A DNA stretch of 64,000 bases from Chloroherpetonaceae bacterium (GTDB lineage Bacteria; Bacteroidota; Chlorobiia; Chlorobiales; Thermochlorobacteraceae). The translations under genes were made by a program, and so were the position numbers. The notes below the pieces were generated by a model, which saw only the letters and a list, made by a program, of their open reading frames with translations, did not search any database and was not told the DNA's origin. The stretch is from the NCBI GenBank assembly GCA_033763895.1, contig JANRJQ010000011.1, positions 1 to 64,000 on the forward strand, read 5' to 3'. Every line of letters starts with the position of its first letter. Position 1 is the first letter of the stretch. Below are positions 1-64,000 of the stretch, piece by piece.

Positions 1-128
1 ACACCTTAAAGGCGTCATACATCGCGCTGAAAGAAGAGTATCAATCTTTATCAGTAAAAAGTGATTTCACTTTTTGGGTTGGGGTTGCGGTTGTGGTACT
101 GGTTCTATTTTATCTTTTTGGAAGGTGA
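1..128 (+). CDS. C-terminal fragment of a membrane-anchored protein
   Basis: Only the last 41 codons are inside the window. They are read in the third frame from base 3 and stop with TGA at 126-128. The fragment has a charged, helical-looking stretch (LKEEYQSLSVKSD) followed by one strongly hydrophobic segment (FWVGVAVVVLVLFYLFG) and a single terminal Arg, so the protein ends in a membrane anchor. The next gene starts two bases later, so it is probably part of the same tail operon. Family unknown; a tail-anchored phage protein such as a spanin or holin-like component is possible but not shown. Confidence 0.55.
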   Translation, partial: TLKASYIALKEEYQSLSVKSDFTFWVGVAVVVLVLFYLFGR

Positions 129-130
129 CT

Positions 131-550
131 ATGTGGGATGGAAGCCGAAAGGAAATTATTGATGCGGCACTTCAAGCTTTAGTAAACCTGAATGCTTCAG
201 TATCTGCACTGCCTGATAATCCCGATGAACCTCTTTCGCATTCGCGTGGAGATGTCCGTGTTTTTTGGGGCGGGTTTGTTCGTGATGGTGAGAATTTTGA
301 GCCCACAAAAGTAACAAAGCGTATAAGGCTTTTTGTGAATGTGCGCGCGCACGGGCTGAGTAGCGATGAAAGCTCTGTCTATGAGCTGCTTGATGAAGTT
401 GAGTCGGCAATGTTTGGCTATGAAGTACATCGAGCGCCATTCATCCCTGTTGACGAAACGGTCGTTTATAACTTCCAAAAAGCCTACTGGGTTGGGATAC
501 AAGAATATGAAATCATCTTAGACCAATTTTCAATTAATTCAACTGATTAA
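131..550 (+). CDS. putative phage tail completion protein (Gp37/DUF1834-like)
   Basis: 139 residues from the ATG at 131, preceded by a GGAAGG ribosome-binding site. An upstream in-frame start at 74 would run through the end of the preceding gene and gives a low-complexity Gly/Cys/Trp leader, so I reject it. The layout resembles the Mu gp37/DUF1834 family: a short helical start, then RGDVRVFWGGF near residue 40, a strand with KRIRLFVNVRAHG, a helix YELLDEVESAMFGY, and a closing strand YWVGIQEYEIIL. Such proteins cap or terminate the tail tube. Its place directly before a tube-like protein agrees. The family call rests on pattern memory only and needs a profile search. Confidence 0.5.
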   Translation: MWDGSRKEIIDAALQALVNLNASVSALPDNPDEPLSHSRGDVRVFWGGFVRDGENFEPTKVTKRIRLFVNVRAHGLSSDESSVYELLDEVESAMFGYEVHRAPFIPVDETVVYNFQKAYWVGIQEYEIILDQFSINSTD

Positions 551-555
551 AAAAA

Positions 556-1311
556 ATGCCAACAACAATCAATTTCACTACGGATAGCAATAACCGTAGA
601 AGCCGTGAGCTCCAACGCAGAAGCCCAAAAACCTCAAGGTTATCGTTTGCGCCGGTAAATGCTACGACCGGTGCTTTACAATCGGGTGGGGTTAATCCAT
701 ACACTGCATCACCGGCAGCTTTTAGTGCAAATACCTATTTCGGTTTGGGCTTTCTGACTGATAAAATTCAAGTTCAACCCGCTAATCGTGATATTGTTTC
801 AAAAGATATTGGTGGGAAAAACATATCTGTGGCCACGGAAACTGATGCTGTTAACCTTTCGGTAACATTACTTCAGAACCCGGTTGAGCTTTGCCGTGCC
901 AACCCTAATACACGCTTCCAGTTCATTGCCCCAATGGCGGAGCATAATAATTCTCTACCATTAATTGATGTGGTTGCAATTGGAATCGGAAAGCTACCCT
1001 ATACACCGGCATACGAAACAAGTCAAGAGTTTCATACTTACCCAATCACGATTATGAGTGAGGTGAATACTCAAGCAATTAATATCACTTACCTCCAGCT
1101 CGCCGCCGCGCTCGATTTAATTTCGCGGCGTACCGGAACAAATCGTATTACAGCAAGAAAGTACAATGGACTTACCCCTGTTCAGGGTTCTGATTTGGTG
1201 ATTGTAACATCGACCGATAGTGATGGAGCGGATGCCAACGCTGTTGCACTCACCATTGCAGAGGGAGAAATGGCGGCATTTGGGACATTTCTTTTTGAGA
1301 TAAAGGCTTAA
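556..1311 (+). CDS. putative phage tail structural protein (tube-like)
   Basis: 251 residues, starting five bases after the preceding stop. No signal peptide or membrane segment. The protein is rich in beta-prone and Asn/Thr/Ala segments. Its N-terminus is basic and disordered-looking (residues 1-30, RRSRELQRRSPKTSR) before a folded domain. I do not recognise the family. Position between a tail-terminator-like gene and the large adhesin-like tail protein, and a size typical of tube subunits, suggest a major tail protein. An alternative is a head-tail connector or minor structural protein. Confidence 0.4.
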   Translation: MPTTINFTTDSNNRRSRELQRRSPKTSRLSFAPVNATTGALQSGGVNPYTASPAAFSANTYFGLGFLTDKIQVQPANRDIVSKDIGGKNISVATETDAVNLSVTLLQNPVELCRANPNTRFQFIAPMAEHNNSLPLIDVVAIGIGKLPYTPAYETSQEFHTYPITIMSEVNTQAINITYLQLAAALDLISRRTGTNRITARKYNGLTPVQGSDLVIVTSTDSDGADANAVALTIAEGEMAAFGTFLFEIKA

Positions 1312-1316
1312 GCATT

Positions 1317-3716
1317 ATGAACCCTTCGCAAAACTACGCTTCGCTTCTTCGTGATAAGGTCAATGTACTTTATCGCGGGGGAGCGAAGGTTTTTTTTGCT
1401 CAAAACACAGAACAAGCCTCTTATTACGATATCGGGTTCCAAAGCGATTTAATTGTTACAGCTGAAGCGGCAACCCGTCGCGATTCGAAAGGCCGTGAAG
1501 AAGTCCGGTATTATGATATTTCGGTTGCAATTACACTTGCGCAAACATCGGATACTGAGAGGGCAATTATCGCCTTTGCTGCGGCTAATTTGAGTAAAGT
1601 CCTGATTCAATTTGAAGTCAAATCTGCTTCCAATATCAATAAAGAGAAAATTGAATTTCTTTCAGTTAAACTGATACCAACCGATCAGATTAAAGTTGGT
1701 GTTGAATCCCGCTTGACTTTCCGCTTTACGGAGAGAATGAGGCCTGCGGTTTATCTCTCGAAGTTTAAATATGAAAGCTTACCCTCACTTTCTCTTATTT
1801 CGCCATCACAAGCGCTCGTAGATAGCGCTGCTTCAGTCGCATTTTCTTGGCAGTCACTTTCGGGATACAGTCAATACCGCTTAGAGGTATTCTTAAATGA
1901 ATCACTTACAGAAACGTCTTTTAATGGTGTTATAAACGGCACAACACATTCACTGAGTTTACAGCAAGGGCTCAGGTACTGGTGGCGTGTAACGGCTCTT
2001 GCACCGGATATTTCGCTTCAGGATGTGGTTTCGGGTGTTCGGTTTTTTACAACATTTATTCAATCGCCAAGTTTTGTAAGCCCTACGCCTGCCGATCTAT
2101 CAACAGACGTCCAGATTGGCAATATCATAATAGGATGGCCGGCTTTGGTAAACTTTCAAAATGCAACCGGGTTCGATTATGTCGTAAGTTTGAATAGCAC
2201 CTATACAAACATTGTGTTACAAGGCAATGACGTAACCATTAATGAGATTGTGGTTCAAAATGAAAGCTTTGGTGTGATGTACTATGTTCGGCTGCGCGTT
2301 CGTTCGGCTTTTGCTGTCTCTACTTATGTTACAAGGCAATTTCAAGTTGAGCAATTTGGCGTTGCCGAGTTTCAGTCTTCAGATGATAGAATTGGAGATG
2401 GAGCAGAGCTAATTACAGAACGGTATGTTGAAATTAAACGCGATATTCGGGCAACTTCATATTCGGTTGAAACATCGGCTGTTGGGGGCTTTGGCCAACC
2501 AATCACAGAATTCTTAGTTTCAAGCCCTCCGAGTAATCAGCCAAATGTAACCCCGAAATTCTTGCTTGAATACGATCAAATAAATTCAGATTTGAACGGC
2601 AATTTTGCGATTAGAGTAACAAAAATTCGAGGTTCAAATAAGTCTGTTTCGCTAAGTAGATCACTTAAAAAAGTAACTCCATTTTCTTGGCACAATCTTA
2701 CTACGCCAAGTAAAAATGTTTTTGGATTCCAAAGATTGTCAGGTCTTACGGTATCAATTGCAAATAATACGACGAATAATGTACAGGGTTATCATTCGAG
2801 TAATTCTCGTTTAATAACAGGCGTTAACACATCGGTATTGGCGTCTCTTGCAAAAGTAGGTGAGTTTGTTTCTTTTCAAGCTGGAGGTACAACGCCGCGC
2901 TTGGTTGTGTGGAATGATAACGGTGCCGGAAATCAAATTATAGTTGAAGGAACAGAAATTACCACTGCCGCCGCCGGATTCAATGTTTATTTTTATTCTT
3001 TAACAAATGACACTTTTTCGCTTTCACAATCTACCATATCTCAACAGCCGAGACGCAGATTAATCACGGCAGGTCTAAGCGGTTTTAATCCTAACGCTCA
3101 ATTCTATCTTTCAGAACACTCAGGGAATAATCAAAATCTTTCAAATACAAGTACATCGCTTTCGTTTAACAAAGGGAAAAAAGCAGCTTTAGTTTTAATG
3201 ATTGCTTCTATTTCGAGTTTTGGAAGTAGTTCTTTAACAACATTATTTGAGCACGTTAAAACAAATGGTTCTAATGTAACGGTTTTGGATTACTCGATAC
3301 TTGTAAATGGCAGTGCAAGACTTATAATGAGAAAGGATGCGAACACAACAGAATCATTTAAAACTTTAGAAAGTAGCCCATCTCAATTACTTACTGCATC
3401 TCATAATCTTAAGACATTTGTGTTTGGTTTTGATATTAGTAGAATAGGTGTAAAATTGATTAATAGAGTGAATGGCGTCAATTTGACAAGTTCAACTGGT
3501 GATGTTGAAGGGCTTAGCGGTGTGTCTGATAACTCTCAGAATTTCAGATTATCACTTGGCGGAGATAACGCTACGACTTTTGGTGCAAATTCTGTAAAGC
3601 AAATTGCTGAATGCTTTATTGTTGAAAATGATAGTTACATTTCTGATCAACTTATTACATCATTTGAAAGGTATGCAAAGGACAAATATGGTATAACTTT
3701 AGGGAGTATTAACTAA
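1317..3716 (+). CDS. large modular tail protein with Fn3-like repeats and a LamG-like tip
   Basis: 799 residues. Residues ~1-150 form a compact domain with tube- or baseplate-like strands (VGVESRLTFRFTERM). Residues ~155-345 hold two fibronectin-III/Ig-like repeats (PSQALVDSAASVAFSW...YRLEV; PTPADLSTDVQ...). From about residue 450 the protein becomes Asn/Ser/Thr-rich and more AT-rich. It closes with a concanavalin/LamG-type ending (IAECFIVEN...LITSFERYAKDKYGI), which is common at the end of phage and surface lectin domains. I infer a tail protein whose C-terminus binds host surface glycan. Its stop overlaps the next start (TAATG). The N-terminal function is uncertain. Confidence 0.5.
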   Translation: MNPSQNYASLLRDKVNVLYRGGAKVFFAQNTEQASYYDIGFQSDLIVTAEAATRRDSKGREEVRYYDISVAITLAQTSDTERAIIAFAAANLSKVLIQFEVKSASNINKEKIEFLSVKLIPTDQIKVGVESRLTFRFTERMRPAVYLSKFKYESLPSLSLISPSQALVDSAASVAFSWQSLSGYSQYRLEVFLNESLTETSFNGVINGTTHSLSLQQGLRYWWRVTALAPDISLQDVVSGVRFFTTFIQSPSFVSPTPADLSTDVQIGNIIIGWPALVNFQNATGFDYVVSLNSTYTNIVLQGNDVTINEIVVQNESFGVMYYVRLRVRSAFAVSTYVTRQFQVEQFGVAEFQSSDDRIGDGAELITERYVEIKRDIRATSYSVETSAVGGFGQPITEFLVSSPPSNQPNVTPKFLLEYDQINSDLNGNFAIRVTKIRGSNKSVSLSRSLKKVTPFSWHNLTTPSKNVFGFQRLSGLTVSIANNTTNNVQGYHSSNSRLITGVNTSVLASLAKVGEFVSFQAGGTTPRLVVWNDNGAGNQIIVEGTEITTAAAGFNVYFYSLTNDTFSLSQSTISQQPRRRLITAGLSGFNPNAQFYLSEHSGNNQNLSNTSTSLSFNKGKKAALVLMIASISSFGSSSLTTLFEHVKTNGSNVTVLDYSILVNGSARLIMRKDANTTESFKTLESSPSQLLTASHNLKTFVFGFDISRIGVKLINRVNGVNLTSSTGDVEGLSGVSDNSQNFRLSLGGDNATTFGANSVKQIAECFIVENDSYISDQLITSFERYAKDKYGITLGSIN

Positions 3717-4018
3717 TGAAGGTAAGGTTTGATAGTTACGAAGAAGCTAATGCGTACAATGAAAAAGCGTTTGAAGCTTTACTAAGGATAAGAGCTTCAT
3801 TCTTTGATAACAAGCTTTTTAAGCTAACTACTAATTCAATTGAGGATATTTCAAATCTAACTCAATCGGAGCTATGCGCATTTCATGAAGGTAAGAGGGT
3901 TTTCCCGCTTTTGGGTTATCAAAATGGAAAGCTGAATAAGTATGAAGGTTTTACGGAGTATTGGGATACTGTAATTGAAGTGGACGGAAAATTCGAAGTA
4001 AATTTTTTTGAAGAATGA
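3716..4018 (+). CDS. small protein downstream of the tail lectin, possible fibre chaperone
   Basis: 100 residues, cytosolic-looking and acidic at the end (VEVDGKFEVNFFEE). It overlaps the previous gene by one base and the next by four (ATGA), so translation is coupled on both sides. It is as AT-rich as the 3' half of the lectin gene before it. No family recognised. In many phages a receptor-binding protein is followed by a small dedicated assembly chaperone. The position and the shared composition suggest that role here, but nothing in the sequence proves it. Confidence 0.45.
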   Translation: MKVRFDSYEEANAYNEKAFEALLRIRASFFDNKLFKLTTNSIEDISNLTQSELCAFHEGKRVFPLLGYQNGKLNKYEGFTEYWDTVIEVDGKFEVNFFEE

Positions 4019-5127
4019 ACACATCAGAAAACTTCATCCCTATCACGCGCATCTTGCTTGCGCTTACCTACCAAGGCTCGGTTATTTCTTTTGATTTTAC
4101 AGACACATTGCAAAACGCTTTTTACAGAAAGGAAGCTTTACTCCATACAACCCCAAGCGGTTCATCAAGCTCTGGTCATTTCAAGGAGTTTATAAACTTT
4201 GAACTACCCAAAGCCACACACAAGAATTTTTCAGTCTTAAACCTTTCTCTTTCTCATATTACGGCAACGGTTTACTTTGATGCTGAAACCTCAGGTAACA
4301 ACAACATTGTCTTTGATGACCTTACGATCTCTTCTTTAACTCATAAGAATGAGGAAGGAGAGTCACTTCTTTCTGTTGAGCTTTCACGTGTAATTGACGG
4401 TGATGGAACGCCCATTGCCGGAGACATCGTTTGGATTCGTCGTGAGATTGTCAATGGGCAAACCACAACCTTTGAAGATATAAAGCTCAAAGCCGTTGAA
4501 TTAAATGACGGAATAGAATTTGATCAGAGCCCGTTTGAATCCCTTTCAAGAACGAGGTATCGGCGAGTGCGCGGTTTTCGCCGCACCTTCCGGATTAAGT
4601 TCGCACCCCTGGAAGGTTCTAAGCGACTCGGTTTAGGCCGATCTCTTGAGGCGGCTCTACTTCAGCAAACGATACTTGTAAAAGCGTGGAATATATTCGC
4701 GGAAAGCGAAACGATTGATTACAACTACCTTACTCCGGGATCCAGTGGATTTCGGCGCCTTTTAATTGAAAATGATGATATTGAAAAGGAATCCGTCATT
4801 GAAAAGCTTGTTACTGGCAAAGGGTTTACCTTGAGTTTTGTAGATGCTTCTATACAAACTTCTTCTTTAAGCTCTTACAATGCGCCTACCTTAATTTATT
4901 CAAATCCCACTGTTACCTTAACCACTAACCTTGAAGGGGTTGAATGCCGATTTTTTGTGCTCGATGATTTGGTGTGGAAGCGTTTTACTACACCATTGGG
5001 GTATGTTGCAAAAACGGAATCTAACGGTGCTTATAGTTTTTCTTCGCCATTAGGAACAAGTATCACTAAGCTTAAAGCAGTAACAGCTCTTGGGACAGAT
5101 GTAAAGGAGGTGACGATTAATGTTTAG
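4015..5127 (+). CDS. phage structural protein of unknown family
   Basis: 370 residues, starting in an ATGA overlap with the previous gene. No signal peptide or membrane segment. It has a beta-rich N-terminal half, a basic patch near residue 185 (RTRYRRVRGFRRTFRIKF) and an Ig-like C-terminal part from about residue 295 (YNAPTLIYSNPTVTL) ending in a beta-rich strand. The position between a lectin tail protein and another large structural protein suggests a distal tail or baseplate component. I cannot name the family. The following gene overlaps by eight bases. Confidence 0.45.
   Translation: MNTSENFIPITRILLALTYQGSVISFDFTDTLQNAFYRKEALLHTTPSGSSSSGHFKEFINFELPKATHKNFSVLNLSLSHITATVYFDAETSGNNNIVFDDLTISSLTHKNEEGESLLSVELSRVIDGDGTPIAGDIVWIRREIVNGQTTTFEDIKLKAVELNDGIEFDQSPFESLSRTRYRRVRGFRRTFRIKFAPLEGSKRLGLGRSLEAALLQQTILVKAWNIFAESETIDYNYLTPGSSGFRRLLIENDDIEKESVIEKLVTGKGFTLSFVDASIQTSSLSSYNAPTLIYSNPTVTLTTNLEGVECRFFVLDDLVWKRFTTPLGYVAKTESNGAYSFSSPLGTSITKLKAVTALGTDVKEVTINV
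5103..5112 (+). promoter_or_regulatory. strong Shine-Dalgarno (AAAGGAGGTG) for the gene at 5120
   Basis: AAAGGAGGTG lies seven bases before the ATG at 5120 and inside the end of the preceding gene. It is nearly the full anti-SD complement. Most neighbouring genes lack anything comparable, so this site fixes the downstream start and suggests high translation of that tail protein. Confidence 0.7.
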
Positions 5128-6883
5128 CGTAACTCAAATAGAAGGCCCAGCTTTTTTTTCAATGGGGTTTGCAAGTGAAGTTGTTTTTGATGTCAGGGAA
5201 AACGGGGTTGTAATTCCTCCGGCATTTTTACCCGGACCGTATCCTGAGGTTACGGTCGTCTCTAAACCCGGTTGGATTTCATTTTTTCAGCCTTCTCCGG
5301 GTTCTCTCCTCGATACGTACTATGATGTCTCTTTTTTCTCCCTTACAGGAACTCCTCCCTATTCAACAGATTCTACTTTTACTGTTGTTGTAAATGTGAG
5401 TTTTGATGGAGATGATGAAGATATTACGCTTCAATTCTCGCTTAAATCAACAAGGCTTACGGCTTCTATTCCTAAGAACGGGAATACCGTGACAGCTGAA
5501 TTGCGCTTTAAGATTAATACCGGTATCACTGGGGCGGTTAACTCTCAAAACTTGTTTGAGTTATTAGAATGGAAAGGTATTGCTGAAAGGGAGTATGGAA
5601 AGAATACCGCTAAACCTGAGCCGACGCCTTTTTTATTTCTCTCAACACTTCGCATAGAGCTTGAGTCACTTTTGAATACGAAAGAGGTTTCACGTGAGCT
5701 TTCTAATGCCTTTAAGATTATTGAAAGCGTTGTTTATGTAATCAATGGTCAGGTGATATTTGAAGGTAATTTGACACTTGAATTCAGCTCACAGAAAAAT
5801 CTTTCCTTAACCCTTCAATTTGAGAATGGTATTCGCCGTAAACTCGATCGCCGGGTCAGAGATAGTGAAGGCAATATACTTTCTTTGCAACCCTTTAATC
5901 TGCCTCCTGTTACGGCGAATGGTGGGAGAGAATACTTGCAGTTAAAACCTTTGTTTGAAAACCTGCTCTCATATTTAGTCGGTAGATCAATTACAATTCC
6001 TTCAGGGCTTTTCTATAACCAATTTGGCCGAGTTGAAGCATCATATTCAGGCCTTGTAGTTAACCTCGCATTTAACAATAACGATTCTTACTTCCTTTAT
6101 CACGGCCCAAACTTTGAGCCTCATTGGGCTTATGGTTGTGAGACAATTGAAGATGTTCTCAATTACCTTTGCGCCATTCTGGGTCTCACTGTTGGATTCG
6201 ATACTGATGGCCAATTCTTTTTGAAGTCCAAAGTTTTGACTACCCCAATTGCCATTAACGAGAATTTATTGGAAGTCGAATTCGCGAAAGAGTATGTCAC
6301 AAAAGCGAGATCGATTGCCATTGAGGGTATTTCTGTTGTGCTTGATTCAAATAATTTGGTTGTATCAGTGGATAAAAGATTGGCTTTTGGTAATGGCGGA
6401 TCATATCCTCGTACTGTAGCGTTTTTTAATGGGGATTACTCAAGTGTTCCGAACGTATTATACGACGGCGGCTTATTTGGAGAATTGCAACATCAAGAGT
6501 TTACCGAAGAGATTACTATAAAAACCCCATTTCAATTGAAATTTCAAGTTCCCGGCCACAATGCAGACATTGGCCTTCAGTATAACAGATATAGAGAGTG
6601 TTCTGTGAACGTCGATAATGGCGGATTGATTAGCGGGATTATTGCTTATAGAGTTGATACAGTGCCTTTATCTCTACCTAGAATCATTTTCGAGCAATAT
6701 CTCAATCAAGAGAGACCTCGTATTTCAGTAACGCTTAACGCGAAGTCGCAATCGTTTTTATTTAGGGAAGTTTACCAAGCTGGTGACTCTGAATTTGCTG
6801 CAAACGGAACAAATTTTAATCTAATCTACGCTCGCATTGATGATGCAAATGACGAGATGAAAATCAAACTCATTGAATTCTGA
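5120..6883 (+). CDS. large phage structural protein, probable tail hub or baseplate component
   Basis: 587 residues with a strong SD. It starts eight bases inside the preceding gene. Residues ~1-120 look like an Ig/cadherin-type beta domain (VTVVSKPGWISFFQPSPGSL...FTVVVNVSFDGDDEDITLQF). The rest is long and mixed, with a segment around residues 330-370 (HWAYGCETIEDVLNYLCAILGLTVGFDTDG) that resembles the nested hub domains of phage baseplate proteins. No membrane segment. The stop overlaps the next start (TGATG). The family was not recognised. A tail hub role is inferred from size, position and this short similarity. Confidence 0.45.
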   Translation: MFSVTQIEGPAFFSMGFASEVVFDVRENGVVIPPAFLPGPYPEVTVVSKPGWISFFQPSPGSLLDTYYDVSFFSLTGTPPYSTDSTFTVVVNVSFDGDDEDITLQFSLKSTRLTASIPKNGNTVTAELRFKINTGITGAVNSQNLFELLEWKGIAEREYGKNTAKPEPTPFLFLSTLRIELESLLNTKEVSRELSNAFKIIESVVYVINGQVIFEGNLTLEFSSQKNLSLTLQFENGIRRKLDRRVRDSEGNILSLQPFNLPPVTANGGREYLQLKPLFENLLSYLVGRSITIPSGLFYNQFGRVEASYSGLVVNLAFNNNDSYFLYHGPNFEPHWAYGCETIEDVLNYLCAILGLTVGFDTDGQFFLKSKVLTTPIAINENLLEVEFAKEYVTKARSIAIEGISVVLDSNNLVVSVDKRLAFGNGGSYPRTVAFFNGDYSSVPNVLYDGGLFGELQHQEFTEEITIKTPFQLKFQVPGHNADIGLQYNRYRECSVNVDNGGLISGIIAYRVDTVPLSLPRIIFEQYLNQERPRISVTLNAKSQSFLFREVYQAGDSEFAANGTNFNLIYARIDDANDEMKIKLIEF

Positions 6884-7341
6884 TGACAAAGGAAATAACT
6901 GCTTCTTTACTTAATGCTCCGATTTTAGTAGGAGAAAAATCCTATTTAATGCAATCGCCAACGGTAGATCGCCTTGCGGTCTTTATGTCTCACTTACGCA
7001 TCGATGACATTTCTCAGTTCAATTCAGCTGAGGTGAACGCTCGTTTAACTTTGTGCTTTGACGGTGATAAACAAAAGTCAGCTGATTTCTTGAATGGGCT
7101 TATCGTTGGGCAAACACCAGTTGAACCCGATGAAATTGATGGTGTTCTTCTTAGAGAAGTTGCTGTATTTTTTTTTATGCTGTGTGCAGAGAAATCGAAT
7201 CTACTCGAGTATTACAGAAGAAGTATGAGAAAATTAGTCGGGCAATTGGACGCGCTTTTGAATCAGCTTACGGTTACAACGAAAAGGAAGTCCAAATCAA
7301 AAGCGTCAAAGAGCAGGCGTGGGAAGAACTCTCGCAGGTAG
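6883..7341 (+). CDS. tail assembly chaperone, short (G-like) form
   Basis: 152 residues in the zero frame. The gene sits just before the tape measure, the conserved position of lambda G and its analogues. Residues 1-98 look like a folded acidic domain (MTKEITASLLNAPILVGEKSY...LLREVAVFFF). After a run of nine T the zero frame continues into a low-quality Lys/Ser/Arg-rich tail (TKRKSKSKASKSRRGKNSRR). The -1 frame instead encodes a well-formed helical extension. This is the arrangement of siphophage chaperone pairs, in which most product is the short form. The basic tail may be real in the short form or largely incidental. Confidence 0.65.
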   Translation: MTKEITASLLNAPILVGEKSYLMQSPTVDRLAVFMSHLRIDDISQFNSAEVNARLTLCFDGDKQKSADFLNGLIVGQTPVEPDEIDGVLLREVAVFFFMLCAEKSNLLEYYRRSMRKLVGQLDALLNQLTVTTKRKSKSKASKSRRGKNSRR

Positions 7342-7445
7342 AGAAACTTTATGTTTTGAGTGGGGAATTTGATGAGATGAAGATTTCTGAAGTTTTGAAA
7401 AGGGGTTTTTATAAACGCATCAAATCCCTATTAGAGGGTGGTTGA
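7155..7445 (+). CDS. tail assembly chaperone, frameshift (T-like) extension
   Basis: This frame lies at -1 relative to the gene starting at 6883. It is open from the stop at 7152-7154 to TGA at 7443-7445. If ribosomes slip on the T9 run (7168-7176), the product is ~98 residues of the G domain followed by ~89 residues of extension: YAVCREIESTRVLQKKYE..., then a helical region ending SEVLKRGFYKRIKSLLEGG, about 187 in all. The extension looks like a true protein, unlike the zero-frame tail. A GTG at 7182 could in principle start it separately, but no SD precedes it. In lambda the T part recruits the tape measure, and the tape measure gene follows here. Confidence 0.6.
   Translation, partial: RSCCIFFYAVCREIESTRVLQKKYEKISRAIGRAFESAYGYNEKEVQIKSVKEQAWEELSQVEKLYVLSGEFDEMKISEVLKRGFYKRIKSLLEGG
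7168..7176 (+). promoter_or_regulatory. candidate -1 ribosomal frameshift site (T9 slippery run)
   Basis: Nine T in a row begin exactly on a zero-frame codon boundary (TTT TTT TTT ATG). The heptamer T TTT TTT allows both tRNAs to re-pair after a -1 slip. It lies 14 bases after the -1-frame stop at 7152-7154, so it is in the only interval where a productive slip can occur. No clear downstream stem or pseudoknot was identified by eye. Transcriptional slippage on the same run is also possible. Confidence 0.55.
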
Positions 7446-7449
7446 ATTA

Positions 7450-7632
7450 TTAGAAACCTCTACGGATTTTCCTTAGTTCTTCAGTGGTGTCTTCATTCTT
7501 ATCATTTAAGAAGCGATACAAAAAATAAACCAATAAAATGGGAGTAGTTAAGAAGAAAAAAAATATACCTAAAGCGGGAAATATTACAACCGCAAAAATC
7601 ATTAAGACCCAAAGAAAAGGATTGTTTTGCAT
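7450..7632 (-). CDS. possible 60-residue membrane protein, antisense to the tail operon
   Basis: 60 residues. Two close hydrophobic stretches (residues ~7-26 and 28-40, rich in Phe/Leu/Ile) are followed by a charged tail (NDKNEDTTEELRKIRRGF). The frame fills the gap between the chaperone gene and the tape measure almost exactly: its stop is four bases from the chaperone stop, and its ATG abuts the tape-measure ATG back to back in CATATG. The composition looks like a real small membrane protein, perhaps holin-like or a phage accessory gene. Against it, no SD is visible and the tape-measure leader lies inside it. Confidence 0.45.
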   Translation of the reverse strand: MQNNPFLWVLMIFAVVIFPALGIFFFFLTTPILLVYFLYRFLNDKNEDTTEELRKIRRGF

Positions 7633-10329
7633 ATGAAAGAAGCTAAAGTTAAAATTGGAATAGATGCAAGCAGTTCGAGCGCATCAACCGCGTTAAAGCA
7701 ACTTAGCAAAGATTTTGATGTATTGAAAACGAAAATTTCCTCGCTTTCGATGCCAACAACCGATTTTAATGAGTTGCAAAACAAATTTCAAACCATTCAT
7801 AAAAGTTTAAGTGAAATAAGCAATCAATCAGGTAAAACAAATGTATCAATGATAGACTTAGCAGCCTCTGCGGCTACTGTTGGTGCCACGATAACCGGTT
7901 TGCTTCAACATTATCAAGGTCTTATTGCTATCTCTCGTGAGTATGAAATGGCTGCAAGGAAATTGGAAGCATCCTCAAAGCTAACGGGTGTTTCTTTTGG
8001 TTTATTGGAAGATACTGCTTCCACAGCTGAGAAAAGGTTTTCTTTGAGTCGCAAGGAGGCAAATGAACTAACAGCTTCAATTTCAAAGTTAGCCTCAAAA
8101 GCAGGTGAAGCCGCGAAAATCAACGAGTTATTTGGCCGTGTCCTTGACCTTTCCGCAGCTCAAGGTTATAACGCTGAGCAGGCGATGGTTGCTCTTAGTC
8201 AGGCTATTCTTGGTATTGATGAAGGAACAGATAAGTTCTTTCAAAAAAATCCATCGACAATATATTCGGAGTATGCTGCCCAAATAAAGAAGAGCGCTGG
8301 CGCTTTAACTGATCAAGAGAAGGCTCAAGCTTTGGTAAATGAGTTTATGACACAAGGAGAAAAGGTGAATGGCCAATACTCGTTATCTCTTCAGACTGCC
8401 GCGGGTAAACAGAAACAGTTTTCAGTCGAAGTTGAGAAGTTTTCCGCCCAAGCAGGTAAAGAATTTGACGTGACTTTAGGGAGAATTCTTGGAGTGATTA
8501 ATCCTCTTATGTTAGCTATAAATCAAGCCCCTGATTCACTTAAAACTTTTGCATCTTCGGTTATTATACTGACTGGTTCAATCTATGCGTTAAATTTAGC
8601 TCTAACTAGTTTGAGAGCCGCAATGGCGGCAAGTGGTGTCGGCTTGATTCCATTGGCCATTGGTTCGGCTGGTTCAGCAATTATTGCTTTAGCCGGTTCT
8701 TATTCAAAGCTTTCATCGGAAATGGAACAAGTTGAAAGGATTTCAAATTTAACAGGTAAATCTTACGATGTCGAATTAGCGCGACTAAAAGAGAAGCAAC
8801 CTGTTCTAGCCGATATTGTAGAGAAAACTAGGCAATTGGCTGATGCAAAAGAAAGATTAAAAAAAATAGAGGATGGCGAAGCGGTTGGATCGGTGAAAGA
8901 AGAACAAAAAAACATTTCAGACCTTGAAGCCGGAATTTTAAAGGGTAAGGATTCGGTTGATCGCATTAGAATATTAAAAGAGAGTAAGTCTTCGAAAGAA
9001 AAGGAAATCTCTGAATACCAGCAATCTGTAAATCTTAATAAAAGCAAACTTCTTTCAGACGGACTCTCTCAATCTGAAAAAGAAGAACTTAATGGAAAAA
9101 TTAATAATGCAAATTACTTCATTTCCCTAATTGCTAGAAATATTCAAGATATTGACAGAGAGATTACCTCGCTTACTCCCAAAAGAAAAATGGTTTCTAA
9201 AGAACTCCTTGTAGAGTCAACTGTCGAACCTTCAGTTTTAGAAAAAATTGATGAGGAAATTCGAGAATTGACAAGGAAACAGGAGAAAGAGACTTCGCCG
9301 AAATCAAGTAGAGCGATTCGTAATAGAGGTCTTTTGCTTAATGCAATCCAAAAGAGACAAAAACTCCGGCAGGTTTTAGGTTTAGAAACGCCTTCTCAAA
9401 AGAAGGATTCAACTATTTCAATTAAAGCTGCATTTGATACAAGTGATTTTGATGAACAAGCTTGGATTGAATTGCAATTGGGGTATGATGTAAAGGAAGT
9501 TCAGGAAAGGCTTCGAAATAGAATGCAAATTTCTGATGCTTTTAAGAGAGTGGATAAAAGTCAAGCCTCTAGTGATTATCGGTATTCCTTTAATCGATCT
9601 TTACAGTCATCATCCTCCAGACTTGATTTTTCGGCTGTTACTGGATTAAGAGATAAAGAGCTTCAACGAGCTGATGAAGCCAAGCGAAATGAAGATGTTG
9701 AAACATACAGGGAGGCTCTTAACCTCGCGCGAGAAGCATCTCAAGAACTTGTTAATATGTCTGACCGTATTTCTCAGAACTCTGAGCAGATTAAGCTTGT
9801 CTTTTCAGACATTGCATTGAGTTTCGGGGATTCAATTTCTAATGAATTATTCCGTACAGGCACCATAGCCAAAATGCAATTAGGCAATGCTCTTGGTCAG
9901 GTCGCGTCAAACTTTGGCCAAAGGCTATTGGCTGAACTTATCCAAAGGGGTATTTTGAAGCTTTTAACAATGATGGTTGGCGGCCCTCTTCCAGTTGCTG
10001 GCGGATTAATTTCGGCTTTAGGTTTTTCTGAAGGCGGTCGTCCGCCTTATGGCAGAGTTTCTATTGTTGGAGAGAAGGGGCCTGAATTGCTTGTTGGGGG
10101 TTCAAATTCGCGTGTGGTTTCTAATAAAAATGCATCTTATGAGCTTCCTAAGATACTGGGTTCATTAATGCCTCAAGGTTCGTCTATTTCATTCGATTCA
10201 GAACCGTTGCTTGATGAGTTGCGGAGTACAAGAAAAGCTATACAGAGAAAGTCTTTTAATGCAGAGCTTGATGGTGTAGAATTAAACCGTCTTTTAGACC
10301 GCCGTAAAGGCCTTGAAAACCTTCGATAA
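7633..10329 (+). CDS. phage tail tape measure protein
   Basis: 898 residues from the ATG at 7633; a TTG two codons upstream is less likely. A Ser/Thr-rich start (KVKIGIDASSSSASTALKQLSKDF) leads into long heptad-like helices. Hydrophobic segments lie near residues 300-360 (VIILTGSIYALNLAL; IPLAIGSAGSAIIALAG), followed by a Lys/Glu-rich coiled coil at ~370-690. A Gly-rich segment near residue 780 precedes the signature found near the end of many tape measures (GGRPPYGRVSIVGEKGPELL). It sets tail length and is injected with the DNA. It is the last gene of the operon here, which is unusual because distal tail genes normally follow. Confidence 0.85.
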   Translation: MKEAKVKIGIDASSSSASTALKQLSKDFDVLKTKISSLSMPTTDFNELQNKFQTIHKSLSEISNQSGKTNVSMIDLAASAATVGATITGLLQHYQGLIAISREYEMAARKLEASSKLTGVSFGLLEDTASTAEKRFSLSRKEANELTASISKLASKAGEAAKINELFGRVLDLSAAQGYNAEQAMVALSQAILGIDEGTDKFFQKNPSTIYSEYAAQIKKSAGALTDQEKAQALVNEFMTQGEKVNGQYSLSLQTAAGKQKQFSVEVEKFSAQAGKEFDVTLGRILGVINPLMLAINQAPDSLKTFASSVIILTGSIYALNLALTSLRAAMAASGVGLIPLAIGSAGSAIIALAGSYSKLSSEMEQVERISNLTGKSYDVELARLKEKQPVLADIVEKTRQLADAKERLKKIEDGEAVGSVKEEQKNISDLEAGILKGKDSVDRIRILKESKSSKEKEISEYQQSVNLNKSKLLSDGLSQSEKEELNGKINNANYFISLIARNIQDIDREITSLTPKRKMVSKELLVESTVEPSVLEKIDEEIRELTRKQEKETSPKSSRAIRNRGLLLNAIQKRQKLRQVLGLETPSQKKDSTISIKAAFDTSDFDEQAWIELQLGYDVKEVQERLRNRMQISDAFKRVDKSQASSDYRYSFNRSLQSSSSRLDFSAVTGLRDKELQRADEAKRNEDVETYREALNLAREASQELVNMSDRISQNSEQIKLVFSDIALSFGDSISNELFRTGTIAKMQLGNALGQVASNFGQRLLAELIQRGILKLLTMMVGGPLPVAGGLISALGFSEGGRPPYGRVSIVGEKGPELLVGGSNSRVVSNKNASYELPKILGSLMPQGSSISFDSEPLLDELRSTRKAIQRKSFNAELDGVELNRLLDRRKGLENLR

Positions 10330-10379
10330 GCTTTCTCAAACTATTAAAGCGAATTTCTCAAACTTTTTTGTCCGTAAAA

Positions 10380-10411
10380 CTTGCAAATAAGAAAATCGCG
10401 TTTTATCTTTG
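10380..10411 (+). promoter_or_regulatory. candidate Bacteroidota-type promoter for the tandem RNA
   Basis: cTTG at 10380-10383 and TATCTTTG at 10404-10411 are separated by 20 bases. The second box matches TAnnTTTG exactly; the first matches three of four bases of TTTG. A start near 10418 would place the first structural stem at the very 5' end of the transcript. Confidence 0.5.
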
Positions 10412-10417
10412 TATTAA

Positions 10418-10575
10418 CGATGACAAATACTTCACGCCTTGTGAAGTATGAGGTGTGGATGGGGGACGCACCTCGTCATCTTTAGTAACAAAGCCTATAC
10501 GCCTTGTATAGGTTGGTAGACGGTGTGGGGGACGTCTATCTGTTACGCCCGGCAGGCTTGCCTGCCGGTTTTTTT
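10418..10575 (+). ncRNA. structured RNA: two tandem three-way junctions with conserved loops, family unknown
   Basis: Copy 1 (10419-10480): P1 GATGAC/GTCATC; joint AAA; P2 TACTTCAC/GTGAAGTA with loop GCCTT; joint T; P3 of 8 bp (10450-10457 with 10467-10474, one G-T pair) with loop GATGGGGGA; then directly P1'. After a TTTA linker, copy 2 (10485-10546) repeats the plan: P1 GTAACA/TGTTAC; joint AAG; P2 CCTATAC/GTATAGG with loop GCCTT; joint TT; P3 of 8 bp (10515-10522 with 10533-10540) with loop GTGTGGGGGA. Stems differ in sequence yet stay paired; loops are the same. That is covariation within one molecule. A promoter-like site precedes it and an intrinsic terminator follows, giving an RNA of ~158 nt. 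It could be a small RNA, a tandem riboswitch-like leader, or a phage RNA. Confidence 0.7.
10549..10575 (+). terminator. intrinsic terminator of the tandem RNA
   Basis: CCGGCAGGC (10549-10557) pairs with GCCTGCCGG (10560-10568), nine G/C-rich pairs closing on a CTTG loop, followed by seven T. It starts two bases after the second junction closes, so it ends the RNA cleanly. Confidence 0.9.
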
Positions 10576-10957
10576 ATTTTAAATCAAATTTTCTCCCCAA
10601 TCACAGCGCTTACCATTTTCACCCTTTTGATTCCCGTCGAAACATGTCAATAAGATGATCGGAGAGTTTCGTCAAGTCAAGAATAGGGTATTGAATTACT
10701 AATGATGTTGTGATTTGACAATAATCGCGTGGATTCTGCGTTCAAGTTTGTATTTTTGCACCCTATTTTTCACAACCAACAAGTTTGTGAATCATTCCCC
10801 TTCAAAGAATGGACTAGGAAATGAATCAATCGTTTTGGTGTGGAAATCAGGAAATTTGGTCTTAACAGTGACAATTCTCGATGATTCTTTTTGAAAAGGT
10901 CGCGATCAGTGGTAAATGCGCTTTGGTCATCGGATATTGGGTTTGAATCAATCAAGC
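10576..10957. other. non-coding stretch between the RNA terminator and ileS
   Basis: No convincing open frame on either strand. A TATTTTTG box at 10751-10758 and a TTGACA at 10715-10720 could belong to an ileS promoter, but the spacing between them is wrong for a pair. A weak hairpin TTCACAA/TTGTGAA lies near 10769-10793. No T-box features were seen. A prophage attachment site could lie here but no repeat was found inside the window. Confidence 0.5.
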
Positions 10958-13900
10958 ATGAATAAATTTAGAGATCTTTCAGTTGACGCGGGTTATGCAG
11001 CCTTAGAATCAGAAGTCAGAGCATTCTGGAAAAAGGCGGATATTTTTGAAAAAAGCATAACCTCTCGAGAAGGGGGAAGAGTCTTTGCCTTTTATGAAGG
11101 TCCGCCAACAGTCAATGGGAAGCCGGGGGTTCATCATGTTTTTTCAAGAACATTGAAAGATTTGATTTGCCGGTATAAAACACTGAAAGGGTTTCAAGTG
11201 CGACGTCAAGCCGGTTGGGATACCCACGGACTTCCGGTAGAAATTGCCGTTGAAAAGAAATTAGACTTGAAAAGTAAATCGAATGTAGAGAGCTTTGGCA
11301 TCGCACAGTTTAATCGAGAAGCGAAAGACCTTGTATATTATCATATTGAAAACAGTCCGGAAAGTTGGGAGAAACTCACCGATCAAATGGGCTATTGGTG
11401 CGATATGGCAAATCCGTATATCACCTGTACCAATCAATACATCGAATCCGTCTGGTGGGGAATTAAACAAATCTTTGATAAAGGGCTAATTTACAAAGAT
11501 TATAAAGTTGTTCCGCAAGACCCGCAATCTGAAACAGTTCTTTCGCAAGCTGAACTAAAAGACGCATATAAAACTGTCCAAGACCCAAGCGTATATGTAA
11601 AGTTTAAACGAAAAAATGCTAATGAATTCTTTTTGGTCTGGACAACAACGCCTTGGACTTTGGTTTCAAATGTCTGTCTGGCTGTTGGAAAAGAGATTGA
11701 TTATGTCAAAGTTCGGGCAAAAAATGAAATCCTTATTCTGGCCAAAGAGCGGCTCGCTGTCTTGGGCGCCGCCTCTGAGGCGAATCCTATCGAGATTTTA
11801 GAAGAATTCAAAGGAGAAGCGCTTGAGCATCAAGAGTATGAGCAGCTATTACCCTATCTCAACTTTTCTCAAAAAGCGTTTTATGTTGTACTTGGTAATT
11901 TTGTTTCCACAAGCGATGGCTCAGGAATTGTTCATTGTGCGCCTGCCTTCGGTGCCGATGACTATGAAGTATCGAAAAAATATGGCCTTCCAATGGCTCA
12001 ACCCATTGCACGGAATGGTCGCTTTACCAAAGAAGTCCCTGAGTTTGAAGGCGTTTTCTTTAAGGATGCCGATAAACCAATTATCGATGTACTAAAGAAA
12101 GACGGCAAACTATTTAAGAGAGAAACCTACTTACACGAATATCCATTCTCTCCGCGTTACGGTGTACCGGTTATTTACTATGCTCGCGATTCTTGGTATA
12201 TCCGAACGACTGAAATCGCCTCTAAAATGATTGCACTCAATCAAGAAATCAATTGGGTTCCTCCCGAAATCGGAACGGGTCGATTTGGAAATTGGCTTGA
12301 GGAAAATCGCGATTGGGCAATAAGCCGTGAGCGATTTTGGGGAACCCCACTGCCGATTTGGGTCAGTGACGATTTCAAAGCCGGTGATGATTACAAGTCG
12401 GGCAAAATGCTTTGCATCGGTTCAATTGCTGAACTCCGCGAAGGATTCATTGATCTCAACGGAACGCCGGTTCAGTTAGGAAAAGCATTGGACGAAAATT
12501 TGGTTAAGCTTGATCTTCACCGCCCCTTTGTCGATAAAATTTATTTCATAAAAGACGGGAAAAGATTCACACGAACCATTGAGCTTATTGATGTATGGAT
12601 TGACTCCGGTTCAATGCCTTGGGCGCAATTTCATTATCCCTTTGAAAATAAAGAGCGATTTGAATCGCATTATCCGGCTGATTATATCGCGGAGGGAATC
12701 GATCAAACTCGAGGTTGGTTTTATACTTTACATGCGCTTTCCGCTATGATTTTTGGGGGTGTCGCTTATAAAAATTTAATCGTCAATGGACATCTTTTAG
12801 ATAAAAACGGTGAAAAGATGTCGAAATCAAAGGGAAATGTGGTTGATCCTTTTTTGATGATGGATAAATACGGTGCCGATACACTCCGGTGGTATTTGGT
12901 TTCAATGAGCCCACCGCATCTTTCAAAGAAGTTTAATGAAGAGGAACTCGCTGAAGCCCAAAGGAAATTTTTCCGAGCATTTATTGAGAGCTACAAGTTT
13001 TTTGCGCTTTATGCCAATGTGGATCAATTTTCTTATCAAATGCCGAGAATTTCGGTTGATTCACGAACGGAACTTGACCGATGGGTACTTTCTTCGCTCA
13101 ATTCACTTATTCGCTCAGTAGATAAAGCAATGGCAGCGTATGATGTCACTGCTGCGTCAAGATTTATCGAAGATTTTACGGTGAACCAACTCTCGAACTG
13201 GTATATTCGCCGCTCAAGAAGGCGTTTTTGGAAGGGTGGATCGCTTGAAGAAGGCGGGGTTGATAAAATTTCGGCGTATCAAACTTTATATGAGTGCTTA
13301 ATTGTGCTTGCCAAATTAGCATCACCTTTTTGCCCAATGATAGCGGATGAGATTTATCTTAATCTAAACCAATTAACCGGTTTAGAGCCGTTTGAATCGG
13401 TGCATTTATCTTTTTTTCCAACGGTTGAAGAAACTGCAATTGATTTAGAGTTGGAAGCAAGAATGAAGCGAGCGCAAGTGATTTGCTCATTAGGTCTTGG
13501 GCTTAGGAAACGCGCTGAAATTAGAGTTCGACAGCCTTTGCGCCGAATCTTAGTTCCGATTACAGAAAGCAAAGTTCGAAGAGAAATTGAAAAGGTCAAG
13601 GAATTAATTTTGGAGGAACTCAATATTCGCACAATTGAGTATGTGGATGATGATTCTGGAATTGTAAGCAAAAAAGTAAAGCCCAATTTTAAGACACTTG
13701 GTAAAAAATTTGGGAAAGAGGTTAATGCTGTTGCGAATCTTTTGCGTAGTTTAGCGGCTAATCAAATTTCAACATTGGAGCGAGAAGGCCTATTAAGGCT
13801 TGATCTTTCTGGAAAGGAGATTGAAATCTCGCTTGAGGATGCCGAGGTATTACATGAAGATCTTGAAGGCTGGCTTGTTGCTTCAGATGACCAATCGAAA

Positions 13901-14200
13901 ACCACGATTGCGCTTGATACCGATTTAGATTCGGAATTGATTTTAGAAGGTTTGGCCCGAGAGGTTGTAAATCGAATTCAAAATTTGAGAAAAGAATTGT
14001 CTCTTGATATCACCGATCGAATTGTGCTTTATTTAGAAGCAGGGCTAAAGATCAAAGAAGCGATAGAAAAGAACAAGCCATATGTGATGCATGAAACATT
14101 AGCTTCCGAAATAGTTTATGAAATTAACGGTCATCAAAGTGTTCGTAAAGAAGAAATTATTGGGGAAGAGAATTGCATTATCGCTGTTGTAAAGATTTAG
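10958..14200 (+). CDS. ileS: isoleucine--tRNA ligase
   Basis: 1080 residues from the ATG at 10958. A start 14 codons upstream would add a leader that the family lacks. Charges tRNA(Ile) with isoleucine in the cytoplasm. Class I signatures are the HIGH-type motif [11 protein letters not shown] at ~50-60 and EKMSKSKGN near 620. The CP1 editing domain with WTTTPWTL begins near 226. [11 protein letters not shown] marks the catalytic core. The long C-terminal anticodon-binding part matches the large form in Chlorobi, Bacteroidota and eukaryote-like IleS. There is no C-terminal zinc finger. Complete; transcribed alone or with the dksA-like gene 82 bases downstream. Confidence 0.97.
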
Positions 14201-14282
14201 TAAAGAAGTTCACTGAGTTAAAACTGCTCAAATTTTTGTTGTTCTTTAGTCTATTAGAATTTTTTTATTTGTACCGGATCAC

Positions 14283-14975
14283 ATGATTAAGAAAATTACA
14301 AAGGCTGTAAAGAAATCGGCCGCCCCGAAGAAAAAAATGGCTGCTAAGGCTTCGAAGACAAGCACCAAACTTGGCGCTAAGGTTGTAAAGGTCGTTTCTA
14401 AAGCGGTTGTAAGCGAAAAGGGTAAAGTCGCAAAAAAAACTGATAAACCGCTTGGGAAGTTAAGCGGATTGGTAAAGGTTACGGCTGAAAAGAAATCCGG
14501 TAAAATTGCTACCAAAAGCAAAGGTAAAGTTGTTGTAAAAACATCATCCCGCCCCGCCGAACGAACGGCAGCGGTCAATGGAATTTCAAAACCTGCTCCA
14601 CAAAAACTCACGAAATCTCCGCTTACAAAAGACGATTTGAGGCATTTTGAAAAAGTTTTACTTCAAAAAAGAAGTGAAGTCTTGAGGGATTTAGAAATTA
14701 TGCGCTCTATGCTTGACGAAGCAAACAGCGAAGATTCAAACTCAAGTTACTCGATGCATATGGCTGACCACGGTACGGAAACGATGGATAAAGAACAGCA
14801 TTTTATGTTTATCCAGCGGGATGAAAAGTACCTCAGTTATATTGATAAAGCGCTTGAAAGAATCAAACACGGAACATACGGTATTTGCTCCGTTTCAGGG
14901 TTACCAATTCCGAGAGAAAGGTTAGAAGCCGTTCCTCACACAACTGTTCGCATTGAGTACAAAAACAAACGATAA
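14283..14975 (+). CDS. DksA/TraR-family protein with a long lysine-rich N-terminal tail
   Basis: 230 residues. Residues 1-~115 are low-complexity Lys/Ala/Ser/Val sequence (KKSAAPKKKMAAK, KGKVAKK), like histone H1 or AlgP tails. Residues ~118-230 are a DksA-type coiled coil (DLRHFEKVLLQKRSEVLRDLE) and globular end (HGTYGICSVSGLPIPRERL, near 195-213). Only one Cys of the zinc site remains; the usual CxxC...CxxC is lost, as in many Bacteroidota homologues. DksA relatives act in the secondary channel of RNA polymerase. The basic tail may add DNA binding. The tip residues needed for ppGpp effects cannot be judged by eye. Confidence 0.8.
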   Translation: MIKKITKAVKKSAAPKKKMAAKASKTSTKLGAKVVKVVSKAVVSEKGKVAKKTDKPLGKLSGLVKVTAEKKSGKIATKSKGKVVVKTSSRPAERTAAVNGISKPAPQKLTKSPLTKDDLRHFEKVLLQKRSEVLRDLEIMRSMLDEANSEDSNSSYSMHMADHGTETMDKEQHFMFIQRDEKYLSYIDKALERIKHGTYGICSVSGLPIPRERLEAVPHTTVRIEYKNKR

Positions 14976-15037
14976 ATCCTTTTTGATTCGAGATTGATTT
15001 AAGCATTAATTTTTCTGTGCTAACCTGATTTTTTTGA

Positions 15038-15064
15038 TAAAGGGCGATTTTCGCCCTTTATTGT
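15038..15064 (+). terminator. intrinsic terminator after the dksA-like gene
   Basis: TAAAGGGCGA and TCGCCCTTTA form ten perfect pairs around a TTT loop, 63 bases after the stop. The symmetric A and T flanks would also allow weak termination from the other side. Confidence 0.75.
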
Positions 15065-15255
15065 TACTGCCTTTGAAGGGTTCAAAAATTCAGATGATTT
15101 TGTGAACCAAATTTGAAGAGGCGCGAGGTTTTTACTATATTGAAAGTTCAATTGCGCGATTTTGCCCTTTTTCGGGGATGAACCGCGCATTGCTATTAAA
15201 AGCCGCTTGAGCCTTTCTTTGCTGTTTGTAAAATTACCCATCGTAATATAAACGA

Positions 15256-16965
15256 ATGTTGGACGCACGACGACCTGATAACACCGAATTTGGCTATGAT
15301 GATAGTGAGGGTGTGGTTAATGTGCGCAAATACACGCCTACCAAGCCGTCGAATTCCGCTTCAACAACATTATCTCAACATCAACCGCCTCCGAAAATTA
15401 GTTCAAGGGTTGAGCTTGAGCATTTTCCTGATGAGCCCTCAAAAACTGAAATCAGTTCAGCACAAAACCATACAGAAATAGAACAAGAGCTCAACGCACA
15501 AATTGCCGATATCATTAGTACGGTCAAAGAAGCCATAGGCGCAAGAACGGCTGCTTTTTACTGGGCAAGTGCGAGTCGGAAAAGGTTTATTTATGCCGCA
15601 CACGCGACCGATGAAAAGCGATTTACGACTGAAGTGAAACTTGATTACGATGACCGAGATATTATGTCTGAGGTGGTTAGAAAACGAAATCCGGTGCTTT
15701 ACAGCGAGATCACCACTGAAGATGAGCCAATGTTTATTCGTTATTATACAGAGCTGACCGGTACAAAGGCATTTGCTGGTGTCCCCGTTGTAATGAAAAA
15801 TTCGGTGTGCGGAGTCATCATTGCGGATAGTGATAAAATTGAAGCATTTGAACCAAAGCATATTCGTGTATTGCTTCGATTTGCAAAAATTTGTGCCGCT
15901 AGCATCGATACTCATGCTACGAAATACAGCAACTTAGAATCTTTGCGATTCATTGAGCCGTCAATTCAATTGATGCGAAAGCTTCATAAAGAGCAAAGCC
16001 TTGACAGCATCATCGAATACTTCTGCATTTCCATAAAGCAAGCGCTCGATTTTGATCATCTTTCGCTTGCGCTCTTAAATGCTAAGTCAGAATTTGTGGT
16101 TAAGAAAACGGTAAGCAAAGCGCGATATGTTCCGGAAGGTGCTGTCATTGATTTGGAAACATCCGCCGTGGGCATTTCGCTGATGAATGGTGAAGAGGGA
16201 ACTATTGACGATCTCTCTCAACTTGCAGTAACATCACGATTTTTTAGCGGAGATATGGAACTTCCGATGAATGGCTCGATGCTCATTTTACCAATTCGAA
16301 TCGGTGAAATGTGTTCCGGCGCTGTGGTACTTGAAGTTGGGGAAAAGAATTATTTCAATCAGGATAATTTTTCGAAAGCACGATTTTTCGTTCAATCACT
16401 CGCTTTTTCACTTCAAACCATTCTTCTCCGAGATCGCTTGAAACATGCGACGCCTCAAGATGAAGAAACCGGTGCACTGACTCAATCGGCGTTTCACCGC
16501 ATTCTGCGTTTAGAAGTGAATCGATGCAAACGCAATGAAAGCAAGATTACTTTTGTGATGCTTCAGTTTGATGATGCGGAAGGTTTAGAAAGGCGTTACG
16601 GAGGGAAGGGGTTGCTTTCGCTGATGAAATCAACGATGCGGCTGTTAGAAAATAATGTCCGCAATTATGACAGTGTCGGGCGACTTGGGCCGTTAAGATT
16701 TGGGATTTGCCTTTATGGGATGTCGGCACATAACGGGAGATTTTGGTGTGAAAAGATTCGCGAACAAATTTTAGACGAAACATTCAGAACTGAAGATGAA
16801 TACAAAACCATTTTAGCCACGCCGAGTATTGGTCTATCTAGTTATGAATTTGATATTCGATCAAAAGATACGGGAGAAGACTTAGCTTCAATGATTTTTT
16901 CAGGTGCGGAACGAGCTTTGGAATTGGCGGTAAAGTCGGGCGGAAATGTTGTTAAAGCTTTTTAA
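15256..16965 (+). CDS. tandem GAF protein with a degenerate GGDEF domain
   Basis: 569 residues, soluble. Residues 1-70 are disordered (Pro/Ser-rich). A GAF domain follows at ~75-215 (IADIISTVKEAIGARTAAFYW...FAGVPVVMKNSVCGVIIAD), a second GAF-like domain at ~230-385 (LPIRIGEMCSGAVVLEV), and a GGDEF fold at ~395-569. The GGDEF signature is replaced by RLGPLRF near 475, and the substrate-binding residues are not recognisable. It should therefore not make cyclic di-GMP and may be a sensor or binding module. The gene stops ten bases before the first EutN/CcmL gene, so they probably share a transcript. Confidence 0.75.
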   Translation: MLDARRPDNTEFGYDDSEGVVNVRKYTPTKPSNSASTTLSQHQPPPKISSRVELEHFPDEPSKTEISSAQNHTEIEQELNAQIADIISTVKEAIGARTAAFYWASASRKRFIYAAHATDEKRFTTEVKLDYDDRDIMSEVVRKRNPVLYSEITTEDEPMFIRYYTELTGTKAFAGVPVVMKNSVCGVIIADSDKIEAFEPKHIRVLLRFAKICAASIDTHATKYSNLESLRFIEPSIQLMRKLHKEQSLDSIIEYFCISIKQALDFDHLSLALLNAKSEFVVKKTVSKARYVPEGAVIDLETSAVGISLMNGEEGTIDDLSQLAVTSRFFSGDMELPMNGSMLILPIRIGEMCSGAVVLEVGEKNYFNQDNFSKARFFVQSLAFSLQTILLRDRLKHATPQDEETGALTQSAFHRILRLEVNRCKRNESKITFVMLQFDDAEGLERRYGGKGLLSLMKSTMRLLENNVRNYDSVGRLGPLRFGICLYGMSAHNGRFWCEKIREQILDETFRTEDEYKTILATPSIGLSSYEFDIRSKDTGEDLASMIFSGAERALELAVKSGGNVVKAF

Positions 16966-16974
16966 GATGAAGGT

Positions 16975-17244
16975 ATGACACTCGGTAAGGTAATTGGGAC
17001 AATCTGGGCTACGCGCAAAGATGAAGGTTTAGTGGGAATGAAATTGCAGATTGTTCGACAAGTTGGGCTCGATTTGCAACCGAAAGACAATTTTATTGTT
17101 GCTGTAGATTCGGTTGGGGCGGGCGTTGGTGAAATTGTTCTTATCGCGAGTGGAAGTTCTGCGCGTTTAACGGAGCAAACCAAAAATAAACCGGTCGATG
17201 CCGTGATAATGGCGATTGTCGATAAACTGGATGTGGCGGATTAA
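16975..17244 (+). CDS. EutN/CcmL-type microcompartment pentamer shell protein, copy 1
   Basis: 89 residues. An ATG eight bases upstream runs into a stop after three codons, so 16975 is the start. Family signatures are clear: LGKVIGTIWATRKDEGL at the N-terminus, a central VAVDSVGAGVGEIVLIASGSSAR, and DAVIMAIVDKLDV at the end. These proteins form pentamers that close the vertices of bacterial microcompartments. No hexameric BMC shell gene and no enzyme known to be encapsulated lies in this window. It follows the GAF/GGDEF gene and precedes a second pentamer gene. Confidence 0.9.
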   Translation: MTLGKVIGTIWATRKDEGLVGMKLQIVRQVGLDLQPKDNFIVAVDSVGAGVGEIVLIASGSSARLTEQTKNKPVDAVIMAIVDKLDVAD

Positions 17245-17363
17245 TTAAATACTCATTGTTTTCAGCTTTATTTTTTGCGTAAATCCCGAGTTTTGAATCA
17301 ATTGAGCACTCAAATCTTGATGCTCAAACTTAAAAAGGGTGATGAAACGAAAAAGGTCGAGAA

Positions 17364-17657
17364 ATGAATTTTGGAATGGTTATTGGTTCGGTGTGGGCAA
17401 CACGCAAAGATGAATCTCTTGAAGGAGAATTTTTAAAAGTTATTCAGCCAATAACAGCCTCCAAAGAAAAGCAAGGGATGCCTTTAATTGCTTGCGATTC
17501 AATTGGAGCGGGCAATGGTGAAATTATATTATTTACAACTTCGACAGAAGCGGCAATTCCGCTTAAGTATCGAAAAAATAGAGCAATGGTTGCAACTGAC
17601 GCCACAATTGTGGGAATTGTGGATCGCATAGACACCGTGAGTGTTTCAATATCCTAA
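17364..17657 (+). CDS. EutN/CcmL-type microcompartment pentamer shell protein, copy 2
   Basis: 97 residues. The same fold markers as copy 1 are present: FGMVIGSVWATRKDESL, then IACDSIGAGNGEIILFTTSTEAA, then VATDATIVGIVDRIDTV. The two proteins differ by several insertions and much of the middle, so this is an old duplication rather than a recent repeat. Starting 119 bases after copy 1, it may have its own promoter. Shells often use several different pentamers, so the pair may cap one type of compartment whose hexamers are encoded elsewhere. An unrelated role of orphan EutN proteins cannot be excluded. Confidence 0.9.
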   Translation: MNFGMVIGSVWATRKDESLEGEFLKVIQPITASKEKQGMPLIACDSIGAGNGEIILFTTSTEAAIPLKYRKNRAMVATDATIVGIVDRIDTVSVSIS

Positions 17658-17745
17658 GCTCTTGTTCTTTGTTTTGTGCAATAGATTCCTGCAAGACAGG
17701 ATAAGTTCTTTATAACCAAAAAAAAATTGGAGAGTCAGTAACCTT

Positions 17746-18651
17746 ATGGCGATGCGTCAATTAAAAATTAGCCGTCAGATTACGAATCGCGAAAGCGCTT
17801 CGCTCGACCGCTATTTACAAGAGATTGGGAAATTTGATCTCTTAACCCCACAGGATGAAATCGATCTGACAAGAAAGATAAAAAAAGGTGATGGAAAGCC
17901 GGTCGATACCCGCGAATACAAGGAAGGTCGGCGGTCGCTTGAGAAACTAATCAAAGCGAATCTTCGATTTGTTGTCTCAGTTGCAAAGCAATATCAAAAT
18001 CAAGGTCTATCACTTGGCGATTTAATCAACGAAGGAAATTTAGGTCTTATCAAAGCGGCAAAGCGATTTGACGAAACGCGCGGATTCAAGTTCATTTCAT
18101 ATGCGGTGTGGTGGATTCGCCAATCAATTTTGCAAGCTTTGGCAGAGCAGTCACGTATTGTGCGGTTGCCTTTGAACCGCGTGGGGACGTTGAATAAAAT
18201 CGGTAAAGCATTCAGCCAATTAGAACAAGAATATGAGCGTGACCCAAGCACTGAAGAACTTGCCAAAGTGCTCGAAATGAATGAAGGGGAAATCAATGAT
18301 ACGCTTAAGATTGCGGGTCGTCATATTTCTGTTGATGCGCCGTTTGCGCAAGGAGATGATAATCGGCTTTTGGATGTGCTTCAAAACGACTCCGCACGCC
18401 CCGATCACAGGCTGATACAAGAATCGCTGCAAGTTGAGGTGGAGCGTTCACTCTCGGCTCTTACTGCTCGAGAAGCCGAAGTAATTCGCGCTTACTTCGG
18501 AATCGGGATGGACAATCCATTAACGCTTGAAGAAATTGGAGAGAAGTTTAAGTTGACCCGTGAGCGAGTTCGTCAAATTAAAGAAAAAGCGATTCGACGG
18601 CTAAGACACTCACAGTATCACAGTGTTTTGAAAGAATACATAGGCGGCTAA
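17746..18651 (+). CDS. rpoD: primary-type RNA polymerase sigma factor RpoD
   Basis: 301 residues, the short form seen in Bacteroidota and Chlorobi, without region 1.1. Region 1.2 is at ~16-45 ([16 protein letters not shown]). Region 2 is at ~66-135 and includes the -10 recognition helix ([15 protein letters not shown]). Region 3 is at ~140-215. Region 4 is at ~230-298, with the -35 reading helix [18 protein letters not shown]. It directs most housekeeping transcription. Two sigma factors of this size can exist in such genomes; conservation of all regions favours the principal one. A terminator follows directly. Confidence 0.93.
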
Positions 18652-18668
18652 AAATCAGTAAACAGTTC

Positions 18669-18698
18669 AAAAATACACATCATGCGATGTGTATTTTT
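18669..18698. terminator. intrinsic terminator after rpoD
   Basis: AAAAATACACATC and GATGTGTATTTTT are perfectly complementary around ATGC, giving a 13-bp stem with A and T flanks, so it can act in both directions. It contains the first in-frame ATG of the next reading frame, which argues against that start for purN. Confidence 0.8.
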
Positions 18699-18719
18699 GC
18701 TTTTAAACCAAACCAAACC

Positions 18720-19310
18720 GTGAAGAGAACAAGACTTGCAGTTTTTTGTTCAGGTGCAGGAAGCAACTTTAAGGTGCTATTTCAAAAAGCAAAAGAAAAA
18801 AAATTGCCATTTGAATTTATAGTGTGTGTTTCAAACAATTCTCAGTGCGGAGCAATGCAGTTTGCGCGAGAGCAGGGAATTCATACCATTCACCTTTCTT
18901 CAAAAACGCACCCCGACCCAAAGGAATTCAATCGTGCATTGATTTCAAAATTGTCCGAACTTCAAATTGATCTGATTCTTCTGGCCGGTTATATGAAGAA
19001 AATTACTCCTGAATTGGTCAAAGAATTTCCAAAACGCATCTTAAATATTCATCCATCCCTGCTGCCAAAATTTGGGGGAGAAGGGCTCTATGGATTGAAA
19101 GTTCATGAAGCTGTCATTTCTGCAGGCGAAAAAGAAAGCGGTGCAACGGTTCATTTTGTTGATAACGATTATGATACAGGAGAAATAATTTTGCAAGAAA
19201 AGGTCAATGTCGAGTTGACGGATACGCCGGAAAGTCTTGCGGAAAGAGTTCTTAAAGTTGAGCATCGCATATATATTCAAGCTCTTGAAAAAGTAACACT
19301 TCATCAATAG
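18720..19310 (+). CDS. purN: phosphoribosylglycinamide formyltransferase (GART)
   Basis: 196 residues from GTG at 18720. The in-frame ATG at 18687 lies in the rpoD terminator hairpin and would add an 11-residue leader not found in the family. Transfers a formyl group from 10-formyl-THF to GAR in purine synthesis. Visible signatures are the phosphate loop FCSGAGSNFK, the catalytic Asn-His pair in ILNIHPSLLPKF, and the catalytic Asp in YDTGEIILQEKV. Length is typical. It is followed after 94 bases by a symporter gene with its own likely promoter. Confidence 0.93.
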   Translation: MKRTRLAVFCSGAGSNFKVLFQKAKEKKLPFEFIVCVSNNSQCGAMQFAREQGIHTIHLSSKTHPDPKEFNRALISKLSELQIDLILLAGYMKKITPELVKEFPKRILNIHPSLLPKFGGEGLYGLKVHEAVISAGEKESGATVHFVDNDYDTGEIILQEKVNVELTDTPESLAERVLKVEHRIYIQALEKVTLHQ

Positions 19311-19404
19311 AGAAATCTCTGAAATAAAATTCCGATTCGAAGCTTGAAACTTTTTCTCGAAAAGGAATCTCCTATATTTATCACACAATTAAATTCAACA
19401 AAGT

Positions 19405-20955
19405 ATGCAGTTATCGACACTTGACTATTTCGTTTTTGGGTTTTACTTCTTAGTCATCATTGGCGCCGGGCTTGCGGTTTTGAAGTTTAAGAAAAACGAA
19501 AACAGCGAAGATTATTTTCTTGCAGGGCGGTCATTGCCGTGGTGGGTGATTGGATCTTCACTTATCGCCTCAAATATTTCTGCAGAGCAATTTATTGGCA
19601 TGTCGGGCAGTGGGTTTGCATCAGGACTCGCCATTGCTTCCTATGAATGGCTTGCGGCTGTTACGCTTTTGATTGTTGGAAAATATTTTCTCCCCATCTT
19701 CCTCGAAAAGAAGATTTACACGATGCCTGAATTTTTAGAGTTACGATTTGATCACACGGTTCGCACAGGACTGGCTGGATTTTGGCTGATGGTGTATGTA
19801 TTTGTGAATCTTACCAGCGTGATGTATTTGGGTGCGCTCACGATGCAAACAGTTTTAGGAATAGATTTAATGATGGGAATCATTGGACTTGCCTTGCTTT
19901 CAGCGCTTTATACCATCTATGGCGGGCTCGCGATTGCAGCGTGGACTGATGCAATTCAAGTAGTGTTTCTTGTTTCGGGTGGATTGCTGATTACGCTCAT
20001 TGGTTTAAACACTTTAGGTGACGGGAGCATTATATTTGGTTTTGGAAAACTTTTAGAATCTGCACCTGAGAAATTTCATATGGTGCTTGAAGCCAACCAT
20101 CCAGAATTGCCTTGGATTGGTGTGTTTATTGGAGGGATGTGGATGGCTAATATCGGATATTGGGGGTGCAATCAATACATCACACAAAGAACACTTGCCG
20201 CCAAAAGCCTGAAGGAGGCTCAAAAAGGGATTATCCTTGCTGCGGTATTAAAAATTATTATGCCGCTTATTGTAGTGTTGCCCGGTATCATAGCATTTGC
20301 ACTTTATGGCAATACAATTGCTAAGCCCGACGAAGCGTTTCCAACTTTGGTAAAAAATCTTGCGCCTTCAGGGGCCGTTGGGTTAATTTTTGCCGCATTG
20401 ATTGCTGCAATCGTCTCTTCACTCAATTCGATGACAAACAGTGCGGCAACGCTTTTTACAATTGACATTTACAAATCAAACTTTAAGAAGGACGCAAGTG
20501 AAAAGGAATTGGTTTGGATTGGCCGAGTGGTAAGTGCGTCTGTTCTTTTAATTGCCATCGTAATGGCTCCGCAGTTAAAAAATCTATCACAAGCCTTTCA
20601 GTTCATACAAGAGTACACTGGCTTTGTAACACCGGGCGTTGTGGTGATTTTCCTTTTTGGATTGTTTTGGAAAAAGGCCACTTCCAGCTCTGCTCGGTGG
20701 GCGGCATTGCTTACCATTCCGTTATCGCTTGGATTTAAAATTCTTTTCCCTGAATTAGCCTTTTTGAACCGAATGGGAATTGTGTTTTTAGCCTTAGCAA
20801 TTGTCATTGTGATGATCACGCTTCTTGAAAAAAGGGGAAATGATGAAAAAGCCATACGAATCAATCCTCAAACATTCAATACAGACGGGGTTTTTAACAT
20901 CAGCGCATTACTGGTGCTTGGGGTAATCGGCGCGCTCTATTTGTACTTTTGGTAA
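19405..20955 (+). CDS. sodium:solute symporter (SSS/SGLT family)
   Basis: 516 residues with about 13-14 hydrophobic membrane helices. The N-terminal helix (LDYFVFGFYFLVIIGAGLAVL), the loop ENSEDYFLAGRSLPWWVIGSS near 30-50, and SLIASNISAEQFIGMSGSG near 50-70 are hallmarks of the sodium/sugar group. Cotransports sodium with a sugar, vitamin or similar solute across the inner membrane. Substrate cannot be told. The pyruvate-kinase-like gene begins 13 bases downstream, so the two probably share a transcript. Confidence 0.9.
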   Translation: MQLSTLDYFVFGFYFLVIIGAGLAVLKFKKNENSEDYFLAGRSLPWWVIGSSLIASNISAEQFIGMSGSGFASGLAIASYEWLAAVTLLIVGKYFLPIFLEKKIYTMPEFLELRFDHTVRTGLAGFWLMVYVFVNLTSVMYLGALTMQTVLGIDLMMGIIGLALLSALYTIYGGLAIAAWTDAIQVVFLVSGGLLITLIGLNTLGDGSIIFGFGKLLESAPEKFHMVLEANHPELPWIGVFIGGMWMANIGYWGCNQYITQRTLAAKSLKEAQKGIILAAVLKIIMPLIVVLPGIIAFALYGNTIAKPDEAFPTLVKNLAPSGAVGLIFAALIAAIVSSLNSMTNSAATLFTIDIYKSNFKKDASEKELVWIGRVVSASVLLIAIVMAPQLKNLSQAFQFIQEYTGFVTPGVVVIFLFGLFWKKATSSSARWAALLTIPLSLGFKILFPELAFLNRMGIVFLALAIVIVMITLLEKRGNDEKAIRINPQTFNTDGVFNISALLVLGVIGALYLYFW

Positions 20956-20968
20956 AAGAAGTTAAGCG

Positions 20969-22522
20969 ATGAACCGAAACGACTACTTAATTTCTGAAAA
21001 GTTAAAATCTCCGGGTTTAATTCTTCAAGCGCTAAAGCGTTTGCAGAGCGAAGTTCGCAAAGAAGGAAGAAAACAATTTAATGAATGGAAACCAACCATT
21101 CATCGAAAGGAATTTGAATTCAGCGCGAAAAATTTTGCAGAATATTTAGCGCTTCGCAGAAGAGATTTGCGTCATCTTCAAGCAGCGCTTATCCCCTTAG
21201 GCCTTTCCTCATTAGGGAGAAGTGAAGCGCGGGTAATGCCAAATCTTGAAGCGGTTATCGCGGCACTTTCTGCAATGATTTCAAAGGCTAATGCGCTAAC
21301 TGCCCCAAAGCAAGAAGATTTTCTAAAAGGAAGTTTAAGGCTTGAAGCCAATGCCGACGACATTCTTGGTAAGGCACCGGATCGCAGGAATGTGAGAATG
21401 ATGATTACGCTCCCATCCGACGCAGCTAAAAACTATTCATTGGTTTCCAAACTTCTTGAAAAGGGGATGAATATTGCTCGTATAAACTGCGCACATGATT
21501 CAGAGGAAGAATGGAGCAAAATGATTGCGCATATACGCCGTGCTGAGAAATCGCTTGGGCTCACTTGCAAAATTTTTATGGATTTAGGTGGACCGAAAGT
21601 GAGAACAGGAGAAATCGTTGATAAACGAACGCGTGATAAGGGTAAACAGGATGTCATCGCGAAAGGAGAACTTATATTTCTATATGGGAATAAACCAAGA
21701 GCTAAGAACAATGAAACCCTGCAAGTGGCATGTGCAATCCCCGAAATCTTGCCCTCGATTGGAGTAGGTCATCAAGTGTGGATTGATGATGGTCATATTG
21801 GAAGTGTGGTTGAAGAGAAAAGGGATGAAGGTTTGATTTTACGTGTTACGAATGTAGAGGCCAAAGGAAGAAAAGTTAAATCAGATAAGGGATTAAACTT
21901 CCCCGATTCAACGCTCTCGATATCACCGTTAACCTCCAAAGATCTCAATGACCTTAATTTTATCTGCAAAAATGCAGATGCAATAAACTACTCTTTTGTG
22001 CAATCTGCAGAAGATGTGCTGGCTTTGCAAAATGAAATTTCAACACGACTTCATCAGGCAAAGCGAAACGGGAAGATTTTAAAAAAGAACAACATGTTAC
22101 CGATTGGTATGATTGCCAAAATCGAAACCAAAAGAGCGGTCGAAAATCTTCCTGAAATCATTATTCAAGGTGCCGGTAATCAACCATTTGGAGTGATGAT
22201 TGCTCGTGGCGATTTGGCCGTCGAAATTGGGTATCAACGAATTGCTGAAATTCAAGAAGAACTGCTGTGGTTATGTGAAGCGGCTCATGTTCCGGTCATT
22301 TGGGCGACACAAGTGCTTGAGAGTTTGGTAAAAAAAGGGATTCCATCTCGCGCTGAAATCACGGATGCCGCAATGTCGGAACGAGCCGAATGCGTCATGT
22401 TGAATAAGGGAGATTACATTCTAGAAGCGATTGAAATTTTGGACAATGTGCTCATGAGAATGGGTCAGCATCAAACCAAAAAAATGCCGCAACTTCGCGA
22501 ACTCTATTCTTGGAGGAATTAA
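20969..22522 (+). CDS. pyruvate-kinase-like protein with N-terminal extension and no C-terminal domain
   Basis: 517 residues. Residues ~1-135 are an unrecognised helical extension. Residues ~136-500 are the pyruvate kinase barrel with inserted B domain: MNIARINCAHDSEEEW, FMDLGGPKVRTGEI, IDDGHIGSV, the catalytic GMIAKIETKRAVENL near 380, MIARGDLAVEIG, WATQVLESL and PSRAEITDAA. The usual allosteric C-terminal domain is absent; the chain ends ~40 residues after the barrel. It may convert phosphoenolpyruvate to pyruvate without effector control, or have another substrate. RINCAHD replaces the common RLNFSHG, so activity should not be assumed. Confidence 0.82.
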   Translation: MNRNDYLISEKLKSPGLILQALKRLQSEVRKEGRKQFNEWKPTIHRKEFEFSAKNFAEYLALRRRDLRHLQAALIPLGLSSLGRSEARVMPNLEAVIAALSAMISKANALTAPKQEDFLKGSLRLEANADDILGKAPDRRNVRMMITLPSDAAKNYSLVSKLLEKGMNIARINCAHDSEEEWSKMIAHIRRAEKSLGLTCKIFMDLGGPKVRTGEIVDKRTRDKGKQDVIAKGELIFLYGNKPRAKNNETLQVACAIPEILPSIGVGHQVWIDDGHIGSVVEEKRDEGLILRVTNVEAKGRKVKSDKGLNFPDSTLSISPLTSKDLNDLNFICKNADAINYSFVQSAEDVLALQNEISTRLHQAKRNGKILKKNNMLPIGMIAKIETKRAVENLPEIIIQGAGNQPFGVMIARGDLAVEIGYQRIAEIQEELLWLCEAAHVPVIWATQVLESLVKKGIPSRAEITDAAMSERAECVMLNKGDYILEAIEILDNVLMRMGQHQTKKMPQLRELYSWRN

Positions 22523-22541
22523 CCCGAAGAGAAAATAAATC

Positions 22542-22576
22542 AAAACGGGCGAGTGATTTTCGCCCGTTTTTCTTTT
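22542..22576 (+). terminator. intrinsic terminator between convergent operons
   Basis: AAAACGGGCGA pairs with TCGCCCGTTTT (11 bp), followed by a T-rich tract. It ends transcription from the pyruvate-kinase-like gene. The flanking A run lets it also stop the minus-strand operon that ends at 22591. Confidence 0.9.
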
Positions 22577-22590
22577 TTGCACTTCACCTG

Positions 22591-23331
22591 TTACCAAGGA
22601 AGCTCACTTTCTAAATGAAGATACTTCCCATTGGGAGAGTCTTTTCCTGCAAGCGCTAAATCGACACTTGTTTTTGACCCTTCGGTGACATTCATCGGGG
22701 CGGCGTCGGTTCCCATATCAGTCTTTACCCAACCCGGGTGTGCTGCATTAACACGGATATTGGTTCCTTGAAGTTCGTGAGCCAGATGAATCGTGTACAT
22801 ATTTAATGCAGCTTTGGAAGTGTTATAAGCAAAAGTCTTCGTTTCATAAATCGGTGAACCGGGGGTTGCATGTAAAGTTAAAGAACCCAAAATGCTGGTA
22901 AGGTTTACAATTCGGCCGGCGTCGCTTTTGCGAATGAGTGGAAGCAAAGTATGAGTTAGATGAACAAGGCCAAAAAAATTGGTTTCAAAAGTTTCACGAA
23001 GTATTTCTTGTGAAATCGTGCTCGTCGTATTTTTTGACCAAGTGTGATCTTCAATTTGGATTCCGGCATTATTAACCAGAATATCAAGTCTTCCGTGTGA
23101 ACTTTCGAGCATTGATTTGAGTGCAGAAAAGTGTGCTGGGTTGGTCATATCAAGTGGAACGAATGTTACATCAAGACCCAAGGCGCGAAGCGATTCCGCG
23201 GCTTTCTGACCTCTCGCCTCATCACGAGAGCCTAAATAAACCTTGACGCCCTTTTCTGCAAGTTGCTTGACGGTTTCTAATCCGATGCCTTTATTTGCCC
23301 CGGTAACCAATGCGATTTTTTGTGAAGACAT
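22591..23331 (-). CDS. short-chain dehydrogenase/reductase
   Basis: 246 residues, cytosolic. Classical SDR marks are the NAD(P) loop TGANKGIGLETV (~10-21), NNAGI near 87, a catalytic Ser in LTSILGS, and the YNTSK catalytic Tyr/Lys pair near 168-172. The loop plus R in GSRDEARG suggests NADP(H). The likely carbonyl-reductase type substrate is unknown. It is the last gene of the minus-strand polysaccharide operon, 26 bases after the preceding gene, and may simply be transcribed with it rather than share its function. Confidence 0.9.
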   Translation of the reverse strand: MSSQKIALVTGANKGIGLETVKQLAEKGVKVYLGSRDEARGQKAAESLRALGLDVTFVPLDMTNPAHFSALKSMLESSHGRLDILVNNAGIQIEDHTWSKNTTSTISQEILRETFETNFFGLVHLTHTLLPLIRKSDAGRIVNLTSILGSLTLHATPGSPIYETKTFAYNTSKAALNMYTIHLAHELQGTNIRVNAAHPGWVKTDMGTDAAPMNVTEGSKTSVDLALAGKDSPNGKYLHLESELPW

Positions 23332-23357
23332 AGTTGTAGTTCGATGAATTAAAAAAA

Positions 23358-23723
23358 TTATTTTTTTTCTTTATCACTCTTCCCCAGCCCTATCAGCCAA
23401 CCCAAGAGAAAAGAGAAAACACTAATTATTACTGAGCCAAAGCAGGCAGTCCAAAAACTTTGAACGCGAAATCCTTCAATAACTGCCGATGCAAAGTAAA
23501 GAAAAGCTCCGTTAATGATGACAATAAGCAGACCAAGCGAAAGAATCACAAGAGGCATAGAAAAGAAGAGGATAATTGGCCGAACGATTGCATTGAAGAG
23601 GCCCATCACAAAGGCTACTGCCATCGCAGCCCAAAAGTTATCAACTTCGATGCCTTTAATGAAAAGTGCAGTGATATAAATGGCCGAGGCACTAACGAGC
23701 CAATGAAGTAAGATGCGGGTCAT
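23358..23723 (-). CDS. small four-helix membrane protein (phage-holin-4/YvlD family)
   Basis: 121 residues with four hydrophobic helices. The conserved family core is visible: AVAFVMGLFNAIVRPIILFFSMPLVILSLG (split around residue 50), then VIINGAFLYFASAVIEGF. This family is widespread in bacterial chromosomes and is named after phage holins, though it is not proven to be one. The start overlaps the glycosyltransferase stop (ATGA), so translation is coupled. Function in the membrane is unknown; context gives no clear hint. Confidence 0.85.
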   Translation of the reverse strand: MTRILLHWLVSASAIYITALFIKGIEVDNFWAAMAVAFVMGLFNAIVRPIILFFSMPLVILSLGLLIVIINGAFLYFASAVIEGFRVQSFWTACFGSVIISVFSFLLGWLIGLGKSDKEKK

Positions 23724-24934
23724 TTAGTTTGAAAGGCTGAATCATAAATTTCTAAGAACTTGTCTGTCATATATGACTGCGTAAAATACGGATTCGTTTT
23801 ATGGTATGCTTGTTCCCCAAAAGAAATACGAAGGGAGGGATTTTCGATAAGCGAGATCAAACGAGCCTCTAAAATTGAAATTGTTTCATCGTTAACCGGT
23901 GAGGCGGGAATTAGAAACCCATTCAACCCATCAGAAATGACTTCCGCAGCGCCATCAAGATTAAAAGAAACCAAGGGTTTTTTCAGTGCCATTGCTTCTT
24001 GAAACACAGTTGGAAGTCCCTCGTGCAGTGACGTGTGACATATAATATCGGAGAGCTGTAGCAACTCCACAACCCGCTCCGGAGGCACAACACCAGTTAA
24101 AATCACATGCTGGGAGAGATTATTTTTTGTGACGATTTCTTTAATCCTAGGTAAGTAATCGCCTCCCCCAACAAAAAGAAATTTTACCTCAGGATGCGAT
24201 TTTACAATACTTGGGGCAGCTTGCAGAATAAACGCTTGCCCTTTCAATTCAGTAATTCGGGAGACATTGGTAATGACCACATCATTCTGATGAATACCTA
24301 AACTATTTCCGAATTTCTCGCGTAATCTTTCCTTTGAATCTAGTGAATGAGAGAAAAATTTATTTTGAATTGAATTAAACACAACCGTGTATTGCTCAGG
24401 TTTTCCAATCCCTGCAGAAAGATGAGCATTAATCATTGTTTGACATACACTGATCACTTTCGTGGTGAAACGGATCACCAACCTTTCCAAGAATATGAAA
24501 ACGAATCGAAGTATAGGATGCTGAAACCGGTGAAAGGATAGTAAATGAAGAGAATGAAAAATGGTTGGAACATTGGCAATATAGGCTGCAAGCCTACCTA
24601 AAATTCCTGCTTTTGCAGTATGGGTATGAACCACATCGAAAGAGCCGCTTTTGATAAAACGAATCAGTTGAAAAAGAGTGAGGAGATCTTTAATTGGGGA
24701 AACTTCCTTTACAAAATTGGGAAGTACGGTTACCTTTAAGCCGCGAGCATTTGCTTCTTGAAACAAATCCCCTTCGGAAGAAATATTTTTTCCAGTAACA
24801 ATTTCTACTTCGTACCCGCGAAGTTTTAATCCACTAGCGATATTAATCATTGAAGCCGTTGCCCCGCCGATACTAAAGACGGTAATAATCTGTAGGATTC
24901 TTTTCGGTGAAGGTGCTGCTGAATGATTGGTCAT
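23720..24934 (-). CDS. glycosyltransferase family 4 (GT-B fold)
   Basis: 404 residues. N-terminal Rossmann half starts with RILQIITVFSIGGATASMI and includes DVVHTHTAKAGILGRLAA near 100. The C-terminal half has the donor-binding region VPPERVVELLQLSD and the E-x7-E motif in HEGLPTVFQEAMALKKPLV. It probably adds a sugar from a nucleotide-sugar donor to the growing polysaccharide on the cytoplasmic face. It starts three bases after the dioxygenase gene ends. Donor and acceptor cannot be told. Confidence 0.9.
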   Translation of the reverse strand: MTNHSAAPSPKRILQIITVFSIGGATASMINIASGLKLRGYEVEIVTGKNISSEGDLFQEANARGLKVTVLPNFVKEVSPIKDLLTLFQLIRFIKSGSFDVVHTHTAKAGILGRLAAYIANVPTIFHSLHLLSFHRFQHPILRFVFIFLERLVIRFTTKVISVCQTMINAHLSAGIGKPEQYTVVFNSIQNKFFSHSLDSKERLREKFGNSLGIHQNDVVITNVSRITELKGQAFILQAAPSIVKSHPEVKFLFVGGGDYLPRIKEIVTKNNLSQHVILTGVVPPERVVELLQLSDIICHTSLHEGLPTVFQEAMALKKPLVSFNLDGAAEVISDGLNGFLIPASPVNDETISILEARLISLIENPSLRISFGEQAYHKTNPYFTQSYMTDKFLEIYDSAFQTK

Positions 24935-24937
24935 TGA

Positions 24938-25879
24938 TTATCGAAAACGGCTTCTAAGAATTCGGCCCAATTGTTTGAACCCTGAAACAAAATCTTGTCC
25001 CAAATAAATAGATACGGGTTTCCCGTTAAATTGATTGGAAATGGATTCCCCTGTGGCAATATCAATCAGTGGCTTGAGTTGAATTTTCCCCGGATACGGG
25101 TCGCAAGTGAGAGGGGTGTAATACATACAGTTTTCAAAGTAGTAATGAGTCACTTGGCTGAACCGAGTTCGAGAAGGGTTTTTAATGGGATTGCCGCCGT
25201 GAAATAAATTCGAAGCCCAAATGAGAGCCTCGCCTTTTTTGAGGTGGAGTTCCTTTTTGGCAAAGCCTTGATGGTCAATAAATGATTCAATAAAAGACTC
25301 GTAATAGCCATAATGCTCAGGCTGCGATGAATGTTGAATGGCTCGGCCTTCACGCCCAATATCAAACATTTCATAAACCGGGAGTCGATGGCTTCCCTCA
25401 TAATAGTGCAATGCGCCGTTTTCCGAATCAGTGTCTTCAAAAGCAACCCAAACGCCGCACATAAAACCACGCGGGTAACAATTAAAGTGTATGGTATCGC
25501 TATGTGTTTTTTGCTCGGTTCCAATTGGAAAATTAAGGGTCTGAAAAGGAATCGGACGGCGCTGATACAAGAGGCGTAGAACCTCCATAATTTTGGGTGC
25601 TGCAGCAATCGCTTTGATTGAGGCGTTTTTACGCCAAGCATCCATTACGCGTCGTTCAAGAATTTTTCCTTCCGAAGAAACGCAAGCTACTTTTGTCGCT
25701 TCAATTGCTGCCTCTATCGTCTTCAAATCGATTTCAGGTTGAATGACAAGAAATCCTTTTTGAGCAAACTCACGAATTAAAGAATTTTGAGAGTCATTGA
25801 GTTTTAATGCCTCAAGGGCACGGCTAAACAACGGTTCAGGTAAATCGGTGAGAGGAATATTCGGTGTAATCGGCGGCAT
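24938..25879 (-). CDS. phytanoyl-CoA dioxygenase (PhyH)-family Fe(II)/2-oxoglutarate enzyme
   Basis: 313 residues. The HxD iron ligands are seen in EQKTHSDTIHFNCYP (~125). The distal His and the 2-oxoglutarate Arg appear in ALIWASNLFHGG...SRTRFSQ (~240-265). These enzymes hydroxylate lipids, amino acids or sugar-linked groups using Fe(II), oxygen and 2-oxoglutarate. Its place between two glycosyltransferases suggests it oxidises a sugar or substituent of the polysaccharide. That substrate is an inference. It is set in the operon with gaps of 3 and 13 bases. Confidence 0.85.
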   Translation of the reverse strand: MPPITPNIPLTDLPEPLFSRALEALKLNDSQNSLIREFAQKGFLVIQPEIDLKTIEAAIEATKVACVSSEGKILERRVMDAWRKNASIKAIAAAPKIMEVLRLLYQRRPIPFQTLNFPIGTEQKTHSDTIHFNCYPRGFMCGVWVAFEDTDSENGALHYYEGSHRLPVYEMFDIGREGRAIQHSSQPEHYGYYESFIESFIDHQGFAKKELHLKKGEALIWASNLFHGGNPIKNPSRTRFSQVTHYYFENCMYYTPLTCDPYPGKIQLKPLIDIATGESISNQFNGKPVSIYLGQDFVSGFKQLGRILRSRFR

Positions 25880-25892
25880 TAATTCAACTGGC

Positions 25893-26807
25893 TTAGTATT
25901 TATTTAAGGAAATCATAATTCGAAGGATTGCATTATCAATAATAGAATTGCGTTTTAATTGCCGATTAAAGAGTAATCGAAATCGACCCAAAACACTGCT
26001 TTTGCCTAAGAGAAAAAGCTCGAGAAGGCGCTTGTTTTCAGGCATAAGGCGCGAACCAAAAATACTGTAAAATGTCGTTGCCTGCCCGCTTATCTTAAAA
26101 ATAACACTTTTGCCATTTCTAAAACTCTTCCAATGCCGTTTCATTTTACCGATAAATGTTGATGTTGTTCCAACGACATTCGACTGATGCTGTCGGTACT
26201 TCACATAACTTTGCGGGTCATAAATCACCTTTCCAAAAGCAGAAACAACCAAGTAAATCCACCAATCATGCATAATGACTTGATCAGGCAATTGGCTCAA
26301 GATTAATTGACGCGCTGCTTGATTAATCACAACCGTACATCCGGTTGCTATGTTTTGAACCAAAGCATTATGAAATCCTACGGTATGATAAACCGGAGAA
26401 AATGCTAAGTGCGTGAGCGACTCGGAGACAATCTCAAAGCGAGAGCAATACATCGCCGGCGTATCAGATTGAATAACTTTCAGCTTAAGAATCGAGTCTT
26501 CAATTTTAAAAGGATCCCAAACATCATCTTGATCTGAAAAGGCGATATAATCGTACTCGTCAAGAGGCTTTGCGAGCAGAGAAAAAAAACTTTGAGCCGC
26601 GCCAAGATTTTGTTCTTGAAATAATGTTGTCTGAGAGTGTTCTGAAGAAAACGATTCAAGAAGGGAAAGCGTGTTATCGCTCGAGCCGTCGTCACGGATA
26701 AAAATATCAATTGGGGTATATGTTTGAGAAAGAATACTGTTCAACTGCTCAAGCAGAAACCTTTCCCCATTGTATGTCGAAAGAAGAACGGCGACTTTAG
26801 GCTTCAT
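25893..26807 (-). CDS. glycosyltransferase family 2, rhamnosyltransferase-like
   Basis: 304 residues. GT-A fold starts KVAVLLSTYNGERFLLEQLNSIL, followed by FIRDDGSSDNTLSLL and the metal-binding segment YIAFSDQDDVWDPFKIE (~90-105). The overall sequence resembles alpha-L-rhamnosyltransferases of O-antigen clusters (LLEQLNSILSQTY...MHDWWIYL). It likely transfers a deoxyhexose to the lipid-linked oligosaccharide. The specificity is a family-level guess. It lies between the methyltransferase and the PhyH gene in the operon. Confidence 0.88.
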   Translation of the reverse strand: MKPKVAVLLSTYNGERFLLEQLNSILSQTYTPIDIFIRDDGSSDNTLSLLESFSSEHSQTTLFQEQNLGAAQSFFSLLAKPLDEYDYIAFSDQDDVWDPFKIEDSILKLKVIQSDTPAMYCSRFEIVSESLTHLAFSPVYHTVGFHNALVQNIATGCTVVINQAARQLILSQLPDQVIMHDWWIYLVVSAFGKVIYDPQSYVKYRQHQSNVVGTTSTFIGKMKRHWKSFRNGKSVIFKISGQATTFYSIFGSRLMPENKRLLELFLLGKSSVLGRFRLLFNRQLKRNSIIDNAILRIMISLNKY

Positions 26808-26821
26808 ACAAAAGCAACGAC

Positions 26822-27613
26822 TTAACTTTTAATTCCGAGAATGACATGATCTTGCCCACCTTTGTGAGTAAAGACAATTCGCAATTGAAGGTAATTGAAG
26901 AGTTCTTTCATTAACCCCATATCAAAGATATGATGATGTAGCCCACGATAAGTAAAATTGGCTTCGCTTCGCGCTTTGAAGGAAGCAAAATCTCCGGCTA
27001 AGGGATCGCGGGAGAGATCATGCAGAGAAAGAATTTCTTCTAAGTGTGTCATATCGGTTTCAGGCATATTCGCGGCCTCATCTTGTAATAGATGATGAAA
27101 TGAAGTAACGGGGCGACGGTGGTCAAAGCAGTAATCTTTATTTGGAACAGCAACTAAAATCGCGCCTTGGGGTTTCACAACACGAATCCATTCTCTAAGG
27201 GCTTTTATCGGATTTGCAATATGCTCAAGGCAATTTGATGAAATAAGAAAATCATACGATTGCGTTGAAATATGGGTGAGATCGCTCGCTTCAGAAATAA
27301 ATTGTTTCCCTTCTCGGCCGGGATGAAATTGATAAGGCTTTTCGTTGGAAAGCGCACCTTCCCACATTGTTTCGGATGAGAAATTGCAACCATCCAAACC
27401 ACCTATAAGCGGGTAAATCGGAAGTGGTTCATTGGGTCGAAAGATTTGGCTTGGGCCGCCGATTTCAATTCCCGACTTTCCTTGGAAATAACCGAGATGT
27501 TCCTTGAAATTTGGCAAGATGGCTTTGCCAAATATCTTAGTTAAAATTTTTTGATAGACACCCGAAAGACCTTGATTTTTCAGCAGAAGCGAAATCCGAT
27601 CAATAGAATTCAT
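26822..27613 (-). CDS. SAM-dependent methyltransferase (class I, type 11-like)
   Basis: 263 residues. The methyltransferase core is less standard at motif I (YFQGKSGIEIGGPSQIF, ~42-60), but SYDFLISSNCLEHIANPIKALREWIRV is a clear later core motif and GAILVAVPNKDYCFDHRRP follows. This type is often found in surface-polysaccharide clusters, where it may methylate a sugar or terminate a chain. The start overlaps the previous stop (ATGA). Substrate unknown. Confidence 0.85.
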   Translation of the reverse strand: MNSIDRISLLLKNQGLSGVYQKILTKIFGKAILPNFKEHLGYFQGKSGIEIGGPSQIFRPNEPLPIYPLIGGLDGCNFSSETMWEGALSNEKPYQFHPGREGKQFISEASDLTHISTQSYDFLISSNCLEHIANPIKALREWIRVVKPQGAILVAVPNKDYCFDHRRPVTSFHHLLQDEAANMPETDMTHLEEILSLHDLSRDPLAGDFASFKARSEANFTYRGLHHHIFDMGLMKELFNYLQLRIVFTHKGGQDHVILGIKS

Positions 27614-28680
27614 ACTTTTGAAATGTTTTCAAGGAGTTTTTCAACAGAGCGCTCCCAATCAAAATTTGAAATGCATTTCAAGGCATTTTCCACGAGAGAA
27701 AAGCGAAATGAAGAATCCAATATAAGCTTTCGGATTTGAAGCGTAAGCTGATGAGGGTTTTGAATCGGAGATAAAAGCGCATTGACCCCATCTTCCGCAT
27801 AAGCCGCGATTCCCCCGTGATTCGTCGATACAAGAGCCGCGCCACAAGCCATTGATTCAAGACCCGGCAATCCCCAACCTTCAAAATGTGAGGCGGTGAC
27901 AAATATCATCGATTGATTGTACAGGGTTACCAAAGTTTCAAAGTCGGGTCGAAAGTGATAGTGAACCCAATTGGGCAAATCAGGTGATTTTGTGCTTCCA
28001 AAAGCCCAGATCGGAATATGTGGAAATTCGCGATGAATTTCTATAAGTGCAGCAATCGCATCACGGGTTCCCTTAAACAATTCAGGTCGAAACGGAAACC
28101 CGATGGCATTTCTCGATAAAGCATTCACGGGATTTCTTAAGCGAAAAAGAGTTAAATCAATTCCATTGGGCTGCATCGCAAAAACCCGACCTCCGGATTC
28201 TAAAATCATAGTCTCGCAAGCCGGCGAAATGGGAAGATTATGTTGCTTGCCGCGAAATGTTTGTTGCATCTGCTCCTTAAGTAACGGAGAAGCTGAACGG
28301 TACAATTCATAATCTTGGACCAAATAATAAAGGTTGCCTTTGCTTTGAGGAAAAACAGAGGCCTTTTCTGTGGTTTGCCAGTATGTTGAGATAATGACGT
28401 CGGCGCTTGAGATAAAAAGGAAATGATAAAAAGGAATCCATTTTAATTTGACTTCCGGAGAAATCTGAAACCATCCACTTGGTTGATAGGTCCCTTTTAA
28501 ATGAATCAAGCGTGTCAGAAAATGTGCAAATCGCCAATGAAATGGGGCACTCATATCCGGTGTATGATAAAGCGTAACCTCATGACCGCGCTTGACCAAT
28601 CGATTTGCATACTCATAAGCCACCATAATGCCGCCAATGGGAATCTCACCGCTATTGGGCAATAAAAAATGAATCTTCAT
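27610..28680 (-). CDS. glycosyltransferase family 4 (GT-B fold), second
   Basis: 356 residues from the ATG at 28680, which forms an ATGA overlap with the flippase stop. The longer frame from 28734 would reach into the flippase and lacks the standard start. It begins MKIHFLLPNSGEIPIGGIMV. The donor-binding half has HFEGWGLPGLESMACGAALV (E-x7-E motif, ~275-292) and TNHGGIAAYAEDGVNALL. It probably extends the polysaccharide repeat unit in the cytoplasm. Confidence 0.88.
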   Translation of the reverse strand: MKIHFLLPNSGEIPIGGIMVAYEYANRLVKRGHEVTLYHTPDMSAPFHWRFAHFLTRLIHLKGTYQPSGWFQISPEVKLKWIPFYHFLFISSADVIISTYWQTTEKASVFPQSKGNLYYLVQDYELYRSASPLLKEQMQQTFRGKQHNLPISPACETMILESGGRVFAMQPNGIDLTLFRLRNPVNALSRNAIGFPFRPELFKGTRDAIAALIEIHREFPHIPIWAFGSTKSPDLPNWVHYHFRPDFETLVTLYNQSMIFVTASHFEGWGLPGLESMACGAALVSTNHGGIAAYAEDGVNALLSPIQNPHQLTLQIRKLILDSSFRFSLVENALKCISNFDWERSVEKLLENISKV

Positions 28681-29972
28681 TGGCGAAAAAGTTTTATCGA
28701 GAAACCAAATTGCTTTACCGCAATCGCAAACCATACGAAAACAATAACTTCTGTGATGAAGTAAATACAGGCAGTCGCGAGTCCAAAAAAGTAGGGCACA
28801 AAAATTAATGAAGAAACCAATGAGAAAATCCCCGATGCAAAAATAACTTTCGTAAAGGTGCGCTCTTGACCAATGTTTAATAGAATCTGAGTTCCGAAGA
28901 TATTATCTGCAAATATGGTGAAGGGTAAAAAAGAAAGAATTCGAAGAAGTAAAGCAGCTTCTGGAATAAAATTTCCGGTTGCCAAATAGACAATCCACTC
29001 CGCAAGAGAAAATACAATTACTGAAAGAGAGAAAAAGAAAATTGACCCTCCGATTAAGACTTTTCTTAAAAATTGAAGCGCACTCTCTTTCGAATTCGAA
29101 AAAAGACGGGCAGAGTGAGGAAAAATGGCTTGTGTAATGGGCGTCGAAAGCATAACAAAAGCACGAACAATTCGCTCTGCAATGGAATACAACCCAACCT
29201 GCTCCATTGACCCAAAAAGGCCTAGAATGAATGTGTTTGAATTGTTAAACAAAGATGCCCCGGCCATTGAAAAGAAAACCACTTTCCCTTTTTGCAAGGC
29301 TTGAAAAATATCGGTCGAATTCGGTAAAATAATCGAAAGGGGTTTTAACCTAAATGAATAATAAAACCCTAAAGCGCCCGGAATAATGCTGCTTAGACTA
29401 AAAAAAAGAGACGCCAATCGAACATCCAAAGGCTCTTGAACAAAAAAAAGAATACAAACAACATATAAAACTCTACCCGATACTTGGAGCAAGGTAATGA
29501 TGCGCATTTTTTCGATTCCTTGAAAAAACCAAATGGGAAAAAAAACCGACCCAACAAGTGAGAGCGAAGTCAGCAGAATGACTTCGCGATAAAGCGAAAG
29601 TTTGGGATGAAATAGAATGAGTATAATGAGCAATGCTTCGCTCATCAGGAAGAGAAGAAACTTTGTTGCAATCGTTGTCGAAAAAATTTTTGAAAGAGCG
29701 GTCGAATTTTCCCTTTGAATCGAAATCTGTTGGGTTGCCGAAAGATTAAATCCGTAGTCGGTAAGCAAAGTAAAATATTGCACGACCGATTGTGCAAAAA
29801 CAAAAACACCGAAAGTTTCAGCACCTAAAACGCGCGTCAAATAGGGAAAGGTTACAAAGGGGAGTACATATCCTGCCATTTGAAGAAAGAAAAGGGCGCC
29901 TGCATTTTCGATAAGGCTTTGATATCTGACATGAAATTCAGATAATTTTTTTTGGAGGGATTTCAGATTCAT
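28677..29972 (-). CDS. polysaccharide repeat-unit flippase (Wzx-like, MOP family)
   Basis: 431 residues from ATG at 29972, which makes an ATGA overlap with the previous gene; a start six codons upstream is less likely. About 12-14 membrane helices. The N-terminal segment NAGALFFLQMAGYVLPFVTFPYLTRVLG (near 25-55) is the recognised start of Wzx/RfbX proteins. It moves undecaprenyl-linked repeat units across the inner membrane. It fits the nearby polymerase and chain-length genes as a Wzy-dependent system. Confidence 0.88.
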   Translation of the reverse strand: MNLKSLQKKLSEFHVRYQSLIENAGALFFLQMAGYVLPFVTFPYLTRVLGAETFGVFVFAQSVVQYFTLLTDYGFNLSATQQISIQRENSTALSKIFSTTIATKFLLFLMSEALLIILILFHPKLSLYREVILLTSLSLVGSVFFPIWFFQGIEKMRIITLLQVSGRVLYVVCILFFVQEPLDVRLASLFFSLSSIIPGALGFYYSFRLKPLSIILPNSTDIFQALQKGKVVFFSMAGASLFNNSNTFILGLFGSMEQVGLYSIAERIVRAFVMLSTPITQAIFPHSARLFSNSKESALQFLRKVLIGGSIFFFSLSVIVFSLAEWIVYLATGNFIPEAALLLRILSFLPFTIFADNIFGTQILLNIGQERTFTKVIFASGIFSLVSSLIFVPYFFGLATACIYFITEVIVFVWFAIAVKQFGFSIKLFRQ

Positions 29973-30904
29973 AAAAAGGAGGAAAAGCATAAGGTGATGA
30001 GGATTACAGGTAAAAACTTTTTCAATGCATTCCTTCGAAATGATTGAAACAGATCTTTTATGAGCCGAAGGTGGGAGAGGAAAATTTCGAAAGGCGCGGA
30101 AAGCAACGAAAATTCCTTCATCAAAAACCGAATATACACAGGCAGATATTCAAAGAGACGATGTTGAATGTAACGGTAAACCTCAATCACTTTTGTATCG
30201 ATGATATGATTTCGATGATGAGGAAAAAGAGGAAAAAAAACAGGGAGGTGATGCTTCCATTTTTCAATAAACCGAAGATGATATTTCTTCTGATCAGTAT
30301 TGTAGCTGCCGAAAGAAAAATGGGTAACATCCCACTTTGTACATGCAAAAACTTGATGAGTCTTCAACACTTGCATTGAAAAATCCATATCATATAGATG
30401 AAAAAAATCAAATGTTTTTTCATCAAACGGGTGCTGAAGGCAGACCTCTTTTGGCGCAATCATAAAGCAGCCATCCACCGCAGCAACGCGAAAAAAATCG
30501 AGTACGCCATCCGGCTTCCAAGAATGATGCTTTATTCCACTTTTTAGATCTTCCTGAACAAGATTTATCGCGGTTGTATAAGGGTTGACATGATTAAAAT
30601 TTCGATGTCCCACGAATGTGATTCCCGCTGGTCCTAAAAGCCCGGCATTTGGATGGGACTGAAAAAAATCAATCGCCTCTTTTCCCCATCCCTTGGTTCG
30701 TATCTCAACATCTTCATGCATAAAGGCGATGAGGGGATATTTGGCATCTTTTGTCAGTTGATTATAAACTGCACAAATTCCAAGTTTTGGAAGCCGATTA
30801 TCGAAAAATAAGATTTCATGCTCGCAGCCAACCGTATCGGTGAAATTGGCCTTTGCCTTTTCAAGTAGGTCGGGCTTGATGCTACAAATGAGAATGGATA
30901 TCAC
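29969..30904 (-). CDS. glycosyltransferase-like protein, GT-A fold
   Basis: 311 residues. It begins MISILICSIKPDLLEKAKANF and has the acceptor/donor segment LIAFMHEDVEIRTKGWGKEA (~58-78) with the acidic metal-binding pair in HEDVEI, then AAVDGCFMIAPKEV near 147 and the DMDF motif near 180. This pattern belongs to the GT2-like subfamily in surface-polysaccharide clusters. The last ~35 residues are hydrophobic and Leu/Phe-rich. It overlaps its neighbours on both sides by four bases. Substrate unknown. Confidence 0.8.
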   Translation of the reverse strand: MISILICSIKPDLLEKAKANFTDTVGCEHEILFFDNRLPKLGICAVYNQLTKDAKYPLIAFMHEDVEIRTKGWGKEAIDFFQSHPNAGLLGPAGITFVGHRNFNHVNPYTTAINLVQEDLKSGIKHHSWKPDGVLDFFRVAAVDGCFMIAPKEVCLQHPFDEKTFDFFHLYDMDFSMQVLKTHQVFACTKWDVTHFSFGSYNTDQKKYHLRFIEKWKHHLPVFFPLFPHHRNHIIDTKVIEVYRYIQHRLFEYLPVYIRFLMKEFSLLSAPFEIFLSHLRLIKDLFQSFRRNALKKFLPVILITLCFSSFL

Positions 30905-32427
30905 AATTTGAGTTCCTTTTGAGAATCAAATTCAGCGAACTTTCGTGAACTGATTAAATGAATAACCCCACATGCGATAAAAAAAGAAACACAAACAAAA
31001 TTATTAAAAAGTACAATCGTGTCTTCAAAGAGTTGGTGGATTGAGATTCCAAAAAGAATCGTACCGAAGAGAATCATCACTTCAAAATATTGGGAACTTC
31101 GGTTTGATTTAAGCCACCGAACTAAACGAACGATGGTCGCAATCAGGAATGCATAAAAAAGCGTTGCACCGATTAATCCAAATTCAATCATAAAAAACAC
31201 ATACACGTTATGCGGTGAGGGGGCTGTATCCTTTAAGCCAAATTCTTCTCGTTGGGCAGTGAATAAAGTGTAAACATCTAACCCGGTACCAAAGAGCAAA
31301 TTCGTGGGTGAAGAGGTAATTATTTTATATGAGATGAAATACAGGACACCCCGCGAAATCGTACTCGCCGTCCCCTTCGAAGTCAAAAAACTCGATGCAA
31401 AGTATAAGGCGATGGGAATAATTACGACAAAAATCCAAATGAAACTCTTGCGCGAGCGGTAATACAAAAGAAATGCTGAGGCTGCAACAACCGCTAAAAG
31501 ACTGCCTCTGCTATAAGAAAAAATTAATGCAAAAGCCATCAGACCCGTAATGAAGAATAAAATAAGCCGAATCGAAATCGGAAGTTTCTTGAATTCTGGA
31601 GAAGTAATAATCACCAATACAACAGGAATTGAAACGAGATAAGTCAGTGCGCTTAGATTCGGATGCGACCCGAAGGTGGATACCATTAACGGGTAGCTTG
31701 CAAATCCCGTGGACGTAAGCCCCAAAAAACCACCGAAGAGTGGAATTTGATAAATCCCAAGAAGCATCAAAAAGATTCCGGCACCCGCAAAAAATGCACC
31801 TAACGAAAGCAAAAGCACGATGAATTTTGAATAAAACTTATGGACGATTAAAAGCTCTGGCAAATAGTGGAAAAATGTAACAAGAATTGCCCCGACACTC
31901 AATACAAAAAACAGCCTTCGAGGAATTCCAGCGGATTGATGTATGAAAAGCATCGAAAAAAGAACAAACACAAACCAAATCCAAAGAAATCGAGTGCCCC
32001 AATTGGAAGATGAAAAAAAATGAATCCGATATTGTGAAAGAGATAATGAGGAAGGAAAAAAGAGGTACTGAGTGAAATAATAGAAAAAGAGAATCATCAA
32101 GATAATGATCGACCCCGATTGAACCGCAATACCAATAAGAGAATACAAAGGAGAAGAATCTAATCCATTTGAAAAAAGGAAGTAAGACGCCACAAAAACA
32201 AATTGAATCGCAAAAAAACCGAAATGATGGGCAGTTCGAACAGCAAAAAACAGAAATGAAATTGAAATCAATGCAAAAATAAAAAGGGGTAAAGATTCAA
32301 ATGCCACAGCAATTCCAATTCCGCTTATAATAGAAATTGAAATTAGAAAAAAGAGCCGAGAGCGACTTCTCTTTTGCTCAAGTGTGGGAATCTGAGATGA
32401 ATGGGTCAATTCGCCTTTTAATACCAT
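30901..32427 (-). CDS. O-antigen polymerase/ligase (Wzy/WaaL-like)
   Basis: 508 residues with about 11-12 membrane helices and one large outside loop. The segment LMAFALIFSYSRGSLLAVVAASAFLLYYR near 297-325 carries the SRG motif typical of the Wzy_C/WaaL family, and PSPHNVYVFFMIEFGLIG near 405 carries the conserved HN...E motif. It either polymerises repeat units or attaches the finished chain to lipid A-core. Sequence alone cannot separate the two. It shares one base with the chain-length gene upstream and four with the glycosyltransferase downstream. Confidence 0.85.
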   Translation of the reverse strand: MVLKGELTHSSQIPTLEQKRSRSRLFFLISISIISGIGIAVAFESLPLFIFALISISFLFFAVRTAHHFGFFAIQFVFVASYFLFSNGLDSSPLYSLIGIAVQSGSIIILMILFFYYFTQYLFFPSSLSLSQYRIHFFSSSNWGTRFLWIWFVFVLFSMLFIHQSAGIPRRLFFVLSVGAILVTFFHYLPELLIVHKFYSKFIVLLLSLGAFFAGAGIFLMLLGIYQIPLFGGFLGLTSTGFASYPLMVSTFGSHPNLSALTYLVSIPVVLVIITSPEFKKLPISIRLILFFITGLMAFALIFSYSRGSLLAVVAASAFLLYYRSRKSFIWIFVVIIPIALYFASSFLTSKGTASTISRGVLYFISYKIITSSPTNLLFGTGLDVYTLFTAQREEFGLKDTAPSPHNVYVFFMIEFGLIGATLFYAFLIATIVRLVRWLKSNRSSQYFEVMILFGTILFGISIHQLFEDTIVLFNNFVCVSFFIACGVIHLISSRKFAEFDSQKELKL

Positions 32428-33677
32428 TAAGATTGAGTGTAGGACTTAAAGTCGGTCAGTTGCTTAAGTGCCGAGCGAATATACCCCGACTCCTCAGGTT
32501 TCTTTAGGCTGTATTGATTAAACAGTTCAGTCACAAGCGCAATAAAAACGCTCAATAATAGCGCTGCTATAAATCCGCCAAGAACAATAAAAACCCGCTT
32601 TGGTTTTGCTTTCCACTCCGGAACCCGTGCTCGATCTAAGACAAGAAGGGTCGGGGTGTCCTTGGCTTCTTGAATTTTTGCTTGCTCATATTGTGGAACC
32701 AGAAATTCAACAATTTTGGTCTGCAATAATACCGATCGATAAAATCTTAGGTAATCCATCCCTAATTCGGGCATCTTATCAAGGGGGATAATCATATCGG
32801 AATTCAACCCGCCGGTCTCAAACTTTTTCGCCTGCCGTCGAAATTCATAGGACTTATTTTTCGCTTGAAAAACTTGAGGATGGTTTTCACCTAAACTCTG
32901 GCGCAGAATATTGTACTCAACTTCACTTTCTACTGCCAATGCTTCAATTTGAGCAGATGCCGCAAGGCTTGCTCTGACTTGCTCCTTTAATTCTCCTACT
33001 TTATACGCCTTTTGGAATTCCGTCAACTTCACCTCAGCAACAGCAAGCTCTTCTAAGGCTTGCAAATATCGCTTTTCTATAAATACACGTTGATTCCTCG
33101 CTGATTCTGTCGCTAATTGACGGTTAATCGAATCCATCATTGCAACGATAAAATTGGTCATTTCAGCAGCTTTAACCGAGTCAAGCTTGTAATAAGCCGA
33201 GATTGTGATTGTGCCGTCTTTATTATCATTAAAGGAAATATTCTGAGCCAGTTCTTTAAGGGTGCTTTTTAGCGGTTCTTTCGTATCAGGCTCATCAAAT
33301 TCATACTCATGTAAAAGATTGAATTTGTCGATGACTGCCAAGCGAAGTCGCTCACTTCTAAAAATGGCTTCATACCGATCAACATCCTCACTCAATTTTG
33401 TTTTCCCAAGAAGATCTCCTGCAATTCCACCCGCTGAGCCAATCAGTTTGGATACATCAAACATGCTTGAAGACTGTTCCATCAATATCGTGGAGGATGA
33501 GAGATACCAAATCGGTAAAAGAAAACTGATAACTAAAGCAACAAGGGTAGAACCGATGGTTGTCCAAAAAATAAATCGTTTCCATCGAACAATCATATCA
33601 AGATAAACAACCCAAAAAGGACTCTCTGAGGTCTCGGGCGGTGAACTTCCATTTTTCTTGAGCGGCAAATGTTCCAT
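32427..33677 (-). CDS. chain-length determinant (Wzz/polysaccharide co-polymerase) protein
   Basis: 416 residues from ATG at 33677. The open frame extends 65 codons further upstream but that part is Phe/His/Leu-rich non-family sequence. A membrane helix at ~35-58 (IFWTTIGSTLVALVISFLL) is followed by a Wzz-type periplasmic region with coiled coil (~130-300). The Pro-rich second helix region comes near 370 (PKRVFIVLGGFIAALLLSVFI). There is no tyrosine-kinase domain. It controls chain length with the polymerase gene that overlaps its stop by one base. It is the first gene of the operon. Confidence 0.88.
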   Translation of the reverse strand: MEHLPLKKNGSSPPETSESPFWVVYLDMIVRWKRFIFWTTIGSTLVALVISFLLPIWYLSSSTILMEQSSSMFDVSKLIGSAGGIAGDLLGKTKLSEDVDRYEAIFRSERLRLAVIDKFNLLHEYEFDEPDTKEPLKSTLKELAQNISFNDNKDGTITISAYYKLDSVKAAEMTNFIVAMMDSINRQLATESARNQRVFIEKRYLQALEELAVAEVKLTEFQKAYKVGELKEQVRASLAASAQIEALAVESEVEYNILRQSLGENHPQVFQAKNKSYEFRRQAKKFETGGLNSDMIIPLDKMPELGMDYLRFYRSVLLQTKIVEFLVPQYEQAKIQEAKDTPTLLVLDRARVPEWKAKPKRVFIVLGGFIAALLLSVFIALVTELFNQYSLKKPEESGYIRSALKQLTDFKSYTQS

Positions 33678-33951
33678 TGAAACGCAGCGACAAATTAAAC
33701 CATTTAAAAAAGACGTAAACCAATAAACAAAGGGCAACGAAGATAAGAAAGCAATATGGTTCAAAAAATGAAAGAAAAGGGGCGTCGATAGATGAAGAAA
33801 ATAAATGTTATGCGTTAATTGCCCTCTCGAATGTTTTAAGGTTTCCCTTGTTCCCTGTTGATTTCGTTTCAAAGTTTAAAAGAAATGCACCATAGAAAAT
33901 CAAAAAAATTTATTGAATTACGAGGCTATCCATAATCTAAGTGCTGAATAA
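33678..33951. other. leader/promoter region of the polysaccharide operon
   Basis: About 270 bases without a supported gene. The minus-strand frame continues here only as poor-quality sequence, so I read it as the 5' leader of the chain-length gene. No convincing promoter pair, operator or JUMPstart-like site was seen. Confidence 0.45.
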
Positions 33952-34176
33952 GTATTCTTTATTTCCATTAAAAAATTTGCCCTAGTGCTTTCAAGTATCT
34001 TCACAATTGGATTTGTAAACTTTTTGCTGAGTTTCGGGCTTGCACTTTCATTGGCCCTAAGTTCAAGAAGAGCGAACTTTCAACAAGCACGTCTCCTTAG
34101 CCAAATCGTGATAAGAAAATTTATCCGTAATCCATTTCCCTTTTTCTTTCCTCCAAAAGAAACAACAAAAAAATGA
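33952..34176 (+). pseudogene. possible 3' remnant of a SpecificRecomb (Gcr)-type membrane recombinase gene
   Basis: An open stretch of 74 codons, closed upstream by TAA at 33949-33951 and downstream by TGA at 34174-34176. It reads like the end of a longer protein: one hydrophobic helix (FTIGFVNFLLSFGLALSLAL), then SSRRANFQQ, then a basic helix and IRNPFPFFFPP. That pattern recalls the C-terminus of the site-specific recombinase Gcr family (PF10136). No N-terminal part is visible. A GTG at 33985 could make a 63-residue protein instead. Family assignment is from memory and uncertain. Confidence 0.35.
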
Positions 34177-34279
34177 AGGCGATCAATCGTAAAGAAGAAG
34201 AAGCCGATTTATTTATTAATTTCGCGGTTCTTTTTACAAAATTGCTCCGAAAATTTAATCTATAACTAAAGTAAACCCA

Positions 34280-35611
34280 GTGAAAACGCAGCTTCCTAAA
34301 CTTCATGTTCTAACGCTCGGCTGTTCAAAAAACACCGTCGATTCAGAATCTTTAATGGCTCAAGCACGCGCCAACGATTTTCTTGTCACGGAAGAGGCAA
34401 AAAATGCCGATGTTCTCATGATCAATACCTGCGGCTTTATTGAAGAAGCTAAACAAGAATCAATTAATCATATTCTCGCGGGCGTTGAACTCAAAAAGAA
34501 GGGAGATTTGAAAAAGCTTTTGGTGATGGGGTGCCTTTCTGAGCGTTATAAAAGAGATTTAGAAAAGGAAATCCCTGATGTCGATCGTTACTTTGGTACC
34601 ATTGGGTTGGGAGGCGAAGTCCTCACCGAAATTATGCGAGAATTAGGCGGAGAGTATAAACATCAATTGCTCGGCGAAAGAACTTTAACAACCCCGAAGC
34701 ACTTTGCTTATTTGAAAATTTCTGAAGGGTGTGATAACCCCTGCTCATTTTGTGCGATTCCTCTGATGCGTGGAGGACATAAAACCAAGCCAATTGAGTT
34801 TTTGGAAAATGAAGCTCGCTCCCTCAAAGCAAAAGGCGTGCGCGAACTTATCCTTATCGGTCAAGACCTGACCTATTACGGACTTGATTTATATGGAAAA
34901 CGGTTGCTTGACGAACTGCTCAAAAGGTTGTCGGATATAGGATTTGATTGGATTAGGCTTCTTTATGCTTACCCTGCAAAATTCCCTGAAGAAATTCTCT
35001 CAGTGATCAGAGAAAGAGAAAATATTTGTAAGTATCTCGATATGCCGATTCAGCACATCAATGATTCAATGCTCAAGTCAATGCGCAGAGGCATCACCAA
35101 AAAACGAACAATAGAATTAATTGAAACCATCCGAGCGGAAGTCCCCGGAATTCGGCTCCGAACCACATTGATTCTCGGTTACCCAAATGAAACAGAAGAG
35201 ATATTTGAAGAAGTGAAAGAATTTGTAAGCCAAATAGCTTTCGACCGCTTGGGGTGCTTTTCTTACTCCCACGAAGACAACACATCTGCATTCGAATTGA
35301 CCGATAATATTCCCTTAATAGAAAAGAAACGACGGGTTAAAGAAGTGATGGAAATTCAAGAAAGAATTTCAAAAGAAAAAAATGAACAGCTCATTGGCTC
35401 AAAAATGAAAGTACTTATCGATAGAATCGAAAACGGTGTCGCATATGGAAGAACAGAATTTGACACACCTGAAGTAGATAACGAAGTGATTCTTCAAAGT
35501 GCAGAAAAGGGATTTGAAATGAAATCACTTGCTGAAGGAGCGTTTTATGAAGTGGAAATTACCGATTGCGAACCCTTCGATTTATTCGGTGAAATCAAAC
35601 GGAAACTTTGA
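34280..35611 (+). CDS. rimO: ribosomal protein S12 methylthiotransferase RimO
   Basis: 443 residues. Attaches a methylthio group to an Asp of ribosomal protein S12. The N-terminal domain has the three cluster cysteines in LGCSKNTVDSE, NTCGF and MGCLSERY. The radical-SAM motif CxxxCxxC appears as CDNPCSFC near 150. A TRAM domain occupies the last ~70 residues. LGCSKNTVDSE distinguishes RimO from MiaB, which has GCQMN. GTG start at 34280. Single gene closed by a terminator. Confidence 0.95.
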   Translation: MKTQLPKLHVLTLGCSKNTVDSESLMAQARANDFLVTEEAKNADVLMINTCGFIEEAKQESINHILAGVELKKKGDLKKLLVMGCLSERYKRDLEKEIPDVDRYFGTIGLGGEVLTEIMRELGGEYKHQLLGERTLTTPKHFAYLKISEGCDNPCSFCAIPLMRGGHKTKPIEFLENEARSLKAKGVRELILIGQDLTYYGLDLYGKRLLDELLKRLSDIGFDWIRLLYAYPAKFPEEILSVIRERENICKYLDMPIQHINDSMLKSMRRGITKKRTIELIETIRAEVPGIRLRTTLILGYPNETEEIFEEVKEFVSQIAFDRLGCFSYSHEDNTSAFELTDNIPLIEKKRRVKEVMEIQERISKEKNEQLIGSKMKVLIDRIENGVAYGRTEFDTPEVDNEVILQSAEKGFEMKSLAEGAFYEVEITDCEPFDLFGEIKRKL

Positions 35612-35630
35612 CCATTAAAGTCAGAAAACA

Positions 35631-35657
35631 AAAAAAGCCCATACAGGGCTTTTTTTG
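35631..35657. terminator. bidirectional terminator between rimO and the WD40 gene
   Basis: AAAAAAGCCC and GGGCTTTTTT pair around ATACA. The A run and T run on the two sides let it serve both convergent genes. Confidence 0.85.
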
Positions 35658-35674
35658 TTGAAAGAAGTAAAACA

Positions 35675-36775
35675 CTATTCGATTTCGATTTTGGTATCCG
35701 AAGGCGTTTTCGGCGTTCTTCGGGAGCCTCTTCTGCGATCATCGGCAACCGTTTCGCGTCGGTCTTTTCCTTGAAACGGCAATTCGCCTCTGCGCCGCTC
35801 ATCAAGCCTGCGTTCTCTTCTCCGAATCTCACTTTCCAGAAATTCCTCTGGCGTTGCGTTGAGCAGCGTTTTCACGGTGCCATTTGCACTAACCAATACA
35901 ACTGTAGAACTATCGGGACTGAGTGTTTGACGGTAAAAATTACCGACCAAAGTGTGAACCGGCTTGCCTGTCAAAAGTTGCCAAAAAATCATTGTGCCCA
36001 GCTTGTCAATTCGATTATAACTGCTCGACATCAAGGCCTTGTTATCTTGTGAAAAGGCAATGTTATCAACGCCATTTTTGTGACCCGAAAGAACGGTTTC
36101 ACACTCACCGGTTTCAGTATTCCAAACCCCAATGTTCGTATCCCAACTTGCAGAGGCAAGCTTAGATCCATCTTTATTGAATGTAAGGGCACTGACCAAA
36201 TTTTTGTGCTGCTTTGAGCTAAAAACTAACTTTCCTTTGGGTAAGAGCCATAGTTTAATTTCCCCATCCGGACTTCCTGCCGCCAATTTCCGACCTTCAC
36301 GGTCAATTGAAACAGCCGTTACCCCGTTTCGAGAGGATTTGAGTGTGGTGTTTAGTTTCATTGTTTTCATATCCCACACAAAAATCTTGCCTTCATATCC
36401 CGCTGAAATCAATTGTGAACCATTACTTGTAAACAAAAGCGAGCGAATCATTTTTTTATGTCCAACGAGTGTCGCTAAGTTTTTTTCACTTTCAACATCC
36501 CAAATTTGAATCAAGTGATTTTGTCTCATGCCAACCGCAATCGTCTTACTATCCGGCGCAACTGCTAAAGAATCAATAACATCCCTTGAAGATGAACCAA
36601 GTAATATCGTTTTGATTTCTTCGCCAGTTTCAGCACTTGTGATAACAATCTTCCAACTTGCTGAAATAATTTTTTTCCCGTCAGGGGTGAATACAATTGA
36701 GTTGACTCGAAGCGAATGCCCAAGGTTGGGAACCTGCTGCTGATAAAAGGTTGCAGGAAAATGAAATGTGGCCAT
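35675..36775 (-). CDS. WD40-repeat protein with a charged C-terminal tail
   Basis: 366 residues from ATG at 36775. The frame extends upstream to 36982, but that part overlaps the argJ start region and has no WD40 character. About six to seven WD40 blades follow one another (GHSLRVNSIVFTPDGKKIISASW; GHKKMIRSLLFTSNGSQLISAGY; GHKNGVDNIAFSQDNKALMSSSY), each split from its neighbour by ~40 residues. The tail from ~320 is Arg/Glu/Asp-rich (RRRERRLDERRRGELP) and probably disordered. It likely serves as a scaffold or interaction platform. No signal peptide is evident. Confidence 0.85.
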   Translation of the reverse strand: MATFHFPATFYQQQVPNLGHSLRVNSIVFTPDGKKIISASWKIVITSAETGEEIKTILLGSSSRDVIDSLAVAPDSKTIAVGMRQNHLIQIWDVESEKNLATLVGHKKMIRSLLFTSNGSQLISAGYEGKIFVWDMKTMKLNTTLKSSRNGVTAVSIDREGRKLAAGSPDGEIKLWLLPKGKLVFSSKQHKNLVSALTFNKDGSKLASASWDTNIGVWNTETGECETVLSGHKNGVDNIAFSQDNKALMSSSYNRIDKLGTMIFWQLLTGKPVHTLVGNFYRQTLSPDSSTVVLVSANGTVKTLLNATPEEFLESEIRRRERRLDERRRGELPFQGKDRRETVADDRRRGSRRTPKTPSDTKIEIE

Positions 36776-36946
36776 AAGTGCTAGAAAGTTTTGATGAAGA
36801 AGGAAATTTAACCGACCTATTCCTTTTCTAAAAAATGAAAAGGGAATAATCGAACCGAATCGTTTACTTTTGTTCCTTTGGAGTAATTCTTCAATTCCAT
36901 TGAACTTAGGAAAAATTTCTTGAATTCGGAACAAAAACGCATCAAA

Positions 36947-38149
36947 ATGAAATTTGTAAATGGTTCTATTTGCGCACCACAAGGATTTAAGGCATCGGCT
37001 CTTTCTGTTCCAATCCGCAAGCCAAAAAAAGACTTAGCACTGATTTTTTCAAATTCAGGGGCATGCGCGGCAGGTGTCTTTACAAAAAATAAAGCGATGG
37101 CAGCACCGATTTACTGGTGCAAAAAGCATCTTGATGAAAGCCCGCTCTTCAAAGCAATTCTTGTCAATAGCGGAAACGCCAATGCTTGTACCGGTGAACA
37201 AGGAGTGAAAGATTGTGAGACATTGATTCAAGAAACTGCTAAACTGCTTTCGATAAACCCGAATGAAATTCTAATAGGCTCTACCGGCGTGATTGGTCAA
37301 TTTCTTCCTCTTGAAAAAATGAAAGGAAAACTTCCCGACCTTGTTTCTTTGCTGAGTGAAAATGCATCCGATGATGTGGCAGAGGCCATCATGACCACCG
37401 ATCTTGTAAAAAAGGAATGTGCGGTTGAAATTGAAATCAGCGGAAAAAGAGTTCTAATCGGAGGCGTTGCAAAAGGCTCGGGAATGATTGCACCAAATAT
37501 GGCAACGATGCTTGCCTTTATAACCACAGACATTGCAATTTCCCAGCCCCTACTCCAAAAAGCACTTTCAACGGCAAATGCCAAAAGCTTTAATCGAATT
37601 AGTGTCGATGGCGATGAAAGTACGAACGATATGGCGTTGGTTTTAGCGAACGGTATGGCCAAAAATGAAATCATCGAAACGGAAACAGTTGACTATATAA
37701 TTTTCGAAACCGCCCTCGAAGCCGTGATGACGGATCTCGCGAAAAAAATTGTAAGGGATGGTGAAGGTGCCACAAAGTTTGTGGAAATCATAATAACAGG
37801 CGCGGAGAGTGAAGCTGAAGCTGAAGTTTTTGCGCGTACGGTTGCAGAATCAAGTTTGGTGAAAACAGCACTTCACGGCGAAGATGCAAATTGGGGGCGA
37901 ATAATGGCTGCACTCGGGTATGCCGGACAACAATTCAAACCTGAAGAAGTTGAAATTTCCTTTGGCGCAATTCCGATTCTTAAAAAAAATTTCGAAATCG
38001 TACTCGATGAATCAAAAGCAAAAGCCGAACTTTCAAAAACGGATCTCACGCTCCTTATAAATCTAAATCAAGGAAATCAAAGCGCAACTTTTTGGACCTG
38101 TGATCTCTCGGCAAAGTATGTCGAAATCAATGGCAGCTATCGGTCTTAA
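36947..38149 (+). CDS. argJ: bifunctional glutamate N-acetyltransferase / ornithine acetyltransferase
   Basis: 400 residues from ATG at 36947; a TTG nine codons upstream is unlikely. Makes N-acetylglutamate and recycles the acetyl group from N-acetylornithine in arginine synthesis. The self-cleavage site that creates the two subunits, with its Thr nucleophile, is in KGSGMIAPNMATMLAF (~175-190). FSNSGACAAGVFTKNKA and HGEDANWGRIMAALGYAG are further family signatures. Divergent from the WD40 gene; the ~170 bases between them hold both promoters. Confidence 0.95.
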   Translation: MKFVNGSICAPQGFKASALSVPIRKPKKDLALIFSNSGACAAGVFTKNKAMAAPIYWCKKHLDESPLFKAILVNSGNANACTGEQGVKDCETLIQETAKLLSINPNEILIGSTGVIGQFLPLEKMKGKLPDLVSLLSENASDDVAEAIMTTDLVKKECAVEIEISGKRVLIGGVAKGSGMIAPNMATMLAFITTDIAISQPLLQKALSTANAKSFNRISVDGDESTNDMALVLANGMAKNEIIETETVDYIIFETALEAVMTDLAKKIVRDGEGATKFVEIIITGAESEAEAEVFARTVAESSLVKTALHGEDANWGRIMAALGYAGQQFKPEEVEISFGAIPILKKNFEIVLDESKAKAELSKTDLTLLINLNQGNQSATFWTCDLSAKYVEINGSYRS

Positions 38150-38231
38150 TGACGTTATTGACACCCTTTTTTCCATAACTCGACATTCCATATTCCCTTC
38201 AATGAGCCTAAAGCAGGCAAATAAATACCCC

Positions 38232-38261
38232 TTGACTTTTTCAATGAAGCGTGTATATTTG
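38232..38261 (+). promoter_or_regulatory. groES-groEL promoter
   Basis: TTGACT (38232-38237) and TATATT (38254-38259) are 16 bases apart, close to a sigma-70 pair. The second box read as TATATTTG also fits TAnnTTTG. The CIRCE operator begins 12 bases downstream, where it can block initiation. Confidence 0.75.
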
Positions 38262-38272
38262 CAACAAAATTT

Positions 38273-38299
38273 TTAGCACTCCCCATAAGAGAGTGCTAA
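38273..38299. promoter_or_regulatory. CIRCE operator (HrcA binding site)
   Basis: TTAGCACTC, nine bases (CCCATAAGA), then GAGTGCTAA: an exact match to the CIRCE consensus. HrcA binds it and represses groESL until heat shock. hrcA is not in this window. Confidence 0.97.
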
Positions 38300-38392
38300 A
38301 AATTTGAAACGAATCCATCTCCGGAGTCGTTAGTTGTTTGTCATTCGAAATCTTAAACATCAATTTTTTAATACAAAACTGGAGGATTAATC

Positions 38393-38680
38393 ATGAAACT
38401 TCAACCGCTCGCAGACCGCGTTGTTGTCAAGGCCGCTCCGGCCGAAGAAAAGACCAAGGGTGGTCTTTACATTCCTGATACTGGAAAAGAAAAACCACAG
38501 CACGGAGAAATCGTTGCTGTTGGTGCAGGCAAAGCCGCCGATAATGGCACCGTCATTAAGCCCGCAGTAAAAGTAGGCGATAAAGTGCTCTATGGAAAAT
38601 ATTCCGGCACCGAAGTCACCGTTGACGGAGAAGAATATCTCATTATGCGCGAATCCGATATTTTCGCGGTTCTCAACTAA
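38393..38680 (+). CDS. groES: co-chaperonin GroES
   Basis: 95 residues, the normal length. Start is supported by a GGAGG ribosome-binding site 8 bases upstream. [26 protein letters not shown] and the mobile loop [14 protein letters not shown] are diagnostic. It forms the seven-membered lid for GroEL. First gene of the CIRCE-controlled operon; groEL starts 26 bases after its stop. Confidence 0.97.
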
Positions 38681-38688
38681 TTCATTAA

Positions 38689-40341
<1,653 letters not shown>

Positions 40342-40383
40342 GCAGTCCTAACAATTTGCTTATTTGAATTGGCACTTTGTTCG

Positions 40384-40418
40384 AAAAAGCGGCTCCTTAA
40401 ACGAGCCGCTTTTTATTT
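40384..40418 (+). terminator. intrinsic terminator after groEL
   Basis: AAAAAGCGGCTC and GAGCCGCTTTTT form a 12-bp stem around a seven-base loop, with further T downstream. Confidence 0.93.
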
Positions 40419-40813
40419 TGTGAGCAGCAGTACTTATACTTACATGTGATAATTATCACACTCAAGTCGAGTTGGAGCGGTTAATATGAATTAGTCAAAC
40501 AATCCCTATCTTTGAGGGAATAAGCCTATCATTTCAAAACAAAACGCCCAGCAAGTCGCTAATTCTTTGAGTAACTTAGTGAATTAGGCAAGACTCCTCG
40601 CATTTGGGTAATCAGAATTTTCGGGTGTTGAAATCAATCGTTGTGCGCTGGGAACATTACTTGAACTTGTATCACACGATGTATGGTTGGATTAAACTAA
40701 GTTGCGGTTAACCCGTTAAGTTTGAAAAATTTTATTACATAAGTTTCTTTAAGAAAAACAATTTCAAAACATTAGAATTCTAATTCATTAACAGTTCTAA
40801 AATCGTTCAAATT
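40419..40813. other. non-coding region between groEL and the secreted-protein/FecR pair
   Basis: About 395 bases without a gene. It holds a perfect 16-base palindrome at 40445-40460 and a TATCTTTG box at 40507-40514 without a well-spaced partner. The last 90 bases are very AT-rich and probably carry the promoter of the downstream pair. Confidence 0.5.
40445..40460. promoter_or_regulatory. candidate CRP/FNR-family operator
   Basis: TGTGATAATTATCACA is a perfect palindrome and matches TGTGA-N6-TCACA, the CRP half-sites. It lies ~350 bases upstream of the next gene, far for direct activation. No regulator of this family is in the window. Confidence 0.4.
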
Positions 40814-41896
40814 ATGATCAAATCAAAAGCACTTGTTCGGTCATCGATGGTGTTGGTGGCGTTCGTTCTGCTAGTTGGAACTTCGTTCGCTCAGCAACTT
40901 ACCATAAATGCAAGTTTTGCTGGAAATCCGCAGGTTGTATTCATTTCTGAAATGATGGTGCTAGCTGAAAATGCAGAAAGCCAAAGGCCGCTTAGCCGTC
41001 CACTTTTTACCGTTTCAATAACCAACCCAACCGCAACACCAAAATCCGTTTATCTCAGAATGAGATTTTCTTACAATGGTCGTGAATTAGGCGGTGTTGG
41101 TAGATCAAGCAATTTTACAGTTCCTTCAGGTACAACTGTACTTGATGCCAATCGTTTTTCGAGCGCTCCATACAAACTTCGCGGATTTAAGTTTGGTCAA
41201 AGCGATTTCCAATCGCTTTCTGGGTCTGGATCTTCAACAAATTTTCCAACCACAATCTTACCTGCAGGGTCTTATGTTTTGTTATGGACTTTAGTTGATG
41301 CCTCAACCAATACCGACATTCAAGAAACACAAGCGGCAATGACCCTTACAAATCCAACAGGATTTGTTCAGCTTATCGGTCCCGGCGTACCTGTAGGCAC
41401 ATCAAAAGCCCGAAATGCTGAAAACACCATTCAAAAAGGTAGAAATGTATTTAATTGGACAAGTGATGCCACTGGGGGTTTCCGAATCAAGATTTGGGAA
41501 GACCCTCGAGGAACCGGCAATTTCACCGATGTCATTAACACAAATCCAATTGTTGATACTAAAACAAGCAACCCAACTTATGATTATACAGGCTCAGGTG
41601 GCCGTGAATTGCAAGAAGGTAAGATGTATTTTTGGCAAGTAACGGCTGAAGTTGTATCGCTGACTCAGTCTTACACCGTAAGCTCAACTCCAAATTTCTT
41701 TTATGTCGGAAGCATGTCGGGCAATGAAACCGCGACGGGGATCGACGAACTTAAGCGTCTCTTAAAAGACAAATATAGTGTCAGTGCGCCTTGGCTTGAT
41801 GAATCCAGTTTTGTCTCTTTCAGCGGAATGGTTGATGGAGCAGGTATTCTCAATAGCAATGACTTAAACTTTCTGATTAACATCTTAAAACGATAA
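40814..41896 (+). CDS. secreted protein of unknown family
   Basis: 360 residues with a signal peptide (residues 1-26, SSMVLVAFVLLVGTSFAQQ). The mature part is beta-rich, with an Fn3-like section near 195-300 (GRNVFNWTSDATGGFRIKIW...KMYFWQVTAEVV). No sorting domain for type IX secretion is obvious at the end, which is LNSNDLNFLINILKR. Likely periplasmic or outer-membrane-associated. It is followed 18 bases later by a FecR-domain gene, and both carry signal peptides, so they probably work together at the cell envelope. Function unknown. Confidence 0.7.
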   Translation: MIKSKALVRSSMVLVAFVLLVGTSFAQQLTINASFAGNPQVVFISEMMVLAENAESQRPLSRPLFTVSITNPTATPKSVYLRMRFSYNGRELGGVGRSSNFTVPSGTTVLDANRFSSAPYKLRGFKFGQSDFQSLSGSGSSTNFPTTILPAGSYVLLWTLVDASTNTDIQETQAAMTLTNPTGFVQLIGPGVPVGTSKARNAENTIQKGRNVFNWTSDATGGFRIKIWEDPRGTGNFTDVINTNPIVDTKTSNPTYDYTGSGGRELQEGKMYFWQVTAEVVSLTQSYTVSSTPNFFYVGSMSGNETATGIDELKRLLKDKYSVSAPWLDESSFVSFSGMVDGAGILNSNDLNFLINILKR

Positions 41897-41914
41897 TACC
41901 GGAGGAAACCACTC

Positions 41915-42673
41915 ATGAACCGTAATAATATTTTTAGTTTTCTAAAGCGAGTTCTCGCTTTCACGGTGATTGCCGGGTTAGTCGCAGATTCTGCTTTTGC
42001 TTCTGAAGAAAAGCCACTCAATGGAAAACCGACCGTTGCCGATGCCAATATTGCTATTGTGCTTCGCGTTGTGCGTGAAGTACAAACAAAGCGCGGCGAA
42101 GAAGGTTGGAAAAAGATTGATCGTGGCTATAGCTTAAACTCCGGAGATGAAGTTGAAACCAAAGACGCGTCATTCTCAGTCATTAAGTTCAATGATGGAG
42201 GAACCGTGATTCGTGTACAAGAAAATTCAAAACTTGTTGTTCGCGGAGAAAGAAACGCACAATCAATGCGTTATGATCAAAAAAATGTCGAACTCAACGC
42301 CGGACGCCTTGGTTTTGATGTCCGTAAAAGACCGGGAGAGCAGTTCCGATTTACCTCTCCGACTTCTGTCGCTTCGATCAAAGGAACATCAGGAATGTTT
42401 ATGTCAAGCGGCGCAGGTACAATGCTATTAATTCTTGAAGGAAACGCTGATTTGGAAGCCTCCAATGGCAAAAAGGAGAAGAAAGAGGTTGGTGTCGGAA
42501 AGATCGGTATCGTAAATGCTGATGGTTCAATTACCGTTCGCGATGCTACAGCAAACGAAAAGAAATTAGCTGAATCATTCTCACAAGGTGGAGATAAAGT
42601 AAAACTGAAATTCCGCGATAAAGCCGGAAATATACAGGAAATCGAAGTTCCAGTTCCACCAAAGCAAAAGTAA
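41915..42673 (+). CDS. secreted FecR-domain protein
   Basis: 252 residues with a signal peptide (1-~30, LAFTVIAGLVADSAFAS) and a good SD (GGAGGAAA). The FecR domain is at ~75-180 (DEVETKDASFSVIKFNDGGTVIRVQENSKL...GFDVRKRPGEQFRFTSPTSVASIKGTSG). Unlike FecR anti-sigma regulators it has no membrane anchor or cytoplasmic part, and no ECF sigma factor or TonB receptor adjoins it. This resembles stand-alone periplasmic FecR proteins with structural or binding roles. It shares a transcript with the preceding secreted protein and ends at a terminator. Confidence 0.85.
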   Translation: MNRNNIFSFLKRVLAFTVIAGLVADSAFASEEKPLNGKPTVADANIAIVLRVVREVQTKRGEEGWKKIDRGYSLNSGDEVETKDASFSVIKFNDGGTVIRVQENSKLVVRGERNAQSMRYDQKNVELNAGRLGFDVRKRPGEQFRFTSPTSVASIKGTSGMFMSSGAGTMLLILEGNADLEASNGKKEKKEVGVGKIGIVNADGSITVRDATANEKKLAESFSQGGDKVKLKFRDKAGNIQEIEVPVPPKQK

Positions 42674-42695
42674 TCGAATAAACATAGATTCAAAG

Positions 42696-42724
42696 AAAGG
42701 CAGTCTTAGAGGCTGCCTTTTTTT
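42696..42724 (+). terminator. intrinsic terminator after the FecR gene
   Basis: AAAGGCAG and CTGCCTTT pair around nine bases (tcttagagg) and a T run follows; the hairpin begins 22 bases after the stop. Confidence 0.85.
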
Positions 42725-42996
42725 GTCTAAAATTGAAGGCATTTTGCTTGAGCTCTACATCAATGGTGTGTGAAGACTCATTTTAGTCCTATTTATTGGG
42801 GTCAAATCAGTACAGCGTATAATTTCATTGACCAAAAGAGCGTTCCACTTTGATGGTTGGTTACGGTCTGAATTGTGAAAATGTGTTTATACTTTTTAAG
42901 AAATTGGAGGAATTCTTAGGCCCATTTCAATAAAGTACTTTTCGACATTTGTTCAAATTGATTCTCAAGAAGAATAGAATAAGAGATACGGGCAAT

Positions 42997-43025
42997 CAAA
43001 AGAGCGTCTTTTCGACGCCCTTTTG
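42997..43025. terminator. hairpin terminator at the porV 3' side
   Basis: GCGTC/GACGC with outer G-C and AAAA/TTTT pairs (one A-C mismatch) around TTTTC. Placed 48 bases from the porV stop. It works best for minus-strand transcription and may act both ways. Confidence 0.6.
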
Positions 43026-43072
43026 TTGTAAAGCATTCACTTAGTTGCCGGGGATTGAAATCAAAACTAGAC

Positions 43073-44260
43073 TTAAAGAGATTCTAAATTCACAAGAATT
43101 GAAAAGCGAACGGTGCCTTCAAGTGGCTGTTGCTGACCGATGGATGAAAGGTAGCTGAAATCAATTCCGACGGCGTCATAACGAAGACCTGCGCCAAAGG
43201 TAAAATATTGTCTTCCGCCGTAATTGGCATCTTCATAAAAAAACCCACCGCGAATGGCAAAAAGCTTGGGTTTTCCATACCAATATTCAAATCCCGTACC
43301 AATAGTTATTGAGCTAAATCCGCCACCACTTGAACCCCAAGAGGTAAACATAGCTTTAAATACATTATCGACAATAGGCGGGTCACCGGTAAACTCACCA
43401 TTCGCATCAAGAATGAACTTACGATTGATCAAGAGTTTGGTAAAGTCGGTTGCAAAAATCATTGAATTGTAATCATCTTGCACTAAAGTCATTGCAATGC
43501 CAAGTCGAAGTGTTGTGGGCAAAGGGTCAGCTTGGCGTTGATCAATGTAGGTCATCTTATCCCCAATATTTGCGAGCGCCAATCCAAAACGGAATTGGTT
43601 ATCAAGGTATAATCCAAACTCCGGTTTCCAAAGTACACCTAAATCAAAAGCAAGTTGACGCCCTTGTCCGGTACCTACTTCTTCACCAACATTAACGTTT
43701 TGCGGGGTAAGCACACTATTAATAAAGCGAATTCCTAATCCAACGGCCAAAGACGGATCTAACTCAACCCCGTAAGAGGCGGTAATTGCAAATTCATAAC
43801 TTTTAAAGGAGCCTCGTGAATTACCTCGTTCATCGGTGAATTCACTGGTGCCCAAATTGAGATAAGTAACCGCAAGGCCAAAAGTGCCTATATCTTCAAA
43901 ATGAGCTTTCGCTGAAAAATAATCGTAGAATAAATCTGCGTTAAAGGCGGGCAACCAATTTGAGTGAGTGATGTTCCCATCGATACCTCGTTGAAATCCG
44001 AGTCCGGCAGGATTCCAAAACATTGCACTTGCGTTATCAGCAATCGCGACATTGGCTTCTCCCATTCCATTGGCGCGTGAATCAGGGCTGATGAGTAGAA
44101 ATGGAACTGCGGTAGTAATCGTTTTAGGCTGTGTTATCGGCTCGGAATCGTCTTGAGCGAAAACGGAACTTGAAGCAAGGATCATTGAAAGTAACAAAGC
44201 AAAAGAAAAAACCGAATTTTTGGCTTGGCCGAAAAGATTTTGCATACGAAAAGGATTCAT
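43073..44260 (-). CDS. PorV/PorQ-type outer-membrane protein of type IX secretion
   Basis: 395 residues with a signal peptide (FALLLSMILASSSVFAQ, ending ~36). TAVPFLLISPDSRANGMGEANVAIADNASAMFWNPAGLGF (~50-90) is the hallmark of the PorV/PorQ beta-barrel family. The rest is amphipathic strands ending GTVRFSILVNLESL. PorV shuttles and holds substrates of the type IX system. The PorV-versus-PorQ choice favours PorV by overall pattern. No other por gene is nearby. An internal ATG at 44245 is an alternative start. Confidence 0.85.
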   Translation of the reverse strand: MNPFRMQNLFGQAKNSVFSFALLLSMILASSSVFAQDDSEPITQPKTITTAVPFLLISPDSRANGMGEANVAIADNASAMFWNPAGLGFQRGIDGNITHSNWLPAFNADLFYDYFSAKAHFEDIGTFGLAVTYLNLGTSEFTDERGNSRGSFKSYEFAITASYGVELDPSLAVGLGIRFINSVLTPQNVNVGEEVGTGQGRQLAFDLGVLWKPEFGLYLDNQFRFGLALANIGDKMTYIDQRQADPLPTTLRLGIAMTLVQDDYNSMIFATDFTKLLINRKFILDANGEFTGDPPIVDNVFKAMFTSWGSSGGGFSSITIGTGFEYWYGKPKLFAIRGGFFYEDANYGGRQYFTFGAGLRYDAVGIDFSYLSSIGQQQPLEGTVRFSILVNLESL

Positions 44261-44437
44261 TCAAAAAATCATTAAAAGGCTATTGTAGATGACAATAAGT
44301 TTAGAAAAAGGGATTAAGGAAAAAACCCTCAACATTGCCCTTGTGAAATAAAACACGCTGGTGCGTAAAATTATGAGCGGCAAATATAAGGCGAGAGGGT
44401 GTTTTTTCAAGAGCAGAAAGCATACCCCAAAGGTTTG

Positions 44438-45721
44438 TTAAGTCAAGAGAAGGGAAGAATCGCCATAGCTTAAAAAGCGATAGTCCTTAGCGAGCGCTTC
44501 ATGATAAACCTCTCGCCAGAAATTATTTCTTAAAAAGGCTGCTACCATTAACATCAATGTACTCTCGGGTTGGTGAAAATTGGTAATGAGTGCATTACAG
44601 ACCTTAAATTCATATGGCGGAAGAATGAATAACTGAGTTTCTCCTACTGCAGATTCAAGTTGATGTTTAAGCATCCATTCAAGAACCGCATCGAATGCAG
44701 CACTAGCTCGAACAGGTTTTTCTTGCATTAATTTATAGACTTCCCATTGACCAAGAGAGATTTCAGTGTCTTTCAATCCCGTTCTAAAAATCAATTTCGT
44801 ACCAAACCAATACAATGATTCGAGGGTTCGCGCTGAGGTTGTACCAACAGCAACCAACCGGCGTTCCTCACTTAAGGGGCGTTCAAGAAATTGAAGTAGG
44901 GATTCAATTGTTGATTTTGGGATAGAAATTTTTTCACGGTGCATGACATGTTGTAAAACATCATTGGATTCAACCGGTTTAAAGGTGCCAAGTCCGACAT
45001 GAAGAGTGAGGTCTTGAATTTCAATGTGTTTCGCGCGTAACCCCTCAAAAACTCGATCTGTAAAGTGAAGCCCTGCAGTAGGTGCAGCAACAGAGCCCTC
45101 GTTTACGGCGTAAACAGTTTGATAGCGAATGGTATCACTATCCGTAGTTTCCCTTTTGATGTAAGGCGGCAAAGGGATTTTACCCAATGTTTCTAAAATG
45201 GCAGCGAAAGGCAAGCTTTCAGGAGACCAAACAAAATCAATAACCGCATCCGATCCGCTCTTTTCAATAATTTCTGCCTTTAAAAATAGGGGCTTTTCGG
45301 AATCAGCTAGCTTAATTGTTGAAGCCACAGAAAGTTTAGCACCCGTAAATATCTTTTTGCCTCCCACAAGGGCTTTCCACCTGACAGTGCCTTTGGCAAA
45401 AAGCGATTGGGTTAGGTCGGTTGAAGGAAGTACGGGCTCAGTACATAAAATTTCTACTCGCCCACCCGATAGTTTATTCATCATCAAACGCGCAGAAATG
45501 ACACGAGTATTGTTTCGAATCAATAAGCTTGAGGGCGGTAGCAATTGCGGGAGTTCGAAAAAGGAATGATGGTTGAGTTTTTGTAAAAAGGCATCTGCAA
45601 GCAACAACTTGCTGTGATCCCGATTTTCAAGAGGCATTAAGGCGATTCTTTGTGGCGGAAGTTCATAAGAATAATCGCTCATTAAGAGCTGATGAGGGAA
45701 AGAAGGCATTTCTATTGACAT
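44438..45721 (-). CDS. queA: S-adenosylmethionine:tRNA ribosyltransferase-isomerase
   Basis: 427 residues. Moves the ribosyl group of SAM to preQ1 in tRNA in queuosine synthesis. MSDYSYELPPQRIAL (from residue 14), SSLLIRNNTRVISARL, GSVAAPTAGLHFTD (~210) and the end LFILPPYEFKVCNALITNFHQPESTLMLMVAA are family signatures. It is longer than the usual ~350 by internal insertions (~95-170 region), as in Chlorobi/Bacteroidota. The first 13 residues are not conserved in the family, so ATG at residue 14 is a possible alternative start. Confidence 0.93.
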   Translation of the reverse strand: MSIEMPSFPHQLLMSDYSYELPPQRIALMPLENRDHSKLLLADAFLQKLNHHSFFELPQLLPPSSLLIRNNTRVISARLMMNKLSGGRVEILCTEPVLPSTDLTQSLFAKGTVRWKALVGGKKIFTGAKLSVASTIKLADSEKPLFLKAEIIEKSGSDAVIDFVWSPESLPFAAILETLGKIPLPPYIKRETTDSDTIRYQTVYAVNEGSVAAPTAGLHFTDRVFEGLRAKHIEIQDLTLHVGLGTFKPVESNDVLQHVMHREKISIPKSTIESLLQFLERPLSEERRLVAVGTTSARTLESLYWFGTKLIFRTGLKDTEISLGQWEVYKLMQEKPVRASAAFDAVLEWMLKHQLESAVGETQLFILPPYEFKVCNALITNFHQPESTLMLMVAAFLRNNFWREVYHEALAKDYRFLSYGDSSLLLT

Positions 45722-45763
45722 ATCATCAAACGGAAAAAGGAATTTCTATGATACAACAGCAAA

Positions 45764-45904
45764 TCAAGATGAAATCCATTTCCATATTGCCATTAATATT
45801 TGAATTGTGATCATTAAAACAAAAATTCGGTAAAACCAAGAGCGTGCACGTTGCCACGGTTTTACCGGGGGTTTCGGCGAGGGTTTATAAAATGGATCAG
45901 TCAT
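45764..45904 (-). CDS. 46-residue single-pass membrane protein
   Basis: A complete frame of 47 codons. Residues 1-16 are Pro-rich (MTDPFYKPSPKPPVKP), then the basic segment WQRARSWFYR, then one hydrophobic helix (IFVLMITIQILMAIWKWI) and two Ser. Positive charges before the helix favour an N-in topology. It lies in the gap between queA and a response-regulator gene, all on the minus strand. Small proteins with this layout are often missed because of size. No family recognised; likely membrane-associated accessory protein. Confidence 0.6.
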   Translation of the reverse strand: MTDPFYKPSPKPPVKPWQRARSWFYRIFVLMITIQILMAIWKWISS

Positions 45905-45975
45905 ATCACTTCATTTAATTTATCCAATTTATAAAAACTCAATAAAACGAGTGGTGTCAAGAAAAGAGGAAGAAA

Positions 45976-46650
45976 TTAGACCAGTCCTTGACGAATTGCC
46001 TTTGCAACCGCCTCAGATTTTGAATGGACATGAAGTTTTTCGTAAATGTTACGAGTATGATTCCGAACGGTTTCTGGGCTTAAAAAAAGCTTTTCAGCCA
46101 CATCACCGATTTTGAGCCCTTGGGAGAGGAGTTGAAGGACTTCTAATTCGCGTGTTGAAAGTGTTGTCGCTGGTGCTGTTGGCGCGTATTGTTGATACAT
46201 TAGTGCAATACGCTTTGCGACAATGGGTGTAAGTGGCATGCCGCCACTATTTGCATCTTTTAAAGCTTGCAAAATTTGCGAGGCTGGGGTGCGTTTTAAG
46301 ATATAACCGTTTGCACCTGCCATAATCGCGCGAGAAATGTGATGATCATCTTCAAATACCGTCATCATCACAATTTGAAGTGAAGGAAATTTTTCTTTCA
46401 GTAAAGGAATTCCTTCAATTCCCGATTTCCCCGGAAGCCCAATATCAAGCAAAAGAACATCGGCATCGGTTAAATCAAGTAGAGCAGATTCAATGGAGCT
46501 GAAGGTTCCGGCGCAATAAAATCCTGTTGAAATTGAAAGAAGCTCTGAAAGACCTTCACGAAACGCTTTATGATCTTCAATAACTGCGACACGAAGCTTA
46601 TCAGAAGGTTTTCGTTCTGATTTTGATTTTACTGGCGTTGCAGGTTGCAT
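45976..46650 (-). CDS. NarL/FixJ-family response regulator
   Basis: 224 residues. Receiver domain at ~18-140 with the acidic pocket at E25/D26, the phosphoacceptor Asp near 69 (DVLLLDIGLPG) and the switch Thr and Lys residues (MMTVF; LKRTPAS). A LuxR-type helix-turn-helix follows at ~160-224 (LSTRELEVLQLLSQGLK...SPETVRNHTRNIYEKL). No partner kinase adjoins it; the kinase at 56141 is LytS-type, a class that usually pairs with a different regulator type. It probably autoregulates or controls its divergent neighbour at 46782. Confidence 0.93.
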   Translation of the reverse strand: MQPATPVKSKSERKPSDKLRVAVIEDHKAFREGLSELLSISTGFYCAGTFSSIESALLDLTDADVLLLDIGLPGKSGIEGIPLLKEKFPSLQIVMMTVFEDDHHISRAIMAGANGYILKRTPASQILQALKDANSGGMPLTPIVAKRIALMYQQYAPTAPATTLSTRELEVLQLLSQGLKIGDVAEKLFLSPETVRNHTRNIYEKLHVHSKSEAVAKAIRQGLV

Positions 46651-46781
46651 TTTACAATAGTTAAATAAATGAAAAAGTAAGTTTGCAAATCCTGATTCGT
46701 TTTACAATGACACATTTGTGTTATTTTAAGAATTGAAATTTAATTGGTACCTCGTTCGGTTTCATCCATTGCAAAGAATTT

Positions 46782-47123
46782 ATGAAAGAAACGCAAGTGT
46801 ATTTGAGAACAGAACAACGCTGGAAGGGGCTTCAATTTCAAGCAGAAACGCGGTATCAGCCCAGTATGTATATAGCAAAAGTGGAATTTGAGGTTGAAAG
46901 CGGGATGAATGAAGATGATAAAGAAGCGTTTGCAAGTACGATCTTGAGGTTATTGGAAGAAAAGATGAAACTTGAATTTAAGAGGCAATTGGAAACAACG
47001 GAAGAAAAGCACGGGTTTCTTGAAACTTCAAGCCTTACGCGATTGTCGGAGCGGCTTGCCAGAGAATGTCAAAGGATTTCACAGAAGTACCGTGTGACGC
47101 AATTCAATTGTTCAATTGATTAA
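46782..47123 (+). CDS. hypothetical protein, 113 residues
   Basis: Soluble, charged. The N-terminal half is beta-like (VYLRTEQRWKGLQFQAETRYQPSMYIAKVEFEVE). The C-terminal half is helical (EAFASTILRLLEEKMKLEFKRQLE...LARECQRISQKY). Divergent from the response regulator with 131 bases between them, so it may be a target. Not recognised; the length and codon pattern make it a real gene. Confidence 0.65.
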   Translation: MKETQVYLRTEQRWKGLQFQAETRYQPSMYIAKVEFEVESGMNEDDKEAFASTILRLLEEKMKLEFKRQLETTEEKHGFLETSSLTRLSERLARECQRISQKYRVTQFNCSID

Positions 47124-47180
47124 AAGGTTTTTTGTACGTTTAGAACTGTTCGGTTTGAGTCACTTTCCCGGCATTTCATT

Positions 47181-47501
47181 ATGAAGAAATTCTTTAAGAA
47201 AGAAGCCACTGTGTTGGCTATTGTGTTATTTTCTTTTGGGCTGGCGGGATGCCTGCTTCAATCAGATGATATTTTTACACAAACCATAACTACATCTGGT
47301 AAGGTGGTTTTAGTTTCGAGTGATTCCGTAAGTTTTTACGGGTTACAATCGGATAACGGCCAAAATTATTACCCGGACTCATTAGAAAATCAATACAGAA
47401 TTAATAACCTAAGAGTGACTTTTTCAGGAAGAGTCAGATTTGATATCGAAAACAATTGGGGTCTTTTTATTGAACTCACTTCTGTTCGAACCGGAAACTA
47501 A
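47181..47501 (+). CDS. small lipoprotein of unknown function
   Basis: 106 residues with a lipoprotein signal: basic start KKFFKKE, hydrophobic AIVLFSFG, and lipobox LAGC at ~22-25. Asp in position +5 and the LLQSDD that follows do not give a retention rule for this phylum. The rest is small, hydrophilic and beta-rich. It starts 57 bases after the preceding gene and is followed by the NuoG-like gene. Likely an envelope protein; no family recognised. Confidence 0.75.
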   Translation: MKKFFKKEATVLAIVLFSFGLAGCLLQSDDIFTQTITTSGKVVLVSSDSVSFYGLQSDNGQNYYPDSLENQYRINNLRVTFSGRVRFDIENNWGLFIELTSVRTGN

Positions 47502-47537
47502 GGTTCGAAGCCGCTTTTTCAATTCATTAGTACAATT

Positions 47538-49310
47538 ATGCCAAAAGTATTTATCGACGGAAAAGAATTTGAAGCCAAAGCTCGGCAGACCATCATTCAA
47601 ATTGCAGATGGAATGAACTTAGGCGGAATCGAACAAGTCGATATTCCAAGGTTTTGCTACCATCCTGCACTGCCAGTTGCGGGAAATTGCAGAATGTGTT
47701 TGGTTGAAATGGGTACACCGAAAATCGACCCCGCTACAAAATCACCGGTATTGGGAGAAGACGGAAAGCCTGTGATAATGTGGGTTCCAAAACCAATCAC
47801 AGCCTGCTCAACTGAAATTTCAGATGGAATGCAAATTAAAACCCATCACACCTCACAAATGGTGAAAGATGCACAAAAAGGCGTTCTCGAATTTATTTTG
47901 ATTAATCATCCTCTTGACTGCCCCACCTGTGACCAAGCCGGAGAATGCCCACTCCAGCAAACAACTTACAAATACGGGCCTGAAGGCTCCCGATATGAAT
48001 TTGAAAAAGTTCACAAACCAAAGCGTGAAGCGTGGGGCGAAAAAATTACATTCGATGCAGAGCGATGTATCAATTGCACCCGTTGTGTGAGGTTTTACGA
48101 TGAATACACGAAATCGCATGAACTTGAAATTGTTCAACGCGGTTGGAATAATTATCCATATCCACCTGAGCCAGCGCGTCTGAATGATAACGCTTATGCA
48201 ATGAATGTGATTGACCTCTGTCCGGTGGGTGCGCTGACAAGCACCAGTCACCGATTTAAATCTCGGGTTTGGGAAATGTCTGCCACAGATACCATTTCGA
48301 TTAATGATGCCAGATGTAACAGTATTACCATCTGGGTTAGAGATAATAAGGTGATGCGCGTGACTTCACGCTTCAACCCAAATGTAAATGGTTACTTTAT
48401 CCCAGATGAAGATCGGTTGAACATTCAGTGGATTAATGAAAATCGAGCAAATGGCGCTTCGATTCATGAATCGGATGCACAAAAAAAAGTCAGTTGGAAA
48501 AATGCCATTCTAAAAGCGACCCATCTTTTGAGGCAATTCAAGCCAGAGCAAGTGGCCGTTATAGCTTCAGCAAAAGCCCCGCTTGAAGTAAACTATACTG
48601 CGAAAAAGCTTGCTCTTGAAATATTGAAAACGCCAAATCTTGATTTCATTCGACATGACCAAGGAGAGGATGATCAGCTTCTTATCCGCGCAGATAAAAC
48701 GCCAAACAGTGAAGGGTGCCGACTTTTGGGAATTGCCCCACAAGAAAATGGTGTGGGCGTCGATGATCTTGCAGAAGCAATTTCAGTCGGAAAAATTAAG
48801 TGTGTCATTGGCATTGAAGATGAAATGGAATCGATTCTTCCGCTTGATTCGGCACTCAAGCTCGACGCTTTAATTTTACTTCCATTTAACCTCACGAAAT
48901 TAACCGCACACGCCTCGGTGGTATTGCCTGCCGCAACCTTTGCTGAAAGCATCGGGGCATATGTCAATTTTGAAGGTGTGATTCAACTTTCAAAGCCGGC
49001 AAAAGCGTTGAAGTCTCAAAACCGCGAATTAATGAAAGAGATGGCAATGGCTCGCGGAGATCGGCATGTCACCCAATTTGACCACTGGAATAATGAGTCA
49101 AATAAAATTGATGCTCGCCCTTCTTGGGAAATTCTCGGTGAACTCATCATTGGGCTTGGTGGAGAGTTTAATTATAAAACCGCTCGTGAAATCTTCGCAA
49201 GTATGGCTAAAAAGTATTCGGCCTTGAATGGGTTAGACTATAAACTCATTGGAAAATATGGAATAAAACTTCAATCAGTAAACGGATCAGGAGCGACTGT
49301 TTCTGTTTAA
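47538..49310 (+). CDS. nuoG: NuoG-like iron-sulfur protein (complex I 75-kDa subunit-like)
   Basis: 590 residues, shorter than NuoG of ~700-900. A [2Fe-2S] ferredoxin domain has Cys 40, 51, 54 and 90. The His/Cys cluster follows as H124, C128, C131, C137. A [4Fe-4S] site is at C177, C180, C183 and C228. The following molybdopterin-like domain keeps its fold (EEDE-rich) but has lost the extra cluster cysteines (SINDARCNSITIWVRD). It can carry electrons from NADH or a flavoprotein, but nuoE and nuoF are not here. The gene next to it is etfA. NuoG or a related electron-transfer subunit; the complex is uncertain. Confidence 0.8.
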   Translation: MPKVFIDGKEFEAKARQTIIQIADGMNLGGIEQVDIPRFCYHPALPVAGNCRMCLVEMGTPKIDPATKSPVLGEDGKPVIMWVPKPITACSTEISDGMQIKTHHTSQMVKDAQKGVLEFILINHPLDCPTCDQAGECPLQQTTYKYGPEGSRYEFEKVHKPKREAWGEKITFDAERCINCTRCVRFYDEYTKSHELEIVQRGWNNYPYPPEPARLNDNAYAMNVIDLCPVGALTSTSHRFKSRVWEMSATDTISINDARCNSITIWVRDNKVMRVTSRFNPNVNGYFIPDEDRLNIQWINENRANGASIHESDAQKKVSWKNAILKATHLLRQFKPEQVAVIASAKAPLEVNYTAKKLALEILKTPNLDFIRHDQGEDDQLLIRADKTPNSEGCRLLGIAPQENGVGVDDLAEAISVGKIKCVIGIEDEMESILPLDSALKLDALILLPFNLTKLTAHASVVLPAATFAESIGAYVNFEGVIQLSKPAKALKSQNRELMKEMAMARGDRHVTQFDHWNNESNKIDARPSWEILGELIIGLGGEFNYKTAREIFASMAKKYSALNGLDYKLIGKYGIKLQSVNGSGATVSV

Positions 49311-49384
49311 CGATTCAAAGGCAATGGACATTAGAACATTTAGACTTTTTTATATCATTATGACAATTTGAAAAACGAAATTTT

Positions 49385-50350
49385 ATGAAAGCTTGTGTAT
49401 TCATCGAACAAAGAAGCGGAAAAATTAAAAGTGCCTCGCTCGAAGCACTTTCAAAAGCATGCGAACTCTCATCAGGTAATGTAACTGCTATTTTGATTGG
49501 CGATAATGGAATTGAGGCACAGGCAAATTTGCTTGGAAAATATGGTGCAAAGAAAGTCAATGTGTTTCAAAATGAAACGCTCAGACTTTATGCCGCTTCA
49601 GCTTACACAAAGCTGGTTTCAAAAGTCATGTTGGAAGCCGGTGCAACCGATTTATTTTTTGCCTCAACATCGCTTGGGAAGGATTTGGCGCCAAGGGTTG
49701 CCGTTCGGTTGGGTGCCGGTGTGGCAAGTGATTGTATCGAGTTACTCATGACCAATGGAAATGTACAGGCAAAACGCTATGCCTATTCGGGAAAAGCGAT
49801 AGCAACAGTTGAATTGAAATCTGAATTAAAAATTTATACCCTTCGCCCGAATGTATTTCCACAAGTTGAAACACCGGTAGAGCCTGAGATCACAGTTTCT
49901 GCTTTTAACCCTGAAACTGCCGATTTGAAAGAGATGGTAAAGGAAATTATCGAATCGTCGGGTAAGCTTGATGTTTCAGAAGCGGATATTGTCGTCAGTG
50001 GCGGCCGCGGGTTAAAGGAACCATCGAATTTTGTGCTGGTTGAAAATTTAGCAAATGCGCTTGGTGGGGCGGTTGGTGCAAGTCGGGCGGTGGTCGATGC
50101 AGGATGGAGACCTCATGAAGAGCAAGTGGGGCAAACTGGAAAAGTGGTTTCTCCAAAGCTGTACATTGCAGTGGGAATTTCCGGTGCTGTTCAACACCTT
50201 GCGGGAATGACTGCCTCGAAGGTTATTGTAGCTATCAATAAAGATAAGGATGCGCCAATATTTCAAATCGCGGATTACGGAATCGTCGGCGATGCGCTCG
50301 AAGTGCTTCCTGCCCTGACCGAAGAATTCAAGAAAATTTTGCAAAACTGA
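49385..50350 (+). CDS. etfA: electron transfer flavoprotein alpha subunit
   Basis: 321 residues. Carries FAD and passes electrons from dehydrogenases toward the quinone pool or a ferredoxin partner. The FAD-binding C-terminal region is intact: VVSGGRGLKEPSNF, then VGASRAVVDAGWRPHEEQVGQTG, then LYIAVGISGAVQHLAGM, near 205-280. The etfB partner is not next to it in this window. It starts 74 bases after the NuoG-like gene. Because the two genes are adjacent, they could be in one transcript. Confidence 0.93.
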   Translation: MKACVFIEQRSGKIKSASLEALSKACELSSGNVTAILIGDNGIEAQANLLGKYGAKKVNVFQNETLRLYAASAYTKLVSKVMLEAGATDLFFASTSLGKDLAPRVAVRLGAGVASDCIELLMTNGNVQAKRYAYSGKAIATVELKSELKIYTLRPNVFPQVETPVEPEITVSAFNPETADLKEMVKEIIESSGKLDVSEADIVVSGGRGLKEPSNFVLVENLANALGGAVGASRAVVDAGWRPHEEQVGQTGKVVSPKLYIAVGISGAVQHLAGMTASKVIVAINKDKDAPIFQIADYGIVGDALEVLPALTEEFKKILQN

Positions 50351-50566
50351 TTGACGAAACGAATTTCTTTGGTTTAGATTAACGAGTTATGTCAAATTCA
50401 GAGAAACAATTAAGATTGGCTTTTTTACCATTAAAGAAGTTCGTTTTTGAATTCAATAAGTGAAGAAAAAATCGGGCTGAAATTCAGATTCCATTTTAGC
50501 GATTCCTTAAGTAACTTATCCGTTCAATTGATTCATCGATTTTGGTGACGATTTGAACATTTACCT

Positions 50567-51172
50567 ATGAAGAAAATCCAAGTTGATATTTTGGGGCTTT
50601 CAACAAGCCCCCACAACCAAGGGGCTTATGCACTTATTTTATTTGAAATTGGAGGGAAAAGAAAACTCCCGATCATTATCGGCGGCTTTGAAGCTCAAGC
50701 AATCGCCTTGAAGCTTGAAAACATTAAAGCTCCTCGACCGTTCACACACGATTTAATTCGATCCTTAACGGAAACCTTCAGCATTACCGTTTCGGAGGTG
50801 ATGATAGATGAACTTCGTAATGAAACATTTTACGCTAAAGTGGTTTGTGAACTTTCAGGAATGATTCATGAAATTGATGCTCGCCCAAGCGACGCAATCG
50901 CGCTTGCCGTTCGGTGCGACGCCCCAATTTTCGTTTCAGAAGAAGTCATGAACGAAGCAGGAATAATTGATGAAAAAGGAGAATCGCAATCAGGGTTTGG
51001 GATTGGCGTGGAGCGGAAATCAGGGACTCCGGCACTTACAACCCCTGCACCCAATACCAATAAACTTGACGAATTAAATATACAACTCAAAGAGGCGATT
51101 CAACAGGAAGATTACGAAAAAGCCGCCCGAATTCGAGATGAAATCAAAAAACTCGGTGGAGAAGCCAATTAA
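50567..51172 (+). CDS. bifunctional nuclease family protein with UvrB/UvrC motif
   Basis: 201 residues. Residues ~1-140 are the DUF151/BFN domain (VDILGLSTSPHNQGAYALIL...LPIIIGGFEAQAIALKLE...IDARPSDAIALAVRCDAPIF). Residues ~165-198 are a UvrB/UvrC-type coiled-coil motif (LKEAIQQEDYEKAARIRDEIKKL). The family has been described as a nuclease acting on RNA and DNA, but the role in vivo is unclear. Typical fusion in Bacteroidota and Chlorobi. Confidence 0.9.
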   Translation: MKKIQVDILGLSTSPHNQGAYALILFEIGGKRKLPIIIGGFEAQAIALKLENIKAPRPFTHDLIRSLTETFSITVSEVMIDELRNETFYAKVVCELSGMIHEIDARPSDAIALAVRCDAPIFVSEEVMNEAGIIDEKGESQSGFGIGVERKSGTPALTTPAPNTNKLDELNIQLKEAIQQEDYEKAARIRDEIKKLGGEAN

Positions 51173-51211
51173 CCGCCAAGGATTAATCCTCAAAATTGTA
51201 GTCAGTACCAA

Positions 51212-52219
51212 ATGATTCGTGTCGTTCCTTACAGCCCGGAGTATTACGAACTTTGGGAAAATTTTGTCGCTGAGTCAAATAACGGTACCTTATTTCATCG
51301 ACTTAAGTTTTTAGACTATCACCCCGAAAATCGTTTTGCGTTTCATCATTTGCTTTTCTTTCAAAGAGAAAAACTTGTTGCCGTTCTGCCCGCGGCTTTG
51401 ACCGAAGAAAATACTTGCCTAGAGTCACCCATTGGGGCAAGTTACGGCGGGTTGGTGGTGAAGGATATGAAGTATCATGAGCACGAGCCGATTGTCGATG
51501 CTCTCACAAACTATGCGGTGAGTAGCGGGTTAACAAAGATTCGATTAACCACTGCACCCTTTATCTACCAAAAAAAACTGACCCAAAACCTCGATTATGC
51601 TTTGGCTTACAAAGGATATCACTTTGAGCGTCATTATATTTCTCATGCTATTCCCCTTGAGCAAACGTCTGACTTTACAGCGCATTTTTCACCAACAGCA
51701 CGGCGCTATATTCATCAATGTGAGCGGAATCAAGACCTCATTGTTGAACTTGCTCAAAATCAAAAGGGATTTGAGGAGTTCTATCCAATTTTGCTCGAAA
51801 ATAAGGCCCGACATAATGCAAAGCCCACCCACACTTTTGAAGAAATTTTAAGACTCAAAGAATTTTTCCCCAATTCCATTCACTTATTTTTGGTTCGCTA
51901 TAAAGGAAAAGCGATCGGTGGCTCGTTGCTTTTTGATAGTAATGAACAGGTGACCCTTTGTTTTTACAATATGTTGCTTTACGAATTCAATTATCTACAC
52001 CCGATCCACTATGTGATGGATAAAGTGACCAAGTGGGCAATTCAACGAAAATTTCGTTACGTTGATATTGGTGTTTCTCAAAATACCGCCGCAGAAAACC
52101 AAATGACACCGGCATATTCACTAATCGAATTCAAAGAAAAATTCTGCTCAACCGGAATACTCAGAAGCACATTTATCAAGCATTTTAATAACACTGACAG
52201 GAGTAACAAGTTATGGTAA
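51212..52219 (+). CDS. FemAB/GNAT-type acyltransferase
   Basis: 335 residues. A two-domain GNAT fold like that of the FemAB-related/BioF2-like family: the N-terminal half LFHRLKFLDYHPENRF, and the C-terminal half with FEEFYPILLENKARHNAKPTH and FLVRYKGKAIGGSLLFDSNEQVTLCFYN. Members add amino acids or acyl groups to peptides or polysaccharides. It overlaps the next gene by seven bases, so translation is coupled. Acceptor unknown. Confidence 0.8.
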   Translation: MIRVVPYSPEYYELWENFVAESNNGTLFHRLKFLDYHPENRFAFHHLLFFQREKLVAVLPAALTEENTCLESPIGASYGGLVVKDMKYHEHEPIVDALTNYAVSSGLTKIRLTTAPFIYQKKLTQNLDYALAYKGYHFERHYISHAIPLEQTSDFTAHFSPTARRYIHQCERNQDLIVELAQNQKGFEEFYPILLENKARHNAKPTHTFEEILRLKEFFPNSIHLFLVRYKGKAIGGSLLFDSNEQVTLCFYNMLLYEFNYLHPIHYVMDKVTKWAIQRKFRYVDIGVSQNTAAENQMTPAYSLIEFKEKFCSTGILRSTFIKHFNNTDRSNKLW

Positions 52220-52620
52220 AAAGAATTGATCATATCGCGATAGCAGTGAAAAGCATTGCTGAAACACTTTCAACCTACAAAATGCTCATCGATGAAGGCG
52301 TGGCTCATGTCAGTGAAGAGGTCGTTGAAGCTCAAAAAGTTAAAGTGGCTTTTTTGACCATTGGCGATACAAAAATCGAATTTCTTGAACCACTTTCACC
52401 GGAAAGTACGGTTGCAAAATTTTTAGAAAAAAGAGGTGAAGGGCTTCATCACCTTGCTTTGGAGACAACCGATATCCATCAAGAAGTGACACGAATTGGA
52501 AGTAAAGGATTTGAAGTACTAAATGAACCACGCCCGGGTGCTGAAGGAAAAGTCGTTAGTTTTATTAATCCGAAAGGGACAAGCCGGGTTTTGATTGAAT
52601 TGGTTGGCGATCCAAGGTAA
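52213..52620 (+). CDS. mce: methylmalonyl-CoA epimerase
   Basis: 135 residues, VOC fold. Converts (R)- to (S)-methylmalonyl-CoA. Metal ligands fit: His in IDHIAIAV, Glu in IEFLEPL, His in EGLHHLALE and the terminal Glu in LIELVGD. LEPLSPES and KFLEKRGEGLHH are typical. The methylmalonyl-CoA mutase is not in this window. It is the second gene of a coupled pair. Confidence 0.9.
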   Translation: MVKRIDHIAIAVKSIAETLSTYKMLIDEGVAHVSEEVVEAQKVKVAFLTIGDTKIEFLEPLSPESTVAKFLEKRGEGLHHLALETTDIHQEVTRIGSKGFEVLNEPRPGAEGKVVSFINPKGTSRVLIELVGDPR

Positions 52621-52677
52621 CCTATTGGAATTAGAATTGGCAAAAAAAGTTGGCTTCAAAATTCAATTGCAAAGGTT

Positions 52678-53001
52678 ATGAGTGATCAAAAAATGTTTGT
52701 TGCCGTAGGCGAATATTTAAAACCACTTTCTGAGGTAGAAGCTCATTATTCAAAACATAGTGAGTGGCTTGTTAGAAATTATGAATCCGGTGCTTTTTTA
52801 GCATCGGGTCGCCAGTTTCCACCGACAGGAGGGTTAATTTTGGCGAAAGCCAGTTCTCTGGCCCAAGCAACCACACTTTTCGAAGAAGATCCCTTAGTCC
52901 ATCTTGGAATTGCACGGTATTCGCTTATCGAATTTACGCCCGGAGACTTTCCTCGCCGCTCGCCGGAATTCGATGCATTTTTCAAAAAAGCCATTAAGTA
53001 A
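52678..53001 (+). CDS. YCII-domain protein
   Basis: 107 residues. A dimeric ferredoxin-like fold with the YCII hallmarks: YLKPLSEVEAHYSKHSEWL near 12-30, an active His, then GAFLASGRQFPPTGGLIL and FEEDPLVHLGIARYSLIEFTPG. The family includes dehalogenase- or oxygenase-like activities, but the reaction here is unknown. It starts 57 bases after the epimerase and may be cotranscribed. Confidence 0.85.
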   Translation: MSDQKMFVAVGEYLKPLSEVEAHYSKHSEWLVRNYESGAFLASGRQFPPTGGLILAKASSLAQATTLFEEDPLVHLGIARYSLIEFTPGDFPRRSPEFDAFFKKAIK

Positions 53002-53003
53002 TA

Positions 53004-53702
53004 ATGGGTGGACTGAATAAGCTCATGCCGAACTGGGGCCGCTTTATCATAGGTTTTCTGCTACTCTTGAGTCTCAATGTGAGTTTAGGGCTTTCCCAAA
53101 AAATACCTTCTTCATTTCGGATTGCTCGATTAAAGTATGCCGGTGGGGGCGATTGGTATAATGACCCCTCGGCAGTGCCAAATTTGATGCGATTTATCCG
53201 AGAAAAAACAGGTGTCGTTACGCCGGAAAAGGAAGAAACGGTCGATGCCTCAAGTCCGCAAATATTCCAATACGCCGTTCTCTTTATGACCGGGCACGGG
53301 AATATCAAATTTTCTGAATCTGAACTTGCTAATCTGCGTGCATACCTCAATGCAGGAGGGTTTATCTATGCCGATGACGATTACGGAATGGATAAGAGCT
53401 TTAGGCGTGAAATGAAACGGCTTCTTCCTGAAAGCCCTTTGGTTGAAATTCCTTACACTCACCCTATCTACAACAAGTTCTACAAGTTTCCGAACGGACT
53501 TCCGAAAATTCACGAGCACGACGGCAAAGCCCCCGTAGGAATGGGGGCTTTTATCGGAAATCGAATGGTGATTTTTTACTCGTATGAAAGTAACCCGAGT
53601 GACGGGTGGGCAGACATTGATGTTCATAACGACTCTCCCGAAAAGCGCGAAGAAGCCTTTCGAATAGGCACGAATATCATCCTCTTCGCGATTTCATACT
53701 AA
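53004..53702 (+). CDS. exported DUF4159-domain protein
   Basis: 232 residues. A signal peptide or N-terminal anchor (GRFIIGFLLLLSLNVSLGLSQ) is followed by RIARLKYAGGGDWYNDPSAVPN and FMTGHGNIKFSESELANLRAYLNAGGFIYADDDYG (near 95-130), the core of DUF4159. Such proteins often resemble flavin- or class I glutamine-amidotransferase-like folds and occur in envelope or TPR-containing gene groups. It begins two bases after the previous stop. The stop abuts the stop of the convergent TPR gene. Confidence 0.85.
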   Translation: MGGLNKLMPNWGRFIIGFLLLLSLNVSLGLSQKIPSSFRIARLKYAGGGDWYNDPSAVPNLMRFIREKTGVVTPEKEETVDASSPQIFQYAVLFMTGHGNIKFSESELANLRAYLNAGGFIYADDDYGMDKSFRREMKRLLPESPLVEIPYTHPIYNKFYKFPNGLPKIHEHDGKAPVGMGAFIGNRMVIFYSYESNPSDGWADIDVHNDSPEKREEAFRIGTNIILFAISY

Positions 53703-55184
53703 TCATTTCTTGGGAACAGCACCCGATCCGGATATGGTATTAAGTTTCTTTAAATAGCCATCAAGCCTTAACAAAAAGGAATTAATTTCGCCAAGTAACT
53801 CTCTACGGCGAGCAAAGTTTGAATCCTGCCCTGTGCCAATGCCCATATACTCGAATTCCTGAACCCGTTGATTAATCTCAAGCGATATTTCTGAAACGGT
53901 TGAATCTCTCATCACCAATGCCTGTTGCTTAAGGATATAATTCAAGCAAGCTAGTGTTATCTGTCCACTTCTCATCGTGTTTAGCATAAATGAATTGCAA
54001 AGATCGGGTGTGATTAAAACACTTTCCGCCTGCCGGGATCGTGCTAAACCGATATTTCCATTGGTTAGGGCAATTGATGCATTTGAAACAACATTGAAAC
54101 CAAGTTTTGTAATCTTTTTCGAAATCGCAACGGCTTCTTGAAATGCCGCAGGATCTGCACGAACAATATATTCGCCATCCTTTAATTCATTGGTTGAAGA
54201 GCTTGATGATGAATTCGAGACAATAGGGTTTCCCTCTGAACTGCAATATTCATCAAGCAGAGTTTCAGCGGCGACATACCCTAAAAGACGAGATTCTACA
54301 AAATCTTTACAGGCCTCGTTTATCAATTTCATTTCAATTTTGACACTTCCTCTGTAAAAATATGCGACGGCATAGCGGGGGTTTAAGATGATGGCACTGT
54401 CAAGATCGGGTAGAGCGGAGAATATTTTTTTTAGCCTGATTTTAGACATCGCTCGATGATAAAAGTACACATCTCGCCGTTTTAATCGAATGGCTTCTGA
54501 GATATTCTGAATAGACTCTTCATACCGTTTTTGTCCATAACAAATTAACCCAAGATAAAGGTAATTCTCCGCATCAGTTTTTTTTTGGTTTGCGGTTTCA
54601 AAGGCAACGTAGGCTTCGTCATACTGCAATAGCTTTAGCAAAGAGAGTCCTAATTCAAAATAAACGCCGGTGAAATCGGGAGAGAGAGAAATCGTTTTCT
54701 TAAAATTTTCAATAGCGATCGAGTGGTCTCCAATAAGAGCATTAAGAAAACCTTGATAGTACCAAATATTTGGGTTGTTGGGTTGATGCTTTGAGGCTCT
54801 TACAAAGTCGGCTAATGAAGCAAAGTAGGAGGCTCGTTCGAGATAGAAAACACCGCGGTAAAAGTAGCCATCTGCAGATTCGGGCTTTAATCGAATGGCT
54901 TGGTTAAAATCCTCAAGTGCGCCAAGTGAATCCATAATCCGCTGTTTGGCGAAGCCCCTTTTCAGGTAAGCCTCTACAACGCTGCTATCTCTTAAGAGAG
55001 TTTCCGAATATACCTGAATTGCTTCCTGAAAAGCATTTCTATCAAGAAGCAATTTCCCTGTTTGAAGTTTTGTCTCAAGCGACTCTTGAGCAAATAACGG
55101 AGTGAAGGTGTAAATGAAAAAAATCAGAACCGAAAAATAAACGCGTTGAGAACGCATCAGCAGAAGATGAGAGTATAAATTCAT
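53703..55184 (-). CDS. exported TPR-repeat protein
   Basis: 493 residues from ATG at 55184; ATG at 55157 is an equally good start with the signal peptide RVYFSVLIFFIYTFTPLFAQ. About eight to nine TPR units run from residue ~45 to ~320 (FQEAIQVYSETLLRDSSVVEAYLKRG; ALEDFNQAIRLKPESADGYFYRG; IAIENFKKTISLSPDFTGVYFELG). The C-terminal 150 residues are a separate helical domain. It probably acts in the periplasm as a protein-binding scaffold. Convergent with the DUF4159 gene with zero spacing. Confidence 0.85.
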   Translation of the reverse strand: MNLYSHLLLMRSQRVYFSVLIFFIYTFTPLFAQESLETKLQTGKLLLDRNAFQEAIQVYSETLLRDSSVVEAYLKRGFAKQRIMDSLGALEDFNQAIRLKPESADGYFYRGVFYLERASYFASLADFVRASKHQPNNPNIWYYQGFLNALIGDHSIAIENFKKTISLSPDFTGVYFELGLSLLKLLQYDEAYVAFETANQKKTDAENYLYLGLICYGQKRYEESIQNISEAIRLKRRDVYFYHRAMSKIRLKKIFSALPDLDSAIILNPRYAVAYFYRGSVKIEMKLINEACKDFVESRLLGYVAAETLLDEYCSSEGNPIVSNSSSSSSTNELKDGEYIVRADPAAFQEAVAISKKITKLGFNVVSNASIALTNGNIGLARSRQAESVLITPDLCNSFMLNTMRSGQITLACLNYILKQQALVMRDSTVSEISLEINQRVQEFEYMGIGTGQDSNFARRRELLGEINSFLLRLDGYLKKLNTISGSGAVPKK

Positions 55185-55229
55185 AAAACAATTGGTTAAG
55201 CAAACAACTTTTGTACCTCTCAATTTACC

Positions 55230-56144
55230 TCAAGAATTCTTAAGGCTTAAACGGACTCCATCTTCGTAAGTCACGGGTTGAAAAGAAAAGGATTGCTTAA
55301 ACTTTGTGCTGTCAAATAAATAATCGTGTTCATATTGATAAAGCATCTCCTTGAATTCTTTGAGAATTGGGATAAAGAATCCCAAAAGGGACGTCATCGT
55401 TGGGCCAATAATGGTGATTTTCGGTTGAGCTTGCATAACCTTGGAATAGATATTAATCAACGCCTTACCGGAAATAGGTTCAGGAGAAGGCAAGTGCCAC
55501 GTTTGTTGAAAGGCTGAAGGCGTATTTCCAAGCAATGCCGTCGCGACAGCGGCATCGGGTGTAAAGGTGAATACATGCTTGACCTCTGCATTACAAAACC
55601 ACTGTGCAGGTTTTCCCCTTTTGAAGTTATCAATGACCATCGATTGCAATAAACTGTTCTGAACATTCGGCCCAAAAAAATCAGCCGATCTTGCAATTAA
55701 AGCCGTAAGATTCCCAGCTTTAATTTCATCAAGAATCATTGTGGCAATTTTTGCCCGAACCTCACCTTTTTTACTACAAGGGTTAAACGGCGTGTCTTCC
55801 GACATCTTCCCCTCCACCCATCCATACATGTAAACATTATCAAAAAAGACAAGTTTAGAACGATGCTTTTTGCATCCATCAATCACATTTTTCATCACCA
55901 ATGGCCAAGATTCTTGCCAAACCGAGGTCTTGTAGGGAAGCCCTACGGTAAGGTAAACAACCGTCGATCCTTTTATGGCGTCCTCGGTTTGTTTTGCATC
56001 AAGCAGATTGCAAGTCATCAGCGTATCGCTTGGATTAACCTTCTTTGGATTCCTCGAAACTAAACGGATTGGGGCGGAATAACTTGCCAATGCTTTTGCA
56101 AGTTCAATTCCAATCGAACCCCCGGCGCCCAAAATGGTATTCAT
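55230..56144 (-). CDS. NAD-dependent epimerase/dehydratase-like protein
   Basis: 304 residues, Rossmann fold. Nucleotide-binding loop ILGAGGSIGIELAKAL at 4-19, then LVSRNPKKVN, NLLDAKQTEDAIKGSTVVYLTVG, and the active-site region VFFDNVYMYGWVEGKMSEDTPF (~99-120). The Tyr of the usual YxxxK is Y108, but the partner Lys is replaced, as in atypical family members. The chain could be a reductase or isomerase. Its stop lies six bases beyond the TPR start, and its start overlaps the kinase gene by four bases. Confidence 0.8.
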   Translation of the reverse strand: MNTILGAGGSIGIELAKALASYSAPIRLVSRNPKKVNPSDTLMTCNLLDAKQTEDAIKGSTVVYLTVGLPYKTSVWQESWPLVMKNVIDGCKKHRSKLVFFDNVYMYGWVEGKMSEDTPFNPCSKKGEVRAKIATMILDEIKAGNLTALIARSADFFGPNVQNSLLQSMVIDNFKRGKPAQWFCNAEVKHVFTFTPDAAVATALLGNTPSAFQQTWHLPSPEPISGKALINIYSKVMQAQPKITIIGPTMTSLLGFFIPILKEFKEMLYQYEHDYLFDSTKFKQSFSFQPVTYEDGVRLSLKNS

Positions 56145-57286
56145 AAAGGAGTGGATTTAAGTGTAGAAATTAATTCGGGAGATGTTGAAGAAATTTCTAT
56201 AAATGGAAAATTGAGAATAACCGCATTTTTTTCAAGATGGAAGCGTGCTTCACCCTTATAAGTCAATCGGAGTCGTTCACGAACATTTTGAAGTCCGGTG
56301 CCTTTAGAGAAGTAATCGATGTTTGAAGTCAGGTCGAATCCTTCACCGGAATCATGAACGATGATTTCAATTTCAGAGTCTTTTTTCAAAACCGTAAGGT
56401 GGATAAAAAATTGCCCTTCCGTTTTATTTGCACCGTGCTTAACTGAATTTTCCACGAGTGGCTGCAAAATGAGGCTTGGAACCAATGCATTTTCTAAATC
56501 TTGATCAACAATCACAGACGAACGGAGTCGCTCCCCAAATCGAACCTTTTCGATGTCTAAATAAAGATGAACAGAATCAATTTCATCTTTTAGTGAAACT
56601 AAGGGATGCTTAGAGGAGCGAAGACTGTAACGGAATAAGTCAGCTAAATTTTGTGTAACCGATTCTGCAACCTCCGGTTTCAAGGTGATAAGTGCAGAAA
56701 TAGAATTGAGGGTATTAAATAAAAAGTGCGGATTGATTTGAGCTCGAAGTGCTTTTAACTCCGATTCCAATGCACGCTGTCGCGCATCTTTAGCTTCACG
56801 GTAAAAATAAATAAGATAATAGACAGAATTCCCAATGATGGAAAAAATCACGGAAACAGACATTACCGCTGTAAATACTTCAGCCGGAAGGACGCAAGAG
56901 CCTATGAAAATAATTTCAATTTCACGTGCAATATAGATGGATACGACAGTAGAAAGAATTTGAATCAAAATGTGATAAATGACATGAATACGATTTCGGA
57001 GCGGAAAGTACTTTGATGCTAACTCGCCTGTGATTAACTGCATCATCGAAAGAATGACAGTGTATTCAATGGACATCAGAAAACCCTTCCACATTGGGTC
57101 GGTATCATCTGTTACACCGTAAATCCATTTGATAAGATTTATCGAACCATTAGCTAAAATTGCAATTGATAGCATTACAAACACGGCTATTAACCATTGC
57201 CGACCCGTTCTTGGAAAAAGGAGAAAGTGGGAAGAAGGGTCACTTTCTCTTTCGACGCGATCTTGATTCTCTTTCTTTTCAAACAT
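56141..57286 (-). CDS. LytS/YehU-type sensor histidine kinase
   Basis: 381 residues from ATG at 57286. Four to five membrane helices occupy ~30-165. The His-kinase domain follows, with H187 in ALRAQINPHFLFNTLNSI, the N-box VENSVKHG, and the G-box region DSGEGFDL...GTGLQNVRERLRL. This type (His_kinase, PF06580) generally partners a LytTR regulator, none of which is adjacent. It couples by four bases to the epimerase gene. The TonB receptor lies 136 bases upstream. Confidence 0.9.
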   Translation of the reverse strand: MFEKKENQDRVERESDPSSHFLLFPRTGRQWLIAVFVMLSIAILANGSINLIKWIYGVTDDTDPMWKGFLMSIEYTVILSMMQLITGELASKYFPLRNRIHVIYHILIQILSTVVSIYIAREIEIIFIGSCVLPAEVFTAVMSVSVIFSIIGNSVYYLIYFYREAKDARQRALESELKALRAQINPHFLFNTLNSISALITLKPEVAESVTQNLADLFRYSLRSSKHPLVSLKDEIDSVHLYLDIEKVRFGERLRSSVIVDQDLENALVPSLILQPLVENSVKHGANKTEGQFFIHLTVLKKDSEIEIIVHDSGEGFDLTSNIDYFSKGTGLQNVRERLRLTYKGEARFHLEKNAVILNFPFIEISSTSPELISTLKSTPL

Positions 57287-57422
57287 AAAAATTGATTGAA
57301 GTTGATTTTGAAAACGATGAATTTGTCTTACAAGATGAAACGTGACCCAAGCTTGCAACCACAATCGCTTTATCGCAAGGGTTCTTAAAAGAATAACTCG
57401 TCTTTATTGCCTTTGAATTGAA

Positions 57423-59732
57423 TTAAAACTCCGCTTTGAAACCGCCAACAGGTAAAAACTGCCACTGTAATAATCGATCTTCGCGATTTTGTTTGTTATT
57501 CCAGATAATTTGCTCAACATTTTCAAAATTTGCCACATTTTGTAAGTCAATAAAGAATAGCATATTCCAACCGACTAAATTGAAACGATAATCAATACGG
57601 ATGTCCAACCGCCGATAGTCATTAAATCGCGCGGAATTTGTATTGGCGTAGTCTAAAATACCACGATTTAAGGATTGAGATTGCGCTAAATCAAAAGGCG
57701 TGTATGGACGGCCTCCTGCAAATCTGAATTTCGCCGAGACTTCAAGCGCATCTGTAATTTTATATCCTCCAATAGCGGTAAGAACATGACGGTAATCAAA
57801 AGCACTTGAACGCTCCGTACCGAAGCCATCAACGAAGCGAATATCTGAAAATCCGTAACTGAGCATCCCATAAAACTTGTCGGTTAATTTCTTTTGAATA
57901 AAAAATTCAATCCCGCGGGCATAACCGTTTGAACCGGTAAAAATATATTCGAATCGATTATCGAATCCGGCGCCGGCACTTGAATAAATGAACTGCGGAT
58001 TTACACCGCTAATAGGATAGTCACGATACTCTTTTGTGTATGCTTCCACCGAAATTTTAAGATCTTCGTCCGGGAAAAATTCAAAACCCGCAACAGCTTG
58101 ATAAGTTTTCATCCAATCAACTTGACGATTCCGCTCGTCGGCAATGAGCCAAAAAAGCGAAGGAGCTTGTTGATATAAACCTCCTCCCACATTGAACCTT
58201 AGGTTTTCGCTGATTTCATAAGTTGCTGAAATTCGCGGTGAGAATGCATGCTGATCACTGATGTAATCAAAGTAATCCCATCTTACTCCCGCTGTGACGC
58301 TGAATTGAGTACCAAAATTTCTCGTGTACTGAGTATAAGCGCCTGCCTTAAATGCATTGGTCGTTTGGTTGATAAAAATATTGGGGTTGAAACCGGACGC
58401 ATCAGTTCCGGCCCTTAAAAAAATATCATTATTGCTTGTTATCGACCTCATCACCAAACCAACTTCCACAAGGTCAAGCGGAGAAATGCGATGCGAGAAA
58501 TCTGAACGAATCAAGACATTTTCACGATCGGTTGATTCATTACGAAAGTCAAGCGTTCGCCCAATTTCTTCATTTGAAGCATTCAGTGAAACACTATCTC
58601 CGCGAACATCACGATAGTAAGTATTCGTCGAAACAGAAGTTCGCACAAAAGTGGTGTTGCTAATCAACCAGCGATGAGAAACTCCTGCGACAAATTGCCA
58701 CGCGTCGTAATTCAAATCTTGATTCGAAACCGCGGCGACATTATCGCTGCTAAAATCTTTAAATCGAATTTGATCAATACCACCCAACCCAATTAAAGCA
58801 AGTTGATGATTTGGAGAAAGTTCTAAGGTTCCCTTTAAATTAAAATTCCAATAATTAGGCACGCCGGTTAATCCGGTTCCTCCAAGAATTAAATCCAAAT
58901 AACTCCGCCTCGCTGAAAAAAGGAAAGAGCTCTTTTCAGTTTGAATCGGGCCTTCAACAATTGCCCCAAATCCGCCGAGCCCCATATCAAACTTGCCGTG
59001 AAAATCGCGCTTATCGCCGTCTCGATACTTAATATCCATTATGGAAGAAAGCCGATCGCCGTACTTCGCACCAAATCCTCCGGCACTAAAATTGACATCG
59101 TTTAAAAAATCAACATTGATCATTCCAATCGGCCCGCCGGAAGCACCTTGTGCCGCATAATGATTGATGTTAGGAACCTCAATTCCATCCACCATCAGAA
59201 AATTTTCAGATGGCGACCCCCCCCGCGCGATAATATCGTTTCTTGCATCAGAACCCGATACAACTCCCGGTAAAACTTGTACCATTCGACTGACATCCTC
59301 CGCAGACCCGGGCGCACGGCGAATTTCTTCTTGTGTCAACACATTCGAACTCACTCTGGTGTCTTCCTTTTGTTCGAAGGAACGCGTCGCTGTAATAACC
59401 ACCTCACCTTGCGCATAAGAATCAATCTTTAATTCAATTGATAGTTTTGTGCTCTGTGTGCTTCCAACCCGCACATCGCTCCGTATTGTGGATTTATATT
59501 CAGGTGCTGTTACTCTTAATCGATAGGTACCCGGAGTTAGACCTTTGAGCTGAAATGTACCGAAAGCGTTGGTGATGGTTCCAAGTTTTGTTCCAACAAC
59601 TTCAACTTTTGCTCCAATGATTTCTTGCTGTGTATCTCGGTCAAGAACTTGCCCTTCAATAACTCCCGTCTCTTGCGCAAAAATCGCTCCCGAAATAAAC
59701 AATGCCACAAACAAACTGATGAAATATTTCAT
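57423..59732 (-). CDS. TonB-dependent outer-membrane receptor with carboxypeptidase-like domain
   Basis: 769 residues. Signal peptide FISLFVALFISGAIFAQ. A carboxypeptidase-regulatory-like beta domain (~20-100, GVIEGQVLDRDTQQEIIGAKVEVV) is followed by the plug (~125-230, VVITATRSFEQ...GSPSENFLMVDGIEVPNINHYA) and a ~22-strand barrel that ends in F769. It takes up a ligand with TonB energy. No transporter genes adjoin. The ligand is unknown; plug signature close to SusC-less simple receptors. Confidence 0.93.
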   Translation of the reverse strand: MKYFISLFVALFISGAIFAQETGVIEGQVLDRDTQQEIIGAKVEVVGTKLGTITNAFGTFQLKGLTPGTYRLRVTAPEYKSTIRSDVRVGSTQSTKLSIELKIDSYAQGEVVITATRSFEQKEDTRVSSNVLTQEEIRRAPGSAEDVSRMVQVLPGVVSGSDARNDIIARGGSPSENFLMVDGIEVPNINHYAAQGASGGPIGMINVDFLNDVNFSAGGFGAKYGDRLSSIMDIKYRDGDKRDFHGKFDMGLGGFGAIVEGPIQTEKSSFLFSARRSYLDLILGGTGLTGVPNYWNFNLKGTLELSPNHQLALIGLGGIDQIRFKDFSSDNVAAVSNQDLNYDAWQFVAGVSHRWLISNTTFVRTSVSTNTYYRDVRGDSVSLNASNEEIGRTLDFRNESTDRENVLIRSDFSHRISPLDLVEVGLVMRSITSNNDIFLRAGTDASGFNPNIFINQTTNAFKAGAYTQYTRNFGTQFSVTAGVRWDYFDYISDQHAFSPRISATYEISENLRFNVGGGLYQQAPSLFWLIADERNRQVDWMKTYQAVAGFEFFPDEDLKISVEAYTKEYRDYPISGVNPQFIYSSAGAGFDNRFEYIFTGSNGYARGIEFFIQKKLTDKFYGMLSYGFSDIRFVDGFGTERSSAFDYRHVLTAIGGYKITDALEVSAKFRFAGGRPYTPFDLAQSQSLNRGILDYANTNSARFNDYRRLDIRIDYRFNLVGWNMLFFIDLQNVANFENVEQIIWNNKQNREDRLLQWQFLPVGGFKAEF

Positions 59733-59944
59733 AATCTTCTTTTTTGGTTAACGAAATAAAACCGCGAACAAAAATCACGCTCAGAAATCATTTTTCTTGT
59801 GCAAATAGCCTGAACGGCAAATCTTTTGGATGAACGGTAGTAAAGAGAGATTGAACGGTAAAGAATTTTTTCTAGTGCAATTCACTAGGAATTTGGTGTT
59901 GCGCAAAAGGAACTCTATCTTCTTAAAACTAAAACCCGACTAAT

Positions 59945-60370
59945 ATGAAAATTGTTGATGAATTAGAATTCAGTTCTGAAATCGTAGAGGTGCCACTCTT
60001 TGCCTCTTTGGTTCGAGCCGGTGCCGCGCAATTTGCCGATGACTATGTCGATACTTTCTTTTCTCTCGATGCTTCTCTTGTTAAGCATTCGAAAGGGGTC
60101 TTCTGTGTCAAAGTTTCAGGAGATTCAATGGTGAATGCAGGAATTTTTGAAGGCGATATTCTGATTGTAGATACTCAAGAAGAGCCAAGCAACGGAAAAA
60201 TTATTATTGCTTCAGTTGAAAATGGGGTTACCGTCAAACGCTTGATGATAAAAGACACTGAAATGTTCCTTCTACCGGCAAATCCGAAGTATGACCCGAT
60301 TCGTATCGATCACGAAATGGATTTTCGTATTGTGGGAGTAGTAACGCATGTCATCAAAAAAGCATTGTAA
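59945..60370 (+). CDS. umuD: UmuD-like S24 peptidase
   Basis: 141 residues, near the E. coli UmuD length of 139. The self-cleavage site is A25-G26 in SLVRAGAAQF; the catalytic Ser is S61 in SGDSMVNAGIFEGDILIVD and Lys is K98 in GVTVKRLMI. These positions parallel C24-G25, S60 and K97 of E. coli. It is cut under RecA control and forms part of the SOS polymerase V. No umuC follows here; the next gene is cystathionine beta-synthase. A stand-alone LexA-like regulator without an HTH is the alternative. Confidence 0.88.
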   Translation: MKIVDELEFSSEIVEVPLFASLVRAGAAQFADDYVDTFFSLDASLVKHSKGVFCVKVSGDSMVNAGIFEGDILIVDTQEEPSNGKIIIASVENGVTVKRLMIKDTEMFLLPANPKYDPIRIDHEMDFRIVGVVTHVIKKAL

Positions 60371-60528
60371 GAAAAGAATGAAAAGTTTCCCCATTTGATT
60401 CATTGCATAATTCGAAATAGAGATTTGCATAAAAGCCCGACTTTTCTTAACTCACAAGACATTTACACAACTTTCTGCCTTTGGTTCAAATTGAATCGAA
60501 CCTACTGAAAGCAGTACCGAAAAAGACA

Positions 60529-61911
60529 ATGACAATGTGGCATAATAGCATCTTAGAAACTATTGGGAATACGCCCCTCGTCCGATTAAATCGAATTACC
60601 AAAGGATTTCAATCAACCGTTTTGACAAAAATTGAAACCACAAACCCCGGTGGCAGTATCAAAGATCGTATCGCAGTTTCGATGATTGAGGAGGCTGAAC
60701 AAAAGGGCCTCTTAAAGCCGGGAGCCACAATTGTTGAATGGACAGCCGGAAATACAGGAATCGGTCTTGCGCTTGTCTGCGCCGTAAAAGGATATAAGTC
60801 CATTTTTGTAATGCCCGATAAGGTTTCCCAAGAAAAAATTGATTTACTCAGAGCATTGGGGTCTGAAGTTGTTATTACACCAACAGCCGTAAAGCCTGAA
60901 GACCCAAGAAGTGTGTACAGTGTTGTTGAGCATCTAGCAAAAACAGTTCCGAACGCCTTTTATCCTAATCAATTTGAAAACCCCGCAAATCCAAGAATTC
61001 ATTCCGAAACAACCGGTCGTGAAATTTGGGAACAAACCGAAGGAAAGGTGACGCACGTTTTTGCCGCGGCAGGTACAGGGGGAACTGCAACAGGGATTGC
61101 ACGATTCCTTAAATCAAAAAACCCTAATATCAAAGTCATTGCTGTTGACCCAATCGGCTCAGCTTATCGCGAATTCTTTAAATCAGGAAAAATGCCCGCG
61201 GAAATGGGTCTCTACAAAGTTGAAGGAATGGGTGGATCAAAGATTCCAAAAACAATTGACTTTTCCGTTCTTGATGACGTAATGCAAGTCAGCGACCTCG
61301 ATGCCTTTAACTGCGGCCGTAAACTTTCAAGAATGGAAGGAATTTTCGCAGGAGGCTCGTCCGGCGCAACGCTTTTTGCCGCGCTGCAAATCGCACAGTC
61401 ACTTCCAAGTTCTGCAGTAGTTGTTGCTATGATTACCGATTCAGGAGAAAGGTACATTAGCAAAATGTACAACGATCAATGGATGAAAGAAAACAACTTT
61501 ATTCAGCCCTTTGCTTCCGGTAAATCGGAATTGACCGCTTATGATATTCTTAGAGCAAAAAAAGTTGCTGATTTAATTTATGTTACCCCGGAAACGCCGC
61601 TCTTCGAAACTTTTGAACTCATGAAGCATCATGAAATCTCTCAAGTTCCTGTCATATCAGATGGCGCGCCTATCGGGAGCATTTCCGAAAAAACAATTTT
61701 GAACATTTTACTTCGCGATGAATCTGCCAAAAATAACAAGGTTATTGGGTATATGGAAAAGGCCTTCCCTATTCATGCCCCAGAAACATTACTTGCAGAT
61801 TTAACTCAAGAACTTAGCCGTGAAACAAATGCCGTATTAATCGGCGACTTTGCTTCACACGAGTTTCACATTTTGACCCGTTCCGATCTAATTGCAGCTA
61901 TAACCGCGTAA
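60529..61911 (+). CDS. cystathionine beta-synthase
   Basis: 460 residues from ATG at 60529; a TTG frame start at 60481 adds a non-conserved leader. PLP-dependent: SILETIGNTPLVRLNRI, NPGGSIKDRIAVSMIE with PLP-Lys at ~45, WTAGNTGIGLALVCAVKGY, and GTGGTATGIARFLK. Two CBS domains follow at ~345-458 (LIYVTPETPLFETFELMKHHEISQVPV...FHILTRSDLIAAI). It condenses serine and homocysteine, or acts as a cysteine synthase-like enzyme. CBS pairs usually bind adenosyl ligands such as SAM or AMP. Confidence 0.9.
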   Translation: MTMWHNSILETIGNTPLVRLNRITKGFQSTVLTKIETTNPGGSIKDRIAVSMIEEAEQKGLLKPGATIVEWTAGNTGIGLALVCAVKGYKSIFVMPDKVSQEKIDLLRALGSEVVITPTAVKPEDPRSVYSVVEHLAKTVPNAFYPNQFENPANPRIHSETTGREIWEQTEGKVTHVFAAAGTGGTATGIARFLKSKNPNIKVIAVDPIGSAYREFFKSGKMPAEMGLYKVEGMGGSKIPKTIDFSVLDDVMQVSDLDAFNCGRKLSRMEGIFAGGSSGATLFAALQIAQSLPSSAVVVAMITDSGERYISKMYNDQWMKENNFIQPFASGKSELTAYDILRAKKVADLIYVTPETPLFETFELMKHHEISQVPVISDGAPIGSISEKTILNILLRDESAKNNKVIGYMEKAFPIHAPETLLADLTQELSRETNAVLIGDFASHEFHILTRSDLIAAITA

Positions 61912-62032
61912 GCGAAATTCAAATTCTGTCTGAACTTGTCATAATTCAAATTTTTAGTAAGGTTTTTTGTATATTCACGCCCTTTTACTTATCGTAGGGG
62001 AGGGCAGTCTCAATTATTTGACTCACCAAACC

Positions 62033-62749
62033 GTGAAAAAAGTAATTTCAAAAAAGGAATCCAAAGAGTTGAAGGATAAATCGCCAAAAAAATTGGCATT
62101 ATCAAACTCAAATGGTCAGCAAAAAAAATCAATTGTAGTTAAAGCAATTAAAGCCAAAGAAATTTCAAAATCGAAACCGCAATCGTCAGAAGGCAAAGTG
62201 GTTGCTAAAGCGAAAGTGAACGAATCGCGCTCCAAATCTTCGAAAGAATCGGATAAGAAGGAGTGGATTTTAGCCGGAAAGGTGAAACCGTTGTACTGCG
62301 ATATTTGCAACGCACCAACCCCAAGAACTTACGTGGGTGAGTGGAAACCGGCAGAGCATAAAGATCATGAAGTTGAAACAACTGAGGTTCAGGATAAGAA
62401 GTACTGGCTAAAGTGTCAAGTCTGTGGGCAAGTTCAGCTTTTTGAAGAATGGAGAATTCAAGTGGACCGCAGTAAAAAGCTTGAAGAATTGAAGCCCGAA
62501 GACTGTGTCGCTTATTCCCCTCAAGGGATTTATGTAGTAGGTGATGCAATTTATCACAAAGCGCTTGATAAAATCGGCGTGGTAACTTCAAAGCAAACCA
62601 CTGCAAGTGGATCACATACTATTATGGTTCAATTCGAAGGAATAGGACTTAAACAATTTTTAGAAAATGTGCCACGAAGTGGTGGCGCAGCTTCAGATGA
62701 CGGTGAAAGCAAAAAACGCCTGAAATTGAAACGAACTTTGAAACGATAA
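62033..62749 (+). CDS. zinc-ribbon protein with lysine-rich N-terminal tail
   Basis: About 239 residues from GTG at 62033; TTG at 62018 (with a GGGGAGG about 14 bases before it) is an alternative and an earlier TTG at 61967 is unlikely. Residues 1-~80 are Lys/Ser-rich and disordered (KKESKELKDKSPKKL). A CxxC...CxxC zinc site follows (YCDIC ... KCQVC, ~90-135). The end holds a CarD-like pattern (VYSPQGIYVVGDAIYHKALDKIGVV) and a basic tail. I infer a nucleic-acid- or polymerase-associated protein. The rpsU gene follows 38 bases after the stop. Confidence 0.65.
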   Translation: MKKVISKKESKELKDKSPKKLALSNSNGQQKKSIVVKAIKAKEISKSKPQSSEGKVVAKAKVNESRSKSSKESDKKEWILAGKVKPLYCDICNAPTPRTYVGEWKPAEHKDHEVETTEVQDKKYWLKCQVCGQVQLFEEWRIQVDRSKKLEELKPEDCVAYSPQGIYVVGDAIYHKALDKIGVVTSKQTTASGSHTIMVQFEGIGLKQFLENVPRSGGAASDDGESKKRLKLKRTLKR

Positions 62750-62772
62750 ATTATTAATATTAAATAGACTCG

Positions 62773-62782
62773 AAAGGAGGTG
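62773..62782 (+). promoter_or_regulatory. very strong Shine-Dalgarno (AAAGGAGGTG) for rpsU
   Basis: AAAGGAGGTG sits five bases before the TTG start. It is almost the full anti-SD complement, in a window where many starts have none. This decides the TTG start and suggests special translational control of S21. Confidence 0.85.
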
Positions 62783-62787
62783 CTAAC

Positions 62788-62985
62788 TTGGTCGGCGTTC
62801 AAATCCTAGATAACGAAACTATCGATAAAATGCTCAAGCGCTTCAAAAAGAAGTACGAGCGTTCCGGAGTTTTGAAAGAATTTCGTAAAAGAACTTATTT
62901 CACAAAAGATTCTGTGGAATCTCGCCTCAAGAATTCACGCTCTAAGCGGAGGGCTCAAAGGGCAAATGAAGAAGCAAATTCTTAA
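62788..62985 (+). CDS. rpsU: 30S ribosomal protein S21
   Basis: 65 residues, TTG start fixed by the [39 protein letters not shown] is split over the first 37 residues and is diagnostic; the end is basic ([11 protein letters not shown]). S21 sits near the anti-SD on the 30S subunit. In Bacteroidota it helps hide the anti-SD, and rpsU keeps a strong SD for autoregulation. The same control is likely here. A terminator follows. Confidence 0.95.
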
Positions 62986-63003
62986 GCTCTTTACTTAATG
63001 GTT

Positions 63004-63036
63004 AAAAAGTCCCGCTTCGAACGGGACTTTTTTTTT
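63004..63036 (+). terminator. intrinsic terminator after rpsU
   Basis: AAAGTCCCG and CGGGACTTT pair around CTTCGAA, followed by a T9 run. Confidence 0.9.
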
Positions 63037-63062
63037 ACAGATTTCATTCACAACTTCAGAAA

Positions 63063-64000
63063 ATGTCACACCGTTTTGAAGGAGAAATACTTGATCTCCC
63101 TTCCGATAAATCAATTTCCCATCGCTCTGCCCTAATCGCAGCATTGGCAAAAGGTACGACACATATCGAGCGATTTTCGACAGGCTTGGATAATCAAACC
63201 ACTTTAACTGTTTTACAAGAATTGGGACTAACGATTCGAGAATATCGAAATCTCTCAAGCCCCGAAGAGCCTTATTCCATTGAAATCCACTCCGAAGGGC
63301 TTTGGTCCTTTAAGCAGCCAAAAAAATATCTACAATGCAATAACTCCGGCTCAACGATTCGTATGCTCGCCGGAATTCTCTCTGCCCAACCATTTTGTAC
63401 AACGCTTGTCGGCGATGCCTCTTTGATGAAGCGGCCGATGAAACGAATTCAAGGGCCTTTGATGCAAATGGGTGCTCAAATCTCACTCTCTCCCAACGGA
63501 ACAGCACCGGTTCAAGTCTGCGGCACAAAAAATCTCATACCATCAGAATTCAATCTTCCGATTGCCTCTGCACAAGTGAAATCGGCAATTATTTTTGCAG
63601 CACTTCATGCTGAGGGTGAAACACGAATTCAAGAACCACTTCAAACCCGAAATCACACGGAACTGATGTTGGGACTGATTCAAAACCAAATCAATCAAAA
63701 TGATCAAAATGATTCACCCATTGAACCGCCAATAATTTCAATTCAAGGTCCGTTTCAAATTGAAGCGAAGCCATTTAAGATTCCGGCAGATCCTTCTGCT
63801 GCATGTTTTCTTGTTGCATTAGGTTTGCTTGCCACACAAGCTCATATCGCAATTCGTAATGTATGTCTCAATCAAACCCGAACCGGATTTCTAAAAGTGG
63901 TAAAAAGAGGCGGTGCTAATCTGACCTTCGAAAACAAACGGATTGAATCTGGAGAACAGGTTGGTGATATCATTATTTCAAATCAAAAAATCGCCTCTCC
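63063..64000 (+). CDS. aroA: 3-phosphoshikimate 1-carboxyvinyltransferase (5' part)
   Basis: 313 codons are inside the window; the gene continues past its end. Joins phosphoenolpyruvate to shikimate-3-phosphate in the chorismate pathway. LPSDKSISHRSALIAALA (~12-29) with the substrate Lys16, NNSGSTIRMLAGIL (~96-109), SLMKRPMKRIQGPLMQMGA and IPADPSAACFLVA are family marks. It starts at ATG 63063 after the rpsU terminator without an SD. About 120 codons are missing at the 3' end. Confidence 0.93.
   Translation, partial: MSHRFEGEILDLPSDKSISHRSALIAALAKGTTHIERFSTGLDNQTTLTVLQELGLTIREYRNLSSPEEPYSIEIHSEGLWSFKQPKKYLQCNNSGSTIRMLAGILSAQPFCTTLVGDASLMKRPMKRIQGPLMQMGAQISLSPNGTAPVQVCGTKNLIPSEFNLPIASAQVKSAIIFAALHAEGETRIQEPLQTRNHTELMLGLIQNQINQNDQNDSPIEPPIISIQGPFQIEAKPFKIPADPSAACFLVALGLLATQAHIAIRNVCLNQTRTGFLKVVKRGGANLTFENKRIESGEQVGDIIISNQKIAS

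Follow-up and report, generated by a model that had tools for sequence, protein, structure and literature searches.

We found that two structured RNA units in tandem are carried by a 64,000-nt stretch of DNA (the window) from a Chloroherpetonaceae bacterium (contig JANRJQ010000011.1). Sequence comparison indicates that they are a real and well-supported structured RNA, which is a divergent, previously unrecognised branch of the known family Chlorobi-1 (Rfam RF01696) and not a new kind of RNA. The locus is very likely a stand-alone gene for a small RNA (sRNA) of ~157 nt with two tandem units, in a family that includes Chlorobi-1, and we infer that this RNA acts in trans through its loop L3. An initial annotation had already observed a tandem structured RNA at this site, and that overall observation stands.

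Two three-way-junction units in tandem

Read from the sequence, positions 10419-10546 of the window are composed of two tandem 62-nt three-way-junction units on one plan: P1 of 6 bp, one or two A, P2 of 9 bp, P3 of 8 bp with a loop ending in TGGGGGA, and no joint back to P1. The stems of unit 1 and unit 2 differ in sequence yet are compensated, and the loops are common to both. The features are given below with scores of the covariance model R2, which was built from 13 units, including units 1 and 2, of three non-Chlorobiaceae families (f1, the window's family; f2; f3).

10419-10480, + strand: unit 1, three-way junction; RF01696 match at 10424-10490; R2 63.9 bits, E 1.7e-13
10419-10424/10475-10480, + strand: unit 1 P1, GATGAC/GTCATC, then AA
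10427-10435/10441-10449, + strand: unit 1 P2, ATACTTCAC/GTGAAGTAT, 9 bp; loop GCCTT at 10436-10440
10450-10457/10467-10474, + strand: unit 1 P3, GAGGTGTG/CGCACCTC; loop GATGGGGGA at 10458-10466
10485-10546, + strand: unit 2, three-way junction; R2 73.9 bits, E 3.3e-16
10485-10490/10541-10546, + strand: unit 2 P1, GTAACA/TGTTAC, then A
10492-10500/10506-10514, + strand: unit 2 P2, AGCCTATAC/GTATAGGTT, 9 bp; loop GCCTT at 10501-10505
10515-10522/10533-10540, + strand: unit 2 P3, GGTAGACG/CGTCTATC; loop GTGTGGGGGA at 10523-10532

The MFE fold of each unit alone gave the same three-stem plan (-30.8 kcal/mol for unit 1 and -25.3 kcal/mol for unit 2). Compared with 200 dinucleotide shuffles, the z scores were -5.8 for unit 1, -3.4 for unit 2 and -6.1 for both together, and none of the 200 shuffles was as stable as either unit. 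Two units of about 62 nt on one plan, with differing but paired stems, had been described in the initial annotation, and both the sequence and the MFE folds bear this out. The three-stem plan was also correct, but P2 has 9 bp instead of 7-8 bp and the separate joint placed between P2 and P3 is absent from the MFE folds. Identity of the loops holds between the two window units but not across relatives, in which L2 varies while UGGGGGA of L3 is kept. The window's genome has a single locus of the RNA; a DNA similarity search of this genome returned the site itself and chance-level matches.

Relationship to Chlorobi-1

At the curated gathering cut-offs, Rfam gave no match in the window. When the region was searched permissively against Rfam, Chlorobi-1 ranked first, aligning over the whole model (1-67) at 10424-10490 with 24.2 bits (E 2.4e-4), so unit 1 falls below the RF01696 gathering cut-off of 50 bits. 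Detection was reciprocal, however. The covariance model R1, built from the two window units alone, found Rfam-located Chlorobi-1 copies in other families, with E values down to 7.7e-8 in Chlorobiaceae (e.g. L211). R2 also found the Chlorobiaceae copies, and RF01696 found sub-threshold copies in f1 and also the copies of the sister families. The copy in genome G009 passes the RF01696 cut-off (52.9 bits) and was detected by R1 with E 2.3e-8; immediately downstream lies its tandem partner, a unit closed by P1, which scores 61.3 bits with R1. The window units also have the traits of Chlorobi-1, namely hairpins with loops GCC(n) and UGGGGGA, covarying stems and a terminator directly downstream. From these comparisons, the window RNA is judged to be a divergent homologue of Chlorobi-1 below formal Rfam membership. 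The earlier statement that no known family has this combination of features is therefore withdrawn. A match to a known Rfam family had been named in advance as evidence against novelty, and one was found, though only below the cut-off; the covariance model from the two copies, proposed at the same time, did find homologues with stem covariation.

Chlorobi-1 was proposed in 2010 by Weinberg et al., in whose table it is rated as a certain RNA that is probably not cis-regulatory and probably no riboswitch (PMC2864571).

Distribution and conservation

Of 395 genomes from the phylum searched with R2, 49 gave matches. They comprise all nine genomes of f1, both of f2 and the only one of f3 (these 12 being the non-Chlorobiaceae genomes of the order), 36 of Chlorobiaceae (f4), and one marginal case elsewhere. 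Copies in G003, G004, G007 and G002:C8 were recovered by R2 though they lie outside its training set. The marginal match (G271:C14:23115-23175, E 0.003) belongs to another family of the phylum, outside the order. In a pattern scan of named genomes, 2 of 55 records contained true copies, Chloroherpetonaceae bacterium PL23b_bin.36 and Thermochlorobacteriaceae bacterium GBChlB, both of the order; the other 53 resemble chance matches, the best having 22.6 bits. A loop-pattern scan of relatives stayed at chance level, with a similar result for the reversed control. Computation thus indicates that the RNA is restricted to the order of green sulfur bacteria and sister families. Over half of the Chlorobiaceae genomes lack a copy above the RF01696 cut-off, so the RNA is not essential in this family. 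In some Chlorobiaceae genomes, many weak RF01696 matches crowd together in runs on a single contig; these sub-threshold matches were excluded from the counts.

The stems covary across relatives. In alignment A3, which contains 15 units and was made blind to structure, two-sided changes were found at 17 of 21 pairs and 94% of cells pair; the covariation score was 0.714 versus 0.07-0.20 for slid structures. In a fitted alignment of 13 units, 18 of 22 pairs had two-sided changes. Because the rows of A3 were picked for having P1, support for P1 comes instead from a direct count: P1 of at least 5 bp is present in 15 of 19 units of f1-f3, versus 0.78 expected from shuffled flanks. In Chlorobiaceae, P1 is nearly absent (at least 5 bp in 3 of 45 copies). 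Two-unit tandems occur in G003, G005, G007, G008, G009 and G012, and in some of these a terminator-like hairpin separates the two units. In L226 and L227 (about 1500-1575), a run of T directly follows the P1 stem, so that in these copies the three-way junction may act as its own terminator. The closing P1 stem, the recurrent tandems and the promoter difference described below are new relative to the Rfam model.

UGGGGGA of L3 was kept in all 13 rows of the covariance-model set; it was also kept in every copy of the structural search, but GGGGGA was required there. L2 occurs as GCCC, GCCA, GCCTT, GCCCT and ACCCT, and as GCAA in four Chlorobiaceae copies. Pairing between L2 and L3 had no covariation support across the aligned copies. 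The suggestion that the GCCTT and GGGGG loops could pair with each other is therefore not supported, and L3 is unchanged in some copies with GCAA in L2.

Promoters and terminator

The Bacteroidota-type promoter has the consensus TTG-N19/20-TAnnTTTG. The following signals flank the two units.

10381..10411, + strand: Bacteroidota-type promoter, TTG (10381-10383)-N20-TATCTTTG (10404-10411), ending 7 nt before the first P1 base
10549..10575, + strand: intrinsic terminator, hairpin 10549-10568 (CCGGCAGG-CTTG-CCTGCCGG), then seven T

The promoter matches the consensus at 9 of 9 positions, and none of 200 shuffles was as good; the promoter scan found no E. coli sigma70-type promoter at the site. The promoter-like site noted in the initial annotation is therefore present but of the Bacteroidota type, and it has the same placement before the copies of relatives. 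The same arrangement precedes the copies in G003, G004, G005 and G007, and a weaker one those in G001 and G010; overall, copies of f1 and f3 match at 8-9 of 9 positions, and those of f2 are less clear. The strong terminator described right after the RNA was confirmed, and a terminator lies directly downstream of the RNA in relatives as well. The promoter would start transcription at the first P1 base or an adjacent one, and the expected transcript is ~157 nt, from 10419 to about 10575.

A sigma54 -24/-12 promoter (TGGCAYR-N4-TTGC) precedes 41 of the 44 Chlorobiaceae copies; it lies 14-27 nt before P2 and agrees with the sigma54 consensus at 9 or more of 12 positions (shuffle mean 7.0). Perfect sites occur only four times in 2.0 Mb of G028: at three Chlorobi-1 copies (G028:C1:1700054-1700600; the Chlorobiaceae copies are L168-L215) and before one nifH-type gene, the first 100 residues of whose product match Fer4_NifH. 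The window copy and families f1-f3 lack a sigma54 -24/-12 promoter. An RpoN gene was found in all 61 genomes searched, so the promoter difference between families is not explained by absence of sigma54. Expression in Chlorobiaceae is very probably sigma54-dependent. This control would need an enhancer-binding protein and is plausibly tied to nitrogen status or stress, in Chlorobiaceae only; since the window's family lacks these promoters, the link to nitrogen is not transferable to the window copy. In the window's family, the primary sigma factor seems to control the RNA. No earlier report of sigma54 promoters at Chlorobi-1 was found in the literature covered, which included few subscription journals and yielded the 2010 paper and otherwise unrelated work. 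The promoters in Chlorobiaceae, as perfect as that of the nifH-type gene, are the first lead found to the regulation of Chlorobi-1, and this lead makes function testable in culturable Chlorobium, with an rpoN mutant or a nitrogen shift.

Proposed function

The small RNA reading offered in the initial annotation is likely, given stem covariation, homologues, and an own promoter and terminator. Computation provides the conserved structure, the Chlorobi-1 homology, the restriction to the order, the promoter and terminator signals and the differing neighbours; transcription, action in trans and the role of L3 as contact site are inferred. We suggest that the RNA is transcribed independently and acts in trans. 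The stems would be a scaffold presenting the invariant loop UGGGGGA to its partner, either a protein or a conserved RNA, and tandem or multiple copies would provide each cell with more binding sites. Expression would be driven by sigma54 with an enhancer-binding protein in Chlorobiaceae and by the primary sigma factor in the window's family. Our tentative proposal is an order-wide regulatory RNA in which UGGGGGA, held on the junction, may dock a protein or a conserved RNA; its Chlorobiaceae members may share sigma54 control with nitrogen fixation.

A specific version of the trans action is an antisense-type sRNA, in which loop UGGGGGA(C) would pair with UCCCCCA in target mRNA leaders. The invariance of one loop heptamer while the stems drift is consistent with such pairing, and there are sRNA families driven by sigma54 whose members pair with mRNAs. 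However, over 2.0 Mb from a Chlorobiaceae genome that has three copies, UCCCCCA was found in 10 of 1655 5' regions, which does not stand out among 42 same-letter permutations, and intergenic UCCCCCA ranks 33rd of the 42; start sites in this one-genome test were crudely predicted and targets could be few. On this evidence, antisense pairing seems rather doubtful.

CsrB/RsmZ-type sRNAs have repeated hairpins with GGA in their loops and differing stems. A decoy of this kind, titrating CsrA, was considered since GGA is in the apical loops and several copies occur per molecule or genome. It is very improbable, because the CsrA family was found in none of 31 genomes of the order searched and known CsrA sites have another loop context than L3. 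A decoy for a protein other than CsrA is possible. The Chlorobi-RRM leader, a possible RRM-protein site, was tried as sharing a protein site with Chlorobi-1 and was rejected, as it is without a GGGGGA loop and the two have no common loop. Because neither pairing with UCCCCCA nor CsrA titration found support, a protein or a conserved RNA remains as the partner that L3 would dock.

Genomic neighbours

In the window, the first gene downstream of the RNA on its strand is ileS, and between the RNA and the ileS start lie the terminator and then ~340 nt. In f2 genomes, the RNA adjoins nurA-domain genes (L206:8595-9734, L204:9060-10313), and sequence similarity shows a gene order like this nurA side in G002 and G006 of f1. 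TauE is beside the RNA in another f1 genus, and in Chlorobiaceae one to several copies lie in the gap from mdh to agmatine deiminase. Relatives thus have nurA, TauE, mdh or pfkB-type genes next to the RNA, which is often directed away from these genes. Variation of the adjoining genes from genus to genus favours a stand-alone gene, and in view of the promoter and terminator signals the RNA may be a stand-alone transcript that is not cis-regulatory.

The position of ileS had suggested a cis-acting tandem riboswitch or sensor in the ileS leader. This is highly unlikely: the terminator and ~340 nt separate the RNA from ileS, the relatives' RNA is beside unrelated genes, often facing away, rather than in the 5' UTR of homologous genes, and the authors' scores for Chlorobi-1 speak against both cis-regulation and a riboswitch (PMC2864571).

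Upstream, at 74-10329, is an ORF block resembling a phage tail module, which ends 90 nt before the RNA. It includes a tape-measure-like protein of 900 aa (7627-10329) with the stretch VSIVGEKGPELLVGG near its end. The block matched no PHROGs family and none of 50,697 phage records; the only homologues found lie on two contigs of G003 and on a further contig of the window's genome. The closeness of this module favoured a phage-borne RNA (for packaging or anti-defence) or a mobile-element end, which is hardly credible because all 11 other non-Chlorobiaceae genomes searched in the order have copies, next to ordinary genes wherever the surroundings were inspected, the other regions with tape-measure homologues (G003, G000:C3) are without a copy, a viral-contig loop-pattern scan (at least 120 stretches) had none with the structure among the matches listed, and the window's genome has the single locus, which merely adjoins the module.

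Comparison with known systems

Purine riboswitch-type RNAs have a P1/P2/P3 junction with two capped arms, which is common to the window units. The window RNA differs from them in that it has no Rfam match at gathering level, no L2-L3 covariation and no consistent downstream gene, and in that it is probably a stand-alone gene with a terminator. CsrB/RsmZ decoys resemble it in their repeated GGA-loop hairpins on differing stems, whereas it has a single GGA loop per unit and belongs to an order in which CsrA was not found in the 31 genomes searched.

Chlorobi-RRM (RF01697), another structured RNA of the same group from the same paper as Chlorobi-1 (PMC2864571), is without the GGGGGA loop, was confined to Chlorobiaceae within the genomes searched, and had no homology to the window RNA.

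Chlorobi-1 shares with the window RNA a pair of neighbouring hairpins, with CACGCC..GTG capping P2 and a P3 loop ending in UGGGGGA, as well as a following terminator, a probable stand-alone gene and the order of green sulfur bacteria. An sRNA family that Rfam recognises mainly in Chlorobiaceae is hereby extended to every searched family of the order. The Rfam model of Chlorobi-1 has no closing P1 and no tandem, whereas the window has units with P1, two per predicted transcript, so that a closing stem and a tandem form are added to the family. Chlorobiaceae copies have sigma54 promoters, whereas the window copy has a Bacteroidota-type promoter. This sRNA therefore keeps its structure while its promoter class differs between sister families.
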